A stretch of DNA of 43,003 nucleotides. Source: a virus. The stretch lies in the IMG/VR virus record IMGVR_UViG_3300030104_000070, positions 1 through 43,003 of that record, one strand, 5' to 3'. Under the pieces are notes generated by a model. It was not told the DNA's origin. It did not search any database and saw only the letters and a list, made by a program, of their open reading frames with translations. Made by a program: the position numbers and the translations under genes. Numbering within the stretch: the first letter of the stretch is position 1; the number at the start of each line of letters is the position of its first letter. Positions 1 to 43,003 of this stretch are shown one piece after another.

Positions 1-100
1 AACAATGACGGTTTTACTTTTCCTTCGAGTAGTTGGTCTTCATTAAATGCATCTAGCACCGACTACATATCTTGGACATTTCGCAAAGCCGAAAAGTTTT
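1..100. repeat. Terminal redundancy of the contig, left copy
   Basis: Bases 1-100 match bases 42904-43003 at 99 of 100 positions; the only difference is T at 99 against C at 43002. Both copies lie inside the same tail-fibre reading frame and the difference is synonymous (TTT/TTC, Phe). An overlap inside a gene points to a circular or circularly permuted molecule assembled with an overlap rather than to a defined T7-style terminal repeat, although a short real repeat cannot be excluded. Confidence 0.9.
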
Positions 101-1614
101 TTGATGTGGTACGATATTCTGGAAATGGATCTGCACAAACTTTAAGCCATAATTTAGGTTCTACCCCTGGTATGATAATAGTAAAAAGAACCGACAGCGC
201 AGGTAATTGGCGTATTTTTAATAGATCACTAGGAGCAACAAAAGCATTAGCATTTACCAATGGCGCAGAGATTACAAGCTCCTCTTTTTGGAATGATACT
301 GCTCCTACAAGCACTCAATTTACAATAGGAACAGATTTATCTGATAGTGGAACTAATAACTACGTAGCTTACCTATTCGCACACAACGATGGGGATGGGG
401 AGTTTGGTGAATCTGGAGATCAGGATATTATTAAGTGTGGGAGTTACACTGGGAACGCTACTTATGGTGGGCCTGCAGTTGATTTAGGATTTGAGCCTCA
501 ATTTTTATTAATTAAGAATGCAAGTTCTACTAAAAATTGGGTTATGTTTGACACCATGCGAGGATTATCAGTAGACGGTGGACATGATAGTTGGTTTTAT
601 ACAAATACAACTAGTGCAGACAACAGTAATGGAAGTCTGGTAAAATTATTACCAACAGGATTTCAAGCGTCTGGGTCTAGTTTTACAGGTGTAAATGGAG
701 ATACCTTTATTTATATGGCAATCCGCAAAGGCTCACTTAGTACACCTACGGATGCGACTAAGGTTTTTGGGTTGCAAAACTACAGTGGCACTCCGTCTGG
801 AGGTCCTCAAACAGGTTTTGTGACTGATTTTTGTCTGTTGGCACAGGTTACTGGAACTGATAAGTGGTATGCAGGCTCTAGGCTTACTGGTACAGGAATA
901 CTAGATACAAAAGGTACTACATCAGAAGCTACTAATAGTAATATAATTTGGGATCGTATGGATGGCGCTTGGAATAATAATGTAACAGGCTATATGATTT
1001 GGGGTTGGAAGCGAGCACCTGGTTTTTTCGATGTGAGTCCTTACAGCGGCACAGGATTTGCAAGTCAAAGTCATACGCATAATTTAGGTGTAGTACCTGA
1101 AATGATATGGGTTAAAGATAGAGATAGTGCTACTAACTGGGCTATTTATCATAAAGACCTTGGTCTATCAAAGGTCATAAACTTTGATACAGGGGTAGGC
1201 GGTACAGGCAATCAGTATTGGGGAACAGCGGCTCATACGGCTTCAGTATTTAAAGTCGGAAGTGATAGTGATACAGGCGGCAGTGGCGTCCCATATATGG
1301 CCTATCTTTTTGCTTCTTGTTCAGGTGTATCCAAGGTGGGAAGCTTTAGTCATTCAAACGGAAGCGACACCAATGTAGATTGTGGTTTTTCTAGTGGTGC
1401 TAGGTTTGTTTTAATTAAAAATACATCTGATACAGGCAATTGGTATATTTTTGACACTGTTAGGGGAATTGTTTCGGGTAATGATGGAGGGTTATTTTTA
1501 AACGCCAATACAGCACAACAATCAGCAGATTGGATAGATCCACTATCTAGTGGTTTTACTGTGACAGGTGCAGCTTGGAGCACTGGTACTTACCTCTTCT
1601 ACGCAATAGCATAA
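1..1614 (+). CDS. Tail fibre protein with DUF7483-type repeats (3' part; gene starts at 42631)
   Basis: The frame is open from base 1 and continues the gene starting at 42631 across the contig junction; the joined protein is about 628 aa. The visible part has tandem units built on the pattern NLG-x2-P-x-MI-x-VK-x3-DS-x2-NW, seen near bases 145, 478, 1081 and 1378, with a weaker unit near 819. Such repeats are typical of marine phage tail fibres and adhesins (DUF7483-like, from memory). The protein is Ser/Thr/Gly/Asn-rich with little charge, as expected for a beta-rich fibre. A tail assembly chaperone follows 30 bp downstream. The likely role is receptor recognition at the virion surface. The internal GTG at 106 is not the start, because the open frame and homologous repeats extend upstream through the junction. 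Confidence 0.8.
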   Translation, partial: NNDGFTFPSSSWSSLNASSTDYISWTFRKAEKFFDVVRYSGNGSAQTLSHNLGSTPGMIIVKRTDSAGNWRIFNRSLGATKALAFTNGAEITSSSFWNDTAPTSTQFTIGTDLSDSGTNNYVAYLFAHNDGDGEFGESGDQDIIKCGSYTGNATYGGPAVDLGFEPQFLLIKNASSTKNWVMFDTMRGLSVDGGHDSWFYTNTTSADNSNGSLVKLLPTGFQASGSSFTGVNGDTFIYMAIRKGSLSTPTDATKVFGLQNYSGTPSGGPQTGFVTDFCLLAQVTGTDKWYAGSRLTGTGILDTKGTTSEATNSNIIWDRMDGAWNNNVTGYMIWGWKRAPGFFDVSPYSGTGFASQSHTHNLGVVPEMIWVKDRDSATNWAIYHKDLGLSKVINFDTGVGGTGNQYWGTAAHTASVFKVGSDSDTGGSGVPYMAYLFASCSGVSKVGSFSHSNGSDTNVDCGFSSGARFVLIKNTSDTGNWYIFDTVRGIVSGNDGGLFLNANTAQQSADWIDPLSSGFTVTGAAWSTGTYLFYAIA

Positions 1615-1644
1615 CAAATCAACTGACGAAAGGAAAATCAACTA

Positions 1645-2157
1645 ATGTCAGAATATAGAGAAAGAAAAACAGGTGAAGTTAAAAGCCAAGGTGAATGGAG
1701 AGCAGTCTTTGCTCATATGTCATTGCCTCGTGTCTGGAAAGAAGCAACGCTAGACTCACTTAATTTAGATGTTGTGTTTGCAAGCCCTGCAGCTACAACT
1801 AGTGCATACCAAGTATCTGTACGTGATGGTGTTGAGCAAGACAGCAAAGACAACTGGGTTGAAAAGTATGTAGCTAAAGATATGTTTGCTGATACTACTG
1901 ACGAGGATGGTAAAAAGACCACTAAGGCAGAACACGAAACAGCTTATCAAGCAGGGTTAGACGCTACAACTGCAGAAAGTCACAGAGTTACACGTAACAA
2001 ACTTCTAGCTGATACTGATTGGACACAGATAAATGATAGTCCTCTAAGTAACGAGAAAAAAACCTCATGGGCTACTTACAGACAAGAACTACGTGGTATT
2101 ACTGACTTAGATGAATGGCCTAACTTAGCAGATGATGATTGGCCTGTAGCGCCTTAA
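1645..2157 (+). CDS. Phage tail assembly chaperone-like protein (APC domain)
   Basis: A 170-aa protein whose C-terminal third (about residues 112-160) has the tail-assembly-chaperone signature: RNKLLADTDWTQ, then an SWATYRQELR helix and a WP-containing end. This domain normally accompanies tail-fibre genes and helps the fibre fold or attach. The gene lies directly downstream of the fibre gene and upstream of terminase. The AAAGGAAAAT ribosome-binding site before ATG 1645 supports the start. The N-terminal part (residues 1-100) is less characteristic and contains a charged stretch (DTTDEDGKKTTKAEH). The family call rests on the C-terminal motif; which fibre it serves is inferred from position. 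Confidence 0.75.
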   Translation: MSEYRERKTGEVKSQGEWRAVFAHMSLPRVWKEATLDSLNLDVVFASPAATTSAYQVSVRDGVEQDSKDNWVEKYVAKDMFADTTDEDGKKTTKAEHETAYQAGLDATTAESHRVTRNKLLADTDWTQINDSPLSNEKKTSWATYRQELRGITDLDEWPNLADDDWPVAP

Positions 2158-2167
2158 AGGAACTAAC

Positions 2168-3712
2168 ATGGCTAAACAAGCACTAGACCAGATCAGACAA
2201 GCAGCTGAGAATGATCTAGAGTTCTTCATACAACTAGTAGCTCCTCAACAATTACTAGGTGACTGTCACAGAGAAGTCATAGAGTGGTGGACAAGAGAAG
2301 ACGCTAGAAACTATCAGTTACTTTTGTTTCCACGAGATCACGGTAAGTCAAGATTAATTGCGTATAGGGTAGCGTGGGAACTAACCAAAGACCCAACTTT
2401 ACGTGTGTTGTATATATCAGCTACAGCTAACCTTGCAGAGAAACAACTTAGTTTTATAAAAGGTATCTTGACATCTGAGATATACAGACGATATTGGCCT
2501 GATTACATACATCAAGAAGAAGGTAAACGTACAAAGTGGACTAACTCAGAAATTAGTTTAGATCACCCACTACGTAAGAAAGAAAATGTCCGTGACCCAA
2601 GCATATTTACAGGTGGGCTTACTACATCACTGACAGGTTTACATTGTGACATAGCTGTGCTAGATGATGTCGTAGTTGCTGAGAATGCTTTGACATCTGA
2701 AGGTAGGTCTAAAGTTGCAAGTCAGTATTCACTGCTATCATCTATCGAAGGTGCTGATGCTAGGGAGTGGGTTGTAGGTACAAGATACCACAGTAAAGAC
2801 TTATACAACGATTTGATGGAAATGAAAGAAGTTCTCTATGATGATCAAGGAGAACAAACAGGTGAAGATAACATATACGAAATCTTAGAGAAACCTGTAG
2901 AAGATCAAGGTGACGGTACTGGGCAGTTCTTGTGGCCTAAACAACAACGTAAAGACGGTAAGTGGTTTGGGTTTAACATAGCTACGTTAGCTAAGAAACG
3001 TGGTAAGTATTTAGACAAAGGGCAGTTTAAAGCACAGTACTACAATGATCCAAGTGATCCTGACAATATACCAGTATCAAGAGACAAGATACAATACTTT
3101 GACAGGAAACATCTACATTTAGATAATGGTCACTGGCACTACAAAGATAGTAAACTAAACCTCTTCGGAGCTATTGACTTCGCATTTAGTTTAAGATCAA
3201 AGGCTGACTACACAGCACTAGTTCTTATAGGTGTTGACTCAGACAACAACGTATACGTCTTAGACATTGACAGGTTTAGAACTGATCGTATATCTGAATA
3301 CTTTGATCACATCTTTGAGTTACATAACAAGTGGTCTTTTAGAAAACTAAGAGCAGAAGTTACTGTAGCTCAAATGGCGATTGTTAAACAACTAAAAGAA
3401 TTAATTAAACAACACGGTCTAGCTTTAAGCATTGATGAGTTCAGACCTAATAAACAACAAGGTAATAAACAAGAGCGTATCGCTTCGGTTCTAGAACCTA
3501 GATACGATAATCTTCAAATGTGGCATTATCGTGGTGGTAATACTCAGTACTTGGAAGACGAACTTTCTACACGTAACCCCCCACATGATGACGTAATTGA
3601 CGCTCTAGCATCTGCAGTTGATATGGCTGTACGTCCAACACGTAACCTTAACAGGAAACGAGATAGTAATATAGTCTGGGCGAATAGCCGTTTCAGAGCA
3701 GGGAGTAGGTAA
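2168..3712 (+). CDS. terL: Terminase large subunit
   Basis: The motor ATPase and nuclease that packages DNA into proheads. The 514-aa protein has an N-terminal ATPase with a Walker A-like PRDHGKS (residues 55-61) and a Walker B strand CDIAVLDD (about 160-167). The C-terminal RNase H-like nuclease has the acidic strand GAIDFAF (about 335) and the late motif DDVIDALASAVD (about 473-484). Length and motif spacing fit T7/gp19-like terminases of marine podoviruses. TAAAGGAACTAAC precedes ATG 2168. The stop overlaps the portal start by one base (TAATG), indicating translational coupling. The small subunit is not adjacent; it lies at 39935, on the other side of the tail-fibre genes. Confidence 0.93.
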   Translation: MAKQALDQIRQAAENDLEFFIQLVAPQQLLGDCHREVIEWWTREDARNYQLLLFPRDHGKSRLIAYRVAWELTKDPTLRVLYISATANLAEKQLSFIKGILTSEIYRRYWPDYIHQEEGKRTKWTNSEISLDHPLRKKENVRDPSIFTGGLTTSLTGLHCDIAVLDDVVVAENALTSEGRSKVASQYSLLSSIEGADAREWVVGTRYHSKDLYNDLMEMKEVLYDDQGEQTGEDNIYEILEKPVEDQGDGTGQFLWPKQQRKDGKWFGFNIATLAKKRGKYLDKGQFKAQYYNDPSDPDNIPVSRDKIQYFDRKHLHLDNGHWHYKDSKLNLFGAIDFAFSLRSKADYTALVLIGVDSDNNVYVLDIDRFRTDRISEYFDHIFELHNKWSFRKLRAEVTVAQMAIVKQLKELIKQHGLALSIDEFRPNKQQGNKQERIASVLEPRYDNLQMWHYRGGNTQYLEDELSTRNPPHDDVIDALASAVDMAVRPTRNLNRKRDSNIVWANSRFRAGSR

Positions 3713-5451
3713 TGAAAACTATTGATATTGAAAATCTTATCGATCCAGATAACCTTGCCGTAGAGATCGCAGATAAGTGGAGACTATGGCATCAGTTACG
3801 TCACCATTGGGTTGAAGGTACTAAAGAGTTACGTAACTACCTTTACGCTACTGATACAACCACAACAGCTAATGCAATCCTTCCTTGGTCAAATACAACA
3901 ACTACACCAAAGATAACACAGATTGCAGACAACCTTCACGCTAACTACTTTGCTACTATTTTTCCACAACAGAAGTGGATGAAATGGGAAGCTGATACTC
4001 GTGATTCAGCACGTAAAGAAAAACGTGAGGTTATACAAGCCTACATGGATAACAAAGTAAATCAATCTAACTTTGTTACAACAGTTTCTGATATTATACA
4101 GGACTGGATTCTGTATGGTAATTGTTTTGGAATGGTAGATTGGCAAGAAGGTTTTACAACTAAAGAGTCTGGAGAGTTTATACCTTCTTATGTAGGACCA
4201 AAGTTAAAAAGAATATCTCCTTACGATATTTGTTTTAACCCTACAGCTGCGTCTTTTGAAGATTCACCAAAGATAATAAAAAGCATTAAGTCTTTAGGTG
4301 AAATCAAACGTATGATAGACTCAGACCCAAACAATGAATACCTTAACGGTATATTCGAAAAGATGATGTCTGCTCGTAAGAATGTAAGAGGAACAGATGG
4401 TCACTTCGAAAAAGCTGAAGGTTTTATTGCTGATGGTTTTACAAGCATAGAACAATATTACGAATCAGACTACGTAGAAATTATGACATTCTACGGTGAC
4501 ATATATGATCAAGAGTCTGGTGAGTTAATGTCAGACCGTGTGATTACTATTGTAGATCGTGCTCACGTACTAGACAATCAAGAGAATCCATCATGGATGG
4601 GTAAAGCTCCTATCTTTCACAGTGGGTGGCGTAACCGTCCAGACAACCTATACGCAATGGGTCCACTAGATAATCTTGTAGGAATGCAGTACAGGATTGA
4701 TCACCTAGAGAATCTCAAGGCAGATGTCTTTGATCAGATTGCGTACCCAATACTAAAAGTAAAAGGTGATGTAGAGGACTTTGACTTCGAGCCTGGAGCT
4801 AGAATCTACATGGGTGAAGAAGGTGATGTAGGGTATATGGCTCCTGATGCTACTGCACTAAATGCTGACCTACAAATTCAAACCTTAGAGAATAAAATGG
4901 AAGAAATGGCAGGTGCTCCTAGACAAGCTATGGGTATCCGTACTCCAGGAGAAAAGACTGCTTTCGAAGTACAGACCTTACAGAACTCAGCGTCACGAAT
5001 CTTTGAACACAAAGCTGCACATTTCGAACGTACATTTATAGAACCTATACTGAATACTATGCTTGAGATGGCTAGACGTTATATGAATAGGTCTGACACT
5101 ATTCGTATACTAGATGAGGAACAAGGTTTTACGAAATTTATGGATATAAGCCGTGAAGACATTACGTCTAGCGGAAAGATTGTACCAGTAGGGGCAAGGC
5201 ATTTTGCTGAACGTGCTCGAAGATTGCAGAACTTAATTCAAATGGCTGCAGTAAAAGCACAAGACCCAACTGTTGCACCGCACTTGTCAGGTAAAGAACT
5301 TGCTCGTATTATTGCCTATGAACTTGGCGAACCTACCTTGTTTGCAGATAATGTTTCAGTAAATGAGCAAATGGAAACACAATCTAAAGTTCAAGACCTA
5401 CAAGCTGCAAACGAAGAAAGACTAATGGAAGCACAAGAAATGGGGATTTAA
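3712..5451 (+). CDS. Portal (head-tail connector) protein
   Basis: A 579-aa protein of the size and composition of podovirus portal proteins, which form the dodecameric ring at the capsid vertex used for DNA entry and exit. The N-terminus is helical (WRLWHQLRHHWVEGTKELRN), followed by ITQIADNLHANYFATIFP, a pattern common in portals of marine podoviruses. The C-terminal 60 residues are Glu/Gln-rich and helical. It starts within the terL stop codon and is followed by a tiny basic peptide and the scaffold, the usual terL-portal-scaffold-capsid order. No catalytic motif is expected. Confidence comes from sequence character plus synteny. Confidence 0.85.
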   Translation: MKTIDIENLIDPDNLAVEIADKWRLWHQLRHHWVEGTKELRNYLYATDTTTTANAILPWSNTTTTPKITQIADNLHANYFATIFPQQKWMKWEADTRDSARKEKREVIQAYMDNKVNQSNFVTTVSDIIQDWILYGNCFGMVDWQEGFTTKESGEFIPSYVGPKLKRISPYDICFNPTAASFEDSPKIIKSIKSLGEIKRMIDSDPNNEYLNGIFEKMMSARKNVRGTDGHFEKAEGFIADGFTSIEQYYESDYVEIMTFYGDIYDQESGELMSDRVITIVDRAHVLDNQENPSWMGKAPIFHSGWRNRPDNLYAMGPLDNLVGMQYRIDHLENLKADVFDQIAYPILKVKGDVEDFDFEPGARIYMGEEGDVGYMAPDATALNADLQIQTLENKMEEMAGAPRQAMGIRTPGEKTAFEVQTLQNSASRIFEHKAAHFERTFIEPILNTMLEMARRYMNRSDTIRILDEEQGFTKFMDISREDITSSGKIVPVGARHFAERARRLQNLIQMAAVKAQDPTVAPHLSGKELARIIAYELGEPTLFADNVSVNEQMETQSKVQDLQAANEERLMEAQEMGI

Positions 5452-5452
5452 T

Positions 5453-5515
5453 ATGCCATCAAAAGGTCAACCGTATAAAAAACCAATGGGTAAAAAGAAA
5501 CCAAAAGGAAAATAA
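5453..5515 (+). CDS. Tiny Lys-rich peptide (20 aa)
   Basis: A 20-codon frame starting one base after the portal stop and ending one base before the next gene. The product has eight lysines plus Pro and Gly (MPSKGQPYKK start, KKKPKGK end). Short Lys/Pro/Gly-rich peptides occur in the head-gene region of other marine phages. The tight packing between two genes supports real translation. No function can be assigned; nucleic-acid binding or a minor head component are possibilities suggested only by its charge. Confidence 0.5.
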   Translation: MPSKGQPYKKPMGKKKPKGK

Positions 5516-5516
5516 A

Positions 5517-5765
5517 ATGCACTCAGCTTGGACTAAAGGTCTAAAGGGTGAGGATAAGAATCAACGCATCGAAGAAGTAATGTATTATAAAAATGCTTTC
5601 GATGAGTTACAGGAAGTTATCGAACAGACTCTGTATAAAAAAGATTCTGTACGTGACTACAGTCCAGGATGGGCTGAAAAACAGATTGCCGTAAACGAGT
5701 ACAACGCTGCTCTGTACGACATTCTAAAACTAATAGACCTCAACCGTAAGGATCAGTTACAATAA
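5517..5765 (+). CDS. Hypothetical protein in the head-gene cluster
   Basis: An 82-aa, charged, mostly helical protein (KNQRIEEVMYYKNAFDELQ...AVNEYNAALYDILKLIDL) with no signal peptide, membrane segment or recognised motif. ATG 5517 lies one base after the preceding peptide's stop, and its stop overlaps the scaffold start (TAATG). Position suggests a minor head-assembly or virion protein. Not recognised as a named family. Confidence 0.65.
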   Translation: MHSAWTKGLKGEDKNQRIEEVMYYKNAFDELQEVIEQTLYKKDSVRDYSPGWAEKQIAVNEYNAALYDILKLIDLNRKDQLQ

Positions 5766-6559
5766 TGTCAATATTTGATGAAGCTAAGTCTGAAGAAACC
5801 CAACCACAGGTAGCTCAGACTACACCAGAGCAGACGCAACAAGAAGAACAACCTAGTGACTCTTATTTGAATAAGCTCGTAGAGACAAGGGGTGATAACT
5901 GGAAAGACCCTGAAGTTCTTGCTAAAGGTAAACTTGAAGCTGATGAGCATATCAAGAACCTTGAGACTCAACTCACACAAATGCGAGAAGACCTCAGTAA
6001 GCAAGACTACGCAGCCCAGTTGTTGCAACAACTAGAGGAAAAGAAGGCTTCGGCTCCCACCAACGAAAACCCTCTAGAGTCCAATAATAATAATAATGGT
6101 GGCACTAATACTGAAGGTAACACCAACCTTGCAGTGAGTGAGGATGATCTAAAAAGCCTTGTTGAAAAAACTCTAACAGAACGTGAAACGCAAGCTACTG
6201 TCCAACAGAATATTGCGAGTGTTGATGAAAAATTGCAGGAAACATACGGTACGGAAGCCCGTAATATTCTGGTTAACAAGTCAAAAGAACTTGGTATCAG
6301 TGTAGAACGTATGCAAGAACTAGCAGCAGAATCACCTTCAGCGTTCTTTGCTTTAATTGGCGAAAAACAACAGACATTTAAACCCATTACTCAGGGGTCT
6401 GTTCGCACAGAAGCTGTTGGAGTTAAATCTGGAGGAGAGCGTGATTTTAATTATTATCAAACTCTTCGCCGTGAGAACCGTAGCCTATATTACACACCAA
6501 AGATGCAACAACAGATGATGGAAGATCGTCAACGTCTAGGTGATAGGTTCGGTGTTTAA
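5765..6559 (+). CDS. Capsid assembly scaffolding protein
   Basis: The 264-aa protein has the character of a podovirus scaffold: a Gln/Glu-rich N-terminus (residues 10-30), a coiled-coil region (about 60-95, HIKNLETQLTQMREDL), an Asn-run linker (107-111), a second helical region (about 125-190) and a basic C-terminal tail (MMEDRQRLGDR). Scaffolds direct capsid protein into proheads and then leave; the basic helix-turn-helix end usually contacts the coat protein. The location between portal and capsid genes is diagnostic. Start ATG 5765 overlaps the previous stop. No protease motif is visible, so maturation probably occurs without scaffold cleavage by this protein. Confidence 0.82.
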   Translation: MSIFDEAKSEETQPQVAQTTPEQTQQEEQPSDSYLNKLVETRGDNWKDPEVLAKGKLEADEHIKNLETQLTQMREDLSKQDYAAQLLQQLEEKKASAPTNENPLESNNNNNGGTNTEGNTNLAVSEDDLKSLVEKTLTERETQATVQQNIASVDEKLQETYGTEARNILVNKSKELGISVERMQELAAESPSAFFALIGEKQQTFKPITQGSVRTEAVGVKSGGERDFNYYQTLRRENRSLYYTPKMQQQMMEDRQRLGDRFGV

Positions 6560-6589
6560 TCAACATAACTTTAATAAAGGAGATTCAGT

Positions 6590-7552
6590 ATGTCTATGAC
6601 AACTGGTAACGTGTCTCTCTTAACTCGCTCAGAGGTATGGTCTGGTGAGCTAAAAGAGATTCTGCGTGACGAGATGATGGCACAGAAGTATGTCCGTATG
6701 CTAGAAGGTTTTCCTGATGGCGATACGTTCAAGATACCATCAATCGGTCAAGCGCAAGTGGACAACTACGCTGAAGATACAGCGGTTCAGTATCGTCCAA
6801 TGGATACAGGTCAATTCACATTCAGTGTTGACAAGTATCTATCATCAGCTACTTATATTACTAAGAAAGCTAAACAAGACATGTTCTATATGAACGAAAT
6901 GGTTTCTCGTTTTGTTCCTGAACAAGAACGTGCTGTAATGGCACACTTCGAAACAACGACTATGGCTGCTCCCGAAGCAGGTGTATCAGCAAACTCCAAC
7001 GAGACTGTCGATGGTGTAGAGCACAGATACGCTGCAGGAGGAACTGGTGCGGTTATTACACTTGAGGACTTCGCTCGTGCTCGACACGCCTTGAAGAAAG
7101 CAAATGTACCTGATCGTAACCTAGTTGCTATCGTTGATCCATCAGTAGAGTACACATTAAATACTCTAACAAACCTAACAAACGTGTCAAACAACCCACG
7201 CTTCGAAGGTATTGTACGTGATGGTATTGCGACAGGTATGCAATTTGTCGCAAACGTGTACGGTTTTGACGTGTACTGCTCGAACTATCTAGCTGACGTT
7301 ACTGACAATGCGTTGCCTACATCTGCAGATGCTAATGTGGACTTCTCATCTGTTAATGGTAAGGCTAACTTGTTCTTCTCTGCAGACCCAAGTGCTTCCC
7401 CACTCGTGGGTGCATGGCGGCAAATGCCAGAGGTGGATTACGACTACAACAAAGACTTCCAACGTGATGAGTTTGTAACTACTGCTCGTTACGGTGTCAA
7501 GTTGTACCGTCCAGAGAACATGGTTCGCGTTGTATCGAAAACTAACGTCTAA
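6590..7552 (+). CDS. Major capsid protein
   Basis: A 320-aa protein immediately after the scaffold, with the strong ribosome-binding site AAAGGAGATTCAGT before ATG 6590. The sequence is typical of the main coat protein of T7-like marine podoviruses: an N-terminal LTRSEVWSGELKEILRDEM segment, a long mixed alpha/beta body, and YRPENMVRVVSK near the C-terminus. An HK97-type fold is expected for this class but is not demonstrable by eye. It should be the most abundant virion protein; the consensus-like ribosome-binding site fits that. Confidence 0.88.
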   Translation: MSMTTGNVSLLTRSEVWSGELKEILRDEMMAQKYVRMLEGFPDGDTFKIPSIGQAQVDNYAEDTAVQYRPMDTGQFTFSVDKYLSSATYITKKAKQDMFYMNEMVSRFVPEQERAVMAHFETTTMAAPEAGVSANSNETVDGVEHRYAAGGTGAVITLEDFARARHALKKANVPDRNLVAIVDPSVEYTLNTLTNLTNVSNNPRFEGIVRDGIATGMQFVANVYGFDVYCSNYLADVTDNALPTSADANVDFSSVNGKANLFFSADPSASPLVGAWRQMPEVDYDYNKDFQRDEFVTTARYGVKLYRPENMVRVVSKTNV

Positions 7553-7573
7553 TTAAGATAGGGAGAAAGATAC

Positions 7574-8053
7574 ATGTCTTACAATAACACAGATGGCCTA
7601 CGTGTCATCACAGGTCTTGACCAAGGCGCTGCGATTGACGCAGGTAGTACCGCCAGTTCAGAAGTAAAAACACTTGTAATTGATATTGCAGATGCTACGG
7701 CTCTAGGGTCTTCAGCTGCAACACCAGTAGCGAATGATCCATTTATTCCTGCTAACTCTTACATCACAGGTGCTCACTTAATGGTGACTACTGCGTTTAC
7801 TTCAGGTGGTTCTGCGACCTTGGGAATCGGTGCGTATAACTCTGCAGGTTCTGCTATTGATGCTGATGGTATCGATGCAACCATTGCACTTTCAGCCATT
7901 AACGCTACAACTAAGGCAGTCGCTTGTGACGGTGCTTTAGTAGGTGCAGCTGTAATGACTGGTGCTGCAGACGCATACATCAAAGCTAACTACGGAACAG
8001 CTGTATTTACTGCAGGTGCTGCTAAGTTGGTTATTACTTACATCGAAACTTAA
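7574..8053 (+). CDS. Putative capsid decoration or head-fibre protein
   Basis: A 159-aa, very Ala/Gly/Thr-rich protein with low charge and predicted beta structure, directly after the capsid gene and before a terminator-like hairpin. The C-terminal part (AYIKANYGTAVFTAGAAKL, about 137-155) resembles small beta-sandwich structural proteins that follow the coat gene in marine podoviruses. GGGAGAAAGATAC precedes ATG 7574. A surface decoration role is inferred from position and composition only. It shares compositional style, but no obvious sequence identity, with the protein at 8113. Confidence 0.6.
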   Translation: MSYNNTDGLRVITGLDQGAAIDAGSTASSEVKTLVIDIADATALGSSAATPVANDPFIPANSYITGAHLMVTTAFTSGGSATLGIGAYNSAGSAIDADGIDATIALSAINATTKAVACDGALVGAAVMTGAADAYIKANYGTAVFTAGAAKLVITYIET

Positions 8054-8061
8054 TACTAATA

Positions 8062-8091
8062 GGTAGCTCCTTCGGGGGCTACCTTCTTTTA
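8062..8091 (+). terminator. Rho-independent terminator after capsid genes
   Basis: Hairpin GGTAGCTCC-TTCG-GGGGCTACC (8062-8083) with a TTCG tetraloop and one G-U pair, followed by the T-rich tail TTCTTTTA. It lies in the 59-bp gap after the gene ending at 8053. Since the late block continues on the same strand, it probably attenuates rather than ends transcription and would raise capsid mRNA relative to downstream genes. Confidence 0.8.
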
Positions 8092-8112
8092 TGCTCTTGA
8101 GGAATTTATAAT

Positions 8113-8571
8113 ATGGCAAACGTAAACCATTCAGCACTTTCTGACCCTTATCTTCACGAGCCAAAGGGTGCGGCTGCAGCTAGTTCAGGGGATGTTTATT
8201 TAGCAAACGGATCAGGTTCAGGAACGTGGACATCTAGACATTCTATGCTTACTGTTCATTTCGCTGACATATCTGGTGCAAGTGATATATATGTACCTAT
8301 GCCGTATGCAGGTACTGTGACAAAGATACAAAGTGTTTTAAGTGCAGCTATAGCAGGTTCAGATACAACGTTTACAGTTACTAATTCTGCAGGAGCTTCA
8401 ATGGGAGTTCTAACTGTAACTCAATCAGGATCAGCTGCAGGAGATGTGGACACTTTAGCTCCGTCATCTAACAATACTGTAACTGCAGGTAGTTATATAA
8501 AGATAGCTTGTAACGGTGGAGCAACTTCACATAAAGATTGTGTAATAGTTGTTTGTGTGGATGGATCATAA
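8113..8571 (+). CDS. Putative virion structural (head fibre/decoration) protein
   Basis: A 152-aa protein starting MANVNHSALSDPYLHEPKG; this opening followed by a Gly/Ser turn (about 33-40) recurs in small structural proteins near capsid or connector genes of marine phages. The rest is Ser/Thr/Ala-rich with alternating hydrophobics, suggesting a beta-sandwich. GAGGAATTTATA precedes ATG 8113. Its stop TAA overlaps the next gene's ATG by one base. Attachment to the head surface is inference; a connector-associated role is also possible. Confidence 0.6.
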   Translation: MANVNHSALSDPYLHEPKGAAAASSGDVYLANGSGSGTWTSRHSMLTVHFADISGASDIYVPMPYAGTVTKIQSVLSAAIAGSDTTFTVTNSAGASMGVLTVTQSGSAAGDVDTLAPSSNNTVTAGSYIKIACNGGATSHKDCVIVVCVDGS

Positions 8572-9302
8572 TGAAAAGAACACTCCTACAAATAGTACAA
8601 AGCATCTTATCGGATATGGATTCCGAAGATGTAAATAGCATTAGTGATTCTATAGAAGCAGAACAAGTAGCATCTGTAGTACGTGATGTTTATCTTAACA
8701 TGGTATCTACAAGGATGATACCAGAACACCAAGAATTAATGAAGCTTGTAAGTCTATCGGACTCTGCAAAGCCAACACATTTTAAAGTACCTGATAGCGC
8801 AAAAAGACTTGACGTAATTAGGTACAATGTAAAATCAACTTCAGGTACTGAGTTTAGAGAAATAGATTACATAGAACCTTTAACTTTCTTGACATTAAAT
8901 AACGAAGGTGACGATGTAATAACTGTCAACGATGTAAACGGAAGCACACCAATCTTAATTCGTAATGACAAGATGCCAAATTTCTACACTTCTTTTGATG
9001 ACTTACATATTGTAATGGATTCATATGATAGTACAGTAGACAACATACTAGCAGAATCTAAGACGCAAGCATTAGGACACAAGATTCCTACATTCACAAT
9101 CAGTGATGATTTTACACCAGACATAGATGCAGTATTGTTTCCGTACTTAATAGCTGAATCTAAGTCTACATGCTTCTCATTGTTTAAGAGTGGTGTAGAT
9201 CAGAAAATAGAACAAGCTGCACGTAGGCAAAAGTCTTACATGCAAAGTGATATGTATAGAGTAAAGAAAGAAAACAAAAGGCCGTACTATGGTAGACGTT
9301 AA
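8571..9302 (+). CDS. Tail tubular protein A-like (head-tail adaptor)
   Basis: The 243-aa product from ATG 8571 matches the size, position and style of T7 gp11-like adaptors, which sit between portal and nozzle. The N-terminal helices (TLLQIVQSILSDMDSEDVNS) and the segment VASVVRDVYLNMVSTRMIP are typical of the adaptor helical bundle; the C-terminus is basic (RQKSYMQSDMYRVKKENKR). A longer frame opening with TTG at 8538 would overlap the upstream gene by 34 bases and add a Cys-rich out-of-family tail, so ATG 8571, coupled to the upstream stop, is preferred. It overlaps the next gene by 14 bp. Confidence 0.75.
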   Translation: MKRTLLQIVQSILSDMDSEDVNSISDSIEAEQVASVVRDVYLNMVSTRMIPEHQELMKLVSLSDSAKPTHFKVPDSAKRLDVIRYNVKSTSGTEFREIDYIEPLTFLTLNNEGDDVITVNDVNGSTPILIRNDKMPNFYTSFDDLHIVMDSYDSTVDNILAESKTQALGHKIPTFTISDDFTPDIDAVLFPYLIAESKSTCFSLFKSGVDQKIEQAARRQKSYMQSDMYRVKKENKRPYYGRR

Positions 9303-9603
9303 CTTCGATATAAATTATGACAATAAAACATTAAAGGCCACATGTCCAGAAAAGTTAGTTACTCCTATCCATGTAAGAAAATCCTCAGATGGCTTTATAT
9401 TCTTCGAGGTCCATGTAGAAAAAGGCAAGGTTCCAGGAGATTTAAGTGGAAAGTATACATCACTAGATAACGCAAAGAAAGCAATACAAGTTTATCTAAA
9501 CGGAATTACTCCTTCTAAAACAGTTCGAAGAGAAGCGTTTGGTAAGGACTACGAGGAGCGTAAGAAACGAAATGCCACAGAGTCTAACACAAAGGGTAGT
9601 TAA
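9289..9603 (+). CDS. Hypothetical protein between tail tube genes
   Basis: A 104-aa protein with a beta-rich N-terminal half (VNFDINYDNKTLKATCPEK...IFFEVHVEKG) and a basic Lys/Arg/Glu helical C-terminus. It overlaps the adaptor gene by 14 bp and the nozzle gene by 32 bp, so it is embedded in the tail operon. No family recognised. A minor tail or connector role is suggested by position only. Confidence 0.6.
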   Translation: MVDVNFDINYDNKTLKATCPEKLVTPIHVRKSSDGFIFFEVHVEKGKVPGDLSGKYTSLDNAKKAIQVYLNGITPSKTVRREAFGKDYEERKKRNATESNTKGS

Positions 9604-11743
9604 TACATTTGTAAAAGGTTTGATTACTGAGGCAGGTGAGTTAACGTTTCCACCTGATGCTTCAGTAGACGAACTTAACTGTGACCTTAGACGTGACGGT
9701 TCAAGACGTAGACGTAAAGGTGCAGCTAAAGAAACTAACCACGTACTATCTAGCTTTACAATATCTGATTCAGAAGTTACTACAACAGGAACGTGGTTCA
9801 ATGTTGGTGGTGAGTCTGGTCAGGAATTTTTAGTATTTCAAAAAGGTGCTACACTTTATTTCTTTAATAAGTCTGATGTACCTTTTTCAGCTAACATAGA
9901 AACTGGAACAGTTAACTTAGCTACATACGAAGTAGCAGGGAGCGTAGGTGCAGAGAATGCTAAGTGTAGTTTTACTTCACTAAAAGGTGCTTTGGTTGTA
10001 GTATCTGAAGCAATTGATCCTATATATGTTGAGTACAATAACGTAACAGAAGCTGTCACAGTAAGTCAGATAAGTTTTCGTACTCGTGACTTTGATTGGC
10101 AAGGTGACACTACAACATACGATGAGTCTAAAACAAGTCCATCTGATGCTCGTAAATATGATACAGAAAATGCAGGATGGGTTGCACCTAATGGTGATAC
10201 TGCTTTAAGTGCATATCAATCAGCTAACTCTAGTAAACACCCACCTCTTACCCATGCTTGGTATGCAGGTAAGAATGCTAGTGGTACGTTTGATGCAGCT
10301 GAGTGGGCAAAGGTTTACACAGGTAACAGCCTTACAGGTAATGGACACTACATACTAAACTTCTTTAGTAAAGATCGCTCTACTGCTTCAGGTATATCTG
10401 GTTTAACTACAGAAGTAGAATCAAGTAGATTTAAAACTGTAGCTAACTTTGCAGGACGTGCTTTCTATGCAGGTTTAAACAGTAGTAAGAACTCAGATGT
10501 AATATTATTTAGTCAGTTAATAGATGACTTCTACCAACTAGGTGAGTGTCTACAACAGAACGATCCTACGTCAGAACAGATAAGTGATCTTCTAGCTACA
10601 GACGGTGGAACTATAAGAGTATCTGGTGCTGTTGGTATCAAAGTACTTTACGTTATTGATGCTAGTCTATACATCTTTGCTGAGAATGGTGTGTGGCGTA
10701 TTGAAGGTGTTGATGGTGTATTTAGCCCTACAGCATTTGCAGTTAAAAAGATTACTGATGTCGGTATAGTAGACGCAGGTAGTTTTGTTGTAGCTGATGG
10801 TTCTCCTATATGGTGGAGTAAAAACGGCATACACACCTTACAGTTTGATCCTTCAAGTGGTAGACCAGTAGAGACAAATCTTACTATTGCTACAATACAG
10901 AAGTACTGGGATGAAGTTCCTACTGCATCTAAGACTAAACTAATATCTACCTTTGATCCTATAAACAAACGTGCTTACTGGGCATGGCCTAAACAGGGTG
11001 AGACTGTAGAATCTAAAGTAAATAACATTCTTGTTTTAGATGTACCTTTAAAAGCTTTCTACCCTTGGTACATAGAAGACGAAGGAACAACTACAGATTC
11101 AATAATAGGTATTGAGTTCTTTACAGGATTTGGTGCGGCTGCTTCTACGTTTGATGTTACTACAACAAATGGTAACGATGTTGTAACTTCTGCAGGAGAT
11201 GATGTAGTATCTATTCAGACAGCTGCAGTAGCTACAGGATCACCTGCAATCATCTTAATTATAAGAGATAGTGATACAAACAAGATGACTATGGGTTCCT
11301 TTACTGAAAATAACTTCTTAGATTGGGGAACTACAAACTACAGTTCTTTTGCTGAAGCAGGTTACGACTTTATGGGTGACTTACTTCTAAGAAAGAATGC
11401 ACCTTACATTACAACATACATGAGACTAACAGAGTCAGCATGGGAAGGTAACGAAACAACTGGATACGCTCCAAACAATCCTTCTTCAATGTTAGTATCT
11501 GCTTTCTGGGATTTCAAGACTAGTTCATCTAGTACTGCACAACAAGCATACAGATTGAAGTCAATGCCAGTAGTTGATTCTACTAACTTATTAAACTTCG
11601 ACTACCCTGAGTCTGTCATTACAACAAGAATGAAGTTAAGAGGTAGAGGAAGATCAATGCGTATAAAGTTTGAAAGCGAACAAGGCAAAGACTTTATACT
11701 TTTAGGTTACTCTATTTTAGGTGGAGTAAACCAAACACATTAA
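9572..11743 (+). CDS. Tail tubular protein B-like (nozzle)
   Basis: The 723-aa protein matches T7 gp12-like nozzle proteins in size and order (after adaptor A, before internal virion proteins). The N-terminal signature is VVNTFVKGLITEAGELTFPP followed by a segment with CDLRRDGSRRRRKG; this opening is characteristic of podovirus nozzle proteins. The middle is beta-rich, with motifs such as WRIEGVDGVFSPTAF that recall the nozzle propeller fold. The frame stays open upstream to a TTG at 9539, but ATG 9572, with GAGGAG 15-20 bases upstream, gives the family-typical N-terminus. Confidence 0.82.
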   Translation: MPQSLTQRVVNTFVKGLITEAGELTFPPDASVDELNCDLRRDGSRRRRKGAAKETNHVLSSFTISDSEVTTTGTWFNVGGESGQEFLVFQKGATLYFFNKSDVPFSANIETGTVNLATYEVAGSVGAENAKCSFTSLKGALVVVSEAIDPIYVEYNNVTEAVTVSQISFRTRDFDWQGDTTTYDESKTSPSDARKYDTENAGWVAPNGDTALSAYQSANSSKHPPLTHAWYAGKNASGTFDAAEWAKVYTGNSLTGNGHYILNFFSKDRSTASGISGLTTEVESSRFKTVANFAGRAFYAGLNSSKNSDVILFSQLIDDFYQLGECLQQNDPTSEQISDLLATDGGTIRVSGAVGIKVLYVIDASLYIFAENGVWRIEGVDGVFSPTAFAVKKITDVGIVDAGSFVVADGSPIWWSKNGIHTLQFDPSSGRPVETNLTIATIQKYWDEVPTASKTKLISTFDPINKRAYWAWPKQGETVESKVNNILVLDVPLKAFYPWYIEDEGTTTDSIIGIEFFTGFGAAASTFDVTTTNGNDVVTSAGDDVVSIQTAAVATGSPAIILIIRDSDTNKMTMGSFTENNFLDWGTTNYSSFAEAGYDFMGDLLLRKNAPYITTYMRLTESAWEGNETTGYAPNNPSSMLVSAFWDFKTSSSSTAQQAYRLKSMPVVDSTNLLNFDYPESVITTRMKLRGRGRSMRIKFESEQGKDFILLGYSILGGVNQTH

Positions 11744-11767
11744 CCGCGAAAGCGAACAGGAGACTGA

Positions 11768-12226
11768 ATGTCTTATACAATACGTGACGCTAACCAAAGC
11801 GACATCTTAGATATTACGATTGCAGCCAAACTATTCTCTAAGGAAACTAACCATCCTGCTCTGAATACAATAAACCCAAACAAAGTAGCTGCAACTTTGC
11901 AACAATTAATAGATAACGAAGCAGGTATAGTTAAAGTTGTTTGCTTCAATAACGAGATAGTAGGAACCATAGCAGGTGTTATCACTGAACTACCTATCAA
12001 TGATCTTGTAGTTTCTCAAGAACTAATGCTATGGCTAGAACCATCACACAGGAATGGTAAGACTGCCCCTAAACTTATTGATGAATATGTGGAGTGGTCT
12101 AAAACAAAAGGATGTAACTACGCAAGGCTTTCTGCTCTTGATGTAGTATTAGACGGTAAAGCAGGTATTCTATTTAAACGTAAAGGTTTTAAGCCAATAG
12201 AAACTGCATATATAAAGGAATTGTAA
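11768..12226 (+). CDS. GNAT-family acetyltransferase-like protein
   Basis: A 152-aa protein with the GNAT layout: IRDANQSDILDI at the N-terminus, the central strand EIVGTIAGVITEL, the acetyl-CoA-binding segment LEPSHRNGKTAPKLIDEYVEW (about residues 92-112; a degenerate R/Q-x2-G-x-G/A loop) and the C-terminal FKRKGFKPIETAYIKEL. It sits between nozzle and internal virion genes, where GNAT-like proteins are found in several marine T7-like phages. The substrate is unknown; it may modify a host or virion protein or have a structural role. It is preceded by CAGGAGACTGA and followed one base later by the next gene. Confidence 0.75.
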   Translation: MSYTIRDANQSDILDITIAAKLFSKETNHPALNTINPNKVAATLQQLIDNEAGIVKVVCFNNEIVGTIAGVITELPINDLVVSQELMLWLEPSHRNGKTAPKLIDEYVEWSKTKGCNYARLSALDVVLDGKAGILFKRKGFKPIETAYIKEL

Positions 12227-12227
12227 T

Positions 12228-12899
12228 ATGGCTGTATTTACTGCAATTGGTGCTATAGCAGGTGCTGTAGGTGGTGCTGTTATTGGGTCAACTTTGGTTG
12301 GTGGTGCTACAGCTACTATAATAGGTGGAGCTGTAGGTGCTGTTGTAGGTGGTATAATTGGAAATAAAGTAGACAAGAAGTTTGATGCGGCTCAGTCTGC
12401 AATTAATGATGCAAACACAGTAGGTGATCAAATAGCAGGTATAACAGATGAAGTAACTACCCTTGGAGGTACTCAAGTAGGTGTACAAAAAGATATAATT
12501 CAAACAAAGTCTGAACAAGATAAACTTGCTGTACGAAGACAACGAAGATCAGCTATAAGAGAAGCTCAGATAGTAAGAGCACGACAACGAAACATGGCAC
12601 AAGCTATGGGTGCTCAAGGTTCAGCCGTGTCTGGCGGTGCTGCATCTATTGGATCAGAACTATCAGCTGCACTAGGGTACTCAACACAACAGTCTGGTTT
12701 GTCTCAACAAATTACACAGAAAAGTCAAGAGTCGGCTGACATTCAAGGACAGATTAATGCTCTGTATGGAAAGGCTAATGTTCTTCAAGGTCAACAATCT
12801 CTCGCTTTAGCTCAAGCAGGATTGTATCAGTCTCAAGCTATGAACATGTGGAGTATTGCTTCAACTGGTTTTCAAACTGCATCTTCGTTTATGTCATAG
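12228..12899 (+). CDS. Internal virion protein (T7 gp14-like)
   Basis: A 223-aa protein with a Gly/Ala/Val glycine-zipper N-terminus (residues 5-45, repeated GAVGG/GAVVGG motifs) able to insert into membrane, followed by a long Gln/Ala/Ser-rich helical region. T7 gp14 is the ejection protein that forms a channel in the host outer membrane; size, composition and position upstream of two very large proteins fit that role. The sequence is diverged, so the functional match is by architecture. ATG 12228 follows the GNAT stop by one base, with AAAGGAATTGTA as ribosome-binding site. Confidence 0.7.
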   Translation: MAVFTAIGAIAGAVGGAVIGSTLVGGATATIIGGAVGAVVGGIIGNKVDKKFDAAQSAINDANTVGDQIAGITDEVTTLGGTQVGVQKDIIQTKSEQDKLAVRRQRRSAIREAQIVRARQRNMAQAMGAQGSAVSGGAASIGSELSAALGYSTQQSGLSQQITQKSQESADIQGQINALYGKANVLQGQQSLALAQAGLYQSQAMNMWSIASTGFQTASSFMS

Positions 12900-12910
12900 G
12901 ATACCTTTAA

Positions 12911-15900
12911 ATGGAAAATCTTAATAGTGTGTTTGTAGACTACAATGGAAGTAAGTTCCTTGATGAGTTTGAGACAGAAGAGCAACTAGATACAGCCGTA
13001 AAGACTGACTCTGAACTTGATGAGATTACTGTTAGTACAGGTACTCCTCATAACGATATTAAAATTGCTAAACAAGATTTTATAGATCAGAATCGTCCAC
13101 TAGAAACGTATGCTCAACAGCGTCTAGATTATCTTGACGTTGATCCTCAGAGGTTTGCAGAGAATATAGATCAGTATACTCAGAAAGAAGTAGACTTTCT
13201 AGAGAATCCTAGTTTCTTTTACGAACAAGCTTTAGCTTTAAAAGACCCAGATATTAATCTAACAGATGTACGTATTGCATCTAATAATCGTATTGCACAA
13301 AACGTAATAGAGAAGTACGAGTCTCAAGAAGAAACTGGTGCATTAGATGCTATCTTTGACTTCGGGTCTATGGCGTTACATGAGTTTGTAACATCTCCTA
13401 AAACTTTACTAACTAAAGATGAGTTAGAAAAACTAGGAGAAGAAGTTCTTAGTGCTAAGATTACAAAGACTCCTAAAGAGTTCGATGAATGGTTTAATAC
13501 TTTCGCTGAAGACTACATGAGTAAAGGCCCACGAGATGATAGCTCTTGGAGACTATCTCAATTAAAAGAAATAGTAAACAACAATGGATTCAGACCTTGG
13601 TCTTCTAAGGCTTTGACTAAAGCTTTTGCTGCACTAGATGCTGCAGGTTTAGGGGTAGTAGGTAAAAACGCAGTAAAACTTACTATTAAAACTGCAAAGA
13701 ATAGAACATTAGTGGGTCGTGTCGCAACTAACGAAGGTCCAGATAATGCAGCTAATGTTGCTGAAGATGTATTAAACAACAGGGTTGATCCTGAAGTTAC
13801 TTCAGATGTTGGTCCTGCGTCATTGAACCCACACTTTGATGAGGCGTTGCCCTCTGAAGGTTCGGTAGCTAGTAGGCTCTTAGAAAACAAACTTATTCAG
13901 AGGATAAAGTTTTATTGGGATAACAATGCAATAGGACGTGTTTTACCTGAAGCTGATGTAGCCAGACTTGCTGCAGAGGCAGGTGCTAAAATGAAGAAAA
14001 CATTTGGCAATCCTATATACAGAGGAGTACACGGAACAGATCAAGGGGTGTTCTATACTGATGATAGTCTAGGTAACTACACAGTAACTGCTTTGTTTGG
14101 ACGTAAGACAGATGGTCAAGCATTCAAAGCAACTTCAACAGGTAAACCATCCAAAGGTGCAAAGCAAGCAGCTGAACGTGCTCAAGGTAAGTTGATTCCT
14201 ATAAAAGATGGGGATAATATTACAGGGTACATAATACAGAAACGTGAAAATCTAAACCTAGCGAAAGAGATTCCAGGAATAGATGATGTCTTTGAAGGTA
14301 CTATGAACCTAGAGCGTAATGCTATACGTACTATGATTAACGATTGGATTGCACCTGTAACTACACCAATAGCTCGTGTACTAGGTTCTGCATCTACTCG
14401 TGGTTTAGAAAACACAAAGGAACTAGCATTACTAGGGGAAGGTGCTGCTGCTGCAATAGCTAAACTTGTTAAAGATGCAGCAAGACCGATAGAAGCTTTG
14501 AATAACTCTGATCGTGCTGCTCTAGCTTTCATTACTCGTAATCTACGAGATAATCCTCTAGAATCAGCTAGACGTGGATGGTATAATACAGAAGAGTTTG
14601 CTAATAAGTACTTTGAGTTCACAGGTAAACAAGCAACACCTAAAATACAAAAGGCTTATGAATCTTTAGTTGAAATTAGTGATGCTTCTTACCTGTTGCA
14701 ATCAAGTAACATTATGCAGAGGTACGTACAAAAAGGTTATCAAGCAATTAAGATGCCTAATGGTTTTAGAGTACCTGCTAAAGCTCTTTCAACTAAGGCT
14801 TCTGTACCAGAAAATGCAAAAATACTAGACATTGTAGATAACCAGACAACATACAAAGAGTTTTTAGAACCTAAAGCACAGGTATGGAGACTAGATAAAG
14901 AGTATGAAGGTTACGAATATATTGTACGTCCTAAGTCTGTTGACTCACTAGACCCTTCAGATGTGATGGGGTATAACGCAGGTGGTCCTCGTACTAATCC
15001 ATTTGCTAAATGGTTTGTAGCAGTAGGAGATTACAACAAGGGAAGAATAAAAACTTGGTTATCTGCTTTTACTGAAGAAGATGCCATGAAAACTATAAGT
15101 GAAATAAATACTATAATCGCTAACAGAGGTAAGACTAACATAGACGATATAGTAAAACAAAACAACAGTTGGAATCCTGACATTGAAACATTTGATGATC
15201 TAGAAAAGTTCGCTAAAGAAAACGGATGGGATTTAAATACAACAGGTACACTGCAACCTAAAGAACGTAACGTAGCTATACAGTCTTTAGATGGTGACGA
15301 TGACGCTTTTAATGGTATGTCTTTCGGAGACTTTATTGAGAACGACATGAGAAGAGGTGACGATGTACTGCCTCATTACGGTGGTGCTAAGACTACAAAT
15401 CACGACCCATCTGCTAATATTGTAGCAGGTATTAACAGTGCCGCACATCAGTTTAGTTACAGAGCTTACACTTTAAATGCTATGGTGGGTTGGGTAAAAA
15501 AAGCTAAAGGAATGTCTGGTATACGTTTACCTGAAGGGATTCCTGAAGATGACTACTACAATCTATTTATGGGTGCTCAGTTTACAGGTTCGGGTAAAGA
15601 AGTTACTCGAATGAAAGAGATATGGAACATTGACCGTAGACGTATGAATGTCAAACGTGCTGATGAAATAGCAATGCGTAGTTTAGGTGAGTCTGCGGCT
15701 AAATTTGTGTACGCAAGAACAGGTAAAGAACTAGACTTTGGTGATCCTACTAACTTAATGTTGAAGATTGGATTTCAAACTAAGTTTGGTTTCTTGAATG
15801 CAAAACAAACTATCGTTCAAGCTTTCCACTGCACATCTATTATGGCGATTTCACCTACGCATGGTCCTAGAGGTGCAGGTATGGCTTTGACCATGAGATA

Positions 15901-17302
15901 CTTGTACGCTTTTCCGAAATCAATAGATAGAAGTATCCCTACATTAGCTAAGAGGTACAATCTTACAGAAGCTCAGATTAAAGATATAATGACATATGTT
16001 CGATCTTCTGGACGTATGGACTTAGACACTGAGATTGCTGAACTTAACACTGGGTACGGACGTGGTATCTCTGGTTTTGCAGGGGAGGACTTTACACCTA
16101 GTAAGTTAGCAAACGCTTGGGCTAATACTAAGAAAGCATCTTCTAAAGGAATGGACATCGGACTAATTCCTTTTCGTGAAGGTGATCGACTCGCTAGGTT
16201 AACAGGTACATACACTGCTATTCTTGAGTACATGGCTAAGAATCCAGGAGAATCTATACTTACAGCAAAGGCTCGTAGACAAATAGCTGCTCGTGATAGT
16301 GCTCTTAACTTTCATATGTCTTCTGTCTCGAATGCTTCTTGGCAAAAAGGTGTACTACGTTTACCTACACAGTGGTTGTCTCACACAATGAGATCAATGG
16401 AGATGTTGTTTAATGGTAAAGAGTTTACTGTAGCAGAACGTGCTAGACTAGGTGCTGTTCTTGTGCCTATGTACGGTGCTGCAGGTTTTGGATTTGCTAG
16501 TGCTGCAGATTACATTGCAGAAAAAACAGGTATGTCTGTAGACAACGAGTTCTTCACATTCTTAAAATGGGGTCTTGTTGACGGTGTAACAGACGTTATG
16601 ATGACTGATGAGAATGGACGTGTAGGTACAGGTCTTACTACAAGCTTTGCACCTGCAGGGCAGATCAGAGACACTATAAGAAAGATCAATGAAGATAGAT
16701 TTATAGAGGTATTAGGTGGACCTTCTGCTCAGATTGGTTCTGACATTATAATGAGTATTATAGATACCGCAAACAATCTTGCTGATGGTAATGCAACACT
16801 TGTAAATGAGTCTACTATGAAGACTTTTCGTAACATTACAACTTTAGATAACATAGCAAAAATGGTGGGTATTTTTAATAACAAAGAGTATCGTAGTAAA
16901 ACAGGAGCTACTGTTCCTGGAGAGATGACAACAACAGAAGCTATCATGGTTGGTGCAGGTATAAGTCCTTTAAAAGTACAAGAGTTTTACGCAACTAAAT
17001 CTATAATCTATAATGATGAGAAGAAGTTACGTAAAGAAAGGAGAGCTATAAGCAGACTGGCAGATAAAGCGCATACTATGATTAGGTCAGGTGATCCTCA
17101 ACAGTACGAAGAAGGATTTGAAATACTACGTGGATTAAACCTACGAATAACTAACAGTGGTGCTCCTTACGCTCTTCAACAATCTATGTATAGATCGTTA
17201 GTAAAACCGATTGATGATGAATTACCACAGTTGATTCTAAAATTAAGTAAATACGATAGAGCTAAGATGGCTGAACGTCTAGCTTCAACATTAGGGAACT
17301 AG
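12911..17302 (+). CDS. Large internal virion (ejection) protein
   Basis: A 1463-aa protein, the longest in the window, in the position of T7 gp15/gp16. It is helical and charged throughout, with no clear enzymatic motif; a hydrophobic stretch near 1192-1210 (GAVLVPMYGAAGFGFASAA) could contact membrane. Internal virion proteins are ejected ahead of DNA and form the trans-periplasmic conduit. The muramidase-like domain is not here but in the next protein, so the cell-wall-cutting task is on a separate polypeptide. The gene is followed by the next with a one-base gap (TAG-T-ATG). Confidence 0.72.
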   Translation: MENLNSVFVDYNGSKFLDEFETEEQLDTAVKTDSELDEITVSTGTPHNDIKIAKQDFIDQNRPLETYAQQRLDYLDVDPQRFAENIDQYTQKEVDFLENPSFFYEQALALKDPDINLTDVRIASNNRIAQNVIEKYESQEETGALDAIFDFGSMALHEFVTSPKTLLTKDELEKLGEEVLSAKITKTPKEFDEWFNTFAEDYMSKGPRDDSSWRLSQLKEIVNNNGFRPWSSKALTKAFAALDAAGLGVVGKNAVKLTIKTAKNRTLVGRVATNEGPDNAANVAEDVLNNRVDPEVTSDVGPASLNPHFDEALPSEGSVASRLLENKLIQRIKFYWDNNAIGRVLPEADVARLAAEAGAKMKKTFGNPIYRGVHGTDQGVFYTDDSLGNYTVTALFGRKTDGQAFKATSTGKPSKGAKQAAERAQGKLIPIKDGDNITGYIIQKRENLNLAKEIPGIDDVFEGTMNLERNAIRTMINDWIAPVTTPIARVLGSASTRGLENTKELALLGEGAAAAIAKLVKDAARPIEALNNSDRAALAFITRNLRDNPLESARRGWYNTEEFANKYFEFTGKQATPKIQKAYESLVEISDASYLLQSSNIMQRYVQKGYQAIKMPNGFRVPAKALSTKASVPENAKILDIVDNQTTYKEFLEPKAQVWRLDKEYEGYEYIVRPKSVDSLDPSDVMGYNAGGPRTNPFAKWFVAVGDYNKGRIKTWLSAFTEEDAMKTISEINTIIANRGKTNIDDIVKQNNSWNPDIETFDDLEKFAKENGWDLNTTGTLQPKERNVAIQSLDGDDDAFNGMSFGDFIENDMRRGDDVLPHYGGAKTTNHDPSANIVAGINSAAHQFSYRAYTLNAMVGWVKKAKGMSGIRLPEGIPEDDYYNLFMGAQFTGSGKEVTRMKEIWNIDRRRMNVKRADEIAMRSLGESAAKFVYARTGKELDFGDPTNLMLKIGFQTKFGFLNAKQTIVQAFHCTSIMAISPTHGPRGAGMALTMRYLYAFPKSIDRSIPTLAKRYNLTEAQIKDIMTYVRSSGRMDLDTEIAELNTGYGRGISGFAGEDFTPSKLANAWANTKKASSKGMDIGLIPFREGDRLARLTGTYTAILEYMAKNPGESILTAKARRQIAARDSALNFHMSSVSNASWQKGVLRLPTQWLSHTMRSMEMLFNGKEFTVAERARLGAVLVPMYGAAGFGFASAADYIAEKTGMSVDNEFFTFLKWGLVDGVTDVMMTDENGRVGTGLTTSFAPAGQIRDTIRKINEDRFIEVLGGPSAQIGSDIIMSIIDTANNLADGNATLVNESTMKTFRNITTLDNIAKMVGIFNNKEYRSKTGATVPGEMTTTEAIMVGAGISPLKVQEFYATKSIIYNDEKKLRKERRAISRLADKAHTMIRSGDPQQYEEGFEILRGLNLRITNSGAPYALQQSMYRSLVKPIDDELPQLILKLSKYDRAKMAERLASTLGN

Positions 17303-17303
17303 T

Positions 17304-20033
17304 ATGACACAAGATATATTTGCACCTAAGTCTTCTTTTAATATAGGCTTTGAACAACCACAAGAGGGTGTAGTAGATAACACTGAGAAGATAAAGTCTG
17401 ACTTCCAAGCAATGTCTTTAGGAGCACAGGCTAAGGCTGTTCAAGGACAAGCTTCTCTCGAAAGTTCATATACTCAAGCTTTAAATGCAGGTATCCAAAT
17501 TGTAGGTCAAGCCTACGATATGTACGACACGGCTAGAGAAAAAAGTGTAGTGTCTAGATTGTTAAGTGATATAGACAATGTTGATGCAAAGGCAGATCAG
17601 AACGTAATGTCTTTTGAAGAAAGGCGTAGTGCGTATAGTTCAGCTGTAAACAAAGCTGCGTCCTCACTTCCTGGAGGGTATTCTGATCTAGCTAAGTATA
17701 ACACTGCACTGAAAGCTAAGACAGGTATGGACTTTGGGGACATGCAAAAGACTACAGCACAGACTCAGTACGAAGCTATGCAAAAAGACCCACAGTTTAT
17801 TACTGCATACGCTGCATCTAAGGTTATTCATCCAGATTATACAGAAGACCAGAGATTAGCTTATGCTCAGAATCACGCTGCAGAAACAGCCGCTGTAACC
17901 TTGATGGCAACTACTGTAAAGAATAATTCACTTGCTGAATACTACACTAAAGTACAACCTAAGATTGGTAATCAGGTTAAGAACCTAGATATAGCTCTCA
18001 TGGCTGCTATACAAATGAAACAAGATAGTGGTGCTCCAATAACTACAATGGACATAGAAGAGCTAGAAGTTCGAGTATCTGAAGCTCAGAGATTAATAGA
18101 TTTATCTATACCTAACTTTGTTCCTGAAGAGGAGAGAGCGCAGTATGATGAGTACTTTACTAATTTAGCTAGTTTTCTAAGTGAAGTAAAAGATTCTAAA
18201 GAGCCAGATAAAATTGTAAAAGGTATATCATCTTACTTAGCACAGACAGGTGGAACTATTGGAGATATAGTAGCAGGTGCTAACCTATTAAATGCAAACT
18301 TGTTAACTAGTCAGGCAGGTGTTGAACTACATAAAGCTTTAGGCGGTAAGCTGAGTGATGGCACTCTAACGGCTGCTATGTTAAGTAAGGGAAGTTTAGG
18401 TAATATCTTTGATGCCTTGGTAGAGGCTCGTAAAGGAGATGTCATAGGTCCAAACACCATTATGACTAAAGAAGAATTAGATGTTTATTTTAGTACAAAA
18501 GGACTAACTCCTGAAGATATGATGAAAGAGCGTGAGCTAGGCTTGAATATGATAAAAAGCTTAGAAGTTTCTGACATTGCTACTGAAAAAGGTAGGCGTC
18601 AACTTGTAGCAGGTATAGCATCTACAGTAAAAAGCTTAAACAATCTTGATCTACAACAGACAGGCTCTAAGTTAAATGAGATTATAGTAGATTCTGGTCT
18701 TATTGAGAAACTAAACCTCTTAGACAGTTACGATACTGCAACTGCAAACCAGATACGAACACTAGTGAACAGTGCAGTAACCAATAATCTTAGATTCTCT
18801 GAAGCTAAAGTAACTTCTATGGAAGCAACTGGACCTAGTGGAGCAAAAGGAGCAGGTAACCGTAACCCTGATCTTGTGTGGGATGAGGCTACACAGACTT
18901 ACTATGCTACAAATGAAGAATATATAGATTCTTTAAAAGGTAAAGCATATAGAAGAGGTTACGAAGTACACACCTCAAGCAGCTTACGAACAAAAATAGA
19001 AAATCTTATGACTGAAAAAGGATTACCTATTGTAAGGGGTGGTGAGTTTGAAACTGGGGATATTACTAGAGCTTACAAACACAGAGATGTAATAAAAGTT
19101 GCTAACTCAATACTTTCTAAAACTATAATACAAGAAGTAGATGAAGTCTCTGTTAATGTAGGTGGAGCACCACAACAAATACAGTCTGACGTACTAAACT
19201 TTATCAAGAGTGGTGAGGGTGACTACACATCCAGTAATAGAGGTACAATAGGTGACGATATTATTGGTACTCAGTTAAACGGTACTACAAGAGGTGGTAA
19301 ACTTTTAACTGAAATGACAATAGGTGAGATTAAACGATACCAGAAGATCAAAGACCCTAACAATGTTAATAGATTGTTTGCTGTAGGTGCTTATCAACTT
19401 ACGCCTAATACAATAGACAAGGCTATGAAAGACGCAGGGTTTAATGATAACACAGTATTCAGTGAAGATGTTCAGGATCGCATGGGTCTAGCTTTAATTC
19501 TAGGAAGTAAACGCCCTAGACTTGCTGCTTACATTAAAGGTGAAAGTGATAATATAGACGCAGCTATGTTAGAGTTCTCTCAGGAGTTTGCTTCAGTTCC
19601 TAATCCAGTAACAGGTAAAAGCCATTATGCTAATAAAGGAAACAAAGCTAAACACACAGTAGCAGAAACCAAACAGATACTACAAAAGGCAAGAGAGAGC
19701 TACGCATCAGGTATAATAAGTGAGAAGGTACTAAGAAAAGGTGAGATGAGTGTCTCCGATGTGTCTACTATGGCTGAATCAGCAATCGAAAAGGGTAAGG
19801 AAGAAGAAGTTAAACCAGAGACTGAACCTAAAGTTTTAAATATAACTCAAGCTCCTTGGTGGGATGAAACCGCAGAGAATAATTTTAAGAAAGCTAGAAA
19901 GTCTACAAATTCTAAACCAGAAGATGTTCTTTATTTTGCTACAGAAGCAGAGTCTGATGCTGCAGAAGCTTCGGGTATTATTAAAAAGGGTGATATTATA
20001 GTTGTTGATCAAACAATGGTAGTGGTAGATTAA
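17304..20033 (+). CDS. Internal virion protein with muramidase/transglycosylase-like domain
   Basis: A 909-aa protein. Residues about 1-520 are helical and repetitive in style. Residues about 625-790 carry a lysozyme-like domain: a putative catalytic Glu in SGEGDYTSSNRG, then LTEMTIGEIKRYQ and the family-typical LFAVGAYQLTPNTIDKAM, plus LGSKRPRLAAYIKG. Such a domain would locally open peptidoglycan during DNA entry, the job done in T7 by the transglycosylase domain of gp16. The C-terminal 100 residues are Glu/Lys-rich. The domain call is by recognised pattern; which Glu is catalytic is inferred. The next gene starts two bases after its stop. Confidence 0.78.
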   Translation: MTQDIFAPKSSFNIGFEQPQEGVVDNTEKIKSDFQAMSLGAQAKAVQGQASLESSYTQALNAGIQIVGQAYDMYDTAREKSVVSRLLSDIDNVDAKADQNVMSFEERRSAYSSAVNKAASSLPGGYSDLAKYNTALKAKTGMDFGDMQKTTAQTQYEAMQKDPQFITAYAASKVIHPDYTEDQRLAYAQNHAAETAAVTLMATTVKNNSLAEYYTKVQPKIGNQVKNLDIALMAAIQMKQDSGAPITTMDIEELEVRVSEAQRLIDLSIPNFVPEEERAQYDEYFTNLASFLSEVKDSKEPDKIVKGISSYLAQTGGTIGDIVAGANLLNANLLTSQAGVELHKALGGKLSDGTLTAAMLSKGSLGNIFDALVEARKGDVIGPNTIMTKEELDVYFSTKGLTPEDMMKERELGLNMIKSLEVSDIATEKGRRQLVAGIASTVKSLNNLDLQQTGSKLNEIIVDSGLIEKLNLLDSYDTATANQIRTLVNSAVTNNLRFSEAKVTSMEATGPSGAKGAGNRNPDLVWDEATQTYYATNEEYIDSLKGKAYRRGYEVHTSSSLRTKIENLMTEKGLPIVRGGEFETGDITRAYKHRDVIKVANSILSKTIIQEVDEVSVNVGGAPQQIQSDVLNFIKSGEGDYTSSNRGTIGDDIIGTQLNGTTRGGKLLTEMTIGEIKRYQKIKDPNNVNRLFAVGAYQLTPNTIDKAMKDAGFNDNTVFSEDVQDRMGLALILGSKRPRLAAYIKGESDNIDAAMLEFSQEFASVPNPVTGKSHYANKGNKAKHTVAETKQILQKARESYASGIISEKVLRKGEMSVSDVSTMAESAIEKGKEEEVKPETEPKVLNITQAPWWDETAENNFKKARKSTNSKPEDVLYFATEAESDAAEASGIIKKGDIIVVDQTMVVVD

Positions 20034-20034
20034 C

Positions 20035-20811
20035 ATGGGAAACTATAAAGTTCTATTTGATTTTAGTGAACAACAGCAAAGTAAACCTAAGTACACTAAG
20101 ATATTTGATTTCGGGTCTGATGTTGTAGAAACTGTAGGTGGTGCTGTTAGTTCAGGTTTTGATAAGATGCAACAACTAGGTGAGAAAACCCTAGAAGGTG
20201 TGAAGGTTGCTTCATCTACACCAGTTAGGACTATGCTTGAAGACATCTTTATTCCTAAGTTTATAACAGGTGACATTACTGAGTCTAACTTTAGCCCCGA
20301 AGCTATAGATGTACTGCGTAAAGCTGCACTAGGTAAGAACTTGAAACCTGGAAAACCTGTAAAGTTATCTTACGAGGACTACAACAAGTATGGTGCTAAG
20401 ATTTCTGCTTCATTCTTCGGCAGTAATGTTGCTGATGACACTGCTAGTCTGAAAGAAAAACTAAAGAACATCACACCTGCTGATGAATTAAAGATGACAC
20501 TAGGTGAAATACTTGTAAGTGTAGACGAGGATGGTAACATCACTGCACAAGACCAATATGACTTCAACAGTTGGACACACTTCGGTAGAGGAAAAGACAA
20601 TTCAGGTCGTTATAGTAACCTTAGTGCAGACGAATTTGAGAAATCAGGTATACCCTTCATGGAAGCTGTAATGGATTCTGTAAAGAATGCACCATCTGAT
20701 TATCAAATGATTCGTAACCTTGCATTCTTGTTTGGTAGTAGAGATTATGAAGGAACAGAAAGAGACACAGGCCGACAGGTCACACTACAATTAGGTAAAC
20801 TAGGAGCATAG
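20035..20811 (+). CDS. Hypothetical virion-associated protein
   Basis: A 258-aa protein following the internal virion genes and preceding the endolysin. The N-terminus has FDFSEQQQSKPKYTKIFDFG with an FDFGS-type repeat, then a Gly/Ser/Ala-rich helix (residues 28-55). The C-terminal half contains ITAQDQYDFNSWTHFGRG and a segment ending FLFGSRDYEG, a combination seen in unnamed proteins after the ejection proteins in other marine podoviruses. No catalytic motif. A small internal virion or tail component is likely from synteny. Confidence 0.55.
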   Translation: MGNYKVLFDFSEQQQSKPKYTKIFDFGSDVVETVGGAVSSGFDKMQQLGEKTLEGVKVASSTPVRTMLEDIFIPKFITGDITESNFSPEAIDVLRKAALGKNLKPGKPVKLSYEDYNKYGAKISASFFGSNVADDTASLKEKLKNITPADELKMTLGEILVSVDEDGNITAQDQYDFNSWTHFGRGKDNSGRYSNLSADEFEKSGIPFMEAVMDSVKNAPSDYQMIRNLAFLFGSRDYEGTERDTGRQVTLQLGKLGA

Positions 20812-20812
20812 A

Positions 20813-21280
20813 ATGAGTTTTAGATTAAGTCAGAGATCGTTGGATAGACTTGAAGGAGTACATCCAGATATGACTGCAGTAGTTGAGAGAGCTATTCAAC
20901 TGACAGAGGTAGACTTCGGAGTAACTCAAGGGGTTAGAACCTTAGATGAGCAAAAGGCTAACGTAGCTGCAGGAAGATCACAAACCATGAGGTCTAAACA
21001 CCTACTGCAAGAGGATGGATTCAGTCATGCTGTAGACGTAGTAGCGTATGTAGGCCCAGATGTGTCATGGGAACTAAACTTGTATGATGATATATGTGAC
21101 GCATTTAAAAAGGCTGCAGAAGAAGTAGGTTGCAGTATAAAATGGGGAGCAGCTTGGAGTGAAGGTGATATAAGAACCTATCCAGGAACTTCAGAAGATG
21201 CTATGATGGCTTATGTAGACTTACGTAGGTCACAAGGTCGTAGACCTTTTATAGATGCACCTCACTTTGAGTTGATGTAA
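20813..21280 (+). CDS. Endolysin, M15-family peptidase (L-Ala-D-Glu or D-Ala-D-Ala type)
   Basis: The 155-aa protein cuts peptidoglycan cross-links or stem peptides at lysis. The M15 zinc signature is present: SKH (His63), SHAVD (His72, Asp75) and DAPHFEL (His151), with WGAAW (111-115) and AYVDLRRSQGRRPF as in phage M15 endopeptidases. Asp75 and His151 plus one upstream His are the likely zinc ligands. In most phage relatives the first His is followed closely by GHAVD; here a five-residue insert (QEDGF) separates His63 from SHAVD. There is no signal peptide, so a holin is needed for access. TAGGAGCATAGA precedes ATG 20813. Confidence 0.87.
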   Translation: MSFRLSQRSLDRLEGVHPDMTAVVERAIQLTEVDFGVTQGVRTLDEQKANVAAGRSQTMRSKHLLQEDGFSHAVDVVAYVGPDVSWELNLYDDICDAFKKAAEEVGCSIKWGAAWSEGDIRTYPGTSEDAMMAYVDLRRSQGRRPFIDAPHFELM

Positions 21281-21281
21281 C

Positions 21282-21608
21282 ATGGAAAACTTAAAACTCC
21301 CAGTAGCTCTTGTAGCTGCAATGGCTATACAGTTAGCAGGTGGTGTTTGGTGGGTGTCTCAGCAAGCTGCAACTATAACCTCTCTAGAAGAAACAGTATC
21401 TCAGCTAGGTTCTCGTATGGCTATTGAAGATAACATAAATCTTAAAAGAGATGCTGAACAGGCTTTATCTGAAATAGAAGAGCTTTGGGAAGAGACTGAG
21501 TTCCTCTGGGAAGAAGCTAATAGTATGGCTAAACATATGACATCTATTATAGAGTTACAACAACGCATTGCTATAGTAGAAAACACTTTAAACTATGTGA
21601 CTCCATAA
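21282..21608 (+). CDS. Membrane-anchored coiled-coil protein (possible lysis accessory)
   Basis: A 108-aa protein with one N-terminal hydrophobic segment (LPVALVAAMAIQLAGGVWWV, residues 6-25) and a long acidic coiled-coil domain (30-105; SLEETVSQLG, EIEELWEETEFLWEEA). An N-in, periplasmic coiled coil is the layout of an inner-membrane spanin, so a role with the nearby lipoprotein (22792) is possible. A baseplate or tape-like role cannot be excluded. It starts one base after the endolysin stop; the next gene follows at once. Confidence 0.5.
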   Translation: MENLKLPVALVAAMAIQLAGGVWWVSQQAATITSLEETVSQLGSRMAIEDNINLKRDAEQALSEIEELWEETEFLWEEANSMAKHMTSIIELQQRIAIVENTLNYVTP

Positions 21609-21836
21609 ATGGAAATGTTAGAACTTATTATTCAGTGGTTAGCCGCACCTCTTGCGTTTGTTGTATGGTTTCTGTTTATGAAGTCAACAAAGAACGAGAG
21701 AGACATTGCAGTATTACAAGCAAAGTATGAATCTGCTACACTAGCCTACGACAGAGAGATGAAAGAACTGAAAGAAACTGTTAAGGCAATCTTTAACAAA
21801 CTAGATAATATAGAACAAGCATTAAGAGATAAGTAA
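21609..21836 (+). CDS. Small membrane protein with coiled coil (holin- or spanin-like)
   Basis: A 75-aa protein: N-terminal hydrophobic helix (LIIQWLAAPLAFVVWFLFM, residues 6-24), then a charged helix (STKNERDIAVLQ...IFNKLDNIEQALRDK). The topology recalls small phage membrane proteins in lysis cassettes. It starts directly after the previous stop and shares one base with the next start (TAATG). The function is undetermined; holin, antiholin and inner spanin all fit. Confidence 0.5.
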   Translation: MEMLELIIQWLAAPLAFVVWFLFMKSTKNERDIAVLQAKYESATLAYDREMKELKETVKAIFNKLDNIEQALRDK

Positions 21837-22312
21837 TGGACCCAGTAAGTTGTGTTATGATGGCATCAGGTGCTTTCAAAGCATTGAAGGGTGCAATCGG
21901 TGCAGGTAAAGACTTGCAAGATATGACAGGTCAGCTTGCCAACTGGGGTAAAGCTTTCTCTGACTTTACTAATTTAGAGGAAAGAGAAAAGAACCCCCCT
22001 TGGTGGAAGCAGACGTTTAAAGGCAGTGACGAAGAGACTGCTCTAGAGATATTCGCTAACAAGAAGAAGATGGAACAGATGAGGGCTGAAATAAAAGACC
22101 ACATCTCTTGGAACTATGGACCTAGTGCATGGGAGGAAGTCTTACAGATTGAAGCTAAAATGCGTAGACAAAGAAAAGAAGAACTCTACAAGAAACAGGA
22201 GAGAGTAGATGCGATTATTAATTTCGGTATTGGTGGTGTTATTTTTATCCTTGGGGGCGGCTTGCTTCTATTGGTATTCTACTTCATCGGTAAACAACAA
22301 GGTAGATGGTGA
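21836..22312 (+). CDS. Hypothetical protein with C-terminal membrane anchor
   Basis: A 158-aa protein with a Gly/Ala-rich N-terminal helix (residues 10-40), a charged central part (EEREKNPPWWKQTFKGSDEE, KKKMEQMRAEIKDHISW) and a C-terminal membrane span (about 131-152, FGIGGVIFILGGGLLLLVFY). Proteins with the PPWWK motif and C-terminal anchor recur next to lysis genes in marine podoviruses without a known role. It starts in the previous stop (TAATG), and its stop TGA overlaps the next ATG. Confidence 0.55.
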   Translation: MDPVSCVMMASGAFKALKGAIGAGKDLQDMTGQLANWGKAFSDFTNLEEREKNPPWWKQTFKGSDEETALEIFANKKKMEQMRAEIKDHISWNYGPSAWEEVLQIEAKMRRQRKEELYKKQERVDAIINFGIGGVIFILGGGLLLLVFYFIGKQQGRW

Positions 22313-22485
22313 TGTGGTTTCTGGTGTGGATGCAGTTCCTAGTGGGGGAGAATGAGTTCGAGTACTACCAAGTGGGTACTTACGGATCAGAAGAAGCCTG
22401 TAAAGAAGAGATGGTAAGAGCAAGAGTAATGGTAACGAATAGCAAGTCAGCGGTACATTGCTTTGAGGTTGATAGAAATAAATAA
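22312..22485 (+). CDS. Small exported-looking Cys-pair protein (57 aa)
   Basis: A frame too short for usual gene calling: ATG 22312 lies in the TGATG overlap with the upstream gene. The product has a short hydrophobic start (MWFLVWMQFLV), then YGSEEACKEEM with Cys30 and a second Cys50 (HCFEVD). The same pattern, short hydrophobic N-terminus, [ST]-x2-x-C-x3-M and a Cys 20-28 residues later, is seen in the proteins at 23807 and 29049. Function unknown; a disulphide-stabilised periplasmic peptide is a reasonable inference. Confidence 0.6.
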   Translation: MWFLVWMQFLVGENEFEYYQVGTYGSEEACKEEMVRARVMVTNSKSAVHCFEVDRNK

Positions 22486-22588
22486 TAAGTTTGTAGTTTA
22501 CGATAAAAACGGCAAGGTAGTTATAATTACACGTAATAAAAATATTGCGGTAAGATATGCGAGGGGTAATGGCACATACAGTAATTGA
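22469..22588 (+). CDS. Possible 39-aa protein with TTG start
   Basis: A frame from TTG 22469 to TGA 22588, overlapping the preceding gene by 17 bp and the next by 20 bp. The product (INNKFVVYDKNGKVVIITRN, then KNIAVRYARG) looks like a genuine small beta-hairpin protein rather than a random frame: balanced charge, alternating hydrophobics and a turn DKNGK. Weaknesses are the TTG start and a poor ribosome-binding site. It fills an otherwise non-coding 70-bp gap in a tightly packed region. Confidence 0.35.
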   Translation: MIEINNKFVVYDKNGKVVIITRNKNIAVRYARGNGTYSN

Positions 22589-22826
22589 TGATTGGAAAAT
22601 TATACCAAGGTTGATGATGTTGGCTGTAACTATACTGACATATCAGGCAGTGCATTGGTTTATGGGCTTACCTGATCCATCTGTTGCACAGAGTGGTCTT
22701 GTATCTGTTTGTATGGGTGCTCTGACAGGATGTTTTGGTATATGGATGGGCAAAGAATCTAAAACAACAGTAACTCCAACAAGGGTAATACATGAGGAAT
22801 CTTATAGTAAGCCTGATTCTAGGTAG
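22569..22826 (+). CDS. Holin-like membrane protein
   Basis: An 85-aa protein from ATG 22569 with two hydrophobic helices: about residues 11-30 (IPRLMMLAVTILTYQAVHWF) and 40-60 (SGLVSVCMGALTGCFGIWMG), separated by LPDPS, and a basic/polar tail. The first segment with its flanking IDDWK is characteristic of small holin-like proteins of marine podoviruses. Holins make the inner-membrane lesion that releases the M15 endolysin. ATG 22557 would add four residues; GAGGGG lies only 2 bp before 22569, so the exact start is uncertain. It overlaps the downstream lipoprotein gene by 35 bp. Confidence 0.65.
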   Translation: MAHTVIDDWKIIPRLMMLAVTILTYQAVHWFMGLPDPSVAQSGLVSVCMGALTGCFGIWMGKESKTTVTPTRVIHEESYSKPDSR

Positions 22827-23178
22827 CCTGTTAGCAGGTTGCATGTTGAATCCTATGAAACTACTTGGAGGTGGGGGTGGCCCTAGTGTCAATGCTAATG
22901 TGCAAGCAGGGAAGACAAACTCACAGACAGTAGGTAATTCTACAAACACAGACCAGGAGGTTAGCCTACAGAATCTTGAAGGGAATTTGAATCAAAGTAA
23001 TGATAAGAATAAAGTAAGTACCGATAGTGTGGAAAACATAAATATAAACGAGATTCCACCTTGGGTATTGATACTTCTAGTGCTAGGTTGGTTAGCACCT
23101 AGTCCACAAGAAATGGGACGTGGTTTACTCACTCTTATAGCAACACTAAGGGGAAAGAAAGATGGCAGCGCGGCTTAA
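22792..23178 (+). CDS. Lipoprotein with C-terminal membrane span (u-spanin-like)
   Basis: A 128-aa protein with a signal peptide and lipobox LLAGC (lipidated Cys17), a Gly-rich then Asn/Gln/Ser/Thr-rich linker (25-85), and a C-terminal hydrophobic stretch (about 89-102, PPWVLILLVLGWLAP). An outer-membrane lipid anchor plus a C-terminal inner-membrane segment is the architecture of unimolecular spanins, which fuse the two membranes in the last lysis step. The start is nested inside the holin-like gene, as spanin genes often overlap lysis genes. The role is inferred from topology and position; the TM is short and ends in Pro, so it is not certain. Confidence 0.6.
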   Translation: MRNLIVSLILGSLLAGCMLNPMKLLGGGGGPSVNANVQAGKTNSQTVGNSTNTDQEVSLQNLEGNLNQSNDKNKVSTDSVENININEIPPWVLILLVLGWLAPSPQEMGRGLLTLIATLRGKKDGSAA

Positions 23179-23413
23179 AAAGTCAAAGATGAAATGCAAT
23201 AAGCCTAGAGCTACGCCTAATCATCCTAGTAAATCACACGTAGTAAAGGCATGTTCAAATGGAAAAGAAAAGGTTATCAGGTTTGGTCAGAAAGGTGTCA
23301 GAGGAAGCCCTAAAGGTTCAGCTAGGAATAAAGCTTTTCGTGCAAGACATGCTAAGAATATTAAAAAGGGAAAGATGAGCGCAGCGTATTGGGCTGCTAA
23401 AGTAAAATGGTAA
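23162..23413 (+). CDS. Small basic protein, widespread phage family of unknown function
   Basis: An 83-aa, Lys/Arg-rich protein with two Cys (KSKMKCNKPRATPNHPSKSH, VVKACSNGKEKVIRFGQKG) and the C-terminal signature ARHAKNIKKGKMSAAYWAAK. This arrangement is common to small proteins in many marine phages and has no assigned function. It overlaps the upstream lipoprotein by 17 bp and is the first of four similar basic genes ending at 24681. The charge suggests nucleic-acid binding, but that is inference. Confidence 0.7.
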   Translation: MAARLKKSKMKCNKPRATPNHPSKSHVVKACSNGKEKVIRFGQKGVRGSPKGSARNKAFRARHAKNIKKGKMSAAYWAAKVKW

Positions 23414-23426
23414 AAGGATAAATACA

Positions 23427-23807
23427 ATGAAGACAATAACTATTAGTATAGTAGCGGTAATGGGCTTTCTTGCGATAGCAGCAACTAAAGCAGCATCTAT
23501 GGATTTCTCTGTAGCAGGACAAACACTATCTATTGGTGCAGATACTGACATCAACTACACTACTGGTGTAGAAGAATGGGTATGGGAATTAACACCATCT
23601 GCAGGAGTAACTGCATTAGGTATTGGTTTAAGTGTAGCCACCGACATTGACATGTTGACTCTTGACGAGGGAGACATCTTCCAAGGTCTAGACTTTACTG
23701 CAGACTACGAAGTATCTAATACTAATATCAATCTATATACAGAAGTTTCAACAGATGCAGACCTAGAGTTTGGTGACGTAACTGTAGGGGCTAGGTTTAG
23801 CTTCTGA
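23427..23807 (+). CDS. Secreted, outer-membrane beta-barrel-like protein
   Basis: A 126-aa protein with a Sec signal peptide (MKTITISIVAVMGFLAIAA, likely cleavage near ATKA-A). The mature part is acidic with alternating strands (TLSIGADTDINYTT, GLDFTADYEVSNTNINLYTE) and ends DVTVGARFSF, a terminal aromatic of the type recognised by the BAM machinery. This suggests a small outer-membrane or periplasmic barrel-like protein. In a lytic phage it could alter the envelope late in infection (exclusion, receptor masking, lysis aid); none of this is demonstrated. AAAAGGATAAATACA precedes ATG 23427. Its stop TGA overlaps the next ATG (TGATG). Confidence 0.65.
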   Translation: MKTITISIVAVMGFLAIAATKAASMDFSVAGQTLSIGADTDINYTTGVEEWVWELTPSAGVTALGIGLSVATDIDMLTLDEGDIFQGLDFTADYEVSNTNINLYTEVSTDADLEFGDVTVGARFSF

Positions 23808-23998
23808 TGTGGTTAGCTGTAGTAATGTTTTGTATGTCACCTACCGATTCAACAACGTGTACTCTGACAGTCAACAATGAAAACCTATACAGAACTAGAG
23901 AAGAATGTCGTACAGATATGCGTAATATGGTAGATATGTTTATTTCAGGAGGTGTCTTTTCACAAGGTACGTGTGTAGAAATAGGAGTTTCAACATGA
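23807..23998 (+). CDS. Small exported-looking Cys-pair protein (63 aa)
   Basis: Starts in the TGATG overlap with the barrel-like protein. Short hydrophobic N-terminus (MWLAVVMFCM), then YRTREECRTDM with Cys34, and GTCVEI with Cys56. It shares the pattern of the proteins at 22312 and 29049; Cys9 and Cys18 are additional. No known domain recognised. Coupling to a secreted protein suggests that the two act in the same compartment. Confidence 0.6.
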   Translation: MWLAVVMFCMSPTDSTTCTLTVNNENLYRTREECRTDMRNMVDMFISGGVFSQGTCVEIGVST

Positions 23999-24093
23999 AA
24001 ATAGTAAAGTGGTTATGGAGATATTTAAAAAGAATAGGGTGTGCAATCTTAAATAAGAATTGTGGTCCTGACTGTAACTGTAAGGTAGGTTAG
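23995..24093 (+). CDS. Tiny Cys-rich peptide (32 aa)
   Basis: ATG 23995 overlaps the previous stop (ATGA). The N-terminal half is basic and aromatic (MKIVKWLWRYLKRIG); the C-terminal half has four Cys (C16, C23, C27, C29 in CAILNKNCGPDCNCKVG). The amphipathic helix plus Cys cluster looks like a membrane-binding peptide or a small metal site. Overlap-coupled packing supports expression. No function assigned. Confidence 0.5.
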   Translation: MKIVKWLWRYLKRIGCAILNKNCGPDCNCKVG

Positions 24094-24094
24094 T

Positions 24095-24268
24095 ATGGCG
24101 AGTCCTACACCTACAAAACCTGCTCTGTGGTCTAGAGCCAAGGCAGAAGCTAAGAAGAAGTTCAAGGTCTATCCTTCAGCATACGCAAATGCTTGGGCTG
24201 CTAAGTGGTACAAGTCTAAAGGTGGTGGTTGGAAAGGCAAGGACAACAGAGTAAAGAAGAAGAAGTGA
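24095..24268 (+). CDS. Small basic protein (57 aa), phage family of unknown function
   Basis: Read directly between 24093 and 24270. The 57-aa product has KPALWSRAKAEAKKKF, the conserved core YPSAYANAWAAKWYK (about 26-40), then GGGWKGKDN and a KKKK end. This core with a Gly-rich basic tail recurs in many phage and some bacterial small proteins of unknown role. It begins one base after the preceding TAG and is followed one base later by the next ATG. Likely nucleic-acid associated, by charge only. Confidence 0.65.
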   Translation: MASPTPTKPALWSRAKAEAKKKFKVYPSAYANAWAAKWYKSKGGGWKGKDNRVKKKK

Positions 24269-24269
24269 T

Positions 24270-24500
24270 ATGGCTAAAGAAGGTCTAGGTAAATGGTTCA
24301 AAGAGGATTGGCGTGATGTCAAGACAGGTAAAAAGTGTGGAAGGTCAGGGAAGAAAGATAAACGCAGAGGCTACCCTGCGTGTAGACCTAAAGCGGTTGC
24401 AGGAAAAATATCAAAGAGCGAAGCCAGAAAGAAAACAGGACCAAAGAGAGTCAAGTGGTCAGTGACCGCCTCTGGTAAGAAAAGGAAACGTAATGGCTAA
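24270..24500 (+). CDS. Small basic protein with CGRSG/YPACRP motifs
   Basis: A 76-aa protein: KEGLGKWFKEDWRDVKTGKK at the N-terminus, then CGRSGKKDKRRGYPACRPK (Cys pair near 24 and 38) and a Lys/Arg-rich C-terminus. The WF-x-EDW-x-DV-x-TG-K-x-CGR...YPACRP pattern is a recurrent marine phage family (possibly DUF5872; the number is from memory and unsure). The Cys pair could bind a metal. It overlaps the next gene by 8 bp. Confidence 0.65.
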   Translation: MAKEGLGKWFKEDWRDVKTGKKCGRSGKKDKRRGYPACRPKAVAGKISKSEARKKTGPKRVKWSVTASGKKRKRNG

Positions 24501-24681
24501 AGGAGTGAAGCATTATTTTCGCGATGGCACTGAGCACAAAGGCGGCAGTCATAAAATGCCAAATGGTCAATTACATAGTGGTAAAACACACGGAAAAAAC
24601 AGTAAACAATTATTTCATTTTAAAGATTTAAGTGCTACAGCAAAGAAAAAAGCAATGTCGGCAAAAGGAAAAAAGAAATAA
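24493..24681 (+). CDS. Small basic His/Lys-rich protein, last gene of the rightward block
   Basis: A 62-aa protein (MAKGVKHYFRDGTEHKGGSH, KMPNGQLHSGKTHGKNSKQL) with a repeated H-x-G/H-K pattern and a Lys-rich C-terminus (ATAKKKAMSAKGKKK). The start overlaps the previous gene by 8 bp; the stop is followed directly by a strong terminator. Unknown function; similar short proteins with K-M-P-N/D-G-x-x-H motifs are found in other phages. Confidence 0.65.
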   Translation: MAKGVKHYFRDGTEHKGGSHKMPNGQLHSGKTHGKNSKQLFHFKDLSATAKKKAMSAKGKKK

Positions 24682-24684
24682 AAT

Positions 24685-24717
24685 AAACCCCCTTGGATTT
24701 CTCCTTGGGGGTTTTTT
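24685..24717. terminator. Bidirectional terminator between convergent blocks
   Basis: Inverted repeat AAACCCCC (24685-24692) / GGGGGTTT (24707-24714), with inner GG/CC pairs and T residues to 24717. Reading rightward it ends in TTTTTT after the hairpin; read leftward, the A-rich flank AAATAAA gives a weaker T tail. It lies in the 38-bp gap between convergent genes ending at 24681 and 24720, so it can end both transcripts. Confidence 0.88.
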
Positions 24718-24719
24718 CT

Positions 24720-25022
24720 TTACTTATGTGTATCAGTCCATCTCTTGCGTAGTCTATTGAGATACCAGATAGCTTTGTCTATATCTTCTAAACCATTCTT
24801 GTACTCGCAACGCCAGAGATACTTGAGAACATTTGCAGCATGTGGTGCTATACTACCAGACATATTCTCAGTCATAGCTTCGATAGCTTGTATACATTCT
24901 ATCCCACTATGGTTGTAGTGAATAGGGTTATTAACTCTGTCAACTGATCTTTCAACAGCAAGACACTCACCACATATACCATCATCATCTAACAAACCAT
25001 TACACTTATCACAAAACTTCAT
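24720..25022 (-). CDS. DUF3310 protein with N-terminal zinc ribbon
   Basis: A 100-aa protein. Residues 4-20 form CDKC...CGEC, a zinc-ribbon Cys4 site. Residues about 30-95 carry the DUF3310 pattern: NNPIHYNHSGIECIQAIEAM, then ANVLKYLWRCEYKNG and EDIDKAIWYLNRL. DUF3310 proteins occur widely in phages, sometimes labelled nucleotide kinase, but their biochemical role is not established. This is the last gene of the leftward block. AAAGAGGAAAGCTT precedes ATG 25022, which lies 14 bp inside the upstream gene. Confidence 0.82.
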   Translation of the reverse strand: MKFCDKCNGLLDDDGICGECLAVERSVDRVNNPIHYNHSGIECIQAIEAMTENMSGSIAPHAANVLKYLWRCEYKNGLEDIDKAIWYLNRLRKRWTDTHK

Positions 25023-25206
25023 AAGCTTTCCTCTTTAGATATTTAATTCGATAATGTTGGTACACTATTATTAACGGAACTGCAATACAAAAAAGATATA
25101 CATTTATTTCTTCGTATGTAATCCCCATCATCTTAGATGCCCACAACAGAAATAAAACACAAGCATCAAAGACTGAATCTATCCAGTATACACCGCTGTT
25201 TCCCAT
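25009..25206 (-). CDS. Small two-span membrane protein
   Basis: A 65-aa protein with two hydrophobic helices (about 10-28, DSVFDACVLFLLWASKMMG, and 35-52, NVYLFCIAVPLIIVYQHY) and a basic C-terminus (RIKYLKRKAYEVL). GGAG precedes ATG 25206, just after the nrdJ stop; the longer frame would use TTG 25209. No family recognised. It lies between nrdJ and the DUF3310 gene, so it is expressed with nucleotide-metabolism genes. Confidence 0.6.
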   Translation of the reverse strand: MGNSGVYWIDSVFDACVLFLLWASKMMGITYEEINVYLFCIAVPLIIVYQHYRIKYLKRKAYEVL

Positions 25207-25215
25207 CAAGTTCTC

Positions 25216-27108
25216 CTATGCTGATATATCTACAATCTCACATGTCTCTCCAGTACATGCAAATGTTTGACTAGACTTAGTTGTATCCTCTAACTCGTAC
25301 TCTGATAACTTAGTCCAATCAATACTCTTAGGCATTGTCTTCATAAGTTCTTTGTAATCATCTTTAGTACACTCTTGGTATGGTGCTTGTTGATAGATGT
25401 GATCATTGTAAGGTAAGAAACTAACACCAGACATTTCATCAAAGTGTTCGTAAACAAACGAGCCTACCTCAAACCATTCATCCTTTCTTACATTGATTGT
25501 TACGCTAGGTTTATGCTCGCACCAATGACGTTGATACATCAACCACGTTTCTAGTTGATCAATAGCTGATAAGTCAGATGTTACTACAGCGTTGTTTGGT
25601 GCTTGTACTGGAAAGCTAAACACTGTAGTCTGATCTGGTTTGTAAACACACGGCTCACTTGGTATGCCTTGGTCTTTCATAAACTGAGTAAGAGGGTCTT
25701 TGTTATCTCCCCTAACTGTTCGAATATAGTAAGGACTATACCTAGCGTGAATACCAGAAGAAGAGTCAACAAGTTGAGAGACAGTTCCCGATGGTTTGTT
25801 GCAACTTATAGCTGTACTACAGTTAATACCAAGACGTTCAGCCCACTCATCGTTAGTAGCTACTGCAACCTCCCGAAGTCTTTCTAATGTTTTATCTAAT
25901 CCTTTATTCTTTATAGTCATTAATGGGTTGTCCATTACCCCTGTGAGAGACACACCAAGCAGTCGCTCTTCTTCGGTATTTCGCTGCCACACCTTTCGCA
26001 GATATGGGAAGTGGGTGTACGTGCTTTGGATCGTCCCAAGTATTGTGGCGAGTCTGACTTTTCTTTCCAAGTCATCCACATTATCTGTAGCCCTAACCAC
26101 CACTTCAGTAAGATTACAGAATTGATAAGGTCTAAGAATGATTTCACTACACGGATTAGTTCCGAAGTCATAGTCAGGATCACGTCTGCCATTCTTCGCA
26201 GCTTGATTCTTACTTGCTTGTCTATTGAATACACCTCTCTCTCCACTTCCTGATTCTACTAGTGCCATCCACTCACGCATGAATGAAAGACTGTCTGGTT
26301 TCTCTACGTATGCTACACTGTTGTTAGCTAAGTACCTATGAGAAGGGAACTCACCTGACTTAGCGTGTCGCATCTTATCGTCTGATAGATTAGATAGACT
26401 GATCATAGCACTACGTCTAACACCACCTACTACAACCACCTCACCTATCTTACACATAATGTCGTGTGCTTCTATGCTTGATAACTTACGTCCTTGTGCT
26501 TCTTTGAATACATGAACTACAAAGTTAAACAAGTCAACTAAAGGTGCAGGTCCACTAGCTCTACCACCAAATGTTTCAAGCCTAGCACCTGCAGGTCTTA
26601 CCCTACTAACATTCCACTTAGGAATCTCACCACTATAAAGGAGAGCAATAACTTGTCGAAGAGCTTTAGCCCACCCTTCCTTACTGTCCTTTACCACAAT
26701 GGTAGTATCACTCTCGAAGAGTTCTGGTATCTCTGGAAGCTTAGAAACAAACTGCCTCTCGACACTGAACCCAACACCAGTACCACAGAGAAGAATAAAC
26801 ATAGCCTCATCGAAGGACTTAGGATCATCTACGGGTAGGTAACTACAGTTGTACCCTGCAGTGTTGTCTCTGTCCAATGCTGCACCTGCAGTCATCATTG
26901 CTCTCATACTTGGCATTACTTCGAGAGATAGTATTGCTTGTTCTATCTCATTACAAATACTAGAATCTACCAACGAACTAACAACGTTAAACATATACCT
27001 ATCTACTGTCTCTCCCCATGTCTCACGTCTTTGTTCTTCATCCAACCACCTAGCGTAGCGTGATGTGTGAATGAATGCTTGGTAGTCTGTTGGTAGATAA
27101 TTGCTCAT
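25216..27108 (-). CDS. nrdJ: Adenosylcobalamin-dependent ribonucleoside-triphosphate reductase (class II)
   Basis: The 630-aa enzyme makes deoxyribonucleotides using vitamin B12 as radical generator. Active-site residues of the monomeric class II (RTPR) type are present: Cys88 (YNCSY) and Cys331 (FCNLTEV) as the redox pair, thiyl Cys320 and Glu322 in NPCSEI, the glycine loop LCGTGVGFSVER, NKPSGTVSQ and the C-terminal reducing pair Cys618-x4-Cys623 (CTGETC). The enzyme works without oxygen or a second subunit, but B12 must come from the host or the environment. The start overlaps the mazG stop (ATGA), so the two are translationally coupled. Its presence with a T7-type polymerase and ThyX recalls cobaviruses, which are named for this gene. 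Confidence 0.95.
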   Translation of the reverse strand: MSNYLPTDYQAFIHTSRYARWLDEEQRRETWGETVDRYMFNVVSSLVDSSICNEIEQAILSLEVMPSMRAMMTAGAALDRDNTAGYNCSYLPVDDPKSFDEAMFILLCGTGVGFSVERQFVSKLPEIPELFESDTTIVVKDSKEGWAKALRQVIALLYSGEIPKWNVSRVRPAGARLETFGGRASGPAPLVDLFNFVVHVFKEAQGRKLSSIEAHDIMCKIGEVVVVGGVRRSAMISLSNLSDDKMRHAKSGEFPSHRYLANNSVAYVEKPDSLSFMREWMALVESGSGERGVFNRQASKNQAAKNGRRDPDYDFGTNPCSEIILRPYQFCNLTEVVVRATDNVDDLERKVRLATILGTIQSTYTHFPYLRKVWQRNTEEERLLGVSLTGVMDNPLMTIKNKGLDKTLERLREVAVATNDEWAERLGINCSTAISCNKPSGTVSQLVDSSSGIHARYSPYYIRTVRGDNKDPLTQFMKDQGIPSEPCVYKPDQTTVFSFPVQAPNNAVVTSDLSAIDQLETWLMYQRHWCEHKPSVTINVRKDEWFEVGSFVYEHFDEMSGVSFLPYNDHIYQQAPYQECTKDDYKELMKTMPKSIDWTKLSEYELEDTTKSSQTFACTGETCEIVDISA

Positions 27109-27464
27109 CTTTCGTCACCATCCCCTTGTATAGTTCCACGTTCTTTACGATCATATAGTTTCTCTAGATTCTTCATAGCTACATCGTGTAGTTCTATGTT
27201 TAAATCTTTAGACAACATAGCTGCATACCACAAGACATCTCCTATCTCAGATGCAATAGCATTTTTATCTAGATTATTATCTCGTAACATCTTCTTTACT
27301 TTGTTAGCCACTTCACCTGCTTCACCTGCTAATCCAAGCGCAGGGTACAGGACTTTATGAGTATGCTTATACATTGCAGTCTTTGACGCTGCACTCTGAT
27401 ATTGAGTAAGGCTCATCATATCTTTGTACGCTTCTTTGTAGTATTCCCAAGATTCACTTATCAT
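27105..27464 (-). CDS. mazG: MazG-like nucleotide pyrophosphohydrolase
   Basis: A 119-aa protein with the all-alpha NTP-PPase signature: the metal-binding helix GLAGEAGEVANKVKKM (about 45-60) and EIGDVLWYAAMLS (about 74-86), together the EE-x-n-E-x2-D motif of MazG/dUTPase-like enzymes. It hydrolyses (d)NTPs or alarmone-type nucleotides; phage versions have been proposed to shape nucleotide pools, though the true substrate varies. It overlaps the previous gene by 11 bp and nrdJ by 4 bp, forming a nucleotide-metabolism unit. Confidence 0.88.
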   Translation of the reverse strand: MISESWEYYKEAYKDMMSLTQYQSAASKTAMYKHTHKVLYPALGLAGEAGEVANKVKKMLRDNNLDKNAIASEIGDVLWYAAMLSKDLNIELHDVAMKNLEKLYDRKERGTIQGDGDER

Positions 27465-27648
27465 ATTCTAACTCCTCTTCTAGTATATCAAATGGCATGT
27501 CCTTGAAGAAGTAATCCCCCAAGTCTATGTCTCCTCTTTCAATCAACAACTCAAGAACAACGTTCTCTGTTATATCATTCTGTTCTAATAATTGTGTTAA
27601 CCCATAGCTTTCTATTAATAAATCTAACTGACCCTGATAATCAAACAT
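27454..27648 (-). CDS. Hypothetical small acidic protein
   Basis: A 64-aa, acidic, Leu/Glu/Asp-rich helical protein (QLDLLIESYGLTQLLEQNDI...FDILEEELEYDK). ATG 27648 is preferred because a G-rich GGGGGAAGG lies just before it and it overlaps the phosphoesterase stop; ATG 27660 would start within that G-run. No domain recognised. The acidic, DNA-mimic-like composition is only a compositional remark. Confidence 0.55.
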   Translation of the reverse strand: MFDYQGQLDLLIESYGLTQLLEQNDITENVVLELLIERGDIDLGDYFFKDMPFDILEEELEYDK

Positions 27649-28438
27649 CCTTCCCCCCATAGAGTTTACGGATGGCGTTTAGTGAAACAAACTCAGGCTC
27701 ATACACACCGTTCTCTAGTTCACGTTTAACTACAACACCTTTCCACCATTCATTGTTTGACTGACCTGCCCATGACTCTTCAGCGCCTTTGAAACACCCT
27801 GCGACAAGCCCGATAATCGAGTTAGGATGTGCAGAATCTTTGAAATACATACTACGTTTATGACTGTGACCACAAGTAGAACTGTGATTCCTGTTTTGTA
27901 GTAAGGTGTAAGCATGATGAACACCAGAGATAGGTGTGCCATAATTACCTGCACCAAAGAAATGAGCATAAGATACGCCATCGTAATCAGCGATACTGGG
28001 GGCTGAATTGCGGTACTCATGGTAGTCATCAAACCATTGCTTCGTTTGAAGATGCCCAAAGGAAATACCATACTTCTCTCCCTGAAGTCTTGGATCGTGG
28101 GCAATAGCTTTCTTAACTCTATTCTCATGGTTGCCTTCAAATCCTATCCAGTATGGACGCTTTCTTTTGTGGTGTCTGAACTTCCAACGTAGTCTCTCTT
28201 GTGAATCATTATAGTGGTTGATGTCACGTTCATAACTTTGAGATACTATTGCTTGAGGATACTTTGTATCAAAGCTATTCAAGCTACGCATGTCAGCACC
28301 GTCACCTAAGTCTACAACATAGTCTGGTTTCAAGTCGTAGATAAACGCACCTAGCCAATCAAATCTTTCATTGCTTGTTCCTGGATCAGCGTGAGCGCAT
28401 GTGTAAACTAATACTGTTTTTCTTTTTCTAAGCATCAT
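27641..28438 (-). CDS. Calcineurin-like metallophosphoesterase
   Basis: A 265-aa protein with the metallophosphoesterase metal motifs: AHAD near residue 15 (the normal D-x-H is altered in order), VDLGDGADM (about 41-50), GFEGNHENR (about 98-106) and GHSHKR (about 190-195). These coordinate a dinuclear metal site that cleaves phosphodiesters or monoesters; the substrate is unknown. Phage copies in replication operons may act on DNA ends or nucleotides. It overlaps the upstream gene by 11 bp; two adjacent ATG codons (28438, 28435) are possible. Confidence 0.8.
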   Translation of the reverse strand: MMLRKRKTVLVYTCAHADPGTSNERFDWLGAFIYDLKPDYVVDLGDGADMRSLNSFDTKYPQAIVSQSYERDINHYNDSQERLRWKFRHHKRKRPYWIGFEGNHENRVKKAIAHDPRLQGEKYGISFGHLQTKQWFDDYHEYRNSAPSIADYDGVSYAHFFGAGNYGTPISGVHHAYTLLQNRNHSSTCGHSHKRSMYFKDSAHPNSIIGLVAGCFKGAEESWAGQSNNEWWKGVVVKRELENGVYEPEFVSLNAIRKLYGGKDV

Positions 28439-28661
28439 ATAAATCGTTGTTCTCTATGACAACACCCTCTATAGTTGTATTTACTTTATTTGATTCTTCG
28501 TAAGCTTCATCGAATGTACTGTATAACATTTCTGTTTCTTCTACCTGTCCGTTAAACTCAGATAAGTAGACAACACAAACAGGGTGATCCCCTGTAGTAT
28601 TATCAATTAGTTCAGGGTACTCAAATGGTTCTCGTATAACTTTATGTAAAGTAAGTTTCAT
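28428..28661 (-). CDS. Hypothetical protein coupled to endonuclease I
   Basis: A 77-aa protein from ATG 28661, chosen because it forms an ATGA overlap with the endonuclease stop and has AAAGGA at suitable distance; ATG 28682 would add seven residues. The product is acidic with a beta-rich N-terminal half (LTLHKVIREPFEYPEL, HPVCVVYLSEFNG) and a helix around YSTFDEAYEESNK. No known domain. Confidence 0.6.
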   Translation of the reverse strand: MKLTLHKVIREPFEYPELIDNTTGDHPVCVVYLSEFNGQVEETEMLYSTFDEAYEESNKVNTTIEGVVIENNDLYDA

Positions 28662-29059
28662 CTCTTTGTTTCCTTTAGCCATGCTTCAGGTATATACCTG
28701 TCAGCGTATTTAAAATCATACTTGTTACACCACATACCATATGTTGTCTTACTTCCTTTGTAAAGCTTTGATTTACTATTTGTAAACACAAACCTTATAT
28801 CTAACTCAGGGTACTGGTCACGAACTGCTAGGTGTTTGGCACGATCAGGAGATATAAACCTTCCTTTAGTCTCAATGATTATGCCGTTGTCTAGTACAAA
28901 GTCAGGAGTGTAGGTCTTGATCTTAGGGTCTATCCATTTGATCTTCATCTCTTCGTATGTAAAACCTATTCTTCTTTTCTTTAAGAACTTTGCAGTGTCT
29001 TGTTCTAGTCCTGATCTGTAACCTGCCTTTAATGCTCTCTGTCTTATGTTAACCTTCAT
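28658..29059 (-). CDS. Endonuclease I / Holliday junction resolvase (T7 gp3-like)
   Basis: A 133-aa protein with the catalytic set of T7 endonuclease I: Glu19 (YRSGLEQ), Asp53 (TPDF), Glu63 and Lys65 (ETKG), spaced almost exactly as in T7 (E20, D55, E65, K67). Residues 1-12 are basic (NIRQRALKAGYRSG). The enzyme resolves branched DNA and helps degrade host DNA to supply nucleotides. It fits the adjacent nucleotide-recycling genes. Its start overlaps the upstream small gene by 11 bp, its stop the downstream gene by 4 bp. Confidence 0.92.
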   Translation of the reverse strand: MKVNIRQRALKAGYRSGLEQDTAKFLKKRRIGFTYEEMKIKWIDPKIKTYTPDFVLDNGIIIETKGRFISPDRAKHLAVRDQYPELDIRFVFTNSKSKLYKGSKTTYGMWCNKYDFKYADRYIPEAWLKETKR

Positions 29060-29297
29060 GGTCTTTTGGCCTTGGTTTTGGTTTAACTATTTCTTTTGAG
29101 AAGATTGATGTTGGTTTACAAGACATAATTATCTTCTTACCGTATGTATCTACTAACTCAAAGTACATCTCCTCAAACAATCCTCTATCCATAACAGATT
29201 GACATTGTTGTTCGCTTGGAAAGAGTATGCTAGTTGATAACCTCTCACCTTCTACCCAATAGGTAATAACAAGAAACGTCCATACTAAATTAACCAT
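29049..29297 (-). CDS. Small exported-looking Cys-pair protein (82 aa)
   Basis: The N-terminal hydrophobic stretch MVNLVWTFLVITYWV is followed by PSEQQCQSVM (Cys32) and IIMSC (Cys60), then a Lys/Pro-rich tail (VKPKPRPKDHEG). The [ST]-x3-C-x3-M spacing matches the proteins at 22312 and 23807 in the late block. It overlaps the exonuclease by 8 bp and the resolvase by 11 bp, an odd partner set for an exported protein. Function unknown. Confidence 0.6.
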   Translation of the reverse strand: MVNLVWTFLVITYWVEGERLSTSILFPSEQQCQSVMDRGLFEEMYFELVDTYGKKIIMSCKPTSIFSKEIVKPKPRPKDHEG

Positions 29298-30147
29298 CTA
29301 TAGAAACCTCTGGAACTTTAGGTTCTGATCTTACATCCACTAAGAACACAGGACCATAACTGTAAATAAACTTTCGTGCTTCAGGCCAACACTTTTTCTT
29401 GAACTCACAGTAGCTGCACATGACAGGTAACTTAAAGTTAGGACTTGTCTTGGACTGAGGTACTTTCTGTTGACGCTCTACTGTTAGTTCACCTGATACA
29501 AGTTCTTTAGCGTCAAGCATCTCCTGTTCTTTAGTCTTTAGTTCCTCAGTGAAGTCATAAACATCAAGACATACGTGACCATTCTGTTTGTCGATAACAA
29601 GGAAAGCGCCTTGCGTTTTGTTTGTAACATTATCATCGTCCTTACTTGCATAGACGTAGCTACTTAATTGACTGATGTACCCAAAAGGATCATCATTGCG
29701 TAACGTACCTTCCTTGAACTTCTTGAAAGCATATGGACTACAAGACTTGACATCAACAGTCATACCATCTATCACCGCATCACGATGTCCTTTGATACCA
29801 TGAACGTTTAGTCTGTCTTGTTGCCCTCTTACATCATGCCCTGCAGCTATAGCTATAGTTAAAGCAAGTTCCTCTATCATGTCACCATAAAAGAACTTCA
29901 GTAATGCGTTATACTCTAAAGGTATAGCCTCTTTAGGTGTGTTTACTTTATACCATAGTTTCCTTTTACATGGTGTTCCAATGGAAGATAGAGACAAGTA
30001 GCCTCGTGGTTCTTGAGGTCTACTGAATCGCTTGTTAGCTATCAGAGCAATGCTGCGACCTAGAATAGAACCTTGTATTCCAGACCACCCACCTTTACCC
30101 TTGATAACCTCTTGCATATCAGCAATTAGTGTATCAATGGTTTTCAT
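29290..30147 (-). CDS. PD-(D/E)XK exonuclease, Cas4/RecB-like with Fe-S cysteines
   Basis: A 285-aa protein. Nuclease motifs: GDMIEEL (Glu92/93), GHRDAVIDG (His121, Asp123), VDVKS (Asp132, Lys134) and QLSSYVYA (Gln160, Tyr164). Four cysteines, Cys60 and CSYCEFKKKC (Cys244, 247, 253), match the 4Fe-4S arrangement of Cas4/AddB-type nucleases. It probably plays the T7 gene 6 role (5'-3' exonuclease in host DNA breakdown, primer removal or recombination) and is encoded just after SSB, which fits. The start is directly after the SSB stop. No CRISPR genes or array are present, so a Cas4 spacer-acquisition role is not implied. Confidence 0.85.
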   Translation of the reverse strand: MKTIDTLIADMQEVIKGKGGWSGIQGSILGRSIALIANKRFSRPQEPRGYLSLSSIGTPCKRKLWYKVNTPKEAIPLEYNALLKFFYGDMIEELALTIAIAAGHDVRGQQDRLNVHGIKGHRDAVIDGMTVDVKSCSPYAFKKFKEGTLRNDDPFGYISQLSSYVYASKDDDNVTNKTQGAFLVIDKQNGHVCLDVYDFTEELKTKEQEMLDAKELVSGELTVERQQKVPQSKTSPNFKLPVMCSYCEFKKKCWPEARKFIYSYGPVFLVDVRSEPKVPEVSIDG

Positions 30148-30642
30148 TTAGAATCCTACTGCTTCATTCTCTTTGATGTACTCTTCTAATTCAAGAACTT
30201 TAACACCAATTAAACTGGTACGACTGTACTGTTGACCATCACTTCCAGTGAAGGTTGTGATTAGATTAGTACACTCAGCAAGAGTTCCGTTACCAATTAC
30301 ACCCATGTCTTCAGTCCAAGGATTGCCATCCTTGTCTGTAACCTTTGGTGCTCCACCTGCTTGAGTAAGCTCAGTTCCGTCTTTCTTTGTAACCTTATGT
30401 GGGCGTACAAACTTAACTACAATCTCACCATCAATCATACGATTCTGATTAGGTTGCTTCTGAGAACCTGCATCCTTGAGAGACTTCATACCCTCTTTGT
30501 CTAGGATTTGATTGACAGTGTAAGCACCTTCGGACTTCTCATATGCTCCACCGTATCCAGTTAGATCACGGTTCTCTTCGTTTAGTTTAGGCCATTCGAT
30601 TTGACCTACAGTTTTCACTTCTTTGTATATTGTCTTAGGCAT
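30148..30642 (-). CDS. ssb: Single-stranded DNA-binding protein, T7 gp2.5-like
   Basis: A 164-aa protein between polymerase and exonuclease genes. The middle part (VKFVRPHKVTKKDGTELTQ, PWTEDMGVIGNGTLAECTNL) resembles the OB-fold core of gp2.5-like proteins, and the C-terminus is acidic with terminal Phe (EEYIKENEAVGF), the tail through which gp2.5 contacts polymerase and helicase. The identification is by these features and synteny. It has its own class 2 promoter (30667-30705), so it is the first gene of a transcript that continues to nrdJ. AAAGGAAGGATAACCC precedes the ATG. Confidence 0.8.
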   Translation of the reverse strand: MPKTIYKEVKTVGQIEWPKLNEENRDLTGYGGAYEKSEGAYTVNQILDKEGMKSLKDAGSQKQPNQNRMIDGEIVVKFVRPHKVTKKDGTELTQAGGAPKVTDKDGNPWTEDMGVIGNGTLAECTNLITTFTGSDGQQYSRTSLIGVKVLELEEYIKENEAVGF

Positions 30643-30666
30643 GGGTTATCCTTCCTTTTGTTAAAG

Positions 30667-30705
30667 CCATACTTATATGTTACTATATAATTTTATTCGT
30701 GTCAA
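30667..30705 (-). promoter_or_regulatory. Class 2 promoter upstream of SSB
   Basis: On the minus strand TTGACA (30705-30700), a 17-base spacer and TAACAT (30682-30677) as -10, continuing as ATAAGTATGG. The 17-mer GTAACATATAAGTATGG is identical to that before thyX and nearly so before the terminase small subunit. It lies in the gap between the polymerase stop and the SSB start. Confidence 0.75.
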
Positions 30706-30708
30706 GTA

Positions 30709-32589
30709 CTAATGTGTATCTTTCCAAGATTTTCCTATAGAAGATTCACCTTCTAGTGGACACATAATTCCTAGATGTAAACCTGCCCACTTAATTGCTT
30801 CACGTTGTATCTCTCCTAATCTTTCAGCAACATCTAATGCACCTCTCACTTGTGTTTGCCATTCGTCATGTACCCAAGTACATATCTTGTAGTCTATCTT
30901 CTCTCTGTCTGCTATCTCTCTCCACCTTCTTGTTGCGTACTTCATTACCAAAGTCTCACCGTTCTGTAACATACCTGCCAATGTCTTATGTTGGTTAGGT
31001 ACAAAGACTTTACGCCCATCATACGCCTTGAAGTATCCACGTTCTGCTATGTCAGGTATTACTACACCTCTCAGTCTAGACAAACCTTCGATACTAGTCG
31101 TGAAGTTATGTACTGCTCTATTAGCTTCTCTTGTATTTGTCTTTAGTATTTGTGCAATCTTTTGTGTACCTGCTCCAAGTAAGAACGCATAGATAAAAGT
31201 CTTAGCCATGTCTCTTGTGATATGTTTCAAACCCAATGCCTTTCGATTAAGGTTGTGAATATCCGTATCGTTTTCTTTCTTACCTTCGACAATAGCTTTG
31301 ACGTACTGCTTACTCTCCATGATGTCAGCAAGTATCCGAAGTTGGATTCCTGCAGCATCCGTACCCACAAGATAACAACCGTCAGGGGTTGTCCATAAAT
31401 CTCTGAAGTCTCCATCATAATCTTTCTTTACTTTCTCTACTGCACTCTTTGGTTCACCATGAAATACACTTGGTATGTTACCCATGTTAGGATGTCTATG
31501 TGCCATGCGTCCTGTCCATGAGCCAATGTGTAAAAACTGTCCGTGAATACAACTGTCATTACTATCTGAGAATGCTTGTACCCACTCAGCAAGTGTGCTT
31601 CTTCTTCCTTCCAATGTTAACCATTCAGCTAAAGCTTGAGCACCTTCAGGAGCATCCTCTGGTAGTGTCTTGAGGTTCTCCTCAGATACAGTCCAACCAT
31701 AGTAGCCATAGTGTTCTAACTTCTCTTGGTTATTTTCTCGTATAGCTTTGAGGTGTCCTTTAGTTTTCTCTACTGGTTTCCACCCTGCTTCCCATAGTCT
31801 TTCTACTCTGTGCTTTGTTGATCCAGGATTGAACTCTACATAGTCATAGCAATCTAGCATATCGTCTTCTATCTTAGTCTCAGGAAACTTTTCGAGTGCT
31901 TTCTCTACGTTCTTAAACAGACCACCATCTTCTCTGACTCTGTACTTGATAGTCTTTATTAACTCCAGTCTTGGTGGGAATGCTTGATGTATTCTCTCCT
32001 CTAGTTCTTGCAGTCTCTTAGTAATATCTAGGTGTAACTTATTTGCAACATCTATATTAAATTCAAATCCACCCTCGTGCATTTCTTGACATATAATTGC
32101 TACATCATGTTCTAATCTCATTGCCTTTGACCACGCTTGAGACATAACATGTGGTGCGAAGTGATTGAATAGTTTCTCTGTTACCTCTACATCTCTGTGG
32201 CAATAGTCTAACATCTCTTGAGTTAGGCCACCCTTAAAGTCAGTGAAGTTATCTTTAGGGTAGCCTAGTTTTTCTCCCCATGTAGCCAACTTGTGTGATC
32301 CAATACCGAAGTCTATTAGCATAGAAACGACTAGCGTATCTACAACCTTAGACATATTGATCACTTTACCTAAGTGTCTGTTGATTACAGGTGCGTCAAA
32401 GTTAATGAAGTTATGCCCTACCCATCTCGTTACTTTCTTGGCGTAGTCTTTGAATCTAGTACGCTCTGTTTGATCCTCATGTAAGTTATGAAACTCGTGA
32501 GTCTCACCTGTGTCTTTTTCTTTAACACAAATACACCACAACTTATCTGCGTTTAGATCGTTTGTTTCTATGTCTGCGAATACTATCAT
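30709..32589 (-). CDS. polA: DNA polymerase, family A (T7 gp5-like) with 3'-5' exonuclease
   Basis: The 626-aa replicative polymerase. Exonuclease: FADIETNDL (Asp6, Glu8), VGHNFINFDAPVI and YCHRDVEVT. Polymerase: motif A GTDAAGIQLRILA, motif B RDMAKTFIYAFLLGAG (Arg459-Gly474) and motif C WVHDEW. The residue equivalent to E. coli Phe762 / T7 Tyr526 is Tyr467, as in T7; the next O-helix aromatic (T7 Tyr530) is Leu471. It is likely to work with primase-helicase and SSB; T7 uses host thioredoxin, but dependence here cannot be judged. ATG 32589 with AGGAAAACTTG is preferred to TTG 32592. Confidence 0.93.
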   Translation of the reverse strand: MIVFADIETNDLNADKLWCICVKEKDTGETHEFHNLHEDQTERTRFKDYAKKVTRWVGHNFINFDAPVINRHLGKVINMSKVVDTLVVSMLIDFGIGSHKLATWGEKLGYPKDNFTDFKGGLTQEMLDYCHRDVEVTEKLFNHFAPHVMSQAWSKAMRLEHDVAIICQEMHEGGFEFNIDVANKLHLDITKRLQELEERIHQAFPPRLELIKTIKYRVREDGGLFKNVEKALEKFPETKIEDDMLDCYDYVEFNPGSTKHRVERLWEAGWKPVEKTKGHLKAIRENNQEKLEHYGYYGWTVSEENLKTLPEDAPEGAQALAEWLTLEGRRSTLAEWVQAFSDSNDSCIHGQFLHIGSWTGRMAHRHPNMGNIPSVFHGEPKSAVEKVKKDYDGDFRDLWTTPDGCYLVGTDAAGIQLRILADIMESKQYVKAIVEGKKENDTDIHNLNRKALGLKHITRDMAKTFIYAFLLGAGTQKIAQILKTNTREANRAVHNFTTSIEGLSRLRGVVIPDIAERGYFKAYDGRKVFVPNQHKTLAGMLQNGETLVMKYATRRWREIADREKIDYKICTWVHDEWQTQVRGALDVAERLGEIQREAIKWAGLHLGIMCPLEGESSIGKSWKDTH

Positions 32590-32627
32590 CAAGTTTTCCT
32601 ATCCAGTGTGTAACATCGTCAAACGGA

Positions 32628-34211
32628 CTAGCTCCATCTGCCTCTATCCTCTGAGAGTTTAAAGGTTGCTTCGTTGAAGATGAGCTTTCCTGCGAACCCT
32701 GTCTTTCCTGCGGGTCTGTTCTTGACGAGTAAGAGCTTTGTCGTGTTCCTTTCATCACGATCCTCTGCCATCTTATCACGTTCTAGTTTAACTACAACAG
32801 ATGCACGTTTCGCAATGGTTCTGCAATCTCGTACCTGTCCATCATCATTCTCATGGGCGATGGTTACGATACCCACATTAAGTTCTGAGGCTAGTCGGGA
32901 TAGTTGCACTGACAAACCAGACAACCATTTCTCTACTGTCTCATCACCTTTACGTGAGTAAGCTAGGTCTTGTATCGGTTCAAAGAATACATAGCTTACG
33001 CCACAAGCTTCCCTAAAGTATCTTATCTTTTCTAAGATGTCCATAGGGTCTTCGTCAACAGCAATCTGAAACTGGTATAGTCTCTCATCTTTGGTTAGGT
33101 CGATGATAGATTGCTTGACCTCTTCTTCCATGTCGTGTTCTTCTATTAAATCTTTACGTGTTAAGTTCATGTTTAGATCATAAGAAACTAAACCTAACAC
33201 ACTTCTTTTTTCTGTCTCTTCTAGGTGACATATCGCAATAGATATATCCGTGTGTTCAGTCAGTACGTGGTGTTCCAAGTACCTCATAAACTCAGTCTTA
33301 CCTATACCTTCAGGTGCTTGAAACACAGTGAAGTGTCCTTGCATTAGACCCAATGCTACATCATCAAAGGATTCAATACCTGTTGATACAAAGATAGCAT
33401 CGTCTTGTTTCTCAAACAATTCCAAGAACTGTTCAGGTGTACTGCGAATGTTATCTGGTGTGTACCTCTTCGCATTATAGAATGCCGCAGTGTAACTTGG
33501 TTTAGCACTACCTTCAAGAAACTCGTTAGCATCTTTGTACTTGTCGTGTATAATCTGGTAAGTCTTCTTCGGGAACAATGCTCCTATCTTGGTAGCTAAT
33601 GCCCTACCTGCCTCATCGTTATCAACTGACAACACAATCCTGTCAAAGCTATCAATCCAATCCTTTGATTTACCCTGCCATAGTTTCTGATTAGGTGTTG
33701 CACTTGGCACAGACACACAAGGATACTTCTTATCTAACATTTGGAAAGCAGACATAGCATCTAACTCACCCTCGCATATAACTACAGACCTTGATGAACC
33801 TGCATTGAACTTATCCATACCAAATAACTCATCAGTCTTGAACCCCTTGTCTGTCTTGAAACTCTTCTCCTTTGTGTTACGTACCTTTCTGAATCCTGAT
33901 GGGTACTTATACACTTGATTGAAACCAAATGTCTGTACCTCAAAGAACTCCATTACATCTTTTCGTACACCACGGTAAGTGACGTAATCACCAAGCCCTT
34001 CTATCTCTGTAGTCTTCAGTGTTGTTGTTGTTATCTCTTCCAATGGATATTCATCCTTCGCCCATGACTTCAATTTCATTCCTTTCATTGGATATGCTCT
34101 CTCACAACTATGACAAAACCCTGTCTTCTTCTCTGCATTATAAGCGAAAGCATCTGAACTATCACACTCTACATGAGGACATGGTTTATGTGTTATCTCT
34201 ACTACTCTCAT
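32628..34211 (-). CDS. DNA primase-helicase (T7 gp4-like)
   Basis: A 527-aa bifunctional protein. N-terminal zinc site Cys11, Cys16, Cys33, Cys36 (GFCHSC); Toprim core VVICEGELDAMSA (about 148-160) and IVLSVDNDEAGRAL (about 192-205); C-terminal RecA-type hexameric helicase with Walker A variant APEGIGKTEF (about 300-309) and VSYVFFEPIQDLAY as Walker B region. It unwinds DNA and primes the lagging strand for the polymerase encoded next. The start overlaps the thyX stop (ATGA). The C-terminus ends GRWS rather than the acidic tail of T7 gp4, so its contact to polymerase may differ. Confidence 0.93.
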   Translation of the reverse strand: MRVVEITHKPCPHVECDSSDAFAYNAEKKTGFCHSCERAYPMKGMKLKSWAKDEYPLEEITTTTLKTTEIEGLGDYVTYRGVRKDVMEFFEVQTFGFNQVYKYPSGFRKVRNTKEKSFKTDKGFKTDELFGMDKFNAGSSRSVVICEGELDAMSAFQMLDKKYPCVSVPSATPNQKLWQGKSKDWIDSFDRIVLSVDNDEAGRALATKIGALFPKKTYQIIHDKYKDANEFLEGSAKPSYTAAFYNAKRYTPDNIRSTPEQFLELFEKQDDAIFVSTGIESFDDVALGLMQGHFTVFQAPEGIGKTEFMRYLEHHVLTEHTDISIAICHLEETEKRSVLGLVSYDLNMNLTRKDLIEEHDMEEEVKQSIIDLTKDERLYQFQIAVDEDPMDILEKIRYFREACGVSYVFFEPIQDLAYSRKGDETVEKWLSGLSVQLSRLASELNVGIVTIAHENDDGQVRDCRTIAKRASVVVKLERDKMAEDRDERNTTKLLLVKNRPAGKTGFAGKLIFNEATFKLSEDRGRWS

Positions 34212-34849
34212 CTACTATTCTCCATCAAAGATTTCCAGGATTCAGGGTACAGTGTACTCATATCCATGCTTACTGAATTAGCAACCAATCTAGACTCGTA
34301 TTGTGCGTCTTCCTTTCTTCTTAACTGGCACATATCAAACCATGCGTCAAGACTACCAGACCAATACCACTCTGTCATAGTACTCTGAGGTAGTACCATA
34401 CGTGCTTGCTCTGGAGCTACCCCTTGATCTAGTAACTGATTGTAACTGAGGAGTGCAGTGTGTTTGTAGAAACTAATGATGTCTTGATCAGGATAAGTAG
34501 TTCCTTCACTGCCTTGCTTCTTATCAACACTACGTCCACGCCACTCATTAGGCTCATATAATTCAGGCTCATCGTCTACATATCTACGGCTCACCTCATT
34601 CCATCTAAGGAACTTATGTTTCACTAACTGTCTAGCAACAAAGATAGGTGCTTTAACATGGAACGTAGCAAAGCAATGACCAAATGGTGACATGTGTTTG
34701 TTTCGAGCAAGATACTTTATTAGAATCTTATCACTCACTTTAAGTTCATTGTCACTATCCCACTCGCTCGTCTTGTTGAAGCTAACACGAGCAGAGTTTA
34801 CTACAGTCAAGTCACTCCCCATACTATCTATTAAAGTTACATCAATCAT
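34208..34849 (-). CDS. thyX: FAD-dependent thymidylate synthase
   Basis: The 213-aa enzyme makes dTMP from dUMP with FAD and methylene-tetrahydrofolate. The ThyX motif (usually RHR-x2-S-x-NE-x-S-x-RY) appears as KHKFLRWNEVSRRY (77-90), with Lys for both Arg and Arg82 for the first Ser; this form is common in phages. The second substrate region ARMVLPQSTMTEWYWSGSLD (about 148-167) is intact. It complements nrdJ and mazG in supplying deoxynucleotides. It has a class 2 promoter upstream and is ATGA-coupled to primase-helicase. Confidence 0.94.
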   Translation of the reverse strand: MIDVTLIDSMGSDLTVVNSARVSFNKTSEWDSDNELKVSDKILIKYLARNKHMSPFGHCFATFHVKAPIFVARQLVKHKFLRWNEVSRRYVDDEPELYEPNEWRGRSVDKKQGSEGTTYPDQDIISFYKHTALLSYNQLLDQGVAPEQARMVLPQSTMTEWYWSGSLDAWFDMCQLRRKEDAQYESRLVANSVSMDMSTLYPESWKSLMENSR

Positions 34850-34858
34850 TTACATACT

Positions 34859-34897
34859 CCATACTTATATGTTACTACAAAAAACAAACAAAGTAAA
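34859..34897 (-). promoter_or_regulatory. Class 2 promoter upstream of thyX
   Basis: Minus strand: TTTACT (34897-34892) as weak -35, 17-base spacer, TAACAT (34874-34869), then ATAAGTATGG. It contains the same 17-mer GTAACATATAAGTATGG as the SSB promoter. It starts the thyX-primase-polymerase transcript. An ACAAAG/CTTTGT dyad followed by a T-run overlaps the spacer and may act as a weak terminator for the upstream gene. Confidence 0.7.
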
Positions 34898-34899
34898 TA

Positions 34900-35106
34900 C
34901 TATTCTTTGTGTTTCTCTTTTAAATTAAATAGTGATGCTAATTCACCCTGCACATCGTCTATCTTAAATGCTCTATACAAATCATCTAAACCGTATTGAT
35001 TGTAGACTGTTACATTTATCTCATCCTTACATAAGGTGCAGTAGTATCTATCCATCCTCACATCTTTGAACGTTGCGTCTGCTCTATTACAACAATAACA
35101 TCTCAT
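34900..35106 (-). CDS. Small zinc-ribbon protein
   Basis: A 68-aa protein with a Cys4 site (CYCC at residues 3-6 and CTLC at 23-26) around ADATFKDVRMDRYY, then a helical acidic C-terminus. Zinc ribbons of this size often bind nucleic acid or RNA polymerase. It is the first gene after the class 1 promoter and dyad array at 35118-35206, a position typical of a phage regulator, but no regulatory role is shown. AAAGGAGAGAGAC precedes ATG 35106. Confidence 0.7.
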   Translation of the reverse strand: MRCYCCNRADATFKDVRMDRYYCTLCKDEINVTVYNQYGLDDLYRAFKIDDVQGELASLFNLKEKHKE

Positions 35107-35117
35107 GTCTCTCTCCT

Positions 35118-35171
35118 TTAAGTATATTTGTTTATAGTATTATTATACTTAAAACAATAATACTTTAAGTA
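35118..35171. repeat. Operator-like dyad array A
   Basis: An AT-rich segment with AAGTAT/ATACTT dyads: half site CTTTAAGTATA (35119-35127 area), AGTAT-TATT-ATACT (35138-35151) and TACTT-T-AAGTA (35161-35171). The last abuts the -10 of the leftward class 1 promoter. The whole segment is homologous to array B (39731-39804) in the same orientation, with a gap of about 20 bases. Binding of a repressor or activator dimer is inferred. Confidence 0.7.
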
Positions 35172-35177
35172 TAAGAT

Positions 35178-35206
35178 AGGGTATCACAACTAAACTGATT
35201 TGTCAA
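35178..35206 (-). promoter_or_regulatory. Class 1 promoter (array A)
   Basis: Minus strand: TTGACA (35206-35201), exactly 17 bases, TACCCT (35183-35178), followed by dyad TACTTAAAGTA. The same layout TTGAC-N17-TACCCTAT occurs at 39836-39808. The -35 contains the stop codon of the upstream gene (35203-35205). Although TACCCT is a poor -10, the conservation between copies supports function. Confidence 0.65.
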
Positions 35207-35421
35207 GCCACCTCCTTTAAATTAAATATAAAAGCTTTCTTTATGTTCTCAAACTCCTCTTTTCTTATGTGCATATTGAATATCTCTAAGTGATTACGAG
35301 CCTCTCTTATCGTTAGTTTCTTTGTTAGAATCTCGAATGTACCATCATGCTTCTCTGCTATTATAACATAAGAATCAGGTAAATCCTGGACTTCCATACC
35401 GAATGTAGTTATGTTGTTCAT
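35203..35421 (-). CDS. Hypothetical early protein
   Basis: A 72-aa protein from ATG 35421 with AAAGGTGACATAACA upstream; the frame stays open upstream to a TTG at 35550, but that stretch is covered by another gene in a different frame. The product is alpha/beta with DSYVIIAEKHDGTFEIL and a basic helix (REARNHLEIFNMHIRKEEF). Its stop codon lies inside the -35 of the class 1 promoter. No domain recognised. Confidence 0.6.
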   Translation of the reverse strand: MNNITTFGMEVQDLPDSYVIIAEKHDGTFEILTKKLTIREARNHLEIFNMHIRKEEFENIKKAFIFNLKEVA

Positions 35422-35423
35422 TG

Positions 35424-35564
35424 TTATGTCACCTTTAATACATGTGCTATAAGAATCATTACGAGTACAATCACAAGTAATCTTCCACTCCAGATTGTTT
35501 GATGTGGCGGCATCGGTATCGTCAAGAAAATAATCAATGCCGCTATCCAAAGTAGTACGTCCAC
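35424..35564 (-). CDS. Small two-span membrane protein with GTG start (46 aa)
   Basis: A GTG-initiated frame (35564) overlapping the YubB-like stop by one base (TAGTG), with GAGGAG 8 bases upstream. The product is two hydrophobic helices, VDVLLWIAALIIFLTIPM (1-18) and RLLVIVLVMILIAHVL (28-43), joined by PPHQTIWSG. It ends two bases before the next ATG. It replaces the upstream half of the longer TTG-initiated frame here as the real coding content. A small inner-membrane protein; unknown role. Confidence 0.6.
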   Translation of the reverse strand: MDVLLWIAALIIFLTIPMPPHQTIWSGRLLVIVLVMILIAHVLKVT

Positions 35565-36046
35565 TACATCAACTCCTCTCTCTTACATTCTTTGTAGTAT
35601 TCGTAGTCACCATCCAAGTCATACTCCCACCTCAAGTCTGAAGGTATATCTGCGAACCACCAATCATTATCGTAGTCTATCTCGTACCTTCTGTCCTCAC
35701 CATCATCGAATACACCGACAAAGATGTACGAGTCATTGTAGTATGAGGCTGATAGTCCTACACCTAACCTCTCCATTGCCGCCTCGTATGCAGCGATAGG
35801 TGGAGCATTTTTAGTTTCGAATGTGATATGCAACCACCAATCTCCTTCCTCTAATTCGGGTGGACTACACTCAATACAGTATGCTTCCCGACTTGTACCC
35901 CACATTTCTACTGCTTTCTCGTACTCCCACGCTCCGATAGGATTAAGATATTCCAGTAAAGTACCATCATCACAGGCTTTTTCGATAGCTGTTATGACTT
36001 CGATACCACCGCTGATAGTTAAGATATTCTGGCATGTACTATTCAT
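35564..36046 (-). CDS. YubB/Api92-like ferredoxin-fold protein
   Basis: A 160-aa protein with the layout of YubB (DUF1281) ferredoxin-like proteins found on plasmids and phages: CQNILTISGG at the N-terminus, LEYLNPIGAWEYEKAVEMWG (about 30-49; family pattern L-x-P-x-P...WGT), GDWWLHITFETKNAPP and GVFDDGEDRRYEI. The C-terminus is very acidic (YDLDGDYEYYKEC). The role of the family is unknown. It overlaps the preceding gene by 8 bp. Confidence 0.72.
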   Translation of the reverse strand: MNSTCQNILTISGGIEVITAIEKACDDGTLLEYLNPIGAWEYEKAVEMWGTSREAYCIECSPPELEEGDWWLHITFETKNAPPIAAYEAAMERLGVGLSASYYNDSYIFVGVFDDGEDRRYEIDYDNDWWFADIPSDLRWEYDLDGDYEYYKECKREELM

Positions 36047-36323
36047 AATCTTCCTCTTTTCTTTGCGTTACATTTGGGAAAGCATGGTACATTTTCCATC
36101 GGGTAGCCCTCAAGTTTCTTTCCGTAGATGCGTAGCAATCACCATCCAATTCACATAGCTCATTATCCCACTTGTATAATGCTTTCCAAACAGCTTCAAT
36201 TGCTTCCATCTGATTACTATTTAGTTTACCAAAAGCAGAATTTAATTTAAAGTCTTTCTCCTCTTTCTCTTTCTTCCATTTCTTTTGACGTGCTTCTTCT
36301 TGTTTTGTTGGTATGTATGGCAT
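36039..36323 (-). CDS. Hypothetical basic early protein
   Basis: A 94-aa protein with a strongly charged N-terminus (KQEEARQKKWKKEKEEKDF), a central helix (NSNQMEAIEAVWKALYKWD) and two Cys (CELDGDC). A near-consensus AAAGGAGGAAATATA precedes ATG 36323, which overlaps the methyltransferase stop (TAATG). No known domain. Expression should be high by its ribosome-binding site. Confidence 0.62.
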   Translation of the reverse strand: MPYIPTKQEEARQKKWKKEKEEKDFKLNSAFGKLNSNQMEAIEAVWKALYKWDNELCELDGDCYASTERNLRATRWKMYHAFPNVTQRKEEDYE

Positions 36324-37450
36324 TATATTTCCTCCTTTAGCCCTTCAAAGATATGCTTAATAACATCTACTGTCCATCCGTTACCTAGCATCTTGTAGCG
36401 TTGTGTGTTGGATACGCCACAGGTATAATTATCGGGGACAGTTTGTAATCTCTCACACTCAGTCACAGTAAGCTTACGCCAATGCATATTGTCTATACTA
36501 TCCCATTCATGTCTGTCGTAAGACAAACGCCCTCCTGTCCTGACACATTTAGACTTGTCTCGTATTTTCACCGCTACATTATCTTTTTGTACTGTTGTAA
36601 GTGCATTAGTCTTTTCATCTTTCCTGACTTCTAGGCGTTGTGTTGTTAGTCCTGCAACCTTTTGTTTATGATCTTGTCGCACACCATCTACTGTGTAACG
36701 TCCACGCCACGCACCACATCTTATTATCTCAGGTACATATCCGATAGCGTAGCCATGCGTTCCTGCACAGACTGTGCCTGATTTACTCTCCACATCGTGA
36801 ATAGTATTTGCTTGACTGCGATAGTCAGGGTTGAGCATATCAGGATTCTTGTCGCTTGCCCTACGCTTCTCCTGCAAGTATTCACCTGCACGATAAAACT
36901 CTGCTGTCTCTTCTTCTAATATATCTTTGAGCATGATGCCTTTGTCCTCTGGCACTCCATCAAAGGGAATGTTTGTCCAGTAAAGCCTCTTGCGGTTCTG
37001 CGCTGAGACAAGATTGCTGTTTATCTCTATGGGTTCTACACCTAAGTAGTCAGTAATAACTTGCTCACTCTCCTTCTTCATCTTCACATTCTCAAGTAGG
37101 AAATACTTTGGCTTGAGTGCTTTCAACAATCTGTCAAACTCAAAGAATAATTTACTGCGTGGATCATCAAAGTTTAAACCCTTACCGCCAAAGCTAAAGC
37201 CCTGACACGGACTACCACCAATGAGCAAATCAATCTTGTGTCCACAGTCAAACTCGTCCATCAAATGAGTGTCACTAGTCTTGATGTTCTTGACATCACC
37301 TAAGTGTATCATGTCTGGATAGTTTTTTCTGGCAATCTGGATTGCATACTTGTCAATCTCTGCTGCAAAGTAGTTTTTAACTGGTATGCCTAGCTTGTCT
37401 AATGCTATCTGCCCACAAGACATGCCATCAAATAAACTCAGTACATTCAT
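36323..37450 (-). CDS. C5-cytosine DNA methyltransferase
   Basis: A 375-aa protein with the ordered m5C motifs: I LFDGMSCGQIAL (6-17), IV GGSPCQGFSFGG (catalytic Cys82), VI FLLENVK (Glu120), VIII QNRKRLYW (151-158) and X MLGNGWTVDVIKHI near the C-terminus. The variable target-recognition part (about 190-320) contains GAWRGRY and TNALTTVQKDN segments seen in phage enzymes of this type. No restriction endonuclease gene is next to it, so a solitary protective role against host restriction is likely. Specificity cannot be read by eye. GAGGAGATAGTATA precedes ATG 37450. Confidence 0.93.
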   Translation of the reverse strand: MNVLSLFDGMSCGQIALDKLGIPVKNYFAAEIDKYAIQIARKNYPDMIHLGDVKNIKTSDTHLMDEFDCGHKIDLLIGGSPCQGFSFGGKGLNFDDPRSKLFFEFDRLLKALKPKYFLLENVKMKKESEQVITDYLGVEPIEINSNLVSAQNRKRLYWTNIPFDGVPEDKGIMLKDILEEETAEFYRAGEYLQEKRRASDKNPDMLNPDYRSQANTIHDVESKSGTVCAGTHGYAIGYVPEIIRCGAWRGRYTVDGVRQDHKQKVAGLTTQRLEVRKDEKTNALTTVQKDNVAVKIRDKSKCVRTGGRLSYDRHEWDSIDNMHWRKLTVTECERLQTVPDNYTCGVSNTQRYKMLGNGWTVDVIKHIFEGLKEEI

Positions 37451-37833
37451 TATACTATCTCCTCTACTTTCTTAAACCATTGCTTTGCTTGTGCATCAGT
37501 AAGCTTATAATCTTTACTTGTCTTTAAGTCTTGAACGATCCAAGGCATCTTTGGCGCTTTACTCTTGTAGCCTACCAAACTCAAAGACATTCCTTGTGTG
37601 TCTTTTATCTTTGACGTATCCAACCCCATTAGTTTAGCCATCTGCGTCAAGTCTTTTTGTTCTTTCGTTTCTGCTCCATCCAATAATACATTTACTTTGT
37701 AGGTGGCTTCACCTCCGTTGTAGGTACAGTTAGCAACATCAAATGTAACACCACAAAATCCGTTCTCTCTATTTAATGCTGATTGCATTGCTTGACGTAT
37801 TGCTTTTAGTTGTGGTTTTGTAAAGTTAGTCAT
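37450..37833 (-). CDS. Hypothetical protein upstream of methyltransferase
   Basis: A 127-aa protein: KPQLKAIRQAMQSALNREN, then FCGVTFDVANCTYNGGEATYK and a C-terminal helix (LTDAQAKQWFKKVEEIV). Proteins with this type of MTNFTKPQL start occur in phage early regions without assigned function. AAAGAGGATTTAAAA precedes the ATG; the stop overlaps the methyltransferase start. A possible promoter lies at 37864-37893. Confidence 0.65.
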   Translation of the reverse strand: MTNFTKPQLKAIRQAMQSALNRENGFCGVTFDVANCTYNGGEATYKVNVLLDGAETKEQKDLTQMAKLMGLDTSKIKDTQGMSLSLVGYKSKAPKMPWIVQDLKTSKDYKLTDAQAKQWFKKVEEIV

Positions 37834-37863
37834 TTTTAAATCCTCTTTTAATTATCTGTAAAA

Positions 37864-37893
37864 TTATTACAACCATATAGACTTTTAATTCAA
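37864..37893 (-). promoter_or_regulatory. Possible sigma70-type promoter before 37833
   Basis: Minus strand: TTGAAT (37893-37888), an 18-base spacer, TAATAA (37869-37864), in a 125-bp AT-rich gap. It does not share the class 1 or class 2 extended motifs. In such AT-rich sequence similar matches arise by chance, so support is weak. Confidence 0.25.
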
Positions 37894-37958
37894 TTAAGTA
37901 AATAGTCATTATATTTATTTCTTCTTTGTGTAACCCAAATGTCACACTTAAAATATCA

Positions 37959-38120
37959 TTAGAACATCACCTCCTCTTGTTCATCGTATGGACTCCTGAA
38001 ATAATCTTTAGCCACACACAGTTGACGTTCATTCACTTGGTCAAATTCAGGATCAACTTGGTACTCCTTCAACTCAATCAATCCGAATTGATCCATGAAA
38101 AATTCTAGTTCTTTGTCCAT
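37959..38120 (-). CDS. Small acidic early protein (53 aa)
   Basis: Found by reading the gap: ATG 38120, three bases after the upstream gene's stop, with GGAG eight bases before it; stop 37959-37961. The product is acidic (LEFFMDQFGLIELKEYQVDP, then SPYDEQEEVMF) and helical with one Cys. It fits the tight packing of the early block. No family recognised. Confidence 0.55.
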   Translation of the reverse strand: MDKELEFFMDQFGLIELKEYQVDPEFDQVNERQLCVAKDYFRSPYDEQEEVMF

Positions 38121-38122
38121 AA

Positions 38123-38401
38123 TTAAAACTCCATTCCGTCATAATATTCTAATGTTCTTCCATCTGGTGTATCCACAAACCATTCAAAGTCTTTTTGATA
38201 TACACCATAACCCAAACCAAATTGAATACTTGCTTGGTTCATCTTGCGTTTGGTTGTGACAGTTTGCCACCCATCAGAGTTGAGCTTGATCTTACCTCCT
38301 CTCTTCCACTCAACTATTTTAGTCTGTGCGTATATTACTACACCACCTTCGTCATCCTCAGTCCATGCAGTTCTGTAATTTGATAGTTTATCATAAGCCA
38401 T
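38123..38401 (-). CDS. Hypothetical early protein
   Basis: A 92-aa beta-rich protein (SNYRTAWTEDDEGGVVIYAQ, GWQTVTTKRKMNQAS, FEWFVDTPDGRTLEYYDGM). GAGGAGATTAAATAAA precedes ATG 38401, and it begins one base after the upstream gene. The pattern of a short all-beta protein with VDTPDG resembles small unnamed phage proteins; no function is assigned. Confidence 0.62.
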   Translation of the reverse strand: MAYDKLSNYRTAWTEDDEGGVVIYAQTKIVEWKRGGKIKLNSDGWQTVTTKRKMNQASIQFGLGYGVYQKDFEWFVDTPDGRTLEYYDGMEF

Positions 38402-38402
38402 T

Positions 38403-38582
38403 TTATTTAATCTCCTCTAGTTTATTGTTTTTATATTTCACTCTTAGTAGTGTATAGCCCCACTCAGAATTATAAAAGGTTTCATGTTTTAGTATTTGAT
38501 CCCATGCTGATTGCTCAGATGGCGCTGATATATTGTAAACAGTACCACCCACATTTAATTTAATTAAGTATTTATTCCACAT
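38403..38582 (-). CDS. Hypothetical small early protein
   Basis: A 59-aa protein from ATG 38582, chosen because AAAGGAGTAAATAAC precedes it and it lies one base after the upstream stop; a longer frame would run back over the upstream gene. The product MWNKYLIKLNVGGTVYNIS...WDQILKHE...GYTLLRVKYK has a beta-beta-alpha-beta pattern. No known domain. Confidence 0.58.
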   Translation of the reverse strand: MWNKYLIKLNVGGTVYNISAPSEQSAWDQILKHETFYNSEWGYTLLRVKYKNNKLEEIK

Positions 38583-38583
38583 G

Positions 38584-38910
38584 TTATTTACTCCTTTGTT
38601 TGCGACCACGAACTTCATTAATTATTGCGTCAGAGAAGTCTTCTTTATCCTCCCATTCTTTATTAGATAAAAAAGTGTATCTGTGAACATTGCACGCTAA
38701 TACGCCGAATCTTGTAGCATTATGCAACTTGCTAAAATGTGGTTCTCCTTCCATATCAACAGGTTGAAATGTTTTATAGTGCGTCCACAACCAATTGGAA
38801 AAATCTTCAAATTGCTTTTTGTCTTCGTATCCTAATTTGCAAGTATTGTTATAAAATAATGCATCAGCCCAGAAATCAGGTAATTCTAGTGTGATAATTT
38901 CCATTTTCAT
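38584..38910 (-). CDS. Hypothetical early protein
   Basis: A 108-aa protein: EIITLELPDFWADALFYNN at the N-terminus (resembling small plasmid/phage proteins that begin LELP-x-x-WAxAL), a helix KKQFEDFSNWLWTHYKTF, and a basic C-terminus (RGRKQRSK). AAAGGAGTAA precedes ATG 38910. No function known. Confidence 0.62.
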   Translation of the reverse strand: MKMEIITLELPDFWADALFYNNTCKLGYEDKKQFEDFSNWLWTHYKTFQPVDMEGEPHFSKLHNATRFGVLACNVHRYTFLSNKEWEDKEDFSDAIINEVRGRKQRSK

Positions 38911-38975
38911 TTACTCCTTTGTTGATTTATCTAGTGGTACTCTAAATGAATACCACCGATAAAGCAACCTCCTAT

Positions 38976-39149
38976 TTATATCTCACTCTTGATTGTTAAA
39001 TTATCAATATCTTGTGCAAATAGATCAAGTTGAAATTCATTTCCTTTATCATCCATTACAATTAAATTTCTTATAAATGCATCGTTTATTTTTAAATCTC
39101 TTGATGCTGTTACTCTGATCTCTTTTACTTTATGTATACTCATGTTCAT
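38976..39149 (-). CDS. Small early protein (57 aa), first clear gene of the leftward block
   Basis: Found by reading: ATG 39149 (or 39143) with AGGAGATTTTCAA upstream, stop 38976-38978. The product is MSIHKVKEIRVTASRDLKIN...IRNLIVMDDKGNEFQLDLFA..., a mixed beta/alpha protein with a DDKGNE turn. It is the gene nearest the control region on the leftward side, so it should be among the earliest expressed. No domain recognised. Confidence 0.58.
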   Translation of the reverse strand: MNMSIHKVKEIRVTASRDLKINDAFIRNLIVMDDKGNEFQLDLFAQDIDNLTIKSEI

Positions 39150-39179
39150 TTGAAAATCTCCTATTGAGTTGATGCAATC

Positions 39180-39209
39180 ATCTTACAACGAGGACATCGA
39201 GAATGTAAA
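39180..39209 (-). promoter_or_regulatory. Candidate promoter before 39149
   Basis: Minus strand: TTTACA (39209-39204), an 18-base spacer, TAAGAT (39185-39180), ending about 30 bases upstream of the ATG at 39149. Reasonable matches to sigma70 boxes, but it lacks the shared phage motifs. Confidence 0.35.
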
Positions 39210-39292
39210 CAGTTAATTTTTAAACGGCTATTTTTTCATATTTTCCATACAAACAAGGGGTATTGTGCGTAACATAATTGCAACACTTATGG

Positions 39293-39354
39293 ATGCTGCA
39301 CCTGCACAATAACAAATGCTGCACTGCACTGATTCGTTTTTCTGCAATGCAGAA
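39293..39354. repeat. Direct repeat pair and adjacent perfect palindrome
   Basis: ATGCTGCACCTGCAC (39293-39307) and ATGCTGCACTGCAC (39316-39329) are direct repeats 8 bp apart, differing by one C. They are followed by TTCTGCA-A-TGCAGAA (39340-39354), 7-bp arms around one base. All share the CTGCA core, which suggests binding sites for one protein. Confidence 0.7.
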
Positions 39355-39370
39355 TGTACATATAAAAAAT

Positions 39371-39454
39371 ACCTAATAGATTAAACCAAATAGGTAAGAA
39401 GTACTTACTAATTAATTCAATGAGATCAATTTGATAGGTAAGGATTGTTTACCT
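39371..39454. repeat. Cluster of GGTAA/TTACC inverted repeats
   Basis: ACCTA (39371-39375) pairs with TAGGT (39391-39395); GTAAG-AAGTA-CTTAC spans 39394-39408; AGGTAA (39436-39441) pairs with TTACCT (39449-39454). Three overlapping or neighbouring dyads with related arms in about 85 AT-rich bases look like operator or origin sites. Confidence 0.55.
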
Positions 39455-39494
39455 TTAGTGTATTTCCCTCACATTTTATTTAAGAAAATCCTTT

Positions 39495-39565
39495 TGTGAT
39501 CACATAATATACGTCAAGAATACTGACCTTTCTGCATTTGTGATCACGTTCCTGGTGTGTTCACG
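39495..39565. repeat. Three TGTGATCACA-type sites
   Basis: TGTGATCACA (39495-39504), TGTGATCACG (39539-39548) and TGTGTTCACG (39556-39565). The first is a perfect 10-bp palindrome; the second and third share the extension TCACGTT. They lack the 6-base spacer of CRP sites, so a different DNA-binding protein is expected. Confidence 0.6.
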
Positions 39566-39576
39566 TTTTGTTCCAC

Positions 39577-39636
39577 CGGCACCCCCGTTCTGTTCTTGTT
39601 TTGTTCTAGGGGCCAGGCAGGGGGTTCGGGGGTATC
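39577..39636. other. G/C-rich island with long-range inverted repeat and G-runs
   Basis: The GC content rises sharply against the AT-rich surroundings. ACCCCCG (39581-39587) is an exact inverted match of CGGGGGT (39627-39633). The plus strand has GGGG (39609-39612), GGGGG (39620-39624) and GGGGG (39628-39632). Possible hairpin, G-rich structure or packaging signal; a 35-codon minus-strand frame also crosses it. Confidence 0.5.
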
Positions 39637-39730
39637 CGCTGTATAGTACATTACAACATAAAATTATCTCAGAAAAAGGTGAAGCCTTGCAACAATAATT
39701 CTTGGATGGCGGTGTACACTTAGAGTACCT

Positions 39731-39804
39731 TACTTTAAGTATCTTTGTTTAAAGTATAATAATACTTATAACACAAATACTTGTAAGGTATATTACTTAA
39801 AGTA
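39731..39804. repeat. Operator-like dyad array B
   Basis: Four related dyads: TACTT-T-AAGTA (39731-39741), AAGTAT-AATA-ATACTT (39752-39767), ATACTT-GT-AAGGTAT (39777-39791, imperfect) and TACTT-A-AAGTA (39794-39804). It is homologous to array A at 35118-35171 and likewise abuts a leftward class 1 promoter. Compared with A it has about 20 extra bases holding the third dyad. Confidence 0.72.
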
Positions 39805-39807
39805 TAT

Positions 39808-39836
39808 AGGGTATCATAAAGAAATCTTGTAGTCAA
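39808..39836 (-). promoter_or_regulatory. Class 1 promoter (array B), leftward early block
   Basis: Minus strand: TTGACT (39836-39831), 17 bases, TACCCT (39813-39808), then dyad TACTTTAAGTA. It matches the promoter at 35206-35178 in boxes, spacer length and flank GATACCCTAT. It would start an RNA with a leader of about 650 bases before the gene at 39149. Confidence 0.65.
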
Positions 39837-39869
39837 TAGATTTTTTACGAATTTAATTAACTTTTTTAC

Positions 39870-39910
39870 TTGACATTTACCCCTAAACCATGTTAACATA
39901 TAAGTATAGG
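39870..39910 (+). promoter_or_regulatory. Class 2 promoter, rightward late block
   Basis: TTGACA (39870-39875), an 18-base spacer, TAACAT (39894-39899), continuing TAACATATAAGTATAGG. It shares the 14-base core TAACATATAAGTAT with the two leftward class 2 promoters. It lies 24 bases before the terminase small subunit ATG and should drive the rightward block. Confidence 0.75.
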
Positions 39911-39934
39911 GGAAGTGAAAGCGGAGAGATAACC

Positions 39935-40477
39935 ATGTCTATGTATAGCCTATCACAACTAAAGACAGATAACGGTATAATAAGAACTAAGAGTTTATTC
40001 TATGAGTTATCTTATGATGATCCTGAGTTCGCTTTGTTTACTCTCAAAGAAGAAGACATAGTGATGCCTAACGGTAAACCTGCTACGTGTCTAGGTAAGT
40101 TATACATAGCCTTTGCAACAATGGACCCAACAGAATACCAGTTCGCTAACTCAGTGTTTGGGAGTTGGGAAGTGTGGGAGAAGATGCAGACAACAGTGCC
40201 TCTCAGGAAACCTATTGAGAAATGGCGTAGAGAGGCAGAGGTTAAACGTAAATCATTAGCCTTTGAGTCTGTAGTAAAAGAAATACAAGAGGGTGGACGT
40301 AGTAGCTTTACTGCAGCTAAGTTCCTTATTAACGAGGAGTGGAAGTCTAGAGAAGACGGAAGAGCAGCCCGAAAAGAAAAGAACGCTAAAGATAAAACTA
40401 CATCTGAAGAAGCTTTTGAAAGAGCAGGTGTAAACAACGATCTTAAAAGATTAAAAGATCAAGGTCTAATTAACTAG
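39935..40477 (+). CDS. terS: Terminase small subunit
   Basis: A 180-aa protein from ATG 39935 with GGAGAGATAACC upstream. An ATG at 39890 in the same frame lies inside the class 2 promoter and cannot be the start of that transcript. The protein resembles the T7 gp18-like DNA-recognition subunit of marine podoviruses: an N-terminal SLFYELSYDDPEFALFTLKE part, FATMDPTEYQFANSVFGSW (about 75-93), and a basic helical C-terminus (WKSREDGRAARKEKNAKDK) able to contact DNA or TerL. It recognises the packaging site and stimulates TerL (2168). The identification is by pattern and position. Confidence 0.75.
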   Translation: MSMYSLSQLKTDNGIIRTKSLFYELSYDDPEFALFTLKEEDIVMPNGKPATCLGKLYIAFATMDPTEYQFANSVFGSWEVWEKMQTTVPLRKPIEKWRREAEVKRKSLAFESVVKEIQEGGRSSFTAAKFLINEEWKSREDGRAARKEKNAKDKTTSEEAFERAGVNNDLKRLKDQGLIN

Positions 40478-40494
40478 CATATAAAGGTAAGCGA

Positions 40495-40788
40495 ATGGTT
40501 AAGACAGCTACAGTAAATAACATTACTTCAGGGTATGCTTCGCAGACTCAGTTAAATGAAAACTTTACTAATATTAATACTGCTCTAAGCAATACACTAT
40601 CTAGAGATGGTAGTGTACCTAATGCTATGAGTGCTGACTTAGACTTAAACAATAATGATCTTCTTAATGTAAAAGCTATATACGTTGGTGGTGTGAATGT
40701 TCTTAATGTTCTAGATAACGTTACTGTTAGTACTGCTTCTCCTTCAGGTGGTAGTAATGGTGACATTTGGTTTAAAGTTTCAAGTTAA
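40495..40788 (+). CDS. Small tail-fibre-related protein
   Basis: A 97-aa protein: SGYASQTQLNENFTNINTAL, SNTLSRDGSVPNAMSADLDL, then NNDLLNVKAIYVGG and a C-terminal SGGSNGDIWFKVSS. The LNENFTNI-x2-AL-x-NTLSRDG-x-VPN-x-M segment is the typical N-terminal part of phage tail fibres and side-tail proteins, so this is probably a short fibre or adaptor piece. The start is preceded by AAAGGTAAGCGA. Confidence 0.7.
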   Translation: MVKTATVNNITSGYASQTQLNENFTNINTALSNTLSRDGSVPNAMSADLDLNNNDLLNVKAIYVGGVNVLNVLDNVTVSTASPSGGSNGDIWFKVSS

Positions 40789-40818
40789 ATAATACGCTTA
40801 AGCGAAAGGAAATAAATT

Positions 40819-41211
40819 ATGGCTGCTCTTTCAGATCACGCAGAGAAGTTACTGCTTGACTTTCTAATGACAACAGGTACGGCTACTCGACCTACGGCTT
40901 GGTATGTAGCGTTGTTTACGGCTGCACCTAATGACACAGGTGGAGGTACAGAAGTATCTGCAGGTGGATACACACGTAAAACAGTTGCTTTCAGTGCTGC
41001 TGCTTCTCCAGGAGGTACTACAAGTAACTCAGGTGAAGTAAGTTTTACTGCTACAGGTGGAGACTACGGTACAGTAACACACATGGGTATATTCGACGCA
41101 AGTTCATCAGGTAACTTATTGTGGCATGGTGCTCTAACTGCATCTAAAGCTGTTGCTGATGGTGACACACTAACATTTGCTGCAGGTAACATTGACTTAA
41201 CAATGGCATAA
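40819..41211 (+). CDS. Tail fibre-like structural protein
   Basis: A 130-aa protein typical of a phage family of tail-fibre-associated proteins: LSDHAEKLLLDFLMTTG, WYVALFTAAPNDTGGGTEVS, GGYTRKTVAFSA, then GEVSFTATGGDYGTVTHMGI and SGNLLWHGALTASKAVADGD. It is mostly beta. CGAAAGGAAATAAATT precedes ATG 40819. Probably a fibre or baseplate ornament; the exact role is unknown. Confidence 0.7.
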   Translation: MAALSDHAEKLLLDFLMTTGTATRPTAWYVALFTAAPNDTGGGTEVSAGGYTRKTVAFSAAASPGGTTSNSGEVSFTATGGDYGTVTHMGIFDASSSGNLLWHGALTASKAVADGDTLTFAAGNIDLTMA

Positions 41212-41239
41212 GTGAAGCACAAGCGAAAGGCGTAAGCGA

Positions 41240-42004
41240 ATGGCAGGTGGCTTCAGAATATCAGAATCTGGTGACAGTAGGCTTTCTGAAGCTGATGACA
41301 CACGGATCACAGAAGAACTAAACTTTGCTTCTGTTAGTCTAAGTACGAGTGCAGGTTTCTACAGGATAGATGAAGCCTCTAACGATAGAACAGATGAGGC
41401 AGGTAACTCAAGAGTATCTCAAGACTTTGATGCTGTAGTCTTCAGTACAGTCGCTACCTTGAATCAATCTGCAGCTGTAAGTCTATCTGGCGGTGGCGGT
41501 AGTGTAACCGCAGGTGTCGTAAGAGACTTAGCTCACGCTGACCTTACTGGTACAGGTTCAATAAGTCCACAAGCTACAGGTTCTTTTGTAGCAGCTAACT
41601 CTTACAACGCAAGTGGTTCTATATCTCCTGATGCTGACGTAAATAGAAATGCAGCAACATCTCTATCAGGTGCAGGTACTTTTGCTAATGATGGTTACAC
41701 ATTTATACACGGTGGTTTATTTACAGCTGATCCTGAAGATACTTATAATCGTATAACAGAAGCAGGTGATACTCGAATAACTGAAGCTAGTGACGTAAGA
41801 ATTGTTGCAGATGTTTTACCGAATGCTGCAGAAGGTATTATGAATGTTAGCTATACCTACATAGCATTTAGTTCGACAGCATACTTTAAATGGAACGGAC
41901 AGTGGACACAGTTCACACCTAAAGTTAAACAAGATGGATCGTGGGATGATCCTTTAGCTATCTATAGCAAGATAGACGCAAACAACTGGAAGAGGGCTTA
42001 TTAA
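41240..42004 (+). CDS. Tail protein with RITEAGD-type repeats
   Basis: A 254-aa protein with three blocks of the motif R-[IL]-x-E-A-x-[DN]-x-R: residues 6-25 (FRISESGDSRLSEADDTRIT), 42-61 (YRIDEASNDRTDEAGNSRVS) and 171-190 (RITEAGDTRITEASDVRIVA). Between them is a Gly/Ser/Thr-rich region with GSISP twice (106-110, 126-130). The C-terminus (FKWNGQWTQFTPKVKQDGSW, NNWKRAY) looks like a small carbohydrate- or partner-binding end. It is located in the fibre cluster with AAGCGAAAGGCGTAAGCGA upstream. A fibre or adaptor subunit by position. Confidence 0.62.
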   Translation: MAGGFRISESGDSRLSEADDTRITEELNFASVSLSTSAGFYRIDEASNDRTDEAGNSRVSQDFDAVVFSTVATLNQSAAVSLSGGGGSVTAGVVRDLAHADLTGTGSISPQATGSFVAANSYNASGSISPDADVNRNAATSLSGAGTFANDGYTFIHGGLFTADPEDTYNRITEAGDTRITEASDVRIVADVLPNAAEGIMNVSYTYIAFSSTAYFKWNGQWTQFTPKVKQDGSWDDPLAIYSKIDANNWKRAY

Positions 42005-42006
42005 CA

Positions 42007-42624
42007 ATGGCTAATATTAAAATATCTCAAATGACCGCTGCTAGTTCTGCTTCTGGTGCTCAAGAGTATGAAGTAAACGAGAGTGGTACTACTAAGAAAG
42101 TAACTGGTACTCAGTTATCTACATTCATTAGAGGCAATGTAGTTCTAGGAGACTTGAGTGTAACTGCTTCAGCTGCAGAGTTAAATTACAATGACATTAC
42201 AACACTAGGTACATCACAAGCAAGTAAGACAGTTACGGCTGATGCTAACGGTGACGTAAACCTTTCAGAAGAACTTAAAGCTAAGTCTTACAATGAAACA
42301 TACGCAGCTGTTACTTCAAGTAGTAACGCTACTGCACTAAACTGTGAGACAGGTAATGCTTTTAGTCACACACTTACAGAGGCTACTACATTTACATTTA
42401 GTAATCCACCTGCAAGTGGCACAGCTTACAGCTTTAGTTTAGAAGTTGTGCAAGATGGTAGTGCTTCAGGGTTTGCAATTACTTGGCCTGGAGCAGTAGA
42501 TTGGCCTTCAGCTACAGCCCCAACCCTTACAGCTACAGCATCAGCTAAAGATGTATTTGTGTTTTACACAAGGGATGGTGGAACTACTTGGTACGGATTT
42601 ACGGCAGGTCAAGCGTTAGGATAA
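42007..42624 (+). CDS. Tail fibre-like protein
   Basis: A 205-aa protein with segments common in phage fibres: MANIKISQMTAASSASGAQE, VTASAAELNYNDITTLGTSQ, KTVTADANGDVNLSEELKAK, and a C-terminal domain (residues about 100-205) ending FVFYTRDGGTTWYGFTAGQA. The LNYxDITTLGTS repeat unit and the WPGAVDWPSATAPTLTATAS strand set are found at the ends of marine phage fibres. It lies two bases after the previous gene and six before the DUF7483 fibre gene. Confidence 0.7.
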   Translation: MANIKISQMTAASSASGAQEYEVNESGTTKKVTGTQLSTFIRGNVVLGDLSVTASAAELNYNDITTLGTSQASKTVTADANGDVNLSEELKAKSYNETYAAVTSSSNATALNCETGNAFSHTLTEATTFTFSNPPASGTAYSFSLEVVQDGSASGFAITWPGAVDWPSATAPTLTATASAKDVFVFYTRDGGTTWYGFTAGQALG

Positions 42625-42630
42625 ACCAAC

Positions 42631-43003
42631 ATGGCAAGTAAAAAGAAATTACTCCAAGCAGCCGCAGGTAGTGCAGGTGATACTAGTCTTGACGTAGACG
42701 GGTTGTTCAGCACGTTTTTGTATACTGGAAATGATGGTGTTTTAGATATAACAAATAATGTTGACCTTACTGAAAAAGGTTTAGTTTGGATAAAAAATAG
42801 AGACTCGACAACACCACACTTGCTATGGTCTAGCGAAACAACAGGAAATTTAACTAGTGTAAATACTGATGCTCTTAATAATACAAGCTTGCAGCCTACA
42901 TTTAACAATGACGGTTTTACTTTTCCTTCGAGTAGTTGGTCTTCATTAAATGCATCTAGCACCGACTACATATCTTGGACATTTCGCAAAGCCGAAAAGT
43001 TCT
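42631..43003 (+). CDS. Tail fibre protein with DUF7483-type repeats (5' part; continues at base 1)
   Basis: ATG 42631, six bases after the previous stop, opens a frame that runs off the contig end and continues in register at base 1 through the 100-base overlap. It encodes residues 1-124 of the about 628-aa protein: MASKKKLLQAAAGSAGDTSL, then a first repeat unit with GLVWIKNRDSTTPHLLWS and a segment ending ISWTFRKAEKFF. Sequence upstream of ATG is AT-rich with a weak ribosome-binding site (GGATAAACCAAC). See 1-1614 for function. Confidence 0.8.
   Translation, partial: MASKKKLLQAAAGSAGDTSLDVDGLFSTFLYTGNDGVLDITNNVDLTEKGLVWIKNRDSTTPHLLWSSETTGNLTSVNTDALNNTSLQPTFNNDGFTFPSSSWSSLNASSTDYISWTFRKAEKF
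42904..43003. repeat. Terminal redundancy of the contig, right copy
   Basis: Matches bases 1-100 at 99 of 100 positions. The single difference (C at 43002, T at 99) is a synonymous third-codon change in a Phe codon of the tail-fibre gene. Confidence 0.9.

Follow-up and report, generated by a model that had tools for sequence, protein, structure and literature searches.

A 43,003-base virus record (the window throughout) carries, at 23427..23807, a gene for a 126-residue outer-membrane-type protein, here called mini-OMP. The gene is optional in its phages, and it forms part of an envelope-facing module that is common to phages with unrelated packaging genes, as synteny and sequence identity show. 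The protein is probably an outer-membrane protein. Our preferred reading, to which we give an even chance, is that mini-OMP is a phage-specific accessory mini-barrel of the outer membrane, carried as optional cargo of a late-type operon, that would remodel the host surface late in infection.

The window belongs to a Cobavirinae-like roseophage. Its portal is 86.4% identical to that of Roseobacter phage CRP-4 (Zobellviridae, Cobavirinae, Veravirus), and it also encodes a family A DNA polymerase, a DnaB-type helicase, a B12-type ribonucleotide reductase and a cytosine methylase. As originally predicted, the mini-OMP gene follows the lysis genes, which comprise an M15-type endolysin (20813..21280; phrog_465, E 7.8e-54) and a spanin2-family protein (22792..23178; 92.7 bits, cut-off 80). 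The gene for a small basic protein (phrog_7595; 23162..23413) lies directly 5′ of mini-OMP and forms the left border of the optional gene. On the other side lie the genes for an exported-looking 63-aa Cys protein (23807..23998) and a cationic Cys-rich micropeptide of 32 aa (23995..24093; MKIVKWLWRYLKRIGCAILNKNCGPDCNCKVG), and a terminator-like hairpin with a T run (24690..24711) stands 3′ of the cassette. All these features are on the plus strand. A promoter scan was uninformative, returning 6 candidates in the window and 12.6 in shuffles.

Mini-OMP consists of a hydrophobic leader of about 24 residues, MKTITISIVAVMGFLAIAATKAAS, and a beta-rich body of about 102 mature residues that ends in ...DVTVGARFSF. 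The leader looks like a signal peptide on inspection and passes a crude script filter, in line with the original prediction, which had also proposed beta strands and a BAM-style C-terminus. Both of these held. The BAM beta-signal has the pattern polar-x-Gly-x-x-hydrophobic-x-aromatic, represented in mini-OMP by TVGARFSF, and a C-terminal Phe together with this pattern was found in all 104 distinct proteins of the family, that of the window counted. The strands alternate polar and hydrophobic residues, with an alternation score, calculated on strands taken from the AlphaFold model, of 1.84 versus 0.74±0.20 in strand-wise shuffles (equalled by 0 of 5,000); they are thus amphipathic far beyond the shuffled controls. 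The mature window protein contains 19 D/E versus 1 K/R, giving a strongly negative net charge. The whole window protein, leader included, is devoid of Cys, and none of the 104 proteins has a Cys beyond residue 22. Several unlike leaders sit atop almost identical mature parts (L001-L098), as if swapped as modules.

Four protein scans of IMG/VR revealed 149 loci with mini-OMP relatives (two of them, L073 and L099, being one contig), in at least three phage backgrounds. The gene is complete in 139 of these; with the window added, they yield the 104 distinct proteins, whose identity to the window protein ranges from 88% down to 41%. Fifteen positions are invariant in 76 aligned members: Y44, T46, G47, P57, G65, D75, F85, G87, D89, Y94, Y104, F115, G116, G121 and F126. 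No relatives turned up when three different members were run by tblastn against 50,697 phage records, nor in bacteria (two scans of GTDB species genomes), and a bacterial origin was rejected on the latter result. Searching solved structures with the mini-OMP sequence gave merely chance-level matches to DNA primase, and nothing exceeded the cut-off in PHROGs, Pfam or NCBIfam. Phenol_MetA_deg, matched by 3 of the 76 members (best E 0.0022), was discarded as too weak, and a Lom/Ail-type Pfam profile was absent from the 12 families that the 76 members matched at E 5. The open-access literature searched contained no description of the mini-OMP family, or of outer-membrane or barrel proteins in roseophages. 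Median dN/dS was 0.099 for mature mini-OMP and 0.476 for its leader, the most variable part (66 distinct genes), 0.285 for the Cys protein (63 distinct genes) and 0.150 for the micropeptide (51 distinct genes); all three act as real genes.

The AlphaFold2 model of the window protein (76 sequences; pLDDT 80.2, pTM 0.65) contains seven strands, at residues 23-29, 32-45, 50-63, 66-75, 85-95, 101-109 and 115-124. That of a 47% identical relative, L107 (51 sequences; pLDDT 74.8, pTM 0.59), has seven in the same order. Since the first strand of the L107 model comprises four residues only, a six-strand reading is possible. To our knowledge, the smallest natural monomeric outer-membrane barrels have 8 strands; mini-OMP, with seven in both models, or six without the short first one, falls below that number and could be an oligomer. 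The predicted fold is barrel-like, in line with the barrel that had been proposed; at 6-7 strands it may or may not close as a monomer.

Structural comparison points to outer-membrane barrels, with modest scores. The top VIA-align matches (Z 9 to 8, a best Z of 7-8 being usual for models without a clear match) were mostly outer-membrane barrels: designed TMB10 (Z 9.1, rmsd 3.0, 98 aligned) and KdgM (Z 8.3, rmsd 3.0, 98 aligned) for the window model, LptDE (Z 9.3, rmsd 6.6) and Omp33 (Z 9.1, rmsd 3.3, 97 aligned) for that of L107. Candidates were those of Foldseek's own list, so folds outside it may match as well, and unrelated folds also appeared, namely 4r03 (Z 7.2) and CapZ (Z 6.5) for the window and 4ytx (Z 7.6) and Rv2717c (Z 7.2) for L107. 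KdgM, NanC, OmpG and a Rhodopseudomonas porin, among the best structural alignments, share with mini-OMP an amphipathic strand meander and a BAM-type C-terminus. Such porins have 12 or more strands, against 6-7 in mini-OMP, and identity to the porins and barrels was 3-18% among the matches listed. Besides these unrelated folds and modest Z scores, an outer-membrane mini-barrel has against it a strand number below eight, the lack of a significant Foldseek match to either model (for the window, best E 0.14 in PDB and 0.073 in BFVD), and a lipobox-like LAAC in the leader of one distant member (L125, 1387-1761), unlike the other members. In BFVD, both models had D6PG85 and D6PH08 among their top three; D6PH08 bears the name 'Cyanophage outer membrane protein-like beta-barrel'.

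The nearest analogue is PF24653 (Phage_OMP; DUF680/PhCOG173, phrog_417) of cyanophages such as P-SSM4, where DUF680 is equated with PF24653 on the annotations of P-SSM4 and S-SSM5. Like mini-OMP, PF24653 proteins are phage-specific and beta-rich, with a leader, about 100 mature residues and a C-terminal Gly-x-x-aromatic-x-Phe, and proteins of this type are its structural neighbours in both BFVD searches. They differ from mini-OMP in their hosts and in their gene neighbours, which are glycosyltransferases, hli, nrdC and psbA instead of a lysis cassette, and no sequence relation was detectable. The PF24653 profile did not match the window protein, matched one of 76 relatives at E 0.096, short of the cut-off, and, at E 10, hit none of 19 records besides P-SSM4; hhalign of PF24653 members with the mini-OMP family gave a probability of 4.3 over 34 C-terminal columns only, both alignments being shallow. 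With the P-SSM4 member as query, tblastn hit 416 phage records, nearly all cyanophages and some podovirus-like. Comparable proteins, equal in size and layout, are thus frequent enough to overturn the original view that such a protein is unusual in a lytic podovirus. Small outer-membrane-like proteins of marine phages are common in the sea, and we know of none with a proven function. Mini-OMP adds a testable case, its function being directly accessible because there are natural knock-outs, a compact three-gene unit and culturable roseophage relatives.

The cyanophage analogue suggests another role. DUF680 can be dispensed with in at least one host; it has been linked to limiting phosphate and became disrupted in nutrient-replete passage (PMC6224464). 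A channel role has been suggested for this phosphate-linked protein, and a further source lists it within a cyanophage gene cluster (PMC3037559). Mini-OMP, alone or as an oligomer, might likewise be a pore or channel that lets cations or a nutrient through the outer membrane during infection, and its strongly negative charge and alternating strands would suit that function. However, its strands are few for a wide pore and it resembles DUF680 in layout only, given the hhalign result; we regard a channel as unlikely.

The mini-OMP gene is coupled to the genes that follow it. Its TGA overlaps the ATG of the Cys gene as TGATG, confirming the coupling first noted, and a T[AG]ATG junction is kept in 81 of the 82 members of the close group (the window and 81 complete loci), as TAATG in 62 and TGATG in 19; the remaining one is cut by a contig end. 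The TGA of the Cys gene in turn overlaps the ATG of the micropeptide ORF (ATGA, 23995-23998), a junction found in 73 of 81 cases in the close group; this ORF stood in the ORF list solely with a longer GTG start. The neighbour, initially described as a Cys-pair protein, has four invariant Cys (C9, C18, C34 and C56). It was also taken to form a two-protein unit with mini-OMP, a view that has to be given up. The two are not a private pair, since the Cys protein also occurs without mini-OMP (CRP-4, CRP-5, L332 and L347), gene order varies and a third coupled gene follows. In HMO-2011-type relatives the Cys gene is 5′, not 3′, of mini-OMP; distant loci often show the Cys gene, a 9-nt gap and then mini-OMP, and in 34 of the 57 distant loci with enough sequence mini-OMP is immediately preceded by a small ORF containing three or more Cys. 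Two small exported-looking proteins of the form 'MW...EEC/EAC...C', encoded at 22306-22485 and 23807-23998 in the same late operon, probably constitute one family; they have relatives in CRP-4 and CRP-5.

The micropeptide belongs to a separate, widespread phage family. Its members are cationic, 24-32 aa long, conform approximately to Y-[LF]-K-R-[LI]-x-C-A-x-x-N-x-[KN]-C-x(2,3)-C-x-C and have purine-rich ribosome sites; the window peptide is rich in Trp as well as Cys. They occur in the window, in 124 of the 149 mini-OMP loci and in L205-L385, and among the matches listed a valid peptide was present in 186 of 189 loci examined and missing from 3. A tblastn search of phage records gave no match, a 32-aa query being insensitive. 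A constant association with mini-OMP was rejected: with at least 1.5 kb upstream required, the peptide stands without mini-OMP at at least 81 of 134 decidable loci and with it at at least 53, at least 52 more being undecided for short flanks, and the contigs of these loci overlap the earlier mini-OMP set. Replacement by another outer-membrane protein found no support: a leader-plus-beta-signal ORF was found at 0 of the 81 loci, with a crude filter that recovers only 24 of 36 positives.

Empty sites show directly that mini-OMP can be absent. L332 and L347, whose aligning pieces between about 20.6 and 25.0 kb match the window at 85-98% identity, have a clean empty site: TAAAAGGATAAATACAATG, which in the window comprises the end of the basic gene and the start of mini-OMP, runs there directly into a Cys gene, one belonging to the other Cys clade. 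In L384 (about 2706-2789), mini-OMP is cut down to a 27-codon leader-like ORF that keeps the TAATG into the Cys gene. CRP-4 has adjacent basic and Cys genes, with neither mini-OMP nor micropeptide, and a pattern search for mini-OMP-like or peptide-like ORFs was negative in the whole of CRP-4 and in parts of CRP-810, CRP-13, CRP-9, CRP-5, CRP-212 and SIO1.

The backgrounds in which mini-OMP is found are diverse. An HMO-2011-type TerL, like that of L107 (80% identical to TerL of the HMO-2011-type phage CRP-13), is present in 92 of the 149 loci, window-type structural and/or reductase genes in 18, and a T4-type DnaB helicase in 9, two of which also have UvsX; 30 loci are without any background marker. 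L013, with an HMO-2011-type TerL, shares with the window a mini-OMP of 85% and an M15 endolysin of 88% identity, and the values for L051 are 73% and 95%, respectively. The envelope-facing cassette is therefore common to phages whose packaging genes are unrelated.

These comparisons bear on a possible lysis function. The place of mini-OMP near the M15 endolysin and spanin2, and the Trp- and Cys-rich cationic peptide in the coupled unit, would fit a lysis helper that acts alongside the spanin, destabilising the outer membrane jointly with the Cys protein and the micropeptide. Yet the window already encodes a spanin2-family protein, the micropeptide often occurs without mini-OMP (81 of the 134 decidable loci, among the matches listed), and the close relatives L332, L347 and L384 keep the same endolysin, spanin and peptide but lack mini-OMP, which disfavours a lysis role; we judge it improbable. 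Equally doubtful is a beta protein that is soluble in the periplasm or associated with the virion and not integral to the outer membrane, which the odd, low strand number, the moderate model confidence and the mass-spectrometric detection of a DUF680 protein in the S-SZBM1 structural proteome (PMC9146016) would favour, but against which stand the strict beta-signal and strand alternation, best structural matches that are mostly outer-membrane barrels, and the description of DUF680 as non-structural in S-TIM4 (PMC6224464).

An accessory mini-barrel acting at the host surface would work as follows. Mini-OMP would leave the cytoplasm through the Sec system of its host, and BAM, guided by the C-terminal beta-signal, would then place it in the outer membrane. 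There, the models predict with modest confidence, it would form a very acidic meander of 6-7 strands, either as an unusually small barrel or as the subunit of an oligomer. Its gene shares an envelope-facing module with those for the endolysin, the Cys protein and the cationic micropeptide. The resulting change of the surface late in infection might then prevent competing phages or new progeny from binding to the cell or its debris. That mini-OMP alters the infected cell's surface against superinfection or re-adsorption is the leading idea of its function, a conjecture that we hold tentatively, by analogy with Llp of T5 and Cor of T1, N15 and phi80. These are described (PMC9586334; PMC13164509) as superinfection-exclusion lipoproteins acting at the host outer membrane, and the shared role would be that of a phage protein placed there against further adsorption. 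In contrast to these lipoproteins, the window protein lacks any Cys and hence a lipobox Cys. There is, moreover, no link from mini-OMP to a receptor, and its gene lies among late-type genes, whereas exclusion proteins are described as early-expressed (PMC9586334). The cor cassette of T1 ST32 contains a gene annotated 'outer membrane protein' (L386 6608-6913), which was rejected as a homologue, its product having neither a signal-like start nor similarity; without such a start, the annotation looks doubtful.

A bolder version, which we consider rather unlikely, is that mini-OMP represents the smallest outer-membrane beta-barrels in nature (∼97-102 residues in 6-7 strands), a class that would close solely as an oligomer, and that it evolved in phages and is traded between unrelated roseophages within the envelope cassette, where together with the Cys-rich exported protein and the cationic micropeptide it remodels the host surface. 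If the small size proves true, it would bear on the minimum strand number of an outer-membrane barrel. Roseophage CRP-810 carries a gene annotated as 'OmpA family protein' (L199 4191-4946) 5′ of its lysozyme gene.

Follow-up and report, generated by a model that had tools for sequence, protein, structure and literature searches.

The window analyzed here, the whole of a 43,003-base virus record (IMGVR_UViG_3300030104_000070), contains two homologous modules in which a leftward sigma-70-type promoter is followed by an array of short dyads, and this pair is kept in close relatives and restricted to phages. We consider it fairly probable that both modules are operator arrays, spanning approximately positions +1 to +80 of two host-type sigma-70 promoters, that are bound by a phage-specific regulator, probably repressing them. 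The existence of two such modules, which was the central claim of the original prediction, was borne out, in their positions as well, by pattern counts, alignment and shuffles. The pattern TTGACW-N17-TACCCTAT occurs exactly twice in the record, both times on the minus strand (35206–35176 and 39836–39806), and the modules are composed as follows:

35171–35206, minus strand: module A promoter, TTGACA (35206–35201), N17, TG-A-TACCCT, with the −10 at 35183–35178
35114–35171, minus strand: array A, four dyads centered at 35166, 35151, 35134 and 35119 (approximately +5, +20, +37 and +52); 16% G+C
39801–39836, minus strand: module B promoter, TTGACT (39836–39831), N17, TG-A-TACCCT, with the −10 at 39813–39808
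39717–39804, minus strand: array B, six dyads centered at 39799, 39784 (degenerate), 39768, 39751, 39736 and 39722; 23% G+C

Start sites were estimated as seven bases past the −10, at approximately 35171 (A) and 39801 (B). Both promoters contain sigma-70-type elements (TTGACW-N17-TACCCT plus an extended TG) conserved above background; the TACCCT −10 itself is a poor match to TATAAT. In loci chosen by protein, the hexamers were nearly fixed and the spacer drifted: for module A, the entropy of the −35 and −10 columns was 0.00 bits vs. 0.83 for the spacer, and for module B, in small-terminase loci, it was 0.20 (−35) and 0.04 bits (−10) vs. 0.92.

The unit of the arrays is an 11-bp dyad, TACTT-W-AAGTA (consensus TACTTWAAGTA), with centers mostly 14–19 bp apart. 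In array B the dyads lie at approximately +2, +17, +33, +50, +65, and +79 from the estimated start; two of the six are weak, and one of these two, at 39717–39727, falls beyond the segment originally described. In the middle, two sites take the variant forms TGTTWTAAGTA and TACTWTAAACA; these form a mirrored pair, so that the array as a whole is also palindromic, and the last dyad of array A overlaps the ribosome-binding site AAAGGAG. When aligned, segments A and B are identical over GATACCCTAT and their arrays are near-identical; the indel between them, first put at about 20 bases, occupies 13 columns and contains one degenerate dyad. Array A contains four half-sites (AAGTA/TACTT), a count reached by 1% of local dinucleotide shuffles, and array B contains seven, which none of 2,000 such shuffles reached. 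The latter is also the densest half-site cluster of the record; in 200 whole-record shuffles, the maximum cluster anywhere averaged 3.6 and never exceeded 6 half-sites. The first dyads are at approximately +2 to +5 from the assumed +1, and the arrays are downstream of the promoter, covering the leader, and not upstream of it. In sum, the dyads are short, repeated, placed relative to the estimated start site and kept in relatives.

The window is a cobavirus (Zobellviridae, Cobavirinae), given its homology to isolates of the subfamily and the same two-arm gene order. The nearest isolate is Roseobacter phage CRP-4 (Zobellviridae, Cobavirinae, Veravirus), which has the closest counterparts of the polymerase, primase, portal and small-terminase proteins, with 76% nucleotide identity over 3.9 kb and 86% identity in the portal. 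The phage is described as marine, Roseobacter-type. An RNA polymerase gene is absent from published cobaviruses (PMC6775973, PMC6918029); the RNA polymerase profile PF00940 had no match in the window and its control search was also without signal, so the absence of this gene rests on the relatives. The integrase profile PF00589 had no match in the window either, and its controls matched in 14 of 14 cases. A DNA cytosine methyltransferase-like ORF (36323–37450, minus strand) sits between modules B and A; it has a relative in Roseobacter phage CRP-603 and in L134, and the close relatives that were compared showed no counterpart.

Scanning 2.9 million viral contigs for the pattern retrieved 49 stretches, many of them with two copies 3–5 kb apart. 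Since such a scan selects for the pattern, conservation was tested again on loci picked by protein only. Module A was found upstream of the zinc-ribbon gene in 29 of 30 protein-selected hits, the exception being a partial hit of 38% identity. For module B, 37 small-terminase loci were examined, 24 of them forming a close clade (81–99% identity); two of these 24 were too short in the flank, and the array is present in all 22 others. The promoter pattern is exact in 20 of these 22, with TTTACA in place of TTGACA in L110 and L111. The search for the dyads in related genomes, by which the original prediction could be checked, gave the same picture: the complete close relatives examined (G003, G004, G005, and CRP-4) have exactly two promoter copies each and keep the module pair. 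Between phages, whole dyads come and go, with the spacing mostly at 14–19 bp and the first dyad near +1 throughout, and the modules of CRP-4 type are missing 8 bases of the hairpin core and retain most dyads. As both copies are kept by relatives, a phage-specific regulator most likely controls both. The pattern hits L020, L053, and L032 (L053 judged through its near-identity to L020) have neither the array nor homologous proteins in common with the window and were treated as chance. Separately, most relatives conserve AGTGTACACCGC, which contains the palindrome GTGTACAC, immediately behind array B (approximately 39705–39722 in the window).

The distant cobavirus G001 has an array behind a rightward TTGACA-N16-TATACT promoter directed toward the small terminase, with the first site centered at +0 and the following ones from +14 onward; its other array stands behind a leftward TACCCT promoter that precedes early genes. 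Arrays behind promoters of opposite direction indicate that they go with promoters, and not with one RNA or gene.

Across 257 Gb of bacterial and archaeal genomes (84,980 cellular species), we found six unrelated promoter-plus-site matches, approximately the chance level and none with an array, and a host-derived module was ruled out because cellular matches occurred at chance level only. The same result bears on whether the arrays are operators of a host regulator that the phage exploits, for instance to sense host physiology. The early phage proteins tested show no confident DNA-binding domain, as this would predict; however, the pattern does not exceed chance in the genomes of any of these cellular species, and the arrays are confined to some zinc-ribbon-carrying cobaviruses and absent from cobaviruses of other marine Rhodobacteraceae, so that we deem a host regulator very unlikely.

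The repeats could also act in the leader RNA, where the palindromic array would form a long A-U hairpin that hides, in module A, the zinc-ribbon gene's ribosome-binding site or, in module B, shapes a short terminal RNA; we consider this improbable. Both leaders do fold better than shuffles (z-scores of −2.8 for array A and −4.2 for array B), the final dyad of array A overlaps the Shine-Dalgarno sequence, and in two copies the central repeat has its outermost pair changed from T-A to G-C. However, the antisense strands fold about equally well (−4.2 and −3.5, respectively), as expected for DNA dyads, and the 11-bp dyads have a 1-base center and cannot fold as hairpins. Likewise, in 12 distinct copies of the central inverted repeat, G-T pairs are almost absent (one G-T and one A-C vs. 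35 other mismatches, mostly conserved A-A and T-T), and covariation and G-U pairing gave no support to a sense-strand stem. No Rfam family matched at the gathering score, and an RNA element was discarded for want of an Rfam match, a strand preference and covariation support. Additionally, CRP-4-type modules keep most dyads without the hairpin-core bases, the G001 array follows a promoter of opposite direction, and module B has no adjacent start codon. The lack of strand preference and covariation, together with the G001 array, favors the arrays as DNA operators, probably of a phage-specific regulator.

The direct terminal repeats of ICBM1 and ICBM2, mapped by long reads, start with TTGTACATACAGCAGG followed by a C-rich run, and the termini of the window can be provisionally placed by homology to them. 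The elements of this region are:

39613–39652, minus strand: predicted terminase cut site, a block homologous to the left edge of the ICBM1/ICBM2 terminal repeats (AATGTACTATACAGCGGATACCCCCGAACCCCC)
39870–39912, plus strand: divergent promoter of the small-terminase and late genes, TTGACA-N18-TAACAT followed by ATAAGTATAGGGG, with one AAGTAT half-site

The homologous block starts at 39652 (minus strand), approximately 150 bp past the start site of module B; module B would thus be the last promoter at the right end of the virion chromosome, pointing outward, and module A would lie some 4.5 kb from the left end. As long as the virion chromosome is linear, module B would not be upstream of the early genes, and it would face them only after circularization or concatemer formation. 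In CRP-4, with module start sites estimated at approximately 1683 and 39812, homology would place the right end about 350 bp past the start site of module B. A separate promoter-like sequence, TTTACA-N18-TAAGAT (39209–39180), belongs to the early genes from 39149 onward; it comes from a scan that yields no more sites than shuffles. The original prediction had one sequence-specific control acting on two early transcripts: the shared control of both modules is upheld, but not their assignment to early transcripts, because module B, by homology to the mapped repeats, sits at the right-hand end of the genome, with its transcription directed into the terminase site.

Other conserved sequences were observed around the genome ends. 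In the divergent late-arm promoter, ATATAAGTATAGGG is conserved directly after the −10 in the window, in CRP-4 (L087, approximately 39680–39720, minus strand) and in nine relatives. Palindromes of TGTGATCACA recur within the predicted terminal repeat, close to its edge and to the early side of the terminase site (39490–39550 in the window), and also occur in the terminal regions of L110, L115, and L121–L127. ICBM1, ICBM2, and CRP-4 share a conserved block, CATCGGCAAGCAAACACCG ... GAGCAAGCCCTAGCAATCAAGAGGGGC, at their left genome ends, and none was seen in the window:

L089, approximately 480–600; L091, approximately 390–500; L087, approximately 40608–40700: left-end non-coding block

Dyad-free cobaviruses (45–56% small-terminase identity), CRP-5 and ICBM2 have a consensus-like promoter at the place and in the direction of module B, and the TACTTWAAGTA array is absent from the right end of dyad-free relatives, with one dyad in CRP-5. 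The right-end promoter is therefore more widespread than the array, a further level of control that one set of phages has. In those dyad-free relatives that were read or folded, a T-run hairpin is found just ahead of the terminase block; its loop length makes a simple terminator scan overlook it. The promoter and this terminator-like hairpin, approximately 160–300 nt later, lie between the small-terminase gene and the terminal repeat, and constitute a candidate gene for a small non-coding RNA:

L090, 38928–39185; L129, 325–160 (minus strand); L121–L134; ICBM2 (L089), 40360–40680: right-end promoter plus hairpin in dyad-free cobaviruses

Repeats of GACAGCTTAAGATTCTAC occur in the candidate right-end RNA of two dyad-free cobaviruses (L128 and L134), downstream of the right-end promoter.

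That a TTGACA-N17-TATAAT-like promoter keeps this place and direction without the array would agree with a role of module B in genome-end processing, in which transcription toward and across the terminase site would help to cut or package concatemers, a late step that the array would modulate. We give this little credence, as the dyad-free relatives seem to end the transcript at the hairpin before the terminase site, the G001 array is behind an opposite promoter, and module A is distant from the genome ends.

The predicted termini also locate module A at approximately 10% of the genome from the left end and module B just before the right end, a layout that resembles the T7 primary origin and phiOR. 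The modules could then be transcription-primed replication origins, each with a host-RNAP promoter and an A+T-rich array whose repeats serve as iterons. The low G+C content of the arrays (16 and 23%, vs. 39% for the record) would suit this function, as would the T7-like concatemers through which cobaviruses are supposed to replicate (PMC6775973). Nevertheless, it seems unlikely to us, since dyad-free cobaviruses with homologous replication genes manage without arrays and the GC skew does not change sign at module A, while its change near 39.5 kb coincides with a switch in gene direction. The skew was discarded as evidence for origins because its turning points in the record coincide with such switches. 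We also deem it very unlikely that the modules serve as transcription-primed origins in a T7-like phage that has no RNA polymerase of its own, with a dyad-binding factor, perhaps the zinc ribbon, both initiating replication and silencing the promoters; if so, the early-to-late switch would be coupled to replication.

Returning to the arrays as operators of a phage-specific regulator, the small early ORFs common to the clade are only three, arranged in the cassette p46–p70–(module A)–zinc ribbon:

35424–35564, minus strand: p46, a 46-aa hydrophobic ORF, first gene of the conserved cassette
35203–35421, minus strand: p70, 72 aa, just upstream of module A; second, weaker candidate regulator
34900–35106, minus strand: zinc-ribbon protein, 68 aa, CxCC...CxxC, directly downstream of module A; top candidate regulator

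The zinc-ribbon protein may be the regulator, an assignment that we hold tentatively. It occurs in every complete dyad-bearing genome examined (the window, G003, G004, G005, CRP-4 and, as a distant homolog with a profile match of E = 1.2e-5, G001); among the dyad-free cobaviruses searched, its profile matched only T5S1, and weakly (E = 1.2e-4). This co-occurrence is seen within related phages, is partly shared ancestry and is not proof. Near-identical arrays accompany zinc-ribbon proteins that are just 59% identical; as these differ at about 40% of their residues, only the conserved part could read the site, if the zinc ribbon binds it. Its structure model is of low confidence (pLDDT 65) and contains no helix-turn-helix and no known DNA-binding fold, and a sequence search for a solved relative found none (best E 0.43, spurious).

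The p70 profile had no match in G001 or T5S1, and the p70 model (pLDDT 78; strand-strand-helix-strand) has no DNA-binding fold and no PDB match with E below 0.001. p70 was consequently rejected as sole regulator, since it was not found in the dyad-bearing G001 and had no fold match. The protein at 38976, also put forward originally as a regulator, was dropped as a shared one because it has no recognizable relative in any other dyad-bearing genome searched. The 20 window proteins scanned yielded no helix-turn-helix domain, and the early phage proteins tested yielded no DNA-binding domain with confidence. ICBM1/ICBM2 have a helix-turn-helix protein, of which neither the window nor CRP-4 has a significant homolog. 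The original suggestion that a classical repressor is lacking and that the zinc ribbon is a candidate is thus supported in part: there is none among the early ORFs tested, and the zinc ribbon gains weight.

We propose that a dimeric regulator, found only in these phages, probably occupies the TACTTWAAGTA dyads side by side and would thereby mask the start site together with the first helical turns of the transcribed region. Both promoters would fire early, while the regulator is scarce, and would later be shut or tuned down. The regulator would most likely include the zinc-ribbon protein, encoded by the first gene behind module A, in a self-limiting loop; the transcript controlled by module B would begin at the right end of the genome, approximately 150 bp ahead of the terminase site. 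As the sites run downstream from the start point, their placement suits repression by blocking initiation or early elongation; repression is suggested by this position, although sequence alone does not separate it from activation. The spacing between centers is variable and not in whole helical turns, so that cooperative binding on one face is not obvious. The sequences establish the make-up of the two modules, their pairing, position, conservation and restriction to phages; binding, repression, timing and the identity of the regulator are inferred.

Cobaviruses are abundant marine phages that lack an RNA polymerase; two cobavirus genome papers (PMC6775973, PMC6918029) give no account of how transcription is timed by host RNAP only, and neither mentions promoters or repressors. 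The paired arrays represent an exact, testable target: a single short site in the DNA, the two promoters and a small candidate protein or two, all of them in the cultured phage CRP-4 (laboratory host FZCC0023). Binding of the zinc ribbon to this site, if it occurs, would make it a regulator of a lytic phage that differs from the helix-turn-helix proteins one would normally expect.

Phage operator arrays are known as a kind, and we found no description of this site, its pairing or its candidate regulator. The lambda CI/Cro operators consist of several short dyads per promoter, with two controlled promoters and the regulator gene beside its own operator. The cobavirus modules likewise have several dyads per promoter, two promoters and an adjoining candidate regulator gene; however, no CI/Cro-type gene or integrase was found in the window, the sites are downstream of +1, and there are 4–9 of them per array. 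The T7 phiOR promoter, used by T7 RNA polymerase, immediately precedes the right terminal repeat and is directed at the end of the genome; module B has the same right-end position and direction, whereas it is a host-type promoter with a dyad array. Small zinc-finger proteins of the TraR/DksA type reprogram host RNAP (PMC9239242) and, like the candidate, include phage or plasmid proteins of about 70 residues with a C4 zinc site. Nevertheless, the zinc site of the candidate starts as early as residue 3, with no room for an N-terminal helix, the zinc-ribbon protein had no match to the DksA/TraR family in Pfam, and the TraR/DksA system is without operator arrays. The best parallel in function is T7 Gp5.7, a 7-kDa protein of a strictly lytic podovirus that specifically represses the host-RNAP promoters A1–A3 (PMC5569994): in both cases, a small protein of a lytic phage would shut several host-RNAP promoters on the phage genome. 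Gp5.7, however, is a winged-helix protein with a weak contact to the −35 region that binds RNAP (PMC5569994), whereas the cobavirus modules contain multi-site dyad arrays downstream of the promoter and, as candidate regulator, a zinc ribbon with no helix-turn-helix in its low-confidence model.
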